Of a DNA stretch of 43,819 bases, positions 1 through 43,819 are shown piece after piece; the first letter of the stretch is position 1; every line of letters starts with the position of its first letter. A program made the position numbers and the translations under genes. The stretch comes from Alphaproteobacteria bacterium. Lineage in GTDB: Bacteria; Pseudomonadota; Alphaproteobacteria; UBA6615. The stretch spans positions 1 through 43,819 of the forward strand of contig JBDXCV010000015.1 in assembly GCA_039980135.1 (NCBI GenBank), written 5' to 3'. Under the pieces are notes generated by a model, which did not search any database, had not been told where the DNA came from, and saw only the letters and a program-made list of their open reading frames with translations.

Positions 1-1007
<1,007 letters not shown>

Positions 1008-1020
1008 GTAGGCCGTTTGC

Positions 1021-1050
1021 AGGACCCTTCGGGGTCCTACCCTTCGGGGT
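1021..1050 (+). other. Two tandem UUCG-capped hairpins in the 23S-5S spacer
   Basis: Just after the 23S end the spacer holds two adjacent stem-loops, each closed by a TTCG tetraloop: AGGACCC-TTCG-GGGTCCT at 1021-1038 and ACCC-TTCG-GGGT at 1039-1050. Both stems are perfect. No U-run follows, so they are not an ordinary terminator. They probably take part in folding or processing of the rRNA precursor between 23S and 5S. The rest of the spacer up to about 1188 shows nothing else that I recognise. Confidence 0.7.
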
Positions 1051-1198
1051 AAAACGAACGGCAATAAACCGCCGCGTACAGTGGCAAGGTTCATCGACAC
1101 AAATTGTTTCGATTACTCAGGTTTTCGGTTTTAACCGCACCCCACGGGTGCGTTCGTCAGGATTATTGCACCAGCCCCGGCACACCATGCGTTTGGAC

Positions 1199-1318
1199 GA
1201 CCTGGTGGCTATAGCGGGGGGGCCACACCCGATCCCATTCCGAACTCGGCCGTGAAGACCCCTAGCGCCGATGGTACTGTGTCTTAAGGCACGGGAGAGT
1301 AGGTCGTTGCCAGGTCTT
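1199..1318 (+). rRNA. rrf: 5S ribosomal RNA
   Basis: The sequence GACCTGGTGGCTATAGCGG at 1199-1217, CCCGATCCCATTCCGAACTC around 1228-1247 and the closing GTTGCCAGGTC at 1306-1316 match the 5S rRNA pattern, with ends pairing as helix I. The helix continues outward: GCGTTTGGA at 1189-1197 pairs with TCCAAACGC at 1318-1326, giving a long precursor stem, as expected for nuclease processing of 5S from the rrn transcript. Ends are accurate to a few bases. About 105 bases of spacer separate it from the tRNA. Confidence 0.95.
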
Positions 1319-1423
1319 CCAAACGCATGATCGCCGGCAAGCAATGCAACCTAGTTCACGATGGTTCCTTCACGCATGTTGGGAACGAGTAAGATATTGC
1401 GTGGAAACGCGAGGCGTTATCGA

Positions 1424-1501
<78 letters not shown>

Positions 1502-1507
1502 CGATCG

Positions 1508-1531
1508 ACCCCGGCTTTGCCGGGGTTTTTT
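1508..1531 (+). terminator. Intrinsic terminator of the rrn operon
   Basis: Seven perfect G-C-rich pairs CCCCGGC (1509-1515) and GCCGGGG (1519-1525) around a TTT loop, followed directly by six T residues (1526-1531). It begins 8 bases after the tRNA CCA end, so it ends the rRNA/tRNA transcript. The remaining 111 bases before the stop of the minus-strand CHAT gene show no further feature. Confidence 0.93.
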
Positions 1532-1642
1532 GGTTCTGGTGTTCTTGCCGCTACGACACTTCCCTTCACCCTGACACTTAGTGAACGATTGTATCTACAC
1601 TCACGCTTTCGCTGCGTCCTGGTGGAAGCGCGTTGTCGTCGT

Positions 1643-4600
1643 CTATTTCGTGGACGTACCTGGTTCGGTTTCCTTCGGCAGGGCAGGAATGCGCGCCCAG
1701 CCTTCGCCGACAACGGAGAATGGCCCCCAGAAAAGCGGGTGGGCGTAATAGTCTTTCTGTGCGTCGGTGATAATGATCTGCTTGGCCCGACGTGCCGCCT
1801 CGGCACGCCCCATTTCGGGGGTCCGTGCAAGACTGGCCAGCATTTCGCGCGTGTACAGACTGGCAACGTCTGACACGACACTCCAATGGGAGACCAGGAG
1901 TGTGCGTGCACCGGCGTGAAAGAATGCGCGCGCCAGTCCGGACAGGGCGGATGCACCGGGTGTTCCGTCCGGTGCAGCGGTGTTGCAGGCCGACAGAATC
2001 ACCCAATCGGCGTCGAGCTGAAGCTGGGTAATCTCGCTTGAGGTCAACAGGCCATCGTCGTCATCGCTGGCCGTGTCGGGCGGTGTCAGGACCAATGCCG
2101 GCTCGACCGACCCGTCGAGCTCGCCTGCGGTCAAGCCGTGGGTGGCAAAGGCAACGACACGAAACTCGCTGAGATCCCCGCGTTGGCGAACAGCACGCTC
2201 GGTGGCGTGCTCGCGCAACATCAGGGCAGTATTGTCGGCGCCGAGGCTCCGGGCAATCGCGGCAAGCTCCTGTGCCGTTTCCGGCAAGGAAGGAAGTTTG
2301 CGCAGGGCGTCGACATTGCCGCGCCCGTCCCGGAACAGCGCGAACGGCAGCGCACCGGCGGAACGCTGTACGGAGATGATCCATTCGCCGGCGGCGTCAC
2401 GGGAAGGCGTCGGCCAAGGCTGGTCATTGCGCTGCGCGGGGTGTTCGCCAAGAATTGGATCGCCGATGCCGAGGAATGGTTGCGGTGCGCCGGACACTCC
2501 GGCAGTTTCACGCAAAACCGCGAAAGCCGAAATCGTCGGTGCGACCGAAATGGCATAGTCCAATCCCAGCCAGCGGGCCTTTCGGTATTTCTCGAAGGGC
2601 CGATCGTAAGCCACCGCCGGATCGGGAAGCTGCGAGACCAGAATTTCAAAGGGCAAGCCCGTGAGCGGTCCATCCGGCACCACGATGATATGCTTGGTCC
2701 TGGTGTCGAACAGCAGTCCCTGAGCGGGCTCGACCAGAAGTTTGTAGAGATCGTGTGCCAATTCCAAATCGTATGGCTTGACGTCGCCAACCCGTGAAAT
2801 TCCTGTTGGGTCAAGGCTTCGCCGGAGGCGTCGTATCCTGTCCTCTAGCTCTGCGCGCCCGGCAGGGATATAGCGCGCGCCGATGCCACCACCATTGAAC
2901 GCCCATACCAGCGAGTTTTGCTCGCCGACGACGTAAAACAGAATAACTTCGCTCGGATAGCGGTGAATGGAGGCAGCGATCCGTTCCCAGTCGATAATGG
3001 TCGGCGTGACGAGTTCCGAAAATGACGGAAACTCTTTGCCAAGTCGCGTGTCTATCGACGACAGTTCGCGATCAAGAATCTCCAGGCGGGTGGCGAGCGC
3101 GGTGCTCCTCTGCGAGGTTGCGGGCGCACCTTGCCGTCCGGCAAGCTGGGTCAGCTGATGTTCGGCTTGTATGCGTTCCTCCAAGGCGTTTTCGCGGCGG
3201 CGGATGAGTTGCGCAAGGTCTCCGCTGCCTGCGGCAACCCGCGCAGCCATCTGGCTAACCGCGGCACCGGTTTCTCCGAAACGCGCGAGTTGTGCGAGGT
3301 GGAACGCCACAACGTTTGTTGGCCATTGCGGCTGACGCTGATCGGCCTGCACATTCGCCATCAGGTCGATGGCGCGTCGGGTGATGACACGCATTTGCCG
3401 CAACCGGACTTCATGCCAGTCCCGGCGTCCCAGGGCCATTCGCGTCGCCTCTTCGCGTATCCGCTCTGCGATGTCCTGGAAAAGGTCCGGAAATCCCTCG
3501 AAGGGCGCGCCTCGTTCGACGATCAGTGCCGCTTGGTCGACGTTTACCCGAAGACGGTCGACCCGACTCTCGCCGTTTGAGAGGCGCATGAAGTGGGCGT
3601 CGGCTTGCGAGAGCGCATCGTTCGCAGTCTCGAGAGAACCGGCATGGAGTGCGGCAACGCCTCTCGCGTGCCAGAGTTGTGCGATGGACCTCCGGCTGAC
3701 CTCGGCGCCATTGTCCACCTGGATCAGCGCGGCATCGGTTTCAGCAAGCGCGGCCTGGAAATTTCCCTGTTTGGTCAGGGCGATCGTGCGGTGGTATGCG
3801 AGTTGGGCGCGGGTATTGTCAGACACATGGAGGTCAATCGCTGCCGCCAGCTCGAAGTGGTTCTGCGGGTAGTCTGCGGCGAAGTCGAGCTGGCCCAACT
3901 CATGAAGTGTCTGCGTCAGAAGGACGGCGAACGTGTTTATGTCCGTGAGATCTCCCTCCAGACGCATTTTCGGAAGCAGATCTATACCTTTTCCCAGGAA
4001 CAGCATCGCGTCGTGCCATTGCTCGAGATTCACGAACGCGCGCACGGTTACCATCGCATCGGACATCAAGCGATTGAAGTCGTTCGGAGTTGCCGACTGC
4101 CGGGTTTCGAATGCATTGATGGCAAGCCTTGCAGCGCGTCGGTACCGACCGAGTTCAAGAAAATTGATTGCGCGTTCCTGGCGTGCCCAGGCAAGGTGAT
4201 AACCCTGCTCGACGGGATCTGCAAAGACGGTATTCACGGCGGCTTCAGCCCGCGAAAGATGGATATCCGATTCCCGATAACGCCGGGTAGCCCTGGCGAG
4301 GACACCGAGCATGATGTCGGTTGTCAGGATTTCTGTCCCGTCCGGTTCCGATTCATTGGCCAGCAAGCTGCGCACCATTGCCAAGACCTTGTACGCCCCG
4401 TCGAAGTCGAACGCCGCCACTAGCCGGTCGACGTCCGCATTCAGCGTTTCAACTGTCGGTGTTGGCTGCGCGGCAAGCGGCCCGACGGGATTCACGATCA
4501 GCAGGCAGATGAACACGGCTTTCAAGATGCCCGGGCCAAGCCGTGCGAGCGCGGATCGACGCAGTGTTCTTGCGTGCGAGATTGTCGTGACGGATCGCTT

Positions 4601-4648
4601 TGTCTTGTGCGTCGGCAATGGCTCTAACCACATGTGACAGTTCGTCAT
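1643..4648 (-). CDS. Exported TPR and CHAT-domain protein (caspase-like peptidase fold)
   Basis: About 1001 residues if translation starts at ATG 4646-4648. The N-terminus is basic and leads into a hydrophobic stretch (about residues 43-60, VFICLLIVNPVGPLAAQ) that looks like a Sec signal peptide or membrane anchor. An alpha-helical region with TPR-like character follows (about 70-600). The C-terminal third is a CHAT domain, with the presumed catalytic His in ATHG (about H837) and Cys in SACNTA (about C888), so the dyad looks intact. CHAT domains are caspase-related cysteine peptidases; substrates of exported versions are mostly unknown. The frame is open up to 5140, but that extension overlaps the gltB promoter and looks non-coding. 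ATG 4633 is an alternative start; neither has a strong ribosome site. The gene stands alone, diverging from gltB. Confidence 0.85.
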   Translation of the reverse strand: MTNCHMWLEPLPTHKTKRSVTTISHARTLRRSALARLGPGILKAVFICLLIVNPVGPLAAQPTPTVETLNADVDRLVAAFDFDGAYKVLAMVRSLLANESEPDGTEILTTDIMLGVLARATRRYRESDIHLSRAEAAVNTVFADPVEQGYHLAWARQERAINFLELGRYRRAARLAINAFETRQSATPNDFNRLMSDAMVTVRAFVNLEQWHDAMLFLGKGIDLLPKMRLEGDLTDINTFAVLLTQTLHELGQLDFAADYPQNHFELAAAIDLHVSDNTRAQLAYHRTIALTKQGNFQAALAETDAALIQVDNGAEVSRRSIAQLWHARGVAALHAGSLETANDALSQADAHFMRLSNGESRVDRLRVNVDQAALIVERGAPFEGFPDLFQDIAERIREEATRMALGRRDWHEVRLRQMRVITRRAIDLMANVQADQRQPQWPTNVVAFHLAQLARFGETGAAVSQMAARVAAGSGDLAQLIRRRENALEERIQAEHQLTQLAGRQGAPATSQRSTALATRLEILDRELSSIDTRLGKEFPSFSELVTPTIIDWERIAASIHRYPSEVILFYVVGEQNSLVWAFNGGGIGARYIPAGRAELEDRIRRLRRSLDPTGISRVGDVKPYDLELAHDLYKLLVEPAQGLLFDTRTKHIIVVPDGPLTGLPFEILVSQLPDPAVAYDRPFEKYRKARWLGLDYAISVAPTISAFAVLRETAGVSGAPQPFLGIGDPILGEHPAQRNDQPWPTPSRDAAGEWIISVQRSAGALPFALFRDGRGNVDALRKLPSLPETAQELAAIARSLGADNTALMLREHATERAVRQRGDLSEFRVVAFATHGLTAGELDGSVEPALVLTPPDTASDDDDGLLTSSEITQLQLDADWVILSACNTAAPDGTPGASALSGLARAFFHAGARTLLVSHWSVVSDVASLYTREMLASLARTPEMGRAEAARRAKQIIITDAQKDYYAHPLFWGPFSVVGEGWARIPALPKETEPGTSTK

Positions 4649-5126
4649 CAGCCTACACCCGGCAGGGAAACAAGTAGAAGCGGCTTGCGCGTGCGGCATT
4701 GTAGCTTCGGCTTTGGCAGCCAAGCTGCCAGCTTGAAAATATTGTGATTCCGAGATTTGCGACGGGCAGCATGAGTGTGTTTTCCTCGTTCTCAAACTTG
4801 TCCATGCCCGGGCCTGAACCGAAAACCAAATAAAGCATACATAAACCAATGTTTTTAATGGGATTTTGCACCTGCTCTCCAAACATCCGGAGAGTGAAAA
4901 ACAGGCGAATAAAATGGGGATCAGGGGTGAGTTTCGCTTACGATTCCGGTATAAACGGCCGGTTCGAATGCCAGGCATTCGATCATCAAAACTTCGGTAC
5001 TTGTGCTGCTGGACGGCCGGCGACGGCTTCGCCCCGACTGCATTGTTGACTGAAGGTGTGGAAAGAAGGGACCGGCCCGGGTGCATTGCACCATGATGCG
5101 TCGGGCCTCGCAGATCGGAAAGTAAC
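4649..5126. promoter_or_regulatory. Divergent intergenic region CHAT / gltB with two hairpins
   Basis: About 480 bases without a convincing gene, AT-rich around 4780-4880, where promoters for both directions could lie; no clear -35/-10 pair was identified. A 17-bp palindrome TGGCAGC-CAA-GCTGCCA (4714-4730) lies in the presumed leader of the CHAT gene. Next to gltB, GGCCCG (5074-5079) pairs with CGGGCC (5102-5107) around an inner GGTG-CATTG-CACC hairpin (5080-5092). This structure ends 9 bases before the gltB ribosome site GGAAAG (5117-5122), so it could affect gltB translation or transcription. Confidence 0.5.
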
Positions 5127-8100
5127 GTGACGATGTCCAACGGAAATTCAGAATTGCGTGACCAGATCGGCCCGAAGGGCTCCGTTGCCGTGAAACCGGT
5201 GATTCACGCGGGCATGCGCAAGCGCGAGGGTTTGTATCACCCGGCGCATGAGCATGATGCGTGTGGCATTGGCATGATTTGCTCGATCCGCAACGAGCGC
5301 AGCCGAAAGATCGTCGAGGACGGTCTGAATATTCTGTGCAATCTCGAACATCGGGGCGCGGTTGGCGCGGACCCGAAGGCCGGAGACGGCGCCGGTATCC
5401 TTATCCAGCTGCCGCATGAGTTCTTCGCGGTGGAGGCCGAGCGTCTCGGTTTCGAACTGCCGCCACCGAACCATTATGGCGTGGCCCAATTGTTCATGCC
5501 GCGAGATCCCGCGCGGCAAGCCTTGATCGAGGCGGCGTATCAGATGGCCGCGGATCAAGAGGGGATGTCGGTTCTCGGCTGGCGCGATGTACCTGTTGAT
5601 TCGTCCATTCTCGGCGAAACGGTCAAACCGACGGAGCCGTTGCACCGTCAGGTGTTCATCGGACGTGGCGCTGACATTGCCGATGACGATACGTTCGAGC
5701 GCAAGCTCTATGTCATGCGGAAAACGGCGTCGAGCCACATTCGAAGCAATCATCTCGAATGGGCGAACGAGTATTATCCTGCGTCCTGTTCGTCGCGCAC
5801 GATCGTCTATAAGGGCCTCGTCCTCGCCGACGGCGTGGTGAAGTATTACAAGGATCTGCAGGACGAGCGCGTGATCTCCGCGCTGGCGCTGGTTCATCAG
5901 CGTTTCTCCACCAACACATTTCCGTCCTGGCCGCTGGCGCATCCTTACCGGATGATTTGTCACAACGGTGAAATCAACACCCTGCGCGGCAACAACAACT
6001 GGATGGCCGCGCGTCAGGCAACGATGTCTTCCCCGGTATTCGGCGACGACATGCAGAAGCTCTGGCCGATCTCCTATGAAGGACAGTCGGACTCGGCCTG
6101 TTTCGACAATGCCCTGGAGCTGCTCTATCAGGGAGGCTACTCCCTTCCGCACGCGATGATGATGATGATCCCTGAAGCGTGGGCCGGGAACCCGTTGATG
6201 GATGATTCGCTGCGCGCCTTCTACGAGTACAACGCGGCGCTGATGGAGCCGTGGGATGGCCCCGCGGCGATCGCGTTTACGGACGGCAAGGTGATCGGCG
6301 CCACGCTGGACCGAAACGGGTTGCGGCCGGCGCGTTATCTCGAGACGAAGGACGGGTTTGTGTTGCTCGCGTCGGAAATGGGCGTGCTCGACATCCCGGA
6401 AGAAAATATTGCGCGCAAGTGGCGCCTCCAGCCCGGCAAGATGCTGTTGATCGATCTCGAGAAGGGCAAGACCATCTCGGACGGGGATTTGAAGGCGGAA
6501 CTCATCGCGAGCCACCCCTACAAGGAATGGCTGGCGAACACGCAGATCAGGGTTCGTGATCTGCCGGACGTCGGGCGTTCGCCGGCGGTCTCCCCAACAC
6601 CGTTGCTTAATCGACAACAGGCGTTCGGCTATTCCGAAGAGGATCTCAAATTCCTCATGATGCCGATGGCCCATACCGGGCAGGAGGCTACCGGTGCCAT
6701 GGGCACGGACACGCCGATATCGGCATTGTCGTCGAGGTCCAAGCCGCTCGCCTCCTATTTCAAGCAGCTCTTCGCCCAGGTCACGAACCCGCCGATCGAT
6801 CCGATTCGCGAAGAGATTGTGATGTCGCTGGTATCGTTCATCGGACCGCGGCCCAACCTGCTCGATCTGGAAGGCACATCGACCCTGAAGCGGCTGGAAG
6901 TGCGCCAACCGATCATCTCGAACAGCGGGTTGGAGAAAATTCGTGCGATCGGGGACATCGCCGACAACCAGTTCATGACCCAGACCCTCGACATCACCTA
7001 TGGCGTCGGGCGCGGTGCGGCGTATATGGAAGAGGCGATCGATAATATCTGCGCGCGTGCAGAGGAAAGTGTAGGCCAGGGTTACAACATCATTATCCTG
7101 TCAGACCGTCTCCTCGGCCCGGACCGCGTCGCGATCCCGTCACTCCTGGCCACGTCGGCGGTACATCACTACCTGATACGCAAGGGTCTGCGCACATCGG
7201 TCGGACTGGTCGTTGAGACGGGTGAGGCCCGCGAAGTGCAGCATTTCGCGACGCTGGCTGGCTTCGGCGCAGAAGCGATCAACCCCTGGCTTGCCTTTGA
7301 AACCCTCGAGGATCTTCGAGAGAAGTTCGACGAAGAACTCAACATTGAGCAGATCAACAGACGATTCACAAAGGCCATCGACAAGGGCCTGTTGAAGGTC
7401 ATGTCCAAGATGGGCATTTCGACCTATCAGTCCTATTGCGGCGCACAGATTTTCGATGCGGTCGGCCTGAAGTCATCGTTCGTCGAAAAATACTTCACCG
7501 GAACCCACACGGCGGTCGAGGGTGTCGGGCTGGAGGAAATCGCTCGCGAGACGCTGGAGCGCCACGCGCACGCATTTGGGAACGACCCGGTCTACAAGGG
7601 AGCGCTCGACGTCGGTGGGGAGTATGCGTTTCGAATCCGGGGCGAGAAACATGCCTGGACGCCGGAGACTGTCGCGGATCTGCAGCACGCCGTGCGTGGC
7701 GAATTGCCGGACAAATACAGGTCCTATGCAGCCGCGATCAACGCGCAGGACGAACAGCTGATGACCCTGCGGGGGCTGTTCCGCCTGAGATCGGCCGAGG
7801 AATCCGGCCGGGCGCCCGTGCCGCTCGATGATGTCGAGCCGGCGGCCGATATCGTGAAACGTTTTGCAACCGGTGCGATGTCGTTCGGCTCGATCAGCCG
7901 CGAGGCACACACGAATCTGGCGATCGCCATGAATCGGATCGGCGGCAAGTCGAACACCGGCGAGGGCGGCGAGGAAGTGGACCGTTTCACGCCCATGGAC
8001 AACGGTGATTCCATGCGCTCCGCGATCAAGCAGGTCGCGTCTGGCCGGTTCGGGGTAACGACGGAATATCTCGTCAACTCCGACATGATTCAAATCAAGA

Positions 8101-9845
8101 TGGCCCAGGGCGCGAAGCCCGGGGAGGGGGGACAGCTGCCAGGCCACAAGGTCGATGCGGTCATCGCCAAGGTGCGTCACTCCACGGCCGGCGTCGGTCT
8201 CATTTCGCCGCCGCCACATCATGACATCTATTCGATCGAGGATTTGGCGCAGCTGATCTTCGATCTGAAGAACACCAACTCCAGCGCTGACATCAGCGTC
8301 AAGCTGGTCTCGGAGGTCGGGGTTGGGACGGTCGCTGCGGGCGTTTCGAAGGCGCGAGCGGACCATGTCACGATTTCGGGCTTCGAGGGTGGAACCGGCG
8401 CCTCGCCGCTGACGTCGATCAAGCATGCGGGCTCGCCGTGGGAGATCGGCCTGGCCGAGACCCAGCAGACCCTCGTGATGAATGATTTGCGGGGCCGCAT
8501 TTCCGTGCAGGTCGATGGCGGTCTGCGGACCGGCCGCGACGTTGTCGTGGGTGCGCTTCTCGGGGCGGACGAGTTCGGATTTGCCACCGCGCCGTTGATC
8601 GCATCGGGCTGCATCATGATGCGCAAATGCCATCTGAACACCTGCCCGGTCGGGATCGCGACCCAGGACCCCGAACTCCGCAAGAAATTCACCGGGAAAC
8701 CCGAGCATGTGGTGAATTTCTTCTTCTATGTTGCCGAGGAAGTCCGCGAACTCATGGCCGCGATGGGCTTCCGGACGTTCAACGAGATGATCGGCCAGAC
8801 GGATATGCTCGATACGGACACCGCGGTCGAACATTGGAAGGCCAAGGGGCTGGATTTCGGTAAGCTTTTCTTCAAGCCGGTCGAGGCGGACCTTGTCGAT
8901 ATCCATCGCACGCGCGACCAGGACCATCCGATCAAGGACATTCTGGACCGCAAGTTCATCGACGTTGCCAGGCCGGCAATCGATGAAGGGACACCCGTCC
9001 AGGCGGCGTTCCCGATCCGGAACACGGATCGCACGGCGGGGACGATGTTGTCGGGTGAGATTGCCAGAAAATACGGTCATGCCGGGCTGCCGGAAGACAC
9101 GATCTGGCTTAAGTTGAAGGGTGTGGCAGGCCAGAGCTTCGGCGCATGGGTTGCACATGGCGTGACTCTCGATCTCGAGGGTGAGGCCAACGACTATGTC
9201 GGCAAGGGCCTCTCGGGCGGCAAGCTCATCGTGCGTCCAGCACCGGAAAGCGGCATCGATCCCGATGAGAGCATGATCGTCGGTAACACCGTCCTCTATG
9301 GTGCGGTGACCGGTGAGTGCTATTTCCGCGGCATTGCCGGCGAGCGATTTGCGGTGCGCAATTCCGGTGCGATCGCCGTGGTCGAAGGCACCGGCGATCA
9401 CGGCTGCGAGTATATGACAGGCGGTATCGTGGTCGTGCTGGGTGAGACCGGTCGTAATTTTGCGGCGGGCATGTCGGGTGGAATTGCGTATGTGCTCGAC
9501 GAAGCCGGCGATTTCGAGGGGCGCTGCAATCTGGCGATGGTCGATCTCGAACCTGTCGAGGGTGAGGCCGAAGAGATGGAGAAACTGCATCTCTCGGACA
9601 ATGAATCCCATGGACTGGTGGATGTCGGGTCCGATATGACCCGGTTTGACGCAGAGCGATTACGGCAATTGATCCAGAACCATGCGCACTACACGGCGTC
9701 CACGCGTGCGCAGCATATTCTCGACAATTGGGACGAGTATTTGCCGAAATTCGTGAAAATTATGCCGGTGGAGTATCGCCGCGCCCTGCAGGAAATGCAG
9801 GTCGAGCAGACCGGCGAAATGAACATCGGCATGCGGAGAGGCTAA
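5127..9845 (+). CDS. gltB: Glutamate synthase (NADPH) large subunit
   Basis: Large subunit of GOGAT, which transfers the amide nitrogen of glutamine to 2-oxoglutarate to give two glutamates. At 1572 residues it has the usual length. Domains in order: a short propeptide, the class II amidotransferase domain starting at Cys46 (in DACGIG; normally exposed by removal of the preceding residues), a central domain, the FMN-binding synthase barrel (about 850-1220), and the C-terminal GXGXG beta-helix. The [3Fe-4S] cysteines are C1162, C1168 and C1173, with the spacing known from characterised enzymes. Start GTG 5127 gives MTMSNG; ATG 5133 is equally possible, as ribosome site GGAAAG at 5117-5122 is 4 or 10 bases away. 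The stop overlaps the gltD start in TAATG. Confidence 0.98.
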
Positions 9846-11266
9846 TGGGCAAGGTAACGGGTTTCATCGAGATCGAGCGGCACGACCGCACCTACAAGCC
9901 GGCGGCCGACCGTATTCGGAATTACGAGGAGTTCGTGATTCCGCTGGAGGAGCGTGACCTGGAACGCCAGGCGGCGCGCTGCATGGATTGCGGCATACCG
10001 TTCTGCCATAGCGGCTGCCCGGTCAATAACCAGATCCCGGACTGGAACGACCTCGTCTACAACGCGGATTGGGAAGAGGCGTCGCGCAACCTGCATTCGA
10101 CGAACAATTTTCCCGAATTCACAGGCCGTATCTGCCCGGCGCCTTGTGAAGCCGCCTGCACCCTGAATATCGACGACAATCCTGTCACCATCAAAACCAT
10201 CGAATGCGCGATTGTCGACAAGGCGTGGGAGGAGGGCTGGATCAAGCCCCAGCCCGCGGATGTGAAAACCGGCAAGAAAGTTGCCGTCGTCGGCGCGGGA
10301 CCGGCTGGCATGGCTGCCGCCCAGCAACTGGCGCGCGCCGGGCACGACGTTCATCTTTTCGAGAAGAACGAGGCGATCGGCGGTTTGCTGCGCTTCGGCA
10401 TTCCCGATTTCAAGATGGAAAAGCATCTGATCGACCGTCGTGGCGAACAGATGGTCGCCGAGGGCGTGACATTACATTGTGGTGTCCATGTGGGCGTTGA
10501 CATTGCCGCCGCGGAACTCGACGCGCAGCATGACGCCGTCCTGCTCTGTGGTGGTTCGGAAGCACCGCGCGACCTGCCCGTCGAGGGACGCGACCTGGAC
10601 GGTGTCCATTTCGCCATGGATTTCCTTCCCCAGCAAAATCGCCGGGTCGCGGGCAGCAACCAGGATGGCGATGTCGAGCCGATCCTGGCCTCCCAGAAGA
10701 ATGTCGTCGTCATTGGCGGTGGCGATACCGGTTCCGACTGCATCGGCACGTCGCTTCGACAAGGTGCCCTTTCGGTGGTCCAGCTTGAAATCATGCCGGA
10801 ACCGCCCGAGAAAGAAGACAAAGGTCTGACCTGGCCCCATTGGCCGCTCAAGATGCGCACATCGTCGAGCCAGGCCGAAGGCGCCGAGCGCGATTTTTCC
10901 GTCACCACCAATAGTATCGGCGGTGAGAACGGGCATGTGACGCACATCAACTGCCAGCGCGTGGATGAGAAATTCCAGCCCATCCAGGGCACGGAGTTCG
11001 AACTCAAGGCCGACCTCGTGCTGTTGGCGATGGGCTTCCTGCACCCCGTCGCCGAAGGCATGCTTCGCGAGCTCGACGTCGAACTCGATGAGCGCGGCAA
11101 CGTGAAGGCCGACACCAACGCCTACCGGACGTCCCGGGACAAGATTTTTACCGCCGGCGATATGCGGCGCGGCCAGTCTCTTGTCGTATGGGCCATCCGC
11201 GAAGGACGCCAGGCCGCGCGAGCAGTGGACGAGTTCCTGATGGGCAGCACGGTGTTGCCGCGTTAG
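9845..11266 (+). CDS. gltD: Glutamate synthase (NADPH) small subunit
   Basis: Beta subunit of GOGAT, 473 residues, which takes electrons from NADPH through FAD and iron-sulfur clusters to the large subunit. The N-terminal cysteine motifs C46-x2-C49-x4-C54-x3-C58 and C97-x3-C101-x3-C105 hold two [4Fe-4S] clusters. An FAD-binding Rossmann motif VGAGPAG lies at about 149-155, and a second dinucleotide motif IGGGDTG near 290 binds NADPH. The ATG is inside the TAATG that also ends gltB, so the two genes are translationally coupled, as fits an equimolar complex. Upstream in-frame starts would lie inside gltB and were rejected. Confidence 0.98.
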
Positions 11267-11296
11267 TCGGGATTGCACGAAACAGGAGCCGGCACC

Positions 11297-11947
11297 ATGT
11301 TCGAAAGTTCGCAAATGTTGCCGCTTTTCGCGGTTCCCGTCTGGGCGCAGGTCCTCGAGGCCGACGTTGCCGGTCCGCTGAATGCGCATCTGCTTGGGCA
11401 ACTCGATTCGTTGAAGCCCGAGACGGCCAATGACACGGATGGTTGGCAGACCCGCAACGACCTGCACACGCTGGACCCTTTCGGGCAGATGGTGGAGGTC
11501 ATCGGAGAGTCGAGCAAACGGGTGCTCGAAATGCTCAAGGTCGCGCCCGCGCCATTTGAGATCACCGGCTGCTGGATGAATATCAAGCCGCGTGGCATTG
11601 GCCACCCGCTGCACAGTCACCAGAATAATTATCTGAGCGGTGTTTATTATGTGAAGGCCCCGGAAGGCGCCGACCAGATCAGCTTTCACGACACACGGAT
11701 GGAGCGACGGGTCATTATCCCGCGGTTCACCGAAGAGACACCCCTGACGGCGCGCACCATGCATATCCCGGTGAAGACCGGCATTCTGATCATGTTCCCG
11801 TCATGGCTGCAGCACTCGGTTGTGGCAAACCCGACGGAAGAGATGCGCGTCAGTCTCTCGTTCAACATCATGTTTTCCAACTTCACGACCACCCAGGCGA
11901 AACCAAACTGGAACTGGGCCGATGTGGAGATGGGTGGGGCTGTCTAG
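11297..11947 (+). CDS. Putative 2OG-Fe(II) oxygenase family protein
   Basis: A 216-residue cytoplasmic protein resembling the TIGR02466 family of putative 2-oxoglutarate/Fe(II) oxygenases. Likely metal ligands are in the HPLHSH motif (H106/H108) and the distal His173 of FPSWLQH; Arg184 in RVSLSFN is the expected 2-oxoglutarate-binding residue. The family's LSGVYYV strand (113-119) and FPSWL are both present. The substrate is unknown. ATG 11297 has a good ribosome site AGGAG (11284-11288), 8 bases away, and lies 30 bases after gltD, so it may be transcribed with gltBD. Confidence 0.8.
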   Translation: MFESSQMLPLFAVPVWAQVLEADVAGPLNAHLLGQLDSLKPETANDTDGWQTRNDLHTLDPFGQMVEVIGESSKRVLEMLKVAPAPFEITGCWMNIKPRGIGHPLHSHQNNYLSGVYYVKAPEGADQISFHDTRMERRVIIPRFTEETPLTARTMHIPVKTGILIMFPSWLQHSVVANPTEEMRVSLSFNIMFSNFTTTQAKPNWNWADVEMGGAV

Positions 11948-12021
11948 CCTCGGCGTACCGGATGGCGTCACACGCCAGCCAATCTCTCGTGCGTTGTGTT
12001 GACGTGGCCAAAAGAAATATG

Positions 12022-12055
12022 GGGTCAGGCCTTCTATTTCGCCGTGCCTGATCCC
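12022..12055. repeat. REP-like imperfect palindrome with GGGGTCAGG core
   Basis: GGGTCAGGC at 12022-12030 faces GCCTGATCCC at 12046-12055, an imperfect inverted repeat with about 15 bases between. There is no U-run. The GGGGTCAGG core resembles interspersed palindromes that I associate with REP-associated tyrosine transposases; only one copy was noticed in this window and no transposase is present. Just downstream, at 12071-12100, ACCGGCCTGTG is repeated in tandem (two full copies and a partial third), immediately before the ribosome site of the next gene. Confidence 0.4.
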
Positions 12056-12141
12056 AGATGACATCGTTACACCGGCCTGTGACCGGCCTGTGACCGGCGA
12101 GGGAAAACGAATGATTGACGTGAATGACGTGAAAGCGAAAT

Positions 12142-12444
12142 TTGGAATTGCGGCTTTGTGAATTGACGGACCGGTCTGAGGAAATAGATCACGAGTTGAG
12201 CGAGACGGCCGATGACGATTGGTCCGAGAATGCCTACGAATCGGAGAATGACGAAGTTCTCGAAGAAGTCGGTGACCTGGCTCTCGACGAGATCCGAAAG
12301 ATCAAACTCGCATTGTCGAAAATCGGAGCCGGCACATTTGGTGATTGCGTGACCTGTGGTGACTCCATCGCTGAAAAGCGACTTGAAGCCCTGCCATACG
12401 CAACCCAATGCATTAACTGTGCCTCGGGCGTTGGCGCGGGATGA
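12142..12444 (+). CDS. DksA/TraR-type zinc-finger protein, apparently frameshifted near the N-terminus
   Basis: The open frame encodes a zinc-finger protein of the DksA/TraR family. The four-cysteine finger starts with CVTCG, runs through IAEKRLEALPY and ends with CINC; an acidic helical N-terminal part precedes it. Such proteins act on RNA polymerase or have unknown regulatory roles. The only start in this frame is TTG 12142, without a ribosome site. In contrast, ATG 12111 has an excellent site GAGGGA (12099-12104), but its frame (MIDVNDVKAKF...) stops at 12159-12161. Dropping one base in AAATTT (12138-12143) joins both into MIDVNDVKAKLELRLCELTDR, which looks like a normal family N-terminus. 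So the gene is 12111-12444 with a +1 frameshift: mutation, assembly error or recoding. The stop overlaps the next start in ATGA. Confidence 0.75.
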   Translation: MELRLCELTDRSEEIDHELSETADDDWSENAYESENDEVLEEVGDLALDEIRKIKLALSKIGAGTFGDCVTCGDSIAEKRLEALPYATQCINCASGVGAG

Positions 12445-13145
12445 ACGGCAGCTTCAAGGTTAAAGTTCTCAGTTTCTCGAATATTCTGGAAATCGAAGAT
12501 GCGCGGGCACCCCGTGATTTTGCGGCGCTTCTCGAGGCCATGGAGTATGGCGATACGTCGGGGTTGAGCGATGATGAACTGCGCGAAATGTGTGTTGCAT
12601 CACTCCAGGACCTGCCGCCTGTTGATGCCGCTTGCCTCGTGCTCAAGCATGACATGGGTGATGTTCTCAGGGACGGGCAGATACGCAATCTTGCCGGTGA
12701 AATGATCGACGAAAAGCTTTGGGAGGAGTATGCGGATTCCGCGCTTCACGAGCGCATGTTCAATGCCGGCAGCCTGCTGTACGCAGCGTTTCCACAAACG
12801 TTTCCCGAGCCGGATGCGGTGCGCGTCAAGATTGAAGTCACGGCGAGCAACAGCCCCGCCAGAGCGCTGTTAACCGCTTCGCCTGACGAATCGTTTCTGG
12901 TCCGCCTGCTGGCCGATGGAATGGACAGGCATGCGATCCTGCATCGATTGTACGACGATGAGCTTAAGGGACATTCTTTCCCGGAAGCGGAAGAGGTGAT
13001 CTGGATTGTCCGGACGGAGACGGCAGGCGATGGCGTCCTGCACATAGAGGTAATCAGTTCGGGATACTGGCTGGATGCCCTTGATGAAACGGAAGCATAC
13101 GAGTCACAGGCGTATGCAGATGAATCTCCTTCCGATCACGGATGA
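12441..13145 (+). CDS. Hypothetical acidic protein, coupled to the DksA-like gene
   Basis: 234 residues, no signal peptide or membrane segment, rich in Asp and Glu, ending in an acidic and polar tail. I do not recognise the family. The N-terminal half has helical character with a run of short acidic helices (about 20-110), and the C-terminal half looks alpha/beta (RVKIEVTAS, VIWIVRTE, VLHIEVISSG). Its ATG overlaps the stop of the DksA-like gene (ATGA), which strongly suggests translational coupling and a shared role. After it, GAGCCGT (13160-13166) pairs with ACGGCTC (13176-13182) and is followed by TTGG, a weak terminator candidate. Confidence 0.8.
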   Translation: MNGSFKVKVLSFSNILEIEDARAPRDFAALLEAMEYGDTSGLSDDELREMCVASLQDLPPVDAACLVLKHDMGDVLRDGQIRNLAGEMIDEKLWEEYADSALHERMFNAGSLLYAAFPQTFPEPDAVRVKIEVTASNSPARALLTASPDESFLVRLLADGMDRHAILHRLYDDELKGHSFPEAEEVIWIVRTETAGDGVLHIEVISSGYWLDALDETEAYESQAYADESPSDHG

Positions 13146-13210
13146 CCTATAGTCGGCGGGAGCCGTGACAACCCGACGGCTCTTGGTCTGGTCCAAGCAT
13201 CGAGGTCCGC

Positions 13211-14509
13211 GTGAGAAACCCCAAGAACGAAGTATCCTTCTGGTCGGCCGTGGCCATGGGCATTGGCGCCATGGTCGGGGCGGGCATCTTCGCGCTGCTG
13301 GGCCAGGCTGGCGCCATTGCGGCGAGTGCGGTCTACATCTCGTTTATGATCGCGGGCGGGATCGCGCTGCTCAGCGGCTATTCCATGGGGCGTCTCGGTG
13401 CGCGCTACCCGGCGGCGGGCGGCATTGTTGAGTACCTCGTTCAGGGATTCGGGTCCGGGCGATTCTCGGGTGCCATGAGCCTGATGCTGTATATCGCCGC
13501 GCTCGTGTCCATATCGCTCGTCGCGCGGACATTCGGATCCTACGCGTTCGCACTTCTCCCGAGCGGCATGTCGCACTATCTCGTGGAAGTTTTCTCCGGC
13601 GCAGTCGTCGTGCTGTTCATGGTGATCAACCTCGCCGGTGCGCGTTCGATGACCCGTATTGAAAACATCATCGTGGTCGCCAAGCTATCGGTGCTGGTCA
13701 TATTCGCCGTCGTTGGGATGACTTTCATCTCGCCGGAAAGGCTGGCACCGTCTGCATATCCGCCGGTTACGAACATCCTGTCGACCGTCGCCATTACCTT
13801 CTTCGCCTATGAGGGCTTCCGCTATATCACCAACGCGGCGGAGGATATGCGCGACCCGGTTCGCACATTGCCGCGTGCGATCATCACCTCGATCATCCTC
13901 GTCATGGTCGTGTATGTCGGCATTGCCGTCGTCGTCTTTGGCAATCTCCCGCCGGAAAAAGTCATCGCCGCCAAGGATTTCGCCCTGGCCGAGGCCGCGC
14001 GGCCGGTATTTGGACAGATCGGGTTCACCGTGATTTCGATCACCGCCCTGTTCGCCACGGCTTCGGCGATCAATGCGGGTCTCTACGCGATCGCGAATGT
14101 ATCCTACCAGCTTGCAAAGGAAGGTGAGCTGCCGGCCGTCTTTGCCCGGCGCGTGGCCAACAACCGCGAGGGACTTGTCATCAGCGCCCTGATCATTGCG
14201 GCGCTGGCTATTTTTCTCGATTTGTCGGCAATCGCGATCATCGGCGCATTGTCGATGCTGATGATTCACACGACCGTCCATATCGGCCATCTGCGCATTC
14301 TTGACGAAACCGGCGCATCGAAAACGCTGGTGCTGCTCGCCATCGCATCAAACGGGCTGGCGATCGCGCTGGGTGCTTATCACCTGGCAACGACGTCGCC
14401 CTATCTTTTGCTGGGAGTCGCCGGAATTCTGCTGATTTCCTTCGTCAGCGAAGCCGTCCTGCATCGGGTCTCCGGGCGCAGCGTGAAGGCGACATCAAAG
14501 GATCAGTGA
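13211..14509 (+). CDS. APC-superfamily amino acid permease
   Basis: A 432-residue, very hydrophobic inner-membrane protein with about 12 transmembrane segments. The first helix carries the APC hallmark [15 protein letters not shown] (about residues 16-30), the unwound Gly-rich segment that binds the amino group of substrates. A second conserved patch, [18 protein letters not shown], falls at about 199-216. Start GTG 13211 with GAGG at 13202-13205. It converges on the glutamate decarboxylase gene and the two overlap by 7 bases at their stops. That neighbour suggests glutamate or GABA as substrate, but the protein is shorter than typical GadC (about 510) and the link is only inferred. Confidence 0.88.
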
Positions 14510-15900
14510 TGGAATCCCGAGGCTTCTTCGTGGGTCAACGGGGTGTGGACCGGATGGTCCGAAAAATAGTCGAGTGATGCCTGGATATCCTTGAGCAGCA
14601 GTGTAGCCAGATCACGGCTCACACCATGACGCACAAGAATTCGCTGAATTGCCTGGTCCTCGCAGTTTGCCGGCAGGGTGTAGGCGGGTACCTGCCAGCC
14701 GCGGGTGCTGAGACGGTCGGCGAGGTCGTAAAGGCTGAAACCCGGATCGACGCCGTCTTTCATCTTCCAGCATAGCGCCGGGATGCCCTTGTTCATGTCC
14801 CCGTCATATATGATTTCGAACGGCCCGAGTCTGGCGATTTCGCCAGCGAGAAACTGGGCGGTATCGTAGCAGGCGGAATGAATTTTCCGGTATCCCTCGC
14901 GGCCCAGGCGCAGGAAATTGTAATACTGGCAGACAACGGATCCGCCGGGACGCGAGAAGTTGATGGCGATATCGCGCATGTTGCCGCCGAGGTAGTTCAC
15001 CCAGAAGATCATGTCTTCCGGCAAGTCGGCCTCTTCACGCCATGCGACCCAGCCCACACCCAGGGGGGCAAGGCCGAACTTATGCCCCGACGCGTTGATG
15101 GATTTGACGCGCGGGAGACGAAAGTCCCAGACAAGGTCCGGTGCGCAAAAGGGCGCGAGGAACGCACCGCTGGCGCCATCGACATGGATCGGGATGTCCA
15201 GGCCGGTTTCCTTCTGCAGGCCGTCCAGAGCAGCCGCGACGGCCTCGACGGGTTCATACACGCCGTTGAACGTAACGCCGAGGGTCGGGACGACGCCGAT
15301 CGTGTTCTCGTCGCAGCGCGCGAGGACCTCTTCGGGGGTCATCAGCAACCGCCCGTCTTCCATCGGAATCTCGCGATGTTCGATATCCCAGTAGCGGGTG
15401 AACTTGTGCCAACAGACCTGAACGGGCCCGGTGATCAGATTCGGTTTGTCGATGGGCTTGCCGGCGGCCTTCCGGCTTGCCTCCCACCGCCGTTTCATCG
15501 CCATGCCGCCCAGCATTGCGGCTTCGCTCGACCCCACGGTCGAGCAGCCGACAGAATTGGCCCCGGACGGCGAATGCCAGAGATCGCCGAGCATGTGGAC
15601 ACAGCGCGCTTCGATCTCGGCCGTCTGCGGATATTCGTCCTTGTCGACAATGTTCTTGTTGATGCACTCGTCCATCAACTGGTGAAGTTCGGGCTCTTCC
15701 CAGGTCTGGCAGAAGGTGGCGAGGTTCTGGCGCGAGTTCCCGTCGAGCATCAACTCGTCATGCACAACGGAATAGGCGTGCCGGGGTTCCTGCTCATTCT
15801 CGGGAAACTGATACTTTGGCACGCTCACCGAAAGATCTACGGACGCATAGATCTGATCTTCGATCTTGTGCCGGATCGAGGCCTTGTCATGCAGTGCCAT
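14503..15900 (-). CDS. gadB: Glutamate decarboxylase
   Basis: PLP-dependent enzyme converting glutamate to GABA and CO2, 465 residues, close to the family length. The PLP lysine is K274 in [10 protein letters not shown]; Asp241 (HVDGASG) contacts the cofactor ring. N-terminal conserved text [15 protein letters not shown] matches bacterial Gad. The C-terminus ends in SGFHH, so a terminal His is at the position that in E. coli GadB closes the active site at neutral pH. A ribosome site GAGAGGAAG lies upstream. It is 51 bases downstream of the alpha-hydroxy-acid oxidase gene and probably cotranscribed with it. GABA made here consumes a proton; with gltBD nearby, glutamate is both made and used by this region. 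Confidence 0.97.
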
Positions 15901-15951
15901 CGTTCGTTCTTCCTCTCCAGAATCATGTGGTCGCCGGTTATGCGTTACCGG

Positions 15952-17157
15952 CTACCCGTGGCCGGAGACCGGAAGCTGCCCCGGCAGGCAGATATGGTCG
16001 CGTGAAACCGACGCGATGTCCGTCACGCCCATCACCGCCATGGTGCGGCGAATCTCCGCGTCGAGGATATCCAGCGCACGGCTTGCACCGGCTTCCCCTG
16101 CGGCACCCGCACCGTAGAGCGTGGCCCGGCCGATCGCGATCGCGTCGGCGCCGAGTGCGAGTCCCTTCAAGACGTCGCTACCGCGCCGTATGCCGCTGTC
16201 CGCGATGATGGTCGTGCGGCCGCCAACCGCCTCGGCGACGGCCGGAAGGGCATCCCAGGGCGTGATGGCGGTGTCGTTTGTATTGCCGGCGTGGTTCGAG
16301 ACAAAGATACCGTCGGCGCCGATTTCGACCGCGTCGACGGCATCGTCCGGGTGCAGGACGCCCTTGATCAGGAGCTTGTGGGGCCAGGCATCCCGCAACC
16401 GGCGTACATAGTCCCAGCCCATTGTGTCGTTGCGATTCAGGAAGGAGCCGGAACTCGCCGACACATAGCCGGTCGCCTCGGCCTTGTCTTCCTTGGGGAT
16501 GTGGATGTTGGAGAAGGCGGGCAGACGGCCTTCATTCAGAAAATAGCGGCCCGCCGTGCCGACCAACCAACGGGGGTGACGCAAACTGTCGATCGTGGTT
16601 TTCATGGTGATGCGCGGCGGAAACACCAGCCCGTTGCGCACGTCAATCTCACGGTTGTTGTAGACGGGCGAGTCAACGGTCACAACGAGTGCCTCGAAGC
16701 CGGCGTCGAGCGCACGCTGGACCGTTACGAAGGCGGCCTCGGGGTTGCGCCAGACATAGAGCTGGAACCATTGGGTGCCGCCGCCGTTCTCGATCACCTG
16801 CTCCATGGGCGTGTTGGACGTGCTGGCCAGCGTGAACGGGATGTTATACTTGGCCGCCGCCCGCGCGAGCGCAGTCTCGCCGCGATACCAGACGAAGCCC
16901 GCCGGTCCGGTTGGGCCGATCAGGAGCGGCAGGTCCTGCTTCTTGCCCAACAGGGTGATGCCCGGGTCGCGCCCGGACACATCACGCGGCGCACGCGGCA
17001 TGATCTTGATCCGGTCGAGTGCCGCGCGGTTGTCGCGCATGGCGATCTGGTCTTCGCTGCCTTTATCGCAGAAGTCGAATAGCGCCTTGGTGAGACGGCG
17101 TTTCGCCATCTGCCGCAGGTCGTCGATATTAAGTGCTTGTTTGGACAGGTTACCCAC
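15952..17157 (-). CDS. FMN-dependent alpha-hydroxy-acid oxidase/dehydrogenase family protein
   Basis: 401 residues with the (beta/alpha)8 FMN fold of lactate dehydrogenase (LldD), mandelate dehydrogenase and glycolate oxidase. Visible motifs are QLYVW (132-136, the active-site Tyr134), VTVDSPV (159-165), Lys265 in LLIKGV and catalytic His289 in SNHAGN. The family normally has SNHGGRQLD, whose Arg anchors the substrate carboxylate; here that position is Asn292. As I recall, the mycofactocin enzyme MftD also has Asn there, so the substrate may not be a simple 2-hydroxy acid. Start GTG 17157 was chosen for its GGAGA site 6-7 bases away; an upstream in-frame ATG lacks one. It is the first gene of a likely unit with gadB. 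A short GCCGGT/ACCGGC hairpin spans its stop (15933-15952). Confidence 0.88.
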   Translation of the reverse strand: MGNLSKQALNIDDLRQMAKRRLTKALFDFCDKGSEDQIAMRDNRAALDRIKIMPRAPRDVSGRDPGITLLGKKQDLPLLIGPTGPAGFVWYRGETALARAAAKYNIPFTLASTSNTPMEQVIENGGGTQWFQLYVWRNPEAAFVTVQRALDAGFEALVVTVDSPVYNNREIDVRNGLVFPPRITMKTTIDSLRHPRWLVGTAGRYFLNEGRLPAFSNIHIPKEDKAEATGYVSASSGSFLNRNDTMGWDYVRRLRDAWPHKLLIKGVLHPDDAVDAVEIGADGIFVSNHAGNTNDTAITPWDALPAVAEAVGGRTTIIADSGIRRGSDVLKGLALGADAIAIGRATLYGAGAAGEAGASRALDILDAEIRRTMAVMGVTDIASVSRDHICLPGQLPVSGHG

Positions 17158-17455
17158 TTGAGTTCTCCGAATTGCTGCGCTGCCTTTGGTTCGTGTGCAT
17201 AAGATGCATGCCACGCGGCCCTGCGCAAGCCGGGAGACGAGCCTAACGGGCGGCAGGTCTTGGCGAGATCACTTTCGGCATTGCAATCTGGACATGCCAC
17301 GCATGATTTGAACGTCGTCAGCCGGTAGAGGATACTCGCGTCTGGGCTGCTACTATCAGCAACCCGGTCGGTCGTTGGCCGTTGTGCAAGGTACCGCGCG
17401 GCGTTCGAACGGAACGTCCGCCAAAGTTCACCCCGTTCGAAATGCGAGCCACGCC
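17158..17455. promoter_or_regulatory. Divergent promoter region with two candidate operators
   Basis: 298 bases between the minus-strand flavoprotein gene and the plus-strand GMC gene. A 13-bp palindrome TGCAT-AAG-ATGCA (17196-17208) lies about 40 bases from the flavoprotein start and looks like a dimeric regulator site. On the other side the octamer CGTTCGAA occurs twice as a direct repeat (17402-17409 and 17434-17441), 32 bases or about three helical turns apart, just before the GMC start. No gene is evident in the gap. Confidence 0.4.
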
Positions 17456-19141
17456 ATGACCAATGTGTTCGACTACATCATTGTTGGAGCGGGCTCTGCC
17501 GGTTGTGTCCTCGCCAACCGCCTGTCGGCGCGTTCCGCGAACAAGGTTTTGCTGCTCGAAGCCGGTCCCGACACGGTGCCGGGTGCCGAACCCGCCGATA
17601 TCATCGATACGTTTCCTGGCTCCTACTACAACCGCGACTATGCATGGCCCGATCTTCGCGGCTATGAGCGCGACAAATCCAGTGCGCCGGAAGTACCATT
17701 TCGTCAGGGTCGAATAATGGGCGGCAGCGGTTCCCTGATGGCGATGGTGGCTCTACGCGGAACCCCGGATGACTATGACGAATGGGAATCGCTCGGGGCC
17801 GCGGGCTGGAACTGGCAGGATGTGCTCCCCTTCTTTCGCAAGCTCGAAACCGATGTCGATTTCCAGGATGACCGGCACGGCACGGAGGGGCCGGTGCCGA
17901 TTCGACGTTGGCCCGAAGAGGAATGGCCGCCGTTGCTGAAGGCGCTTGCCGCGCACAGCCATGATCGGCAGATCGCCGCCGTCGCAGACTTCAACGGCGA
18001 TTTTCGGGATGGGTTCGGACCGCTGCCCTTGAGCAAATTCGAGGACAAACGGGGATCGAGCGCAATTTGCTATCTCGATCCGACTGTCCGTGCGCGGCCC
18101 AATCTGACCATCCTCGCGAACGCGATGGTCCGGGATCTCGTATTCGATGGCAAGCGCGTGACCGGTGTCGATGCCGAGATCGATGGTGACATCCAGCGTA
18201 TGTCGGGGCGCGAGATCATCGTATCTGCCGGGACGCTGCAATCACCGGTGATCCTGTTGCGCGCCGGTATCGGCCCCGCGGCGGATATCGCGGCGGCCGG
18301 CGTTTCGGTTGTCGCGGACCGCCCGGGAGTAGGCCGAAATCTACACAACCACCAGATCTTGATGATGCTGGCCTATCTCAAGAATGAAGCGGTGCCACCG
18401 CCCCGGAAGCGTCAGCACACGATCGCGGGACGGCGTTTCTCGTCGGGTGTGGCGGACTGTCCTTCGGGCGATATGTATATGTATTTCGTCGGCCGAACGA
18501 GTTGGAACACACTCGGGCGCCGGGTCAGCGCATTAAACCCGGCCCTCTTCAAGCCGTTTTCGCGCGGGAGCGTGTCTCTGAACAAGGCCAACCCGGCCGG
18601 TCCGGCGGACATAGAGTTCGATTTCGATTCCGATGTGCGCGACAGTCTGCGCCTGGAACAGGCCGTTCTCACAGTGGCGGAAATGCTGTTGGCGCCCGGG
18701 GTTTCCCAACTGTGGCAAGAGGCAGCGGCGGTCGGAAATTCGCGCCAATTACGTGCACTCAATGATGTCAGTTGGCGCAGCAGCCTGAAGTCCCGTGCGA
18801 TTTCGACCGTGTTTGACCTTGTGCCGGCGGCCGTCCGGCCGGCGGTGCGGAGTTTGTCAAATTCCGGTGTGGGCATCGCCCAGCTGATTCACGATCAGGC
18901 AGCGGTACGGGAGTTTGCGCGCACCTGCGTCGGCGGCATGGCGCATCATGTGGGCACCTGCCGGATGGGATCATCGGATGACTCTCTCGCCGTCACCGAT
19001 CGTGCCGGTCTGGTCCACGATGTTGCCGGATTGCGGGTGGTGGATGCCTCGCTGATGCCCGCGATCCCGCGCGCAAACACCAATATTCCGACCATCATGG
19101 TCGCAGAGAAGATATCCGCAGCCATTCTGGAAGGGACCTGA
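17456..19141 (+). CDS. GMC-family FAD-dependent oxidoreductase
   Basis: 561 residues of the glucose-methanol-choline family, which oxidises alcohols to carbonyls. The FAD-binding motif DYIIVGAGSAGCVLANRLS (about 6-24) starts right after the ATG, and a conserved GMC signature SAGTLQSPVILLRAGIG lies near 258-274. The active-site His498 (HHVGTCRMG) and the paired Asn541 (PRANTNIPT) are both present, so it should be catalytically competent. No signal peptide is visible. ATG 17456 puts the FAD motif at the N-terminus; the longer in-frame reading adds 27 low-complexity residues and was rejected. A short hairpin ACCGGCA-TTCCT-TGCCGGT (19141-19159) follows the stop without a U-run. Substrate unknown; it heads a likely unit with the cupin and hydrolase. 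Confidence 0.9.
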   Translation: MTNVFDYIIVGAGSAGCVLANRLSARSANKVLLLEAGPDTVPGAEPADIIDTFPGSYYNRDYAWPDLRGYERDKSSAPEVPFRQGRIMGGSGSLMAMVALRGTPDDYDEWESLGAAGWNWQDVLPFFRKLETDVDFQDDRHGTEGPVPIRRWPEEEWPPLLKALAAHSHDRQIAAVADFNGDFRDGFGPLPLSKFEDKRGSSAICYLDPTVRARPNLTILANAMVRDLVFDGKRVTGVDAEIDGDIQRMSGREIIVSAGTLQSPVILLRAGIGPAADIAAAGVSVVADRPGVGRNLHNHQILMMLAYLKNEAVPPPRKRQHTIAGRRFSSGVADCPSGDMYMYFVGRTSWNTLGRRVSALNPALFKPFSRGSVSLNKANPAGPADIEFDFDSDVRDSLRLEQAVLTVAEMLLAPGVSQLWQEAAAVGNSRQLRALNDVSWRSSLKSRAISTVFDLVPAAVRPAVRSLSNSGVGIAQLIHDQAAVREFARTCVGGMAHHVGTCRMGSSDDSLAVTDRAGLVHDVAGLRVVDASLMPAIPRANTNIPTIMVAEKISAAILEGT

Positions 19142-19208
19142 CCGGCATTCCTTGCCGGTGCTCCCCGTCTGGGGCAAACTTTGTCTGATGGATATGAGGG
19201 AGGGAAGT

Positions 19209-19754
19209 ATGAGCAAAGAATCAGAAGGTATCGTTGTCATGTCGCAGGACGAGATGCGCTCCCGCATCGCGTTATTTGCCGAGCAAACGGGCAACGACCA
19301 GTTGATGGTTACGCAGGGAATCCCCGGATTTAAGCGGGACATTTATTCGATCGTCGGTCGCGGGGTATCGGAAGACGCCGGAACCCAGCCGGGAATCGTG
19401 GACTCCAAAGGGTTCAATGTCGCCTATGTTGGCGCCGAGCCCGATAACGGATCGGCGATGCACACCCATGAGGAAATCGAAGTCTTCATTCCGATATCAG
19501 GTCAGTGGGCGGTCTACTGGAATGAGGGCGATGACATGGAAGAAGTGGTGCTGGGGCCGATGGATTGCATCTCGGTACCGGGCCGTGTCATGCGCAGCTT
19601 CAGGAATGTCGGCGACACTTATGGTTACCTGCTTGTGATCATCGAAGGCACCGACAATGTCGCGGTGACCCGGCCGCAGGATGTCATCGACCAGGCCGCA
19701 GCGTCGGGATTCACGCTCGATGCGGATGGCAAGATGATCAACGCCGCCGAGTAG
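19209..19754 (+). CDS. Small cupin-domain protein
   Basis: 181 residues with a single cupin barrel. The first cupin motif is clear: H85-T-H87, then Glu91, followed by the GQWAVYWNEG strand. In the second motif, where metal cupins usually have a His, this protein reads PGRVMRSFRN, with Arg at that place, so the metal site may be three-ligand or non-classical. ATG 19209 has a strong GGGAGGGA site (19198-19205). The hydrolase gene begins 20 bases after the stop, and the GMC gene ends 67 bases before, suggesting joint action on one substrate. No specific reaction can be assigned. Confidence 0.85.
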   Translation: MSKESEGIVVMSQDEMRSRIALFAEQTGNDQLMVTQGIPGFKRDIYSIVGRGVSEDAGTQPGIVDSKGFNVAYVGAEPDNGSAMHTHEEIEVFIPISGQWAVYWNEGDDMEEVVLGPMDCISVPGRVMRSFRNVGDTYGYLLVIIEGTDNVAVTRPQDVIDQAAASGFTLDADGKMINAAE

Positions 19755-19774
19755 GCAGGAACAGGGAACGAACG

Positions 19775-20629
19775 ATGCCGACAATAGCCATTCGTGGTGT
19801 CAATCTCCGTTACGAGATCGTCGGTGATGACGGACCGGTCGTGACCCTGATCACCGGCGGCCGGCGCGGTTATGACGAATTCCTGCCGATGGCGCAGAAA
19901 TTGTCGGTCGAAGGTTTCCGTGTCCTGCTCCACGACCGCCGCAATACCGGGGCATCGGATATACGGATGAGCGCGGATGAGGTGGAGGAGGCCGTTTGGG
20001 CAGATGATCTTCACGCGTTGCTGACGGAGCTGGACGAAGTACCGGCCTTCATTGGTGGCTCTTCCTCCGGCGCGCGCACGGCGTTGTTCTTCGCCCTTCG
20101 CCATCCCGATGCGGTGCGCGGATTGTTGCTCTTGCGTGTGACTGGTGGCACATTTGCGGCCGGGCGCCTGCCGGAAAACTATTACGACCAGTTCATTCGG
20201 GCGGCCCAGGCGGGCGGCATGGCGGCCGTTTGCGCCACCCCGGAATATGGTGAACGGATTGCGGCGAATGCCCAGAACCGTCAACGGCTGATGGACATGT
20301 CGGCCGAGGCGTTCATCGATATTCAGACCCGGCTGCGGGACCTGTTCATGGCGGGCGCGGAGCTGCCGGTGTTCGGCGTCAGCGAAGCGGAACTCGGGTC
20401 TCTCGGTATGCCCACGGTGATCGTTCCGGGGAATGACCGGGTGCATGATTCAAGCGTCGGTCGCAAAGTCCACGCCATGATCCCGGGCAGCGAGTTGCAT
20501 ATGTTGCCCATTGAGGATTCGGACGAGCCGGTCGTTGCATTCGCCGAGTGGCGCGATCTCGAGCCGGAGATCGTGGGCGTGTTCGCCGATTTCATGCGCC
20601 GGCACGGGGCGTCGGGCGCCACCGCCTGA
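19775..20629 (+). CDS. Alpha/beta-hydrolase fold protein
   Basis: 284 residues of the alpha/beta-hydrolase superfamily. The nucleophile elbow GSSSG (95-99) places Ser97 as nucleophile, and the oxyanion-hole region ITGGRRG is at about 26-32. The acid of the triad could be in PGNDRVHD (about 222-229). In the region where the catalytic His is normally found (usually GxGH after the last strand) the protein reads LHMLPIEDSDEP; the only nearby His is in LHM, so the third triad member is uncertain. It ends a likely GMC-cupin-hydrolase unit. The stop is 24 bases from the convergent stop of the hybrid kinase, with no terminator visible. Confidence 0.85.
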   Translation: MPTIAIRGVNLRYEIVGDDGPVVTLITGGRRGYDEFLPMAQKLSVEGFRVLLHDRRNTGASDIRMSADEVEEAVWADDLHALLTELDEVPAFIGGSSSGARTALFFALRHPDAVRGLLLLRVTGGTFAAGRLPENYYDQFIRAAQAGGMAAVCATPEYGERIAANAQNRQRLMDMSAEAFIDIQTRLRDLFMAGAELPVFGVSEAELGSLGMPTVIVPGNDRVHDSSVGRKVHAMIPGSELHMLPIEDSDEPVVAFAEWRDLEPEIVGVFADFMRRHGASGATA

Positions 20630-20653
20630 CGGACCGGAATACAGGCCCGCGAC

Positions 20654-23386
20654 TTAGGCCTTTGCGGCAGCCGGCGAAGTTTGTTCGACCAAAGAGACGA
20701 CGTTCCTGGGCTTCCCGAAGCGCGTGGCATTCAACGCCATCGCCAGACGTTCGCCGAAAACCTGCTTGCGGAACGGCTTGCGCAGATAGATTGCGTGGCG
20801 GCAGTGCGCGAGCAGTTTTTTGCAATGATCCTCGGGGTATCCCGACATCATGAGAACGCCAATGGCCGGGTTGTGCTGGATTGCGAGCTCCACCACGTTC
20901 GGCCCGGTCAGCGGACCGGGAAGGACCACGTCCGAGACGATCCCGTCGAAATCGAACTTTCGATCATGCAGAATCTGGATCGCGTTCTCTCCGGTATCGG
21001 CCCGCAGCACGCTGTAGCCAAGCTGGAGAAGGAAGTTCTCGCAGATGTCACCGACGACGGTCTCGTCCTCGATGAGCAGGATGGATTTGCCTGCTCCGTA
21101 GACCTGGACATCCGATGTGGCGGTCGTCGCCGGTCGACCAGCAATCGGTTCGGTCGCCAGGGGCAGATATATGTTTGCGGTCGTTCCGACGTCGGGTTCG
21201 CTGATGACTTCGATGTCGCCATCCGATTGACGCACGAAGCCATGCACCATGCTCAGCCCCAACCCGCTGCCGTCACGCGTACGCTTGGTCGTGAAGAAGG
21301 GTTCGAATACCCGTGCGAGGTCATCGGGTTCGATGCCGGTTCCGTTGTCGCTGACCGACAAGCGCACGTATCGCCCCGGGGAGAGCTCGAGGGCATCGTT
21401 CGACCGGGGGCCGCCAATTTCGACGCATTCCGTGCGGACCTCGATCTTGCCGCCGTGCGGCAGGGCGGCGCGTGCGTTGATCACCAGATTGAGGAGCGCA
21501 TTCTCGAGCTGGTTCTGGTCGATCTTGACGATATTCGGTGCGGTTTCGCCCGTGTATTCGATCTCGACGGTCTCGCCGATGCTGCTGATGAGCAGGGGCC
21601 GCATATCCGCCAACAGGAGATCGAGATCGGTGACCTGGGGACGGAGCTCCTGATTGCGTGTGAACGCGACCAAACGTGATGTCAGCTCGGCGCCCTTTTC
21701 TGCCGCATCGATGGCATTGCGCGCCAGCGGCCGCAGACGACTGGCGTCCTCGAGTTGTTCCTCAACAAGTTCCAGATGCCCCAGGATGATGGCGAGCAGA
21801 TTGTTGAAGTCATGGGCGATGCCGCCGGTGAGCTTGCCCATCGCCTGCATCTTCTGGCCCTGCACCAGCTGCTGTTCGGTGGTTTTCTCCTGCGTCACAT
21901 CAATCGCGCCACCGTCCCAGACAATGCGTTCGCCCTGGCGCCGCACGGTCCCAAACATGCGTGCCCATGCAATCTGACCGCCTGGTGTCTTGACGCGAAC
22001 GTCCTGATATCGGGATTCCGGCGTTTCGATTTCGCCATCGACGAGGCGCTGCCACAGCTCCCGGTCTTCCGGAACAATGGCGTTGATGAACAAGGTGGGA
22101 TCAGTCGTGACCAGGTGACGTTCGAAACCGAAAACGCGGGGCGTGCCGACATTGAAAACAGGGAAGGTGACGCGGTCGGGTTCGGCCACCCGGCGGAATA
22201 TGATGCCCGGCAGATGTTCCGCGATGCGTCCCAGGAGTTCGCGCCGCTCTTCCTCGGCATGGAATCTCTGTGCGGTCTGGCTGGCTTGAATTTCGACCGC
22301 CATGTCGTTGAAATTCTGTCCCAGGGCGCGGAGTTCGCGGGGAATAATCATCGTGTCGGTGGGCACACGCCAGTCTAGTTTCCCGTGCGCGATTTGCGAT
22401 GTGCCCCGGATAACGGCGTTGATGGGCCGCAGCATGAGGCCGGCCAGGAACCAGCCCAGGATCGCCGCGGTCGCGACGCCCAATGCGATGATCGCGTAGG
22501 CGGCGTCCACGAAGCGGTCGGCACGGGCCTGAAGCTCGGCGAAGGGCTGCGGGACCATGATGCCCCAGCCGGTTTCAGGTAGAAACGTGAAGCCGGCGAT
22601 CATGTCGGCTTTGACGGCCGGGGAGTGGAACTGCGTGACACCCGTTTCACCCCGCAACATGCGCGCGACGGGGTCAATTGCGGACAAATTCCGGAGGCTG
22701 TCCACCCAGGCCGATTTCGGATGGGCGAGGACTTGGCCCGTTGCGTCGATGATCGCCGCATGCCCGCCGTCGCCGAATGCAACGGATTGCTGAATCTTGC
22801 GGATGAAGCTGGTGGAAAGCACCCCGATCGCGATGTCGCCATTTGGCAATGCCCGGGCGAGATAGATTGTCGGGCGTCCGCGGGTATCCAGCTGCACCGG
22901 GAAAAATCGCAACGTATCGGCCGGCGCACCGGCGAGCAGTTCGCGGCGTACGTCGCGCGCGATATCAACGCGTTCGTTGCCGCCGACTTTCCATAAAAAC
23001 TTCGCCTTTCCGTCCGGGGCGTAGATTTCGAAGGAACGGAACTTCAACCGGAGCGCGACTTGCCGCAGGTAGTGGGAGGTCTGATCAAAGCGCACGGCCT
23101 GGGCGAACAGATCAAACCCGATTTCGACATCGTCGATATAGCGTTCGATGGATTCCCTGGCGTTGGTTGCCAGAAGTAGATGCTTTTCCTCGACGGCTTC
23201 GATTTCATGCTGGAGAGCGGTTCGCTCGACCCATCCGCTCAGGAATGCCGTCGGGACGAGGGCGATCATTGTGAAGGCAAGAGCCAGGACGACCCGCATC
23301 GTCAGCATGCGCGAAAGCAACTTTCTCACCCGGCCGGGCTGATTCTCGGAGGTTTCTTCGACGGCCTCGGGAGTAAATATTGTCAT
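20654..23386 (-). CDS. Hybrid sensor histidine kinase, Cache-HAMP-PAS-HisKA-HATPase-REC (paralogue 1)
   Basis: 910 residues, inner membrane. Order: TM1 (about 31-52), a periplasmic double-Cache-type sensor domain (about 55-290), TM2 (about 295-319), HAMP linker, PAS-like domain (about 385-500), HisKA with phosphohistidine H525 (GGIAHDFNNLL), HATPase with N-box near 629-640, G1 DNGTGIEPDD (680-689) and G2 GSGLGLSMVHG (706-716), and a C-terminal receiver with D819 and K870. Cache domains usually bind small carboxylates or amino acids. The same strand carries the regulator gene 49 bases upstream. It is a full-length paralogue of the kinase at 28406-31138, and both flank the TRAP transporter genes, so it probably senses the transported compound. 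No HPt domain is visible in the window. Confidence 0.95.
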   Translation of the reverse strand: MTIFTPEAVEETSENQPGRVRKLLSRMLTMRVVLALAFTMIALVPTAFLSGWVERTALQHEIEAVEEKHLLLATNARESIERYIDDVEIGFDLFAQAVRFDQTSHYLRQVALRLKFRSFEIYAPDGKAKFLWKVGGNERVDIARDVRRELLAGAPADTLRFFPVQLDTRGRPTIYLARALPNGDIAIGVLSTSFIRKIQQSVAFGDGGHAAIIDATGQVLAHPKSAWVDSLRNLSAIDPVARMLRGETGVTQFHSPAVKADMIAGFTFLPETGWGIMVPQPFAELQARADRFVDAAYAIIALGVATAAILGWFLAGLMLRPINAVIRGTSQIAHGKLDWRVPTDTMIIPRELRALGQNFNDMAVEIQASQTAQRFHAEEERRELLGRIAEHLPGIIFRRVAEPDRVTFPVFNVGTPRVFGFERHLVTTDPTLFINAIVPEDRELWQRLVDGEIETPESRYQDVRVKTPGGQIAWARMFGTVRRQGERIVWDGGAIDVTQEKTTEQQLVQGQKMQAMGKLTGGIAHDFNNLLAIILGHLELVEEQLEDASRLRPLARNAIDAAEKGAELTSRLVAFTRNQELRPQVTDLDLLLADMRPLLISSIGETVEIEYTGETAPNIVKIDQNQLENALLNLVINARAALPHGGKIEVRTECVEIGGPRSNDALELSPGRYVRLSVSDNGTGIEPDDLARVFEPFFTTKRTRDGSGLGLSMVHGFVRQSDGDIEVISEPDVGTTANIYLPLATEPIAGRPATTATSDVQVYGAGKSILLIEDETVVGDICENFLLQLGYSVLRADTGENAIQILHDRKFDFDGIVSDVVLPGPLTGPNVVELAIQHNPAIGVLMMSGYPEDHCKKLLAHCRHAIYLRKPFRKQVFGERLAMALNATRFGKPRNVVSLVEQTSPAAAKA

Positions 23387-23435
23387 CTCGTTTTCGGGCC
23401 TTATCGCCTGGTGAAGGGTCTGGTCGTTCGCGCGG

Positions 23436-23891
23436 TCAGCTGGCGAGCAATTCGCGGAATGGGCCGAGGTTGATCGGCTTGCGGAAGGAATGAACCGTGT
23501 GAATTCCGTCAGGATCCGTGAGGGCGCGTGAAAACTGCGAGAAATCCGAACGCAGCCCGCTCATGAAGATGATTTTCTTGGGTGAGTGGCTGCCCGAAAG
23601 CCAGCGTGCGATCTCGACGCCGTCGCATTCCGGCATCATGATGTCGATGAGGAGGATGTCGGGGTCGAAATCCCGATACTCGGCGGCGAATTCCGAGGAA
23701 TGCGTCAATGTCTGGACTTCGAAATTCAGATCCTCGGCGACGAACTGGATGAACTCCAGATACTTTTCCTCGCTGTCGATCGCGAGCAGACGGCGCTTTC
23801 GGTGACCCTCGTTCATGCGGCGCAAGACCGCGTTGCGGATATCGCCTCGGCCGGCGAACGGTGTGATCTCTGCGTGAATATCGAGGCTCAT
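23436..23891 (-). CDS. Single-domain response regulator (paralogue 1)
   Basis: 151 residues: a receiver domain with no output domain. Phosphoacceptor Asp83 (LLIDIMMPE), Ser111 and Lys138 are in place. The acidic pocket normally reads DD; here it is D39-S40, so one metal-binding acid is replaced, although E41 follows. Start ATG 23891 was chosen for the GGAGAG site 6 bases upstream, and it agrees with the paralogue at 31174-31674. It is the first gene of a two-gene unit with the downstream hybrid kinase. A stand-alone receiver could pass phosphate to a distant output protein, act by protein contact, or drain phosphate from the kinase. Confidence 0.92.
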   Translation of the reverse strand: MSLDIHAEITPFAGRGDIRNAVLRRMNEGHRKRRLLAIDSEEKYLEFIQFVAEDLNFEVQTLTHSSEFAAEYRDFDPDILLIDIMMPECDGVEIARWLSGSHSPKKIIFMSGLRSDFSQFSRALTDPDGIHTVHSFRKPINLGPFRELLAS

Positions 23892-24330
23892 CGGTACTCT
23901 CCAGATGAATGATTCGGCGTTCGGGTGCGGTATGAACGCGTGTTTGTCGTAGATGAATACGCAAGCCATGTGCCAATCGTGATAGGTCCAATCACGATTC
24001 CTAAGTATCTGAAAAAATGGGCGTATTCTCGACACCCGAGTCGTTTGACAGGCTCCATTTTGAGAATGATCGTCGCGGGAGTCGCGAATTGCGCACCGCA
24101 GGTCGGGGCCGATCACTCCCAGGCGGCGGCGGGTCTACGGGTGTCCGTTTTCGTCAGGGAAAATCGCCGGAATAACCTTTGGAGTTCCGCCGTTTGCAGG
24201 GCGAACGTGATGCAACGGGTTTGTAGTAGGCACGCCGTGCGGTTGGCGCGGGGGAACGACAAAAAAATCATGGGATGAACCCGCATGAAGCGCCCGCACA
24301 TTCCGGGTGTCGAACAGGGAGAAAACACAA
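23892..24330. promoter_or_regulatory. Divergent promoter region regulator / TRAP unit with a perfect inverted repeat
   Basis: About 440 bases with no convincing gene. A perfect inverted repeat AATCGTGAT (23975-23983) and ATCACGATT (23991-23999), 7 bases apart, lies about 85 bases from the regulator start and is the best operator candidate. TTGACA at 24045-24050 could be a -35 element for the TRAP operon, but no good -10 hexamer follows at the right distance. The binding protein's ribosome site AGGGAG (24316-24321) closes the region. Confidence 0.45.
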
Positions 24331-25377
24331 ATGCTGAAGCAGCTGTTCAGGAGCCTTGCCGTTGCCGGGGTCGCCATTGTGGTGGCCACGGGCATCGCCG
24401 AGGCTCAAGAGAAGACTTTCTACAAGATGGGCACATTCCCGCCCGGCACGTCCGTGAACCTCATTCACACGGCCTGGGCGAATGCCATCAACCGTCACGT
24501 GCCCAATGCCGAAGTACAGCTTTCGGCGTCGGGTCCGGCGACCCGGCACATGCTGCAGGTCGCGGCGGGTGATATGGACTTCTCGCTCACGTCCATGATC
24601 TCGATCCAGCTCATGGGCGCCCACAAGGGGCCGTTCAAGAATTTGAAAGAGGGTGACGACCCGGCCAAGAAACTGTCGATCGTATTCGCCCATCCGATCG
24701 GCGCGCGCCACTATGTAGTCTTCGACGAATCACCGATCCAGACCTTCGCCGACTTCAAGGGCAAGAAGGTGTTCCTCGGACCGCCGGGCGGCACCGCCAC
24801 CCAGCAGAACCTGATCACGGTGAAGGGCCAGACCGGCTACGAACCGGGCAAGGACTTCGAGCTGGTCAAGCTCAACTGGGGACCGGCGATCCAGGCGTTT
24901 CAGGACCGCAAGTACGACGTCATGATGCTGCCGGGCATAACGCCCGATCCGCGCATCCAGCAGATCGCGCTGACATCCAAGATTCGCGTTATCGGGGTCG
25001 ATGAGGCCCAGATGCTGGCCGACCCCGGGACCAAGCGAATTCTCGACAACCCGATGAATTCGTTGACGGATCTGGCACCAAACGCCTATGGCGCCAACCA
25101 GATGAACACCACGTCCGTAAAGCTGGTGGACCCGAAAGTGGCGCTGGCGGTTCGTGCGGATATGGATCCCGACGTGGTTTACGCCATGACCAAGGCTTTC
25201 TGGGAGAATATCGAGGAAGCCCACGCGTTGGCCCCCTGGATGAGCGCGGCGGTCTCGCTCGATCAGGCGTTGTTCCCGATCCCGAACGGGATTCACCCGG
25301 GCGCGCTGCGTTATTACAAGGAGAAGGGGCTCACGATCCCCGACGCTTTTGTGGATGGTAAGCGGGTGCCGCAATAG
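24331..25377 (+). CDS. TAXI-family TRAP transporter substrate-binding protein
   Basis: 348 residues, periplasmic. A Sec signal peptide covers about residues 1-26 (basic MLKQLFR, hydrophobic core, then a cleavage site around AEAQ-EK). The mature part has TAXI features: TFYKMGTFPPGT at the start, QVAAGDMDFSLTS near 84-96, and a lobe-crossing KGKKVFLGPPGG near 144-155. TAXI proteins deliver substrates such as glutamate, 2-oxoglutarate or other organic acids to TRAP permeases; the substrate here is not determined. ATG 24331 has AGGGAG 9 bases upstream. It is the first gene of the transporter unit and is separated from the permease gene by a strong hairpin. Confidence 0.94.
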   Translation: MLKQLFRSLAVAGVAIVVATGIAEAQEKTFYKMGTFPPGTSVNLIHTAWANAINRHVPNAEVQLSASGPATRHMLQVAAGDMDFSLTSMISIQLMGAHKGPFKNLKEGDDPAKKLSIVFAHPIGARHYVVFDESPIQTFADFKGKKVFLGPPGGTATQQNLITVKGQTGYEPGKDFELVKLNWGPAIQAFQDRKYDVMMLPGITPDPRIQQIALTSKIRVIGVDEAQMLADPGTKRILDNPMNSLTDLAPNAYGANQMNTTSVKLVDPKVALAVRADMDPDVVYAMTKAFWENIEEAHALAPWMSAAVSLDQALFPIPNGIHPGALRYYKEKGLTIPDAFVDGKRVPQ

Positions 25378-25397
25378 AGCGGACCAGACCCAAGTCG

Positions 25398-25462
25398 GAT
25401 ATGCACGCGGCGGCCGGAACGAGGGGCTATCAGCCCAGCAGCGTTCCGGCCGTCGGCATATC
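25398..25462 (+). other. Large stem-loop between the TRAP binding protein and permease genes
   Basis: Three nested helices: GATATGC (25398-25404) with GCATATC (25456-25462); CGGCCGGAACG (25411-25421) with CGTTCCGGCCG (25442-25452), 11 perfect pairs; and an apical GGGC-TATCA-GCCC (25424-25436). It begins 20 bases after the binding protein stop and ends 11 bases before the permease ATG. No U-run follows, so full termination is unlikely. In other binding-protein operons such structures protect the upstream mRNA and raise binding protein over permease; that role is inferred here. Confidence 0.75.
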
Positions 25463-25473
25463 GGGGGCCTTGA

Positions 25474-27417
25474 ATGGACAATCTGACCGCCGTTGAGCGC
25501 TCGATTTTGGGTGGCATGGACTTCGTGGCGCGTATTGCGGCATTCGCGCTGTGCTTCTACGCCATGTATGTCGCCGGGATCGCGTTGCTGGAGGAGAATC
25601 TCCAGCGCAGCTCGTTTTTCGCAGCTGGTGCCGGGATCGTTCTTCTGACGGAACCGCTCGCGCGCCGCCACGCAGCGGCGCCGGGGGCTGTTCGCGCGCT
25701 TCTGTGGTTGACCGACGTCGTGCTCGTCACGGCCTTCGTGCTGGCGATGGCGCGGTTCATGACGGTTGCCGAGGAGATGTCGGATTCGATCATCTTCTTC
25801 ACCGACCATGATCGCTGGCTGGCAGTTTTTGCGGGGCTCGTGGCGGTCGAATTGACCCGGCGTCGGTTCGGTATCATTTTGCCGACGATCGTTGTGCTGT
25901 CCGTCCTGTATATGCTGTTCGGCGCCAATCTGCCGGGCTTCCTGCGCCATTCCGGTTTCCCGCTCGGCGAAACGCTCGAATTGATCTGGTGGCGGCCGGG
26001 TGAGGGCATCTTCAACCTGCCGCTCGATGTGGTCAGTCGCATCGTGCTGGTGTTCCTGATCTTCGGCGCGGTACTCGAAGGCACCGGCGGCGGTGCAATC
26101 CTGCTGAAGATGGCGACGGCCGCGACGGCCCGGTTGCGCGGCGGCCCGGCCCATGCCGCGATCCTCGGCAGTGCCATGTTCGGCACCATCAACGGCAGCC
26201 CGGTGGCCAATGTGGCGTCCACGGGCGTCTTCACGATTCCGCTGATCAAGAAGCAGGGCTTCAAATCGTCCTTTGCCGGCGGGGTCGAGGCGTCGGCGTC
26301 TTCCGGCGGCCAGTTCACGCCGCCCATCATGGGCGCGGTCGCGTTCATTCTTGCCGATCTTGCGGGTGTGCCCTACGTGACCGTCGCCATCGCCGCGATC
26401 ATTCCCGCACTGTTTTATTATTTCAGCCTCTTTGCCGCCGTCTACACCGAGGCGGCGCGCCTGGGAATCGGTGCGCTTCCACCTGCCGAGCGTCCCGTTC
26501 TGAGCCGTTGGGACTGGCTTCAGTCATTGCGGTTTTTCGGGCCTCTCATCGTGATAATCGGTATTCTGGTTTCCGGTCGCTCCGCCGCGATGGCCGGGTT
26601 CGTCGGTATTCTTGTGGCCATTCCGACCGGTTTGATTCTCGAGCGCGGCCTCTATCGCGACCCGGGTGAAACGCTTCGCCGATACGGCAAGGCTATCGCA
26701 CGGGCGTTTGTTTCGGGCGGGCGTCAGTCGGCGGCGATCCTTGTGATTGTGGGTGCGATCGGCATTTTCATGAGCGTGGTGAACACCACGGGCGTCGCCT
26801 TCAAATTTGCCGGCCTGATCGCAGAACTCGGTGAGGGTTCTCTGTTCCTGGCGCTCGGCCTGGCGATGATCTCTTCGCTCATTCTCGGCATGGGGCTCCC
26901 GACACTACCCGCTTATTTTCTGGTGGCGATCTTTCTTGCTCCCGCCGTTGGCCAACTGGGCGTGGAGATATTGCTGGCGCATCTGTTCGTCCTGCTGTTC
27001 GCGATCCTGTCGAATGTGACCCCGCCCGTGGCTATCGCCGCCTATACGGCAGCCCCCATCGCCGACGCCGATCCCCTTGCGACGGGTTTCCAGGCTGTGC
27101 GTGTGGCGATCGTCGGATTCATCATCCCCTATGTCTGGATCTACTATCCCTCGCTGGTCCTTGTCGTCGATTTCCAGTGGGGCGAGTTCATCTGGATCAT
27201 GTTCCGGTTACCGATCGCCATCTGGCTTGTGGCGACTGCGTTGTCCGGGCATGAGTTCAAGGGGCTCGGTACACCCGAGCGAGCGCTGCGCGCCGCACTC
27301 GCACTCGCAGTGCTGCTGGTCGACCCCATGATCCATGCGCCGGCGGTTGTGCTGGCAGTGGCGCTTCTGGGATGGCGTTTTTCCGCGCGGCCTCGGGTGT
27401 CCGACGCCGCCGTTTAG
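25474..27417 (+). CDS. TRAP transporter permease, fused small and large membrane subunits
   Basis: 647 residues, polytopic inner-membrane protein in which the 4-TM DctQ-like and 12-TM DctM-like parts are fused, as usual with TAXI binding proteins. Conserved blocks of the large subunit are visible: INGSPVANVASTGVFTIPLI (about 239-258), ASSGGQFTPPIMG (274-286) and LGMGLPTLPAYFL (about 471-483). TRAP systems drive uptake with an ion gradient, often sodium. The ATG at 25474 follows a GGGGG stretch (25463-25467) right after the intercistronic hairpin. The stop is 43 bases before the next gene, which encodes a second, DctP-type, binding protein. Confidence 0.94.
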   Translation: MDNLTAVERSILGGMDFVARIAAFALCFYAMYVAGIALLEENLQRSSFFAAGAGIVLLTEPLARRHAAAPGAVRALLWLTDVVLVTAFVLAMARFMTVAEEMSDSIIFFTDHDRWLAVFAGLVAVELTRRRFGIILPTIVVLSVLYMLFGANLPGFLRHSGFPLGETLELIWWRPGEGIFNLPLDVVSRIVLVFLIFGAVLEGTGGGAILLKMATAATARLRGGPAHAAILGSAMFGTINGSPVANVASTGVFTIPLIKKQGFKSSFAGGVEASASSGGQFTPPIMGAVAFILADLAGVPYVTVAIAAIIPALFYYFSLFAAVYTEAARLGIGALPPAERPVLSRWDWLQSLRFFGPLIVIIGILVSGRSAAMAGFVGILVAIPTGLILERGLYRDPGETLRRYGKAIARAFVSGGRQSAAILVIVGAIGIFMSVVNTTGVAFKFAGLIAELGEGSLFLALGLAMISSLILGMGLPTLPAYFLVAIFLAPAVGQLGVEILLAHLFVLLFAILSNVTPPVAIAAYTAAPIADADPLATGFQAVRVAIVGFIIPYVWIYYPSLVLVVDFQWGEFIWIMFRLPIAIWLVATALSGHEFKGLGTPERALRAALALAVLLVDPMIHAPAVVLAVALLGWRFSARPRVSDAAV

Positions 27418-27460
27418 GATAGATTACGCCCGTCATAAGCACTTAGGACGGGGTCGTCAG

Positions 27461-28384
27461 ATGTCGGAACCAATTCAAATTCGCATGGGCGGCTATGGTC
27501 CGCCGACCACCACGCACAGCCGTGCCCTCAAATTCATCGGCGACCGCCTCGAAGAACAGTTCGGCGACGGCGTGGACGTTAAATATATCTGGAACATCAT
27601 GGACTTCGGCTACCGGGCCGACGAAATCCTCTGGCTGACCGAATGCGGTATCCTCACGATGTCCTACCAGTCGACGAGCTATCTGACGGACCGGGTACCC
27701 GAACTTGAATTCGTCGACCTGCCGTTTCTCTTTGCGGATATCGACGAAGCGCGCGCGGCGTTCGACGGCCCGCTCGGGCGCTATCTCGATGAACGCATCG
27801 AGGCCGGGTTCAACTACCGGATGCTCGGCTATTTCGAGAACGGCTTCCGGCATATCTCAAACAAGTTGCGGCCGATACACCTGCCGGCGGACCTCAAGGA
27901 TATGAAGATCCGCATGCTGCCGAGCGACATGCATGTCCGGACGTTCGATTTGCTGGGGGCCGAACCGCTGCGTATGGATCTGACCGAGGCCATCGAGCAG
28001 GTCGTCAATGGCACCCTGGACGCGCAGGAAAACCCGCTCGCCAACACGGTCACCTACGGCGTTCACAACTATCATCCGCACCACACACTTAGCGCCCATT
28101 TCTACCTGTCACGCGGTGTCTACGGGCATCGCGAGAGTGTCGATGGCTGGCCGGAGGAATTCCGCAACGCCATGAAGGAAGCGGTGCAGGCGGCGACCGC
28201 CTATCAGCGTGATCTTGCGGTGGCGGAAGAGGATATTTCTCAACAGGCGCTGGACGATGCGGGCTGCCAGACAGTTGAATTGACGGATGACGAGCGCGCC
28301 ACGTTCCGCGAGGCTGTCGCGCCGCTATACGAGGAAGCGCGTGCACGGTTCGGCGACACGATGTTCGATCTGCTGCGAAAGTGA
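27461..28384 (+). CDS. DctP-type substrate-binding protein without signal peptide
   Basis: 307 residues of the DctP/TRAP binding-protein family. The family's central block is clear at about 144-188: HLPADLKDMKIRMLPSD, then LGAEPLRMDLTEAIEQ and GTLDAQENPL, including the Arg that binds substrate carboxylates. Unlike the exported members, this protein begins MSEPIQIRMGGYGPPTT, directly at the first strand of the mature domain. The in-frame upstream codons have no hydrophobic core and lie in the end of the permease gene, so no hidden leader is evident. It may be cytoplasmic, or the leader may have been lost. It follows the permease by 43 bases in the same unit, although that permease class normally works with the TAXI protein. 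Confidence 0.88.
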   Translation: MSEPIQIRMGGYGPPTTTHSRALKFIGDRLEEQFGDGVDVKYIWNIMDFGYRADEILWLTECGILTMSYQSTSYLTDRVPELEFVDLPFLFADIDEARAAFDGPLGRYLDERIEAGFNYRMLGYFENGFRHISNKLRPIHLPADLKDMKIRMLPSDMHVRTFDLLGAEPLRMDLTEAIEQVVNGTLDAQENPLANTVTYGVHNYHPHHTLSAHFYLSRGVYGHRESVDGWPEEFRNAMKEAVQAATAYQRDLAVAEEDISQQALDDAGCQTVELTDDERATFREAVAPLYEEARARFGDTMFDLLRK

Positions 28385-28405
28385 GTTGGCAGCGACGGCT
28401 TGCGG

Positions 28406-31138
28406 TTAAATCTTGACCAGCGTCAGATGGGATTTGCGTTCGGCGTCCAGCACATCCGGTGGCAGTACACCGTGGGCCTCCATCGCGATGCTTATTTGAT
28501 CAGCGAAGATTTTCTTGCGGAACGGTTTTCTTAGATAAACAGCGCGCGGACATTCTGACAGTAATGTTTTGCAATGGTCTTCCGGGTATCCGGACATCAT
28601 GAGCACACCAAGATCTGGATTTTCTTTAAGTGCGTACTCGACGACCTGTGGGCCAGATATCTTGCCTGGTAGAACCACGTCGGAAACAATCCCGCGAAAC
28701 ATGAAATTATGATCGCGCAGTTTGCGTAGTGCAGCTTCACCCGTTTCGGCCCGCACCACGTTGTATCCGAGTTGTTCGAGGAAGTGGTTGCAGATATCGC
28801 CGACCACGACTTCGTCCTCGATGAGCAGAATCGATCCCGCAGCTTGCCGCTCGGTTGTATCTTCCTGTTCGTAAGTGTCTGGGTGATCCTCCAGATGAGC
28901 GTCGCATATCGGCAGATAGATATTCACCGTCGTGCCGAAGTTCGGAACGCTTTCGATGGTCACATCTCCGCCGGACTGACGAACAAACCCATGGATCATG
29001 CTCAAACCGAGGCCGTGGCCTTCGTTGTCCTTTCTGGTCGTAAAGAAAGGTTCGAAAACACGGCACAAATCGTCGGGTTCAATTCCTTCGCCGTTGTCGC
29101 TGACGGTGAGACAGACATAATTGCCCGATGGCAGTTCGAGATTCTGTTGAATACGCTCGTTCTCGACAGATACTTGGCTTGTTTGCAGTTTGATCATTCC
29201 GCCGCCCGGCATTGCGGAACGGGCGTTGACGACGAGATTGAGGACGGCATTCTCCATCTGGCCCGGGTCGATCTTAATGAAGCAGGGCCCTGAACCCTGC
29301 TCGTATGTAACTTCAATGTTTTCGCCAATACTGCGCACAACCATGTCCTGCATGTTCTCAAGTAAGTCGCAAAGGTTGACTACCCGTGGCTGTAGCTCCT
29401 GATTTCGCGTGTACGCTAGCAATCGCGATGTCAGTTCAGCACCTTTCTCGGCTGCATTGATTGCGATCCGGGTCAAGGGTCGAATGCTATCCGAATCATT
29501 CAGCTTCTCATCGACGAGTTCAAGGTGACCGATGATAATTGCCAGCAGGTTGTTGAAATCATGCGCAACGCCTCCGGTTAGCTTGCCCAGTGCCTGCATT
29601 TTCTGGTTTTGAACCAGCCTTTGTTCGTTCGATTTCTCCTGTGTGACATCGATGGCGCCGCCATCCCAGACGATTGTGCCTTCCTGGTGCCGAACGGTAC
29701 CGAAAAGTCGGGCAAAGAAGACATGTCCATCCTGATGTTTGATGCGAATGTCCCGATAGTTGGTGTCCGACGAAGTCATAGTTCCCTCGACCATGGCCGA
29801 CCAAATATCCCGATCTTCGGGCACAATGGCATCAACAAAGATCGCAGGATCCGAACCTATCGATTTGCGGTCCAGCCCGAACGCCTTTTGTGTTCCCATA
29901 TTGAGCACAGGATACTCGACGCATCCGTCGGTGTTTACGACGCGACGGAAAATCACGCCCGGCAGGTTCTCGGCGATACGGCCCAGGAGTTGTCGGCGCT
30001 CCTCTTCTGCCTTCGCCGTCTGCGCTGCATGATGTGCCTCTATCTCTTCCGCCATGTCATTGAAGTTCTCGCTAAGCGAACGAAGTTCGCGCGGAACGAT
30101 TCTCGAATGGGTCGGAACCCGAAATGCCAGGCTCCCGCCCGCTATCTTGGTCGTCCCGTTGATCACGGCATAGACAGGCCGTACCAACAGCCCTGCAAGA
30201 AACCAGGCGAAAACGGCAGCGATTGCGACGCCGAGCGAAATAGAGATGTATGCTGCCTGGGTTATCCGGTCGGCGCGCGCCTGCAGCTCGGCAAAGGGTT
30301 GCGGAACCATCACGCCCCAGCCCACACCGGGAACTGACGTGTATCCGGCGATCATGTTGGCTTTGACCGCCGGCGAATAGAACTGCATCACGCCTGACTC
30401 GCCACGCATCATGCGGGCAACAGGCTCGATCTTCGCAATATTCTTTATCGTTTGGGTCCATTCGGGTTTCGGATGGGCGAGAAGTTGTCCCTCTGAATCC
30501 ACGATGGCCGCGTGTCCGCGCTGGTCAAACGTAATGGAATGTTGAATTTTCTTGATGAATTCGTTGGACAGCGTGCCGATCGCGACGTCACCGTTTGCCA
30601 GCTTGCAGGCTATGTAGATGGTCGGCCGTCCAAGGCTGTCGAGTTGCGCTGGCAGGAACTTGGTTCCTGTCGATGGCGCACTGGAAACGATTTCTCTTAG
30701 CGTCTCATCGTCGATGGTGGCGTGACCAACAGCGCTGACATTCCATGAACGTACCGGCTCGGCATTCGGATTGTATATGGCCAGCGATCGGAACTTTAGC
30801 CGCTTTGCGACCTGTTTGAGATGATGCGATGTTTCGTCGTGCTGCACGGCGTCAATGAACAGATCGAATCCCGTCTCGACGTCATCGGCATAACGCTGGA
30901 GCGCGAGTTGAGCGTTCTTGGCAAGAAGAAGATGCTTTTCCTTCACCGCATCAATTTCGTGGGTAAGAACGGTTCGCTCAACCCAGCCGCTTAGAAACAA
31001 AGAGGGTACGAACGCGATCAAGGTAAAGGCGACCGTCAGAACAAGACGCATGCTCAGCATGCGCGCGGCACGCTCGGACAGCATTTGGTAAATTTGCTTG
31101 TATCCGGTAGTGGCTGCGCTTTGAGTTCTACTGGTCAT
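28406..31138 (-). CDS. Hybrid sensor histidine kinase, Cache-HAMP-PAS-HisKA-HATPase-REC (paralogue 2)
   Basis: 910 residues with the same domain order as the kinase at 20654-23386; the two align without gaps over about the first 400 residues, with long identical runs such as FLSGWVERT and MVPQPFAELQARAD. TM1 is about 31-52, TM2 about 297-319, phosphohistidine H526 (GGVAHDFNNLL), G1 DNGEGIEPDD, and the receiver Asp is in VSDVVLPG. The least similar stretch is at about 121-165 of the periplasmic sensor, which could change ligand preference. Third codon positions look less GC-rich than in paralogue 1. A GGGAGAG ribosome site precedes the ATG. The stop converges on the DctP-type gene 22 bases away; the partner regulator gene lies 35 bases upstream. 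Confidence 0.95.
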   Translation of the reverse strand: MTSRTQSAATTGYKQIYQMLSERAARMLSMRLVLTVAFTLIAFVPSLFLSGWVERTVLTHEIDAVKEKHLLLAKNAQLALQRYADDVETGFDLFIDAVQHDETSHHLKQVAKRLKFRSLAIYNPNAEPVRSWNVSAVGHATIDDETLREIVSSAPSTGTKFLPAQLDSLGRPTIYIACKLANGDVAIGTLSNEFIKKIQHSITFDQRGHAAIVDSEGQLLAHPKPEWTQTIKNIAKIEPVARMMRGESGVMQFYSPAVKANMIAGYTSVPGVGWGVMVPQPFAELQARADRITQAAYISISLGVAIAAVFAWFLAGLLVRPVYAVINGTTKIAGGSLAFRVPTHSRIVPRELRSLSENFNDMAEEIEAHHAAQTAKAEEERRQLLGRIAENLPGVIFRRVVNTDGCVEYPVLNMGTQKAFGLDRKSIGSDPAIFVDAIVPEDRDIWSAMVEGTMTSSDTNYRDIRIKHQDGHVFFARLFGTVRHQEGTIVWDGGAIDVTQEKSNEQRLVQNQKMQALGKLTGGVAHDFNNLLAIIIGHLELVDEKLNDSDSIRPLTRIAINAAEKGAELTSRLLAYTRNQELQPRVVNLCDLLENMQDMVVRSIGENIEVTYEQGSGPCFIKIDPGQMENAVLNLVVNARSAMPGGGMIKLQTSQVSVENERIQQNLELPSGNYVCLTVSDNGEGIEPDDLCRVFEPFFTTRKDNEGHGLGLSMIHGFVRQSGGDVTIESVPNFGTTVNIYLPICDAHLEDHPDTYEQEDTTERQAAGSILLIEDEVVVGDICNHFLEQLGYNVVRAETGEAALRKLRDHNFMFRGIVSDVVLPGKISGPQVVEYALKENPDLGVLMMSGYPEDHCKTLLSECPRAVYLRKPFRKKIFADQISIAMEAHGVLPPDVLDAERKSHLTLVKI

Positions 31139-31173
31139 GCAAATGTCTCTCCCGAGTTTCGGATCAACTGAAC

Positions 31174-31674
31174 TTATAGATTGTAAGATTCCGCGAGTTC
31201 AGATTCCTCACGCAGGCGGATCAAAAGCTCCCGGAACGGGCCCAGATGAATGGGTTTACTGAATGAATGAACCGAATGAATGCCATCGGGATTCGCCAGA
31301 ACCTTCGCGAACTTGGTGAAGTCGGTTTGAAATCCGCTCATGAATATTATGTTTTTAGGACCGGAGGATTTGGCGAGTGATCTTGCTATTTCGATACCGT
31401 CCAGGTCCGGCATCATGATATCGACCATGAGAATGTCGGGCTTGAAACCCGAGAAGGCCGATTCGAACTCGGCAGAATGCGCAAGCGTGAAAACCTCAAA
31501 GCCCAAGTCTTCGGCAACTACCTGGATAAACGACAGATAGTCGCTCTCGTCGTCGATCGCCAGCAATCTGATCGTGCCCTTTTTCTTCTCAGCGAAGCTG
31601 GGAACGGAACGCGACACCGTGTTTCCGGTCGAATCTGGGGCGTTGCATATCGAGGCGTTCGAACTAATCCGCAT
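31174..31674 (-). CDS. Single-domain response regulator (paralogue 2)
   Basis: 166 residues, receiver only. The acidic pair D41-D42, phosphoacceptor Asp85 (LMVDIMMPD), Ser113 and Lys140 are all present, so unlike its paralogue this one has the full classical site. Sequence similarity to the regulator at 23436-23891 runs through the whole domain (DGIHSVHSFSKPIHLGPFREL against DGIHTVHSFRKPINLGPFREL, split here only for description). ATG 31674 was preferred over an ATG 48 bases upstream because of the AGAGG site 6-7 bases away. The N-terminal 33 residues are polar and probably disordered. It heads a two-gene unit with the hybrid kinase. Confidence 0.92.
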   Translation of the reverse strand: MRISSNASICNAPDSTGNTVSRSVPSFAEKKKGTIRLLAIDDESDYLSFIQVVAEDLGFEVFTLAHSAEFESAFSGFKPDILMVDIMMPDLDGIEIARSLAKSSGPKNIIFMSGFQTDFTKFAKVLANPDGIHSVHSFSKPIHLGPFRELLIRLREESELAESYNL

Positions 31675-32075
31675 AACTGCCTCTTCATCTGGTTTGGATT
31701 TCCGTCTTGAGCACGGAACCACTTGGTTACCAAATAGTGAAGCAATATAGGTGCCAACAATAAGTTAACGTTCCATGCCTTATGGCGTTGTTTTGAAATA
31801 GTAATTAGTTTTTCCGCGCGCTCGCAGTTTGCGATTCGGTCGTTCAGGCATTTATCAATTTCGGAATCGAGCGTGTTGATCATCTTGTGAGACGAGAGCT
31901 TGATGTCGGCGATCCTGCCGTGAGGTCCATTTGGGGCACGGACATGGTGCGCCTCCCCGTTTTCATTTGGCAGATCCACGTCGTGTGGAAATTCTCCCGA
32001 ATGAACCGTAGATTGGCTTGAGGATGCCGTGAATTGAATTGTCGGCACACAAATACGGAGCCGGGGAAAGCCGCC
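31675..32075. promoter_or_regulatory. Intergenic region with palindrome and possible gene remnant
   Basis: About 400 bases, AT-rich from 31720 to 31830. The 11-bp palindrome TTGGTTACCAA (31723-31733) sits about 50 bases upstream of the regulator start and could be an operator. Minus-strand sequence from about 31985 down to 31810 reads through with coding-like third positions (starting VDLPNENGEAHHVRAPNG), but the frame runs on into the regulator gene in a different phase, and I see no convincing end. It may be a small unrecognised gene or a decayed one. On the plus strand only the ribosome site GGGGA (32063-32067) of the next gene is clear. Confidence 0.35.
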
Positions 32076-33041
32076 ATGAAGCTGGCCACAATCGAAAACA
32101 GGGCTGATCACGCTCACGTTGCCGCCGTCACGGCTGACAATGAATTGCTCGACCTGGTCGTTTTGCGCCACACGCTGCCCGCGGCGAAGGAGGTTCCGGC
32201 CGAGATGCGCGATCTGCTCGCGGGCGGTGATGCGGCACTCAAGGCAGTTCAGGACTGTCTCGACGCCGTGGCGGCGATGTCGGCTGTCGAACAAACGGCC
32301 CTGCGAAATTCCGGCGTTCTTCAGGCCTGGGATGAGGCCTCTTTCCTGCCGCCGGTGCCCGACCCCTCGATCATCCTGTCGATCGGCTTGAACTACAGCG
32401 CCCATCTCGAAGAGATGGAGGGCACGCCGACGCCACCGCGACCTACGGGGTTCACAAAGACCCAGACCGCGTTGACCGGCCACTGCGGAGACATCATCGC
32501 GCCGCCGCAATGCCCGGACATGATCGATTATGAGGGTGAACTGACATTCGTTTTTGGTAAATCCTGTCATAACGTCACGCAAGACGAGGCGATGGATTAT
32601 GTCGCCGGCTACACGATTGCCAACGACGTCTCGGCGCGTGATTGGGTCGGTCCGGTTTTCACCGCCACCGAGCCGTTCGAGGCGATTGCCGCCTGGGACC
32701 ACAACATATTGGGAAAGCAGCTGCCGACATTCTGCCCGTGCGGGCCGGTTATCGTGACAAAGGACGAAATACCCGACCCGCATGATCTTCAGCTGACGGT
32801 AACGCTGAATGGAGAGGTGATGCAGTCGTCCAGCACCGACGACCTGATTTTCAACCTGCCCCAGATTATCAGTTACTACTCCACGTTCTACCGCTTCAGC
32901 CCGGGAGACATCGTGACCACAGGCTCGCCGCCGGGTGTCGGCGTGGGTCGCAAGCCGCCCGTGTTCATGAAACCGGGCGATCTGATCGAGGTCGAGATCG
33001 AGGGCATCGGCAAACTCAGCAACACCATCGCAGCGGCGTAG
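32076..33041 (+). CDS. Fumarylacetoacetate hydrolase (FAH) family protein
   Basis: 321 residues: an N-terminal domain of about 100 residues, then the FAH catalytic fold. Conserved elements are LSIGLNYSAHLEE (about 106-118), DYEGELTFVFGK (about 150-161) carrying the metal-binding acids, YTIANDVSARDW (about 179-190), and the terminal GDIVTTGSPPGVGVGR. The family hydrolyses or decarboxylates acylpyruvates and similar products of aromatic breakdown; this member cannot be assigned further. ATG 32076 has GGGGA 8 bases upstream. The small YciI-family gene follows 10 bases later, so they form a unit. Confidence 0.92.
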   Translation: MKLATIENRADHAHVAAVTADNELLDLVVLRHTLPAAKEVPAEMRDLLAGGDAALKAVQDCLDAVAAMSAVEQTALRNSGVLQAWDEASFLPPVPDPSIILSIGLNYSAHLEEMEGTPTPPRPTGFTKTQTALTGHCGDIIAPPQCPDMIDYEGELTFVFGKSCHNVTQDEAMDYVAGYTIANDVSARDWVGPVFTATEPFEAIAAWDHNILGKQLPTFCPCGPVIVTKDEIPDPHDLQLTVTLNGEVMQSSSTDDLIFNLPQIISYYSTFYRFSPGDIVTTGSPPGVGVGRKPPVFMKPGDLIEVEIEGIGKLSNTIAAA

Positions 33042-33051
33042 GCAGGCCGGG

Positions 33052-33381
33052 ATGCTTTTCGCCATCGCGCGCCGCGACAAGCCCGGCATGGCGGCGCGGC
33101 GGGTCGAATTGCTCGCCGCCCATGCGGAATATCAGAAGGCGTTCATGCCTCAGATCACGTTCGGCGGCGGGCTCGTCGTCGACGGCACCGATGTCGAAAG
33201 CTTCGTCTATGGCGAGGCGGGCATCCGCCAAGTAAACGGTAACATTCTCATTCTTGATGTTCCGGATCGCGCGGCGGCGGAAGCCTTCCACGCGAACGAT
33301 CCCTATACGCGGGGGGGCATATTCGAAACCGTGATCATCGAGCCGTTTCTGCAGCGGGTGCCGCCACTCAAGTCTGAATGA
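33052..33381 (+). CDS. YciI-family protein
   Basis: 109 residues. The ferredoxin-like YciI fold is recognisable from the N-terminal strand MLFAIARRD, the RVELLAAHAEY helix, the GGGLVVDG turn (about 38-45) and the C-terminal AFHANDPYTRGGIFETVIIEPF. Proteins of this family include small enzymes and domains of unknown function. It lies directly after the FAH gene and probably works in the same route. Its last 14 bases overlap the 3' end of the convergent lyase gene. Confidence 0.88.
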   Translation: MLFAIARRDKPGMAARRVELLAAHAEYQKAFMPQITFGGGLVVDGTDVESFVYGEAGIRQVNGNILILDVPDRAAAEAFHANDPYTRGGIFETVIIEPFLQRVPPLKSE

Positions 33382-34231
33382 ACGCCTTCGCCATCTTGTA
33401 CATGGCGTAGTCGATCAGCTTTCCTTCGACCTTGATGGCCGCAATGCCTTTCGCCTCGGCTTCTTCAAAGGCCTCCACGACCCTGGTGTAGTAGGCGACC
33501 TCCTTGTCGGTCGGTGCGTAGGCCCTGCGCGCGGTCTCGATCTGATTGGGGTGAATCAGCGTGCGCCCGTCATAACCGAGGCTTTTCGACAATCGGCAGT
33601 CGGCGAACAGATCGTCGTCGTTACCGATATCGCTGAACGCGCCGTCGAGCACATAGGACAGGCCGGCGGCGCGAGAATCGAGCAGAACCTTCGAACGGGC
33701 GTAGAGCATCTCGGTGCCCTCGACCGACCATGCGCATTTCAGGTCCCGCTGCAGATCGGCGTCCTCGGCGCTGCCGAACGCCATGCTCTCGATGCGGGTG
33801 GCGGCGCTCGCGCAATCGAAGCAGCGCACCACGCCGAGCGCGGTCTCGATCAGCAGAATCAGCTTGATCGAGTCCGGTTCCAGGCTCCGTTCGCGCTCCA
33901 GCCGTGTGATGATGTTGTCCACCCTTTCGACTGTCGGGACGTCCTCGGCCATGGGATAGACCACTGCGCGCAGGTCGGCCGAGACGATGGCCTCCAGGTC
34001 GGCCTCGATATTCTCCGGCTCGCTGTTCACCCGGACCAGAATTTCCGATTCCAGGGTCGGGATCAGTTCGCCGACCTCGGCACGAACCTCGGCCTTCAGC
34101 TGGACGGGGACCGTGTCTTCGAGATCGATGATGATTGCATCCGGCGCATACTTCGCGGCCTTGCGCATGAGATCCGGCTTGGTGCCTGGCGTGTAGAGGG
34201 TAATCAGAGGGTTGGTCATGGGATTGTCCAT
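33368..34231 (-). CDS. HpcH/HpaI aldolase / citrate lyase beta-like (CitE-like) protein
   Basis: 287 residues with the PEP-mutase/CitE TIM-barrel. Signature residues: IIIDLEDTV (33-41), Arg67 in VRVNSE, metal ligand Glu129 in LLIETALGV and Asp156 in FGSAEDADL; then LIHPNQIE near the end. Relatives cleave or form acyl-CoA esters such as malyl-CoA or citramalyl-CoA. It lies 18 bases downstream of a CaiB-type CoA-transferase gene on the same strand, which fits activation of an acid to its CoA ester followed by C-C cleavage. The first ATG (34231) is used; ATG 34219 is possible. Neither has a clear ribosome site, which could mean coupling to the preceding gene. Confidence 0.9.
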   Translation of the reverse strand: MDNPMTNPLITLYTPGTKPDLMRKAAKYAPDAIIIDLEDTVPVQLKAEVRAEVGELIPTLESEILVRVNSEPENIEADLEAIVSADLRAVVYPMAEDVPTVERVDNIITRLERERSLEPDSIKLILLIETALGVVRCFDCASAATRIESMAFGSAEDADLQRDLKCAWSVEGTEMLYARSKVLLDSRAAGLSYVLDGAFSDIGNDDDLFADCRLSKSLGYDGRTLIHPNQIETARRAYAPTDKEVAYYTRVVEAFEEAEAKGIAAIKVEGKLIDYAMYKMAKAFIQT

Positions 34232-34249
34232 TGTGATCGCTTGCGATCC

Positions 34250-35455
34250 CTAGATGATGTCGTCGTCTTCCAGCGTGGCGATCTCGTCTGCCGAGAGGCC
34301 GAGCGCGGCGAAGATTTCGGTATTATCGCTGCCGATGTCTTTACCGGCGTGACGGACGGCGCCGGGGGTGCGGCTCATCTTCGGGAAAATACCTTCCATC
34401 TCCAGCGGTCGGCTGCCGCCGTCCGGCGCGGCGACGATCATCTCGCGGGCGATCGCGTGGGGGTCACCCTTCAGATCGGCGATGTTGTTGATGGGGCCGG
34501 CGGGCACCTCGTTGGCGTACAGAAGCGCGCTGACGTCATCCAGGGCCTGCTCCGCGATCCAGGCGCCCACGAGCGGGTCGAGCTCGTCGGCATTGGCCAC
34601 GCGCTGCGTATTGTCCGAAAAGCGCGGGTCATCGATCAGTTCCGGCTGGCCCATCGTCGCAAAGAGTCTCTGGGCGGTGGACTGGGTGGAGGCGGCGATG
34701 GCGATCCAGCGGTCGTCCCTGGTGCGGTAGACGTTGCGGGGTGCAGACGTGGTGTTGCGATTGCCGGTGCGGGCCGGCACCTCGCCGGTCATCTGGTGGA
34801 CCAGCGCGTTGGGGCCGAGCATAGAAAAGACACTTTCGAGAATGCTGACATCGACCACCTGTCCCAAGCCCGTGCCGATGACGTCGCGGTTGTAAACGGC
34901 GAACATCGCGGCGGTGGCGGCATAGAAACCAGCGAAGCTGTCGGCCAGCGCGAAGGTCGGCAATACCGGTGGGCCGTCGGGAAAGCCGGTCATGTCGGCG
35001 AAGCCGCTCATGGCTTCCATCAGGGTGCCGAAGCCGGGCTGGCTGGAATAGGGGCCGGTCTGGCCGAAACCGCTGACCCGCACCATGATCAGGCGCGGGT
35101 TCACCTTCGCCAGATCCTCATAGTGAATGCCCCATTCCTCGAGCCGGCCGGGGCGGAAATTCTCGATGAAGATGTCGGCGTCCGCCAGCATCCGGATCAG
35201 CACATCGCGGCCCGCGGGTTTTGAGATGTTGAGGGTCACGAAGCGCTTGTTGCGCGCATAGTGCTTCCACCAGGGATTGATCCCGTCCTTGGTGAATCCG
35301 AATTTTCGCAGCGGGTCGCCCTTGCGGGGCGGTTCGACATGGATCACATCGGCCCCGAAATCCGCCAACAACCGACCGCACAGGGGCGCGGCGATGACGG
35401 TGGCGCATTCGACGACCTTCAGGCCCTTCAAGGCGGCGGTGTTCGGCGTGTTCAT
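34250..35455 (-). CDS. CaiB/BaiF (class III) CoA-transferase
   Basis: 401 residues of the family III CoA-transferases, which move CoA between carboxylic acids through an aspartyl-CoA intermediate. The predicted catalytic residue is Asp172 in FALADSFAGFYAA. Further signatures: LLADFGADVIHVEPP (29-43), NKRFVTLNI (69-77), DIFIENFRPG (94-103) and SGFGQTGPY (128-136). Start ATG 35455 has a GGAG site 6 bases away; the longer in-frame reading begins in non-coding sequence. It leads a unit with the CitE-like lyase and diverges from the BASS transporter gene. The donor and acceptor acids cannot be read from the sequence. Confidence 0.94.
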   Translation of the reverse strand: MNTPNTAALKGLKVVECATVIAAPLCGRLLADFGADVIHVEPPRKGDPLRKFGFTKDGINPWWKHYARNKRFVTLNISKPAGRDVLIRMLADADIFIENFRPGRLEEWGIHYEDLAKVNPRLIMVRVSGFGQTGPYSSQPGFGTLMEAMSGFADMTGFPDGPPVLPTFALADSFAGFYAATAAMFAVYNRDVIGTGLGQVVDVSILESVFSMLGPNALVHQMTGEVPARTGNRNTTSAPRNVYRTRDDRWIAIAASTQSTAQRLFATMGQPELIDDPRFSDNTQRVANADELDPLVGAWIAEQALDDVSALLYANEVPAGPINNIADLKGDPHAIAREMIVAAPDGGSRPLEMEGIFPKMSRTPGAVRHAGKDIGSDNTEIFAALGLSADEIATLEDDDII

Positions 35456-35577
35456 GGGAACTCCAGGGACAAGTCCGGTCAATATTATGGCACGAATGGG
35501 TATAGGTTCCGCATGGACCGGTTTGCTTGCCAAATCACCGGGCCTGGCGGTAACTGGACCGCAGACATTGTCGAAGG

Positions 35578-36444
35578 ATGGGGGGAATCATGGGCGTTGT
35601 AACGGATGTCATTCTGCCGCTTGCACTGGCGTTCATCATGTTCGCGCTGGGCCTGGGACTGACCCTCGACGACTTTGCGCGTGTCGCCAGACAACCGCGG
35701 GATTTCATTGTCGGCGCTCTTTCGCAGATAATCCTGTTGCCGCTGATCGCATTCGTGCTGGTCAGCGTCTGGTCATTGCCGCCCGAACTGGCGCTCGGCG
35801 TCATGATCATCGCGGCCGCGCCCGGCGGCGTGACCTCGAATATCCTGACGGCCTTCGCACGGGGTGATGTGGCGCTCTCCATCTCGCTAACCGCTGTGAT
35901 CAGCCTGCTCAGCGTCGTAACAATCCCGCTCGTTGTCGTGTTCGCCTATGGACAGCTGATCGGCGGTGATGCGGGCGACGTGTCCGTCACCAGAACGGCC
36001 ATCAGCGTCTTCGTCATCGTCACGGTACCCGTGATTCTGGGTGTCGCCGTGCGACGGTATGCGGAAGGCTTTTCCATCAGGTTCGAGCCAATCGCACGTC
36101 AGGTCTCGGCGGTGCTGTTCGTGCTGGTACTGGCCGGCGCGATATTCCAGGAGCGGGCCAATATCGTGACGTATTTTGCGCAGGCGGGCCTGATTACGCT
36201 GGTGCTGAATGTGGTGATGATGGTGCTGGCCTATATCATCGCGCGCATGTTCGCCTCGGGTGTGAAGCAGCGGATCGCGATTTCCATCGAATGCGGCCTC
36301 CAGAACGGCACGTTGGCCATCGCCGTCGCCACGTTGCTGTTTGGTGGTGGACTGGCCGTTGTGCCTGCAGCCACATACAGCCTGATCATGTTCGCCACTG
36401 CCCTGATCTACATCGCCTTGCTCCGGCGGGGTGCGAACGCATGA
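35578..36444 (+). CDS. Bile acid:sodium symporter (BASS) family transporter
   Basis: 288 residues, hydrophobic throughout with about 8-10 transmembrane segments. BASS features are MFALGLGLTLDDF (about 21-33), AAAPGGVTSNILT (about 80-92), the discontinuous-helix region near the first sodium sites, and IECGLQNGTLAIAVA (about 236-250), the second crossing motif. Relatives import organic acids such as pyruvate, pantothenate or bile acids with sodium. Start ATG 35578 or the internal ATG 35590; the G-rich sequence between them does not decide. Its stop overlaps the start of the thioesterase gene (ATGA), so the two are coupled. The 122 bases upstream separate it from the divergent CoA-transferase. 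Confidence 0.92.
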   Translation: MGGIMGVVTDVILPLALAFIMFALGLGLTLDDFARVARQPRDFIVGALSQIILLPLIAFVLVSVWSLPPELALGVMIIAAAPGGVTSNILTAFARGDVALSISLTAVISLLSVVTIPLVVVFAYGQLIGGDAGDVSVTRTAISVFVIVTVPVILGVAVRRYAEGFSIRFEPIARQVSAVLFVLVLAGAIFQERANIVTYFAQAGLITLVLNVVMMVLAYIIARMFASGVKQRIAISIECGLQNGTLAIAVATLLFGGGLAVVPAATYSLIMFATALIYIALLRRGANA

Positions 36445-36887
36445 CGGATGAACCCGATCTGACCGACCGAGACGTCTACGCGGTCTGGACAAAGGATACC
36501 GTTCGCTATGGGGACCTCGACCCGAATCTGCACGTCAACAATGGCGCGATAAACCAGTTTTTCGAAGATGGGCGGGTGAATTTCCGCCAGCAACGCCTGA
36601 CGAGCGCGGACGGCGACAAGCTGACCGGTTTCGCGGTGGTCAAGTTCTCTGTGAGTTACCGCGCGCCGGCGCACTATCCCGGTGAAGTGGAGATCGGAAC
36701 CGTCGTGACGCGGGTCGGTGGCTCATCCTACGGGCTCGGGCAGGGGGTGTTCCAGAACGGCAAATGCGTGGCGAGCGCCGAGGTTGTGACGGTGCATTTC
36801 GACCCCGAGACAGCGACCTCCAAGCCGTTACCCGACGATATCCGCGCCGCACTCGAAGGTGCCATGATCGGGCCATCGCACGAATAG
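36441..36887 (+). CDS. 4HBT-type hotdog thioesterase
   Basis: 148 residues with the 4-hydroxybenzoyl-CoA thioesterase hotdog fold. The active-site block RYGDLDPNLHVNNGAINQFF (22-41) includes the conserved Asp pair D25/D27, His31 and NN. The following strands GFAVVKFSVSYRAPAHYPGE and the terminal FDPETATSKPLPDD are typical. Members hydrolyse acyl-CoA thioesters. The ATGA overlap with the BASS gene suggests that an imported acid, or its CoA derivative, is the common substrate, but no specific acyl group can be named. Confidence 0.92.
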   Translation: MTDEPDLTDRDVYAVWTKDTVRYGDLDPNLHVNNGAINQFFEDGRVNFRQQRLTSADGDKLTGFAVVKFSVSYRAPAHYPGEVEIGTVVTRVGGSSYGLGQGVFQNGKCVASAEVVTVHFDPETATSKPLPDDIRAALEGAMIGPSHE

Positions 36888-36938
36888 GCGCGCCTTCGCC
36901 CGATCCCTGACAACGCCGGCGATTGATCTGGGTCACTC

Positions 36939-36971
36939 GATTGTTTGACCGAGTTGCTAGATTAAACAATC
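36939..36971. promoter_or_regulatory. Inverted repeat upstream of the polyphosphate kinase gene
   Basis: GATTGTTT (36939-36946) and AAACAATC (36964-36971) form a perfect 8-bp inverted repeat with 17 bases between, in a short AT-rich patch in otherwise GC-rich DNA, 29 bases before the start codon. A possible promoter overlaps it: TTGTTT (36941-36946) and AACAAT (36965-36970), 18 bases apart. It could be an operator or part of a hairpin leader. Confidence 0.45.
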
Positions 36972-37000
36972 TAATGACAACCAGACGTCGGGAGAAACGG

Positions 37001-38032
37001 GTGGACCATCAGGATATTGAGAAGCCTCGGGAATCCGAAACGGATGCCGACACGGCTGCGGGGGTAATATCAGGACATCCGGGCGGCCAGGTACCGGTCG
37101 CCGAACCAGTGGCAGCGGATGCGCCCGAACAGGAACCACACCCGGCGTCGACTGTCCGCAGCCTGACGGCGCGAAACCTCGACCGTGACGAGGTGCGCCG
37201 CCTGTTCGAGACGGGAGAGTACCCCTATCGGAAGAAGATGGGGCGTCGCGCGTATGAGAAGCAGAAGGCCTTGTTGCAGGTTGAACTTCTGAAGGTTCAG
37301 GACTGGGTCAGGGAGAGCGGTCAGAAAATCGTGGTCTTGTTCGAAGGGCGGGACGCCGCCGGCAAGGGCGGCACGATCAAGCGGTTCATGGAGCATCTCA
37401 ACCCGCGTGCCGCGCGGGTGGTGGCGTTGAACAAGCCGACCGATCGAGAGCGCTCGCAATGGTTTTTCCAGCGCTACATCGAGCACCTGCCGAGCGCGGG
37501 AGAGATCGTGTTGTTCGACCGCTCCTGGTACAACCGCGCGGGCGTCGATCGCGTCATGGGGTTCTGCACGCCGAATGAGTATCTGGAGTTCATGCGCCAG
37601 ACCCCCGACCTCGAACGCATGCTCACACGCAGTGGAATCCTGCTCTACAAGTACTGGTTTTCGGTCACCCAGGCGGAGCAGCTGCGCCGGTTCAAGTCGC
37701 GCGAGACGGACCCCCTGAAGAGCTGGAAGTTATCGCCGATCGACCGGCAATCGCTCGACAAATGGCAGGATTACACCGAGGCGAAAGAGGCGATGTTCTT
37801 CTACGCCGACACCGCGGATGCGCCTTGGACGATCATAAAATCGGACGACAAGAAACGCGCGCGCCTCGATTGCATGCGCCATTTCCTGTCATCGCTGAAC
37901 TATCCGGACAAGGACCATGATGTCGTCGGGCAGCCGGATCCCCTCATTGTCGGATCGAGCCTGCATGTGATCGGACAAGGCGAACACATCCTCGGCAAGA
38001 GCCTGCATCCGGACAAGCGTCGCAAGTCCTGA
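37001..38032 (+). CDS. ppk2: Polyphosphate kinase 2 (PPK2) family protein
   Basis: 343 residues. PPK2 enzymes transfer phosphate between polyphosphate and nucleotides. The Walker A motif GRDAAGKGGT lies at 116-125, and the lid/Walker B region IVLFDRSWYNRAGVDRVMGF follows at about 168-187, with ALNKPTDRERSQWFFQRY between. The first 50 residues are rich in Pro, Ala and acidic residues and are probably disordered. GTG 37001 was chosen because GGAG (36991-36994) lies 6 bases upstream; the ATG at 36974 lies at the edge of the inverted repeat and has no such site. It stands alone; its stop is 4 bases from the convergent dioxygenase stop. Class I (ADP to ATP) is likely but not provable by eye. Confidence 0.95.
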   Translation: MDHQDIEKPRESETDADTAAGVISGHPGGQVPVAEPVAADAPEQEPHPASTVRSLTARNLDRDEVRRLFETGEYPYRKKMGRRAYEKQKALLQVELLKVQDWVRESGQKIVVLFEGRDAAGKGGTIKRFMEHLNPRAARVVALNKPTDRERSQWFFQRYIEHLPSAGEIVLFDRSWYNRAGVDRVMGFCTPNEYLEFMRQTPDLERMLTRSGILLYKYWFSVTQAEQLRRFKSRETDPLKSWKLSPIDRQSLDKWQDYTEAKEAMFFYADTADAPWTIIKSDDKKRARLDCMRHFLSSLNYPDKDHDVVGQPDPLIVGSSLHVIGQGEHILGKSLHPDKRRKS

Positions 38033-38036
38033 CGAA

Positions 38037-38924
38037 CTAGGCGGCGGCTTCCTCGGGTGTATCGCCCTTGAGTTGGGTGCGGTGCATGATGCGCCGGGCC
38101 TGGGCATCGAATGGGTCGCGCCGGTGCATCACGCAGCGGTTGTCCCACATCAAAAGGTCGCCGGGGCGCCATTGATGGCGATAGGTGAACGCCGCCTGGT
38201 CGCAATGTTCCCAGACCCGGTCGAGCAGCGTCTCGCTGGCCTCGACGGTCTCGCCGACGACCCAGGCATGCAGGCGCCGTCCCAGAAATAGCGCCGGGCG
38301 GCCGGTTTCGGGGTGGGTGCGAACGATCGGGTGACGGGCATCCGGTGCGCCACTGACATCTTCGAAAGCCCTATGGTTCGCGCGCAGATTGCCGGCACTG
38401 TCATGGCTGGAGTCATGATTAAGCGATTTGCCTGCGATCGCCGCGTGCAGGTCGGCCGGGAGCGTTTCAATTGCGGCATACATGCTCATGAAACAGGTGT
38501 CCCCGCCGCTGTCAGGGACTTCGAGGCTGTAGAGGAGGCTACCCGGGGGTGGCCGGTTGATATAGGACATGTCCGTATGCCACGAGGCCTCACCGTCCCC
38601 CAGGACGCCGATAGTGGTGCCGTCCTCACGGACGTTCGAGATGATCAGGACTTCCGGGTGCCCCGGCGGGGAAAACGGTTCCCAGCCGGGTACGGTGTCC
38701 AGATCGCCGAACTGGCGGCTGAACGCCGTCAGCCGGGCATCGTCAAGCTGCTGGTTGCGGAAGACCAGAACCTGATGGTCGAGCCAAGCCTGCCGGAGTG
38801 CCACGATGGTTTCCTCTGGCAACGGCTGTGACAGGTCGAGCCCGTGAATTTCTGCACCCAAGGCAGGGGCGAGGCTCACCACCGGGAATGGATTATCGGG
38901 CGATATGCTTTTGTTTTCCGTCAT
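38037..38924 (-). CDS. TauD/TfdA-family 2-oxoglutarate dioxygenase
   Basis: 295 residues of the Fe(II)/2-oxoglutarate-dependent TauD family. The facial triad is H116-x-D118 (SWHTDMSY) and distal His267 (DNRCVMHRRDPFD), with the 2-oxoglutarate Arg about R278 (ARRIMHRTQL). The N-terminal LGAEIHGLDLSQPL is typical. These enzymes hydroxylate substrates such as taurine, sulfonates, chlorophenoxyacetates or carnitine precursors; the true substrate here is unknown. The ATG at 38924 begins MTENKS. It is a single-gene unit, divergent from the region that leads into the metallo-hydrolase gene. Confidence 0.94.
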   Translation of the reverse strand: MTENKSISPDNPFPVVSLAPALGAEIHGLDLSQPLPEETIVALRQAWLDHQVLVFRNQQLDDARLTAFSRQFGDLDTVPGWEPFSPPGHPEVLIISNVREDGTTIGVLGDGEASWHTDMSYINRPPPGSLLYSLEVPDSGGDTCFMSMYAAIETLPADLHAAIAGKSLNHDSSHDSAGNLRANHRAFEDVSGAPDARHPIVRTHPETGRPALFLGRRLHAWVVGETVEASETLLDRVWEHCDQAAFTYRHQWRPGDLLMWDNRCVMHRRDPFDAQARRIMHRTQLKGDTPEEAAA

Positions 38925-39443
38925 CTGGCCGCAGCGTGGCTTTGTGGTTCGCCTCGAGTCAACGCGTCAGCGCAATATTGCACATGCGTACGTGCTCTTC
39001 GCACCTGCATGGCTACCCCCTTGCCTACGCCTGATATTCGGCTCAAGCTTTCTTCGACCGCACCTCTGGCGAGGTGCGGTCGGCGAGACCCACAACAGGG
39101 AGGTGCATATCTGTATGGATCCACCCAATAGTTTACGGATGGTCCCGTCAATGTGCGGGGCCACGGCGTAGATGCCGCCTATGACAACGGCCCGGGTATT
39201 TACGTCGATATGAAATGACATCGCTAGAGTATGAACAAACGCGGGTGCGTCGGAATTGGCCGTTCCGGTGGCCCATACAGAGCCCGACATTCTTGTTGGG
39301 CCGCGACGAAAATGTCGACCGAACCCCGCCTGCTCCGCATGGCGGGGTTCTTCATGGAGGCTCCGTGTGACGAGGCGGTGGTTTCGGAACCGGCGGAGAC
39401 GGTGGTATACAGCCTGTTCTTGACTTCGGAGGAGGATCCAAAA
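38925..39443. promoter_or_regulatory. 519-base intergenic region with three inverted repeats
   Basis: No convincing gene. GACCGCACCT (39056-39065) and AGGTGCGGTC (39072-39081) make a perfect 10-bp palindrome with a 6-base centre, with no U-run on either strand; it could be an operator or RNA hairpin. Closer to the metallo-hydrolase gene come GCCCGAC/GTTGGGC (39282-39301) and a second perfect 10-bp stem GAACCCCGCC/GGCGGGGTTC (39321-39330/39341-39350) followed by TTC. These last two could form a structured leader or weak attenuator about 95 bases before the GTG start. A 22-codon frame after GGGAGG near 39100 was seen but is not supported further. Confidence 0.5.
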
Positions 39444-40325
39444 GTGGTTGCCAACAAGCCCAAAATGACGCGCCCGACCGTCTATCAGTTCAAGCTCGGT
39501 GAGTTCACGATTACGAATATCCTGGAGGGATTTCTCCACCGGGACGACATGCACCCCGTCACGGCGACGAACGGAACGGCGGCGGAAGTCGAGGCCATCG
39601 CGAAGGCACACAAGCTGCCATTCCCGCAGATGGAGCATCAGTTCATTCCGACCCTCGTGGACACGGGCGACAAGCTGATCGCGTTTGACCCGGGTTTTGG
39701 CGACAAGAACCCTTCACAGGGCCACTATAACGGTCGCCTCGCCGATGCCGGCTACGATCTGAACGACGTGGATTATGTGGTGGTTACCCACTGCCACCCG
39801 GATCACATTGGCAATCTGACCGCCGGCGGCAATCCGACATTCCCCAACGCCGAGATCGTGTTCGGCGAAGCGGAGTTCGCTTTCTGGAAGAAGGGCGAGA
39901 ACATTCCCGCCCATCGTCCGCCGACCCTCGAGATGTTCAACAATGTCTGTCTGCCGTTCGAGGACCAGGCGCGTTATGTGAACCCGGGCGACGATATCGT
40001 CAGCGGTGTCACCGCGGTCGATGCCTTCGGCCATTCGGCAGGACACATGGCCTATCATATCGAGAGCAACGGCCAGCAACTGATGATCATGTCCGACACC
40101 GTGGCGCATTTCGCGATCTCTCCGGCAAATCCGGAATGGCATTTCGGCATGGATGATGACCCGGTAAAGGCGGTCGAATCGCGCAAGCGCGTTCTCGCGA
40201 CGGTCGCCGACGACGAGATGCTGGCGATCGGTTTCCACATGCCGTTCCCGTCGGTCGGCTACATGGAGCGCCATGGCGACGGTTATGTCTGGGTCCCGCA
40301 CAGCTACCAGATGAATCTCGCCTAA
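39444..40325 (+). CDS. Metallo-beta-lactamase-fold hydrolase
   Basis: 293 residues with the zinc-binding signature H116-x-H118-x-D120-H121 (THCHPDHIGN), then His201 in FGHSAGH and Asp218 in SDTVAHF; these form a binuclear metal site. The fold covers lactonases, arylsulfatases and many unknown hydrolases; the layout resembles the quorum-quenching-lactonase-like group, but the substrate is not clear. GTG 39444 was chosen for a GGAGGA site (39431-39436) 7 bases upstream. The open frame extends 71 codons further upstream, through two hairpins, and that extension has no coding look. It is a single-gene unit, ended by a hairpin facing the enolase-type gene. Confidence 0.92.
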   Translation: MVANKPKMTRPTVYQFKLGEFTITNILEGFLHRDDMHPVTATNGTAAEVEAIAKAHKLPFPQMEHQFIPTLVDTGDKLIAFDPGFGDKNPSQGHYNGRLADAGYDLNDVDYVVVTHCHPDHIGNLTAGGNPTFPNAEIVFGEAEFAFWKKGENIPAHRPPTLEMFNNVCLPFEDQARYVNPGDDIVSGVTAVDAFGHSAGHMAYHIESNGQQLMIMSDTVAHFAISPANPEWHFGMDDDPVKAVESRKRVLATVADDEMLAIGFHMPFPSVGYMERHGDGYVWVPHSYQMNLA

Positions 40326-40336
40326 GCCGGTTCCTG

Positions 40337-40370
40337 CCGCCCGCCGGTCATCAACCGATCGAGCGGGCGG
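40337..40370. terminator. Stem-loop between convergent genes
   Basis: CCGCCCGC (40337-40344) pairs with GCGGGCGG (40363-40370), enclosing a second stem CGGT-CATCA-ACCG (40345-40357). It lies 11 bases after the metallo-hydrolase stop and 30 bases from the convergent enolase-type stop. Neither side has a long U-run, so it may act as a weak bidirectional terminator or as a 3'-end stabiliser. Confidence 0.55.
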
Positions 40371-40400
40371 TAACCCCGTCTATCGACGTGCCGGGCTGGG

Positions 40401-41471
40401 TCAGACGCGCGCCTTGCGCGCTGCCGCAGTCAGCGCGAGCCCATGACCGGCGATGTTGCGCGCCGACATCACGCCGTCGGCGGTCATCTCCGGCCAACCC
40501 TCGAACGCCTCCTTGAGCAGCGGAAAATCCTCGATCCAGAGACCGGACGTTGCGATGCCCGCGAAATGAACGAAAAGGCCCGGCAGGAAGTGCGGCGCCA
40601 CGACCGTCCCGAATGCCACGGCGCTGCGCGCCACGGCGAGACAGGGGGTCAGGCCGCCGGCCATGGCGAGATCTGGCTGAATGGTCGCGACGCTGCGATC
40701 GGCCATCAACATGTTGAAGCGATCGAGACCCTGAAGATGCTCGCCCGCGGCGATGGCAACCGGCGTGGTGTCGGCGAGGGTCCGATAGCCGAGCAGGTCG
40801 CGGGCCGGAAGAGGCTCTTCGACGAACAGCATGCCGCTGTCCGCTGCAGCGGCGAGCAGGCGTGTGGCCCGCATGAGGTCACCTTTCTCGTTGGCGTCGA
40901 CCATCACCGAAATGTCGTCGCCGACGGCGGCGCGAACGGCGTGCATGACAGCCGCATCCGCTGGCTGCGCGTTGACCCTTGGTTTCACGCCCTGAAAACC
41001 GGTTTCTCGGTGTGCCATGGCTATTTCCGCCGCTTCTTGCGGGTCCATGGCCGGGGAAAAGCCGCCGCTGCCGTAGACGGGCACCGGTCCGCCGTTGCCG
41101 CCCATTGCCGCCGACAATGCGACGTCGGCCCGTTTTGCGTGCAGATCCCAGAGACCGACATCGAGTGCGGCGAGCGCGATCAGGTTGGGGCCGCCGCCCG
41201 TCCGGTTGAAACTCGCTTCAATGGTTCGCCAGTGGGCCTCCGGGTGTTCAAGCGACGAACCGGTGAGGAAACGTTCGGCCAGTTGACCGGCAATCGTGGC
41301 CGGAATCGCGCCGCCGCCGCCGATGACATAACTGAAGCCAAGCCCCGTCGCGCCGTCCGCATCGCGGATATCGGCGACGATAATATCTACCTGACGCACA
41401 CCCGAGCCGCCGCGCGGCGCGTCAAACTTGATCTCGAGGAGCGAGATATCGATGTCGGAAATTCTGGTCAT
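40401..41471 (-). CDS. Enolase-superfamily enzyme (mandelate racemase/muconate lactonizing type)
   Basis: 356 residues with the N-terminal capping domain and the (beta/alpha)7 barrel of the enolase superfamily. Metal ligands are Asp192 (VMVDANEKG), Glu218 (FVEEPLP) and Glu244 (AAGEHLQG). Candidate bases are Lys163 in GVKPRVN, where the usual KxK is K-P-R, and the His294/Asp267 pair (APHFLPG, IQPDLAMAGG). This looks like the mandelate racemase subgroup, whose members dehydrate sugar acids or racemise 2-hydroxy acids. ATG 41471 is used; GTG 41480 is also in frame, and neither has a good ribosome site. It diverges from the Rieske unit. Confidence 0.92.
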   Translation of the reverse strand: MTRISDIDISLLEIKFDAPRGGSGVRQVDIIVADIRDADGATGLGFSYVIGGGGAIPATIAGQLAERFLTGSSLEHPEAHWRTIEASFNRTGGGPNLIALAALDVGLWDLHAKRADVALSAAMGGNGGPVPVYGSGGFSPAMDPQEAAEIAMAHRETGFQGVKPRVNAQPADAAVMHAVRAAVGDDISVMVDANEKGDLMRATRLLAAAADSGMLFVEEPLPARDLLGYRTLADTTPVAIAAGEHLQGLDRFNMLMADRSVATIQPDLAMAGGLTPCLAVARSAVAFGTVVAPHFLPGLFVHFAGIATSGLWIEDFPLLKEAFEGWPEMTADGVMSARNIAGHGLALTAAARKARV

Positions 41472-41490
41472 GGGTGGCACGCGCGATAGT

Positions 41491-41572
41491 TTGAGTTGCT
41501 CAACGATAGCTAGCGGGCGGCCGACAGGCCACCATTGACCCGCTGATGGACCATCGGTTGCGTCGCCGATGG
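41491..41572. promoter_or_regulatory. Two inverted repeats in the enolase-type / Rieske divergent region
   Basis: A 13-bp palindrome TTGAGTTGCTCAA lies at 41491-41503, 20 bases from the enolase-type start, where it would overlap that promoter. A second repeat, CCATCGG (41551-41557) and CCGATGG (41566-41572) with 8 bases between, is followed by AAATTTTCC. Either could bind a regulator controlling both directions. No gene is evident between 41472 and 41664. Confidence 0.4.
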
Positions 41573-41664
41573 AAATTTTCCTTTGGTGGATATTGCCGGG
41601 TACGGCGGCACAGATGTAGCGTCGGGTCGTATTCGTCTTGTCCGTTGTTGATTGGGGAGATCAC

Positions 41665-42030
41665 GTGTCGGAACTGTTGGTAGCGAAAGTCGATGATCTG
41701 GCCGATCGCGAGCGGCGGATCGTCGTGGAGGGGCCGCTGGAGATCGGTGTTTTTCGATTGGGCGATGAGTTTTTTGCGTGGGAGAGCAATTGCCCCCACG
41801 CCGGCGGGCCGGTCTGTCAGGGACGCATCATGAACCGGGTCAACGAGGTGCTCGACGACGAAAAACGGGCACATGGCTATGAATTCGTCGATGCGGATGT
41901 CCATATCATCTGTCCGTGGCATGGCTACGAGTTCAATATCCGCACCGGTGCCCATCCGGGAGATCGCGACACGCGCCTGCGCGGGTTCCCGGTTACGGTT
42001 CGCGATGGAGCGGTCTATGTCACCATCTGA
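41665..42030 (+). CDS. Rieske-type [2Fe-2S] protein with long inter-motif insertion
   Basis: 121 residues, a stand-alone Rieske domain like the ferredoxins of ring-hydroxylating oxygenases. The two halves of the cluster site are C43-x-H45 (NCPHAGG) and C83-x2-H86 (CPWHGYEF). In ordinary Rieske ferredoxins about 15-20 residues separate them; here there are 37, including an extra segment around NRVNEVLDDEKRAHGYEF. The rest (WESNCPHAGGPV, and GFPVTVRDGAVYV at the end) is standard. GTG 41665 has GGGGAG (41654-41659) 5 bases upstream. It overlaps the next gene by 14 bases and is the first of a three-gene unit with an amidohydrolase. Confidence 0.92.
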   Translation: MSELLVAKVDDLADRERRIVVEGPLEIGVFRLGDEFFAWESNCPHAGGPVCQGRIMNRVNEVLDDEKRAHGYEFVDADVHIICPWHGYEFNIRTGAHPGDRDTRLRGFPVTVRDGAVYVTI

Positions 42031-42343
42031 AGCCGATTTTTCGTCTCTGGCGGCGGTGGCCACACGCGAGGGAGACCGCCGATTGGTTGCCGGCAAGACT
42101 GCGGATATCCCGGATGAAAGCGTGCAGCAGCTTCTGACCGTCGCCACGCGACTCTATGCCCGTAAAACGGATGAGGAGGCGCGCAGTTTTTCGCCGCTCG
42201 CGGACGGCAGTGTTTTGACGGCCACGGATGTGGCCGTGACGGTGACGGCGCTGATGCGCGCCGCCGATCTGAATCTTTTTGACCTGGCAATGTGGGCCGG
42301 GCGGGCGAAGCCTGCCGGGGAGGGCAATGATGACAACGGATGA
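42017..42343 (+). CDS. Hypothetical 108-residue protein in the Rieske-amidohydrolase unit
   Basis: 108 residues, no membrane segment or cysteine cluster; I do not recognise the family. The N-terminal half is charged and helical (SLAAVATREGDRRL and QLLTVATRLYARK), and a second block TATDVAVTVTALMRAADLNLF (split for reading) is amphipathic, suggesting a small helical subunit. The start ATG 42017 overlaps the Rieske stop and its own stop overlaps the amidohydrolase start, so all three are coupled. It may be an accessory subunit or a docking partner of either enzyme. The longer in-frame reading upstream lies within the Rieske gene. Confidence 0.82.
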   Translation: MSPSEADFSSLAAVATREGDRRLVAGKTADIPDESVQQLLTVATRLYARKTDEEARSFSPLADGSVLTATDVAVTVTALMRAADLNLFDLAMWAGRAKPAGEGNDDNG

Positions 42344-43556
42344 CGGTTTCAAGCGGACCTATCCGCAGGTCGATGACTGGACGGACAGCCGGGAGCTTCT
42401 CGCCAACGCGCGCAAGCAGGCTGAGGAACGCCAGCTGGACGATGTATTCATCGTCGATATCGATTCCCATATCAGCGACGGCGGCAACTGGCCCGAGATC
42501 ATGGATTATGTCGAGGATCCGGTGATCCGCGAGGCTGCCTCGGCTTTCGGGGACGGCAGCAAGCGCGGCGCATTCCTCAACGGTACCGATGGCCTCCAAT
42601 GGCAGAATGTTTGGGGCCGTATTCCCCATGGCCAGGGTCTGAAGGAAGCCGTCGAGGAGAGCGATCTTTCTCGCGAGACCATCTTGTCACGACGTTGCAT
42701 GGACCAGATGGGGCTCGACTATCAGGTGATGTTCCCGAACGCGATGCTGTTTCTCGGTATGCATCCCGTGCCGGAAATGGAAGTTCATCTCGCCACCGCC
42801 TACAACCGCTGGCTGGTTGAGCGGGTGTTGCCGGAAGACACGCGGATCAAGGCGATGATGTACCTGCCTTTCAATAATCCGATGGAAGCCGAAAAAACGG
42901 TCAAACGCTTTCTCGGCAAACCCGGCGTCGCTGGGTTCCTCGTGACTTCGTCACGGCACAAGCCGGTGCATGCGAACGAGTATATGCGGCTCTACGGGAT
43001 GCTCGAGGAGGCCGGTCAGGTCCTGGGGTTCCATACCCATCTCAACTGGCAGGACGAGTACACCTCCCAGCTCAACCGCTTCATCTCGATGCACGCAATC
43101 TCGTTCGTGCTGTGCAACCTGGTGCATCTGACGAACTGGGTGATCAACGGGCTGCCGGAGCGTTTCCCGAAATTGAAGGTGATGTGGATCGAAAGTGGCG
43201 TCGCGTGGCTGCCGTTCATCATGCAGCGACTCGATCATGAATACATGATGCGCACATCCGAGGCGCCGTTGCTCACGAAGCTGCCGAGCGAATATATGCG
43301 CGAGATGTTCTACACGACCCAGCCGCTGGAGCGGACGAACGAAACGCTTCTGGCCGCCACGATGGAGGCCATGAGCGCGGAAACCCAGATGCTGTTCGCG
43401 TCCGACTGGCCTCACTGGGACTTCGATCTGCCGGCGACGATATGGGACCTGCCGTTCCTTGACGAAGCGGCCAAGCGCAACATCCTCGGCTACAACGCGG
43501 CGCGGATTTTCGATCTCGAGATTCCCGAAAAATACCGCGCGCTGGCGGCCGAGTAA
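42330..43556 (+). CDS. Amidohydrolase family 2 (ACMSD-like) protein
   Basis: 408 residues with a TIM-barrel amidohydrolase fold of the amidohydrolase-2 group, which includes decarboxylases such as ACMSD and gamma-resorcylate decarboxylase. Metal-site features: DIDSHISD (His47; the usual second member of the pair is not a plain HxH), FHTHLNW (about 229-235) and FASDWPHWDFD, the last carrying the catalytic Asp. IESGVAWLPFIMQRLDH is a family signature. Start ATG 42330 is preferred (GGAGG 6 bases upstream) over ATG 42327. Partner genes encode a Rieske protein and an unknown small protein, so the unit may oxidise and then decarboxylate an aromatic or cyclic compound; that is inference. Confidence 0.92.
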   Translation: MTTDDGFKRTYPQVDDWTDSRELLANARKQAEERQLDDVFIVDIDSHISDGGNWPEIMDYVEDPVIREAASAFGDGSKRGAFLNGTDGLQWQNVWGRIPHGQGLKEAVEESDLSRETILSRRCMDQMGLDYQVMFPNAMLFLGMHPVPEMEVHLATAYNRWLVERVLPEDTRIKAMMYLPFNNPMEAEKTVKRFLGKPGVAGFLVTSSRHKPVHANEYMRLYGMLEEAGQVLGFHTHLNWQDEYTSQLNRFISMHAISFVLCNLVHLTNWVINGLPERFPKLKVMWIESGVAWLPFIMQRLDHEYMMRTSEAPLLTKLPSEYMREMFYTTQPLERTNETLLAATMEAMSAETQMLFASDWPHWDFDLPATIWDLPFLDEAAKRNILGYNAARIFDLEIPEKYRALAAE

Positions 43557-43650
43557 CGTTTTTGCGGTTGGGTTATTTTCCGTTTGCGGGCGACGCGGAA
43601 TCCAATGTTAGGGTTTTACTGTCGTTCAACAATTGAAAGGAGGTGATCCG

Positions 43651-43731
43651 ATGTCGAGTGAGATGATTGGCATGAAGTTCAACCCAACGTGTCGGGTTCG
43701 GACTGCGGAGCAACCTCTCCAGGCCGAATAG
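43651..43731 (+). CDS. 26-residue peptide gene with near-perfect Shine-Dalgarno
   Basis: ATG 43651 to TAG 43729-43731 encodes a 26-residue peptide, MSSEMIGMKFNPTCRVRTAEQ then PLQAE. The upstream AAAGGAGGTGATCC (43637-43650 region) is complementary to 14 bases of the usual 16S 3' end (GGATCACCTCCTTT), which is far beyond an ordinary ribosome site and strongly suggests translation. The peptide has no hydrophobic stretch and one central Cys. A terminator-like hairpin follows about 48 bases later. It could be a leader peptide of a gene beyond the window, a regulatory peptide, or a modified-peptide precursor. I do not recognise it, and nothing else is seen in 43557-43650. Confidence 0.6.
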   Translation: MSSEMIGMKFNPTCRVRTAEQPLQAE

Positions 43732-43778
43732 AGACACCGGTCTTCACAGACCATGGGCTGGCAACATGCCCGCTCACG

Positions 43779-43805
43779 GAGCCGCCCCTAACGGGGCAGC
43801 TCTTT
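43779..43805 (+). terminator. Terminator-like hairpin after the mini-gene
   Basis: GAGCCGCCCC (43779-43788) pairs with GGGGCAGCTC (43793-43802) around TAAC, with a single mismatch, and is followed by TTTCC. The U-tract is short. It either ends the transcript of the 26-codon gene or serves as an attenuator for a gene to the right of the window. Confidence 0.6.
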
Positions 43806-43819
43806 CCGTTGGGGTGCGG

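Follow-up and report, generated by a model that had tools for sequence, protein, structure and literature searches.

CC2171, a small RNA of Caulobacter crescentus, reportedly comes from the Landt 2008 survey. STAB-SD 5′ stabilisers, such as that of Bacillus cryIIIA, protect RNA 5′ ends from RNases. CC2171 is among the families improved by one covarying pair in Rfam 15 (PMC11701678), and it stands in a table of predicted small RNAs of M. huakuii (PMC5596092). In work on the Caulobacter coding architecture, ribosome profiling showed intergenic non-coding RNA regions to be untranslated, and CC2171 is unnamed in the accessible passages of that paper (PMC4117421). The accessible parts of these three papers, and those of PMC10117765 and of reports on a Caulobacter RNA sponge (PMC12559287), on small ORFs (sORFs) in B. 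japonicum (PMC5082802) and on peptides encoded by sRNAs (PMC5521070), describe neither an ORF in CC2171 nor a function for it, and the titles, abstract openings and passages covered by a literature search held nothing on its function or translation.

The DNA analysed here (the window) is one complete contig (C15) of 43,819 bases, and near its right end it carries TTCAACAATTGAAAGGAGGTGATCCG-ATG, a strong Shine-Dalgarno (SD) site in front of a 26-codon ORF. Comparison with related loci indicates that this ORF and its SD site make up the 5′ half of an RNA of about 180 nt, rather than an attenuator or a peptide gene of the ordinary kind, and that the element is a small RNA gene of CC2171 type that stands alone, usually in a single copy, and probably ends at an intrinsic terminator. 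Its parts are as follows.

43591 to 43617, + strand: upstream block CGACGCGGAATCCAATGTTAGGGTTTT, the probable promoter of the element, with a −10-like TAGGGT at 43609–43614.
43627 to 43806, + strand: the whole RNA element, about 180 nt, a divergent relative of Rfam CC2171 (RF01867) that ends in a terminator hairpin.
43635 to 43649, + strand: complement of the 16S tail, GAAAGGAGGTGATCC, matching by its sequence the 16S rRNA 3′ tail GGATCACCTCCTTTC.
43651 to 43731, + strand: ORF of 26 codons, kept open, with the middle of the peptide nearly unconstrained.
43658 to 43662, + strand: 5′ strand of helix P1, GUGAG, within codons 3–4, partner 43773–43777 (fold and pair counts).
43707 to 43718, + strand: hairpin P3, GGAG-CAAC loop-CUCU, in the 3′ end of the ORF, with 10 of 10 pairs changed on both sides in alignment A2.
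43773 to 43777, + strand: 3′ strand of helix P1, CUCAC, adjoining the terminator hairpin (fold and pair counts).
43779 to 43805, + strand: terminator hairpin GAGCCGCCCC-UAAC-GGGGCAGCUC with a short U tail (from sequence; pairing in alignment A3).

The upstream block is recognisable, with some changes, in 10 aligned family loci despite a differing upstream gene, and among 148 elements TT is over-represented at −65/−64 and T at −37 relative to the start codon. A sigma-70 consensus scan returned nothing at the block. The block is probably the element's own promoter, from which the element is probably transcribed in this organism. The hairpin at 43779–43805, which the first-pass annotation had pointed out, is real and forms the element's own terminator-like end; it was absent from the output of a strict terminator scan.

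The relationship to CC2171 was established by comparison in several steps. RF01867 aligns with the window at 43627–43803 (model positions 1–159 of 159, 31.2 bits, E 5.8e-5 with 420 bases scanned), a score below its curated gathering threshold of 75; the alignment spans the full model, but a large middle part is unaligned or inserted. Such matches to the element come from Rfam's permissive search, below the curated cutoff. All seven loci tried from those collected with a DNA pattern covering the SD and the first codons match RF01867 (24–46 bits, E 1.4e-6 to 0.33). So do 17 loci of a second set of 20 at E ≤0.5, five of them above gathering, and eight of a third set of 10, none of them above gathering. 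The model R1, whose 47 building rows include the window sequence, scores 120 bits at 43627–43806. R1 also finds L222, L223, L225, L229 and L244, all five of which are above the RF01867 gathering threshold, so that the window element is linked to the curated family through intermediates. Furthermore, the 5′ module, the closing helix and the terminator of RF01867 are all present in the element. What joins the subtypes is for the most part the 5′ module and the overall layout. The comparison suggests that the CC2171 family is wider than its curated threshold admits.

The DNA pattern occurs at 113 loci in named genomes, which include Rhizobium, Agrobacterium, Pelagibacterium, Rhodospirillaceae, gammaproteobacterial and other MAGs, and one labelled Deltaproteobacteria. 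An ORF of 18–37 codons is present at 112 of the 113 (23–26 codons at 103), and the remaining one, L109, runs off its contig; the MSSE start of these peptides is imposed by the pattern, and their middles vary. At E 0.001, R1 has matches in 106 of 385 alphaproteobacterial genomes; in 86 the match spans 140 nt or more, and in the other 20 it is confined to short stretches. At E 0.01 it matches 21 of the 24 genomes of the window's order, short matches included. Some short matches are the 5′ module with another body and others only the terminator end of the model. Two weak short ones (G016:C10 and G017:C3) turned out to be the antisense strand of a 16S end, and matches below 140 nt were therefore left out of the full-element count. 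The pattern AAGGAGGTGRTCNNDTGTC was found in 93 of the 385 class genomes, in two copies in one, and also in a phylum sample that partly overlaps the class, where 57 of 299 genomes have it and six of these lie outside the class. Its reversed control gave 0 in every genome row listed for the class and the phylum sample, and together these counts imply that the 5′ module is typically single-copy. On this evidence the element is one that occurs in many alphaproteobacteria and some other proteobacteria.

Within the window's family, the aligned DNA is well conserved in the SD, the first codons, the upstream block and the terminator, and several members carry the module with another body that begins MSN..V. 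In six genomes of one genus (g273; L323–L328) the ORF after the module has 14 codons and encodes a conserved peptide, VSxxKRCHLAGIAR, and the body that follows is conserved too but of another kind; L323 and L326, which were scanned, match RF01867 at 42–45 bits. In two lineages, at L267 (745–912, − strand) and L270 (871–1041, + strand), the 5′ module starts ORFs of 55–56 codons with a hairpin after them. Their products look exported, with a signal-peptide-like stretch and a Cys after the signal region, and both loci match RF01867 below cutoff; a Pfam search with the two 55–56-residue variants gave one sub-threshold match and nothing convincing. The 14-codon, 55–56-codon and MSN..V variants may be exaptations or subfamilies.

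The SD site itself stands out in the window. The 14-mer AAAGGAGGTGATCC lies at 43636–43649, followed by G43650 and the ATG at 43651, and G43635 extends it to a 15-mer complementary to the tail GGATCACCTCCTTTC. The perfect 14-base site of the first-pass annotation is real, with its coordinates shifted by one base (it had been started at 43637), and it is adjacent to the ATG with one G in between rather than directly before it. The tail was read in three of 24 genomes of the order; the same search found no 16S end in the other 21, the element's own assembly included. Pairing of the site with the 14-nt tail GGAUCACCUCCUUU is predicted at −26.0 kcal/mol, twice the best value among 26 mechanically called window ORFs of at least 150 aa (best −12.9, median −7.5 kcal/mol). 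In the 3.76-Mb assembly, the 14-mer with up to two mismatches has 17 matches, of which one is exact (the window site), none has one mismatch and 16 have two, and a reversed control pattern has 14, so that the two-mismatch copies are at chance level. An antisense 16S artefact was excluded by the absence of any rRNA match at the site.

The SD is also a fixed part of the family. GGAGG is present in 85 of 85 full-length R1 matches, and GGAGGTG is invariant in A2, partly because the selecting pattern requires it. An accessibility of the SD bases clearly above shuffles was not found with either control: they are unpaired at 0.31 compared with 0.29 in body-shuffled controls, and paired at 0.644 compared with 0.743 when only the 3′ segment is shuffled. 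These properties bear on an alternative in which the RNA would hold 30S through the full-tail complement independently of translation, the ORF being incidental, either titrating 30S or shielding its own 5′ end from RNases as STAB-SD elements do. The GGAGG in all 85 full-length matches, the −26.0 kcal/mol pairing and the position of the site near the inferred RNA 5′ end would all fit such a decoy. A decoy, however, needs neither a start codon nor an open frame, and we consider it unlikely given what follows.

In order not to presuppose an ORF, we used R1 matches for a test of the reading frame. They came from 89 sources (two of 30 loci and one of 60 fetched regions were dropped, and two loci were added), and most R1 matches shorter than 60 nt were never fetched for this test. 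Of 94 matches aligned, 85 were at least 140 nt long, and 76 were left after removal of those at least 80% identical. All 76 have a start codon (ATG in 42, GTG in 28, TTG in 6); counted from the first G of GGAGG, it lies at 12 nt in 73 of them and at 11 nt in three. Codons 6–18 are free of stops in every one, compared with 47.4 ± 3.9 (maximum 59) after shuffling; the same stretch is stop-free in frame +1 in 36 of 76 and in frame +2 in 54 of 76. The ORFs have 18–35 codons apart from a single one of 55, and at least 48 nt separate each stop from the RNA 3′ end. In the pattern-selected set, the first stop falls at codons 23–26 in 68 of 76, and in the other frames in 1 of 75 and 0 of 76. Furthermore, the P3 motif is in frame with the ATG in 38 of the 45 elements that bear it (31 more are without it). 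A decoy thus has against it an NTG without an early stop in 76 of 76 and a P3 motif held in frame. Indeed, strong ribosome recruitment and translation, which the first-pass annotation had proposed, are both backed by the comparison, in which SD, NTG start and open ORF are kept in all 76.

The peptide shows a different pattern of change. The ORF, translated as MSSEMIGMKFNPTCRVRTAEQPLQAE and ending in TAG at 43729–43731, is present at ATG 43651 as first annotated, and two relatives of the window's genus (L006 and L007, and also L051 and L104) have a TAG at codon 24 and hence a 23-codon ORF. Among 49 independent close pairs, a set selected for ORFs of 17–37 codons, changes at the three codon positions number 78/80/79 in codons 6–18 (N/S 0.84), 4/1/8 in codons 1–5 (N/S 0.39) and 52/49/56 in codons 19–26 (N/S 0.52). 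In 15 pairs from the window's genus that were read for both genes, the neighbouring amidohydrolase has 336/118/2057 changes, 82% of them at the third position, versus 19/24/30 in the sORF. An open frame with equal change at the three codon positions means that the frame is kept and that the amino acids in the middle hardly matter. The lower N/S at the two ends can be ascribed to P1 and P3, or could also reflect weak selection on the peptide.

Could the element nevertheless be a small-peptide gene whose product of 18–35 aa evolves fast into lineage-specific sequences? Start, frame and length are conserved, peptides are recognisable within a genus, N/S is 0.39 and 0.52 at the ORF ends, and there are the conserved 14-aa peptide of one genus and the exported-looking ORFs of 55–56 codons elsewhere, all of which such a gene would explain. 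We nevertheless regard it as quite unlikely, given the equal change of codon positions in codons 6–18 next to a gene with 82% third-position changes, the lack of a Pfam or NCBIfam match to the peptide, and the coincidence of the N-terminal conservation with helix P1 and of 'EQP' with hairpin P3. Of the 24 genomes of the order, 10 have the peptide, and these belong to a single family. A profile search of 385 class genomes matched eight, three from the window's family and five that appeared chance-like on inspection, and gave no convincing peptide outside that family; a DNA similarity search of plasmids with the element gave no match. CRVR, singled out in the first-pass annotation, is in the sequence and is no conserved feature, the Cys being already lost within the same family. 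With codons 6–18 near-neutral and this Cys lost, a working peptide or a modified-peptide (RiPP) precursor is unlikely, and the peptide would be a by-product. RiPP maturation genes are not among the neighbours scanned (amidohydrolase, alpha/beta hydrolase, reductive-dehalogenase-like, SMP-30, PurU and Rieske). The first-pass annotation had suggested searching the peptide and its upstream bases across alphaproteobacteria, and had named as a refutation the case in which only the SD motif is conserved. The outcome is split: SD, frame and length are kept, and the peptide sequence is hardly conserved.

The ORF takes part in a predicted fold with compensatory changes. A2 consists of 47 sequences from 51 non-redundant candidates, four having been dropped, and yielded three helices; it contains 131 cells changed on both sides with pairing kept, versus 51.0 ± 6.8 after shuffling. 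Pairs changed on both sides are 10 of 10 in P3, 7 of 10 in the terminator and 2 of 7 in P1, the low figure for P1 arising from the selecting pattern, which leaves little of its 5′ strand free to vary. In A3, which was selected by and fitted to the model, there are 413 such cells (123.1 ± 10.6 shuffled), all seven P1 pairs are changed on both sides, and the two helices of the terminator show 97% pairing, likewise with changes on both sides. By these counts P3 and the terminator covary strongly, and P1 does so in the wider, model-fitted set. The mean minimum free energy of 148 elements is −70.0, compared with −57.9 in body-shuffled controls, and P1 has a pairing probability above 0.5 in 91 of them (the window's own P1 has 5 bp). 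Codons 6–15 pair with the segment after the stop at a mean of 0.433, and codons 2–5 at 0.394, compared with 0.137 and 0.121 after shuffling of the segment (n = 75). P1 has its 5′ strand at +8 to +14 from the first base of the start codon, a region that the footprint of an initiating ribosome covers; ribosome occupancy and P1 should therefore be mutually exclusive.

An sRNA-like unit with a terminator is also what a dual-function base-pairing sRNA in the style of Spot 42 or rnTrpL would look like, its ORF secondary and its seed pairing with mRNAs, or, in a variant, acting as a sponge for sRNAs that bear CCUCC. In S. meliloti, according to the accessible part of the report, 33% of 54 newly found translated sORFs are on annotated sRNAs (PMC10117765). 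The invariant columns of A2 fall in the SD/start/P1 stretch, apart from a single column in the P1 3′ strand and another in the terminator stem, leaving no evident family-wide seed outside them, and this reading appears unlikely.

The surroundings of the element were compared as well. The contig begins inside 23S rRNA (1–1009), followed by 5S (1201–1315) and tRNA-Met (1424–1500), and it stops 14 bases 3′ of the terminator hairpin. On the other side of the element, at 39231–43556, is a cluster of MBL-fold-like, enolase-like, Rieske and Amidohydro_2 genes (MBL and enolase labelled by eye). In the relatives L013–L017, alpha/beta hydrolase, reductive-dehalogenase-like (TIGR02486), PurU and ABC-transporter-like genes (the last labelled by eye) are read across the element. 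In six of seven loci read from the window's family a convergent alpha/beta hydrolase comes next, and the ORF called next at the seventh, L008, is on the opposite strand too. There is no common gene arrangement around the 113 pattern loci, where neighbours vary and mechanical ORF calls give strand pairs of +− at 40, −− at 24, ++ at 24 and −+ at 11, with an end missing at 14. In Pelagibacterium luteolum (L026, 5129–5280), an FMN riboswitch lies about 80 nt downstream of the element. A leader peptide or attenuator of a downstream operon, which the first-pass annotation had held possible and which an ORF followed by a hairpin would resemble, is scarcely credible with a convergent or opposite-strand gene in seven family loci and mixed strands at the 113.

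Together, these observations lead us to favour a reading in which ribosome loading and translation, and not the peptide, set the fold, stability or activity of the RNA, a proposal that we hold to have an even chance of being right. Since the NTG and the open frame are selected, the peptide is little selected and the ORF is half of a fold, translation itself would be the useful event. The 5′ leader would base-pair along the entire single-stranded 3′ tail of 16S rRNA and so load 30S very strongly, and the short ORF would be translated from the start codon immediately 3′ of the site. The same ORF would form one arm of the fold, with codons 3–5 pairing with the sequence before the terminator (P1), codons 6–15 with what follows the stop codon (P2), and the end of the ORF making hairpin P3. 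Translation and fold would then exclude each other, the stop codon lying 5′ of the P1 3′ strand and the terminator: translated RNA would be open and covered by ribosomes, and untranslated RNA would close into P1/P2/P3. The two states may have consequences for the decay of the RNA or for an activity in trans, and the RNA could thereby report or buffer the capacity for translation initiation. Several observations speak against this reading in its simple form: the score below the RF01867 threshold, SD bases about as accessible as in controls, a P1 pairing probability above 0.5 in only 91 of 148 elements, the conserved 14-codon peptide and the exported-looking products of other lineages, and the untranslated intergenic regions of the Caulobacter profiling study. 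A more specific version, in which the full-tail complement captures 30S, translation of a sequence-indifferent mini-ORF opens the fold and a signal is given in trans as a switch on ribosome availability, is possible and is put forward tentatively. What the comparisons show is the kinship with CC2171, the layout, the open frame, the covariation and the near-neutral middle of the peptide; that the RNA is transcribed here, that it is translated, that it switches and that it has a target are inferences. If the favoured reading is true, the act of translation, and not any peptide, would be the signal in a small RNA that is widespread among proteobacteria. The comparison suggests that the family keeps a frame open behind a full 16S-tail complement with little selection on the amino acids, which is unusual as a mark of selection acting on translation as such. 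The RNA after which the CC2171 family is named belongs to Caulobacter, a laboratory model.

Compared with known systems, the window element shares with the STAB-SD of Bacillus cryIIIA a GAAAGGAGG near the RNA 5′ end that is complementary to the 16S tail, and differs from it in having the site at translation distance from a start codon and a conserved ORF. Like Spot 42 and rnTrpL-peTrpL, as far as the accessible part of the source describes them, it would be a short transcript with a small ORF and an RNA structure, but their peptides are functional, whereas the middle of its peptide is nearly neutral (PMC10117765). With CC2171 it has in common a CAACAA-GAAAGGAGGUGAUCC-NUGUC module, a closing helix in the same place and a terminator. 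P1 differs between them, being GUGAG/CUCAC in the window and CAUUGUC/GACAAUG in Caulobacter-like loci, and whereas CC2171 is typed as an sRNA gene in Rfam, the window element carries a reading frame that has been kept open.
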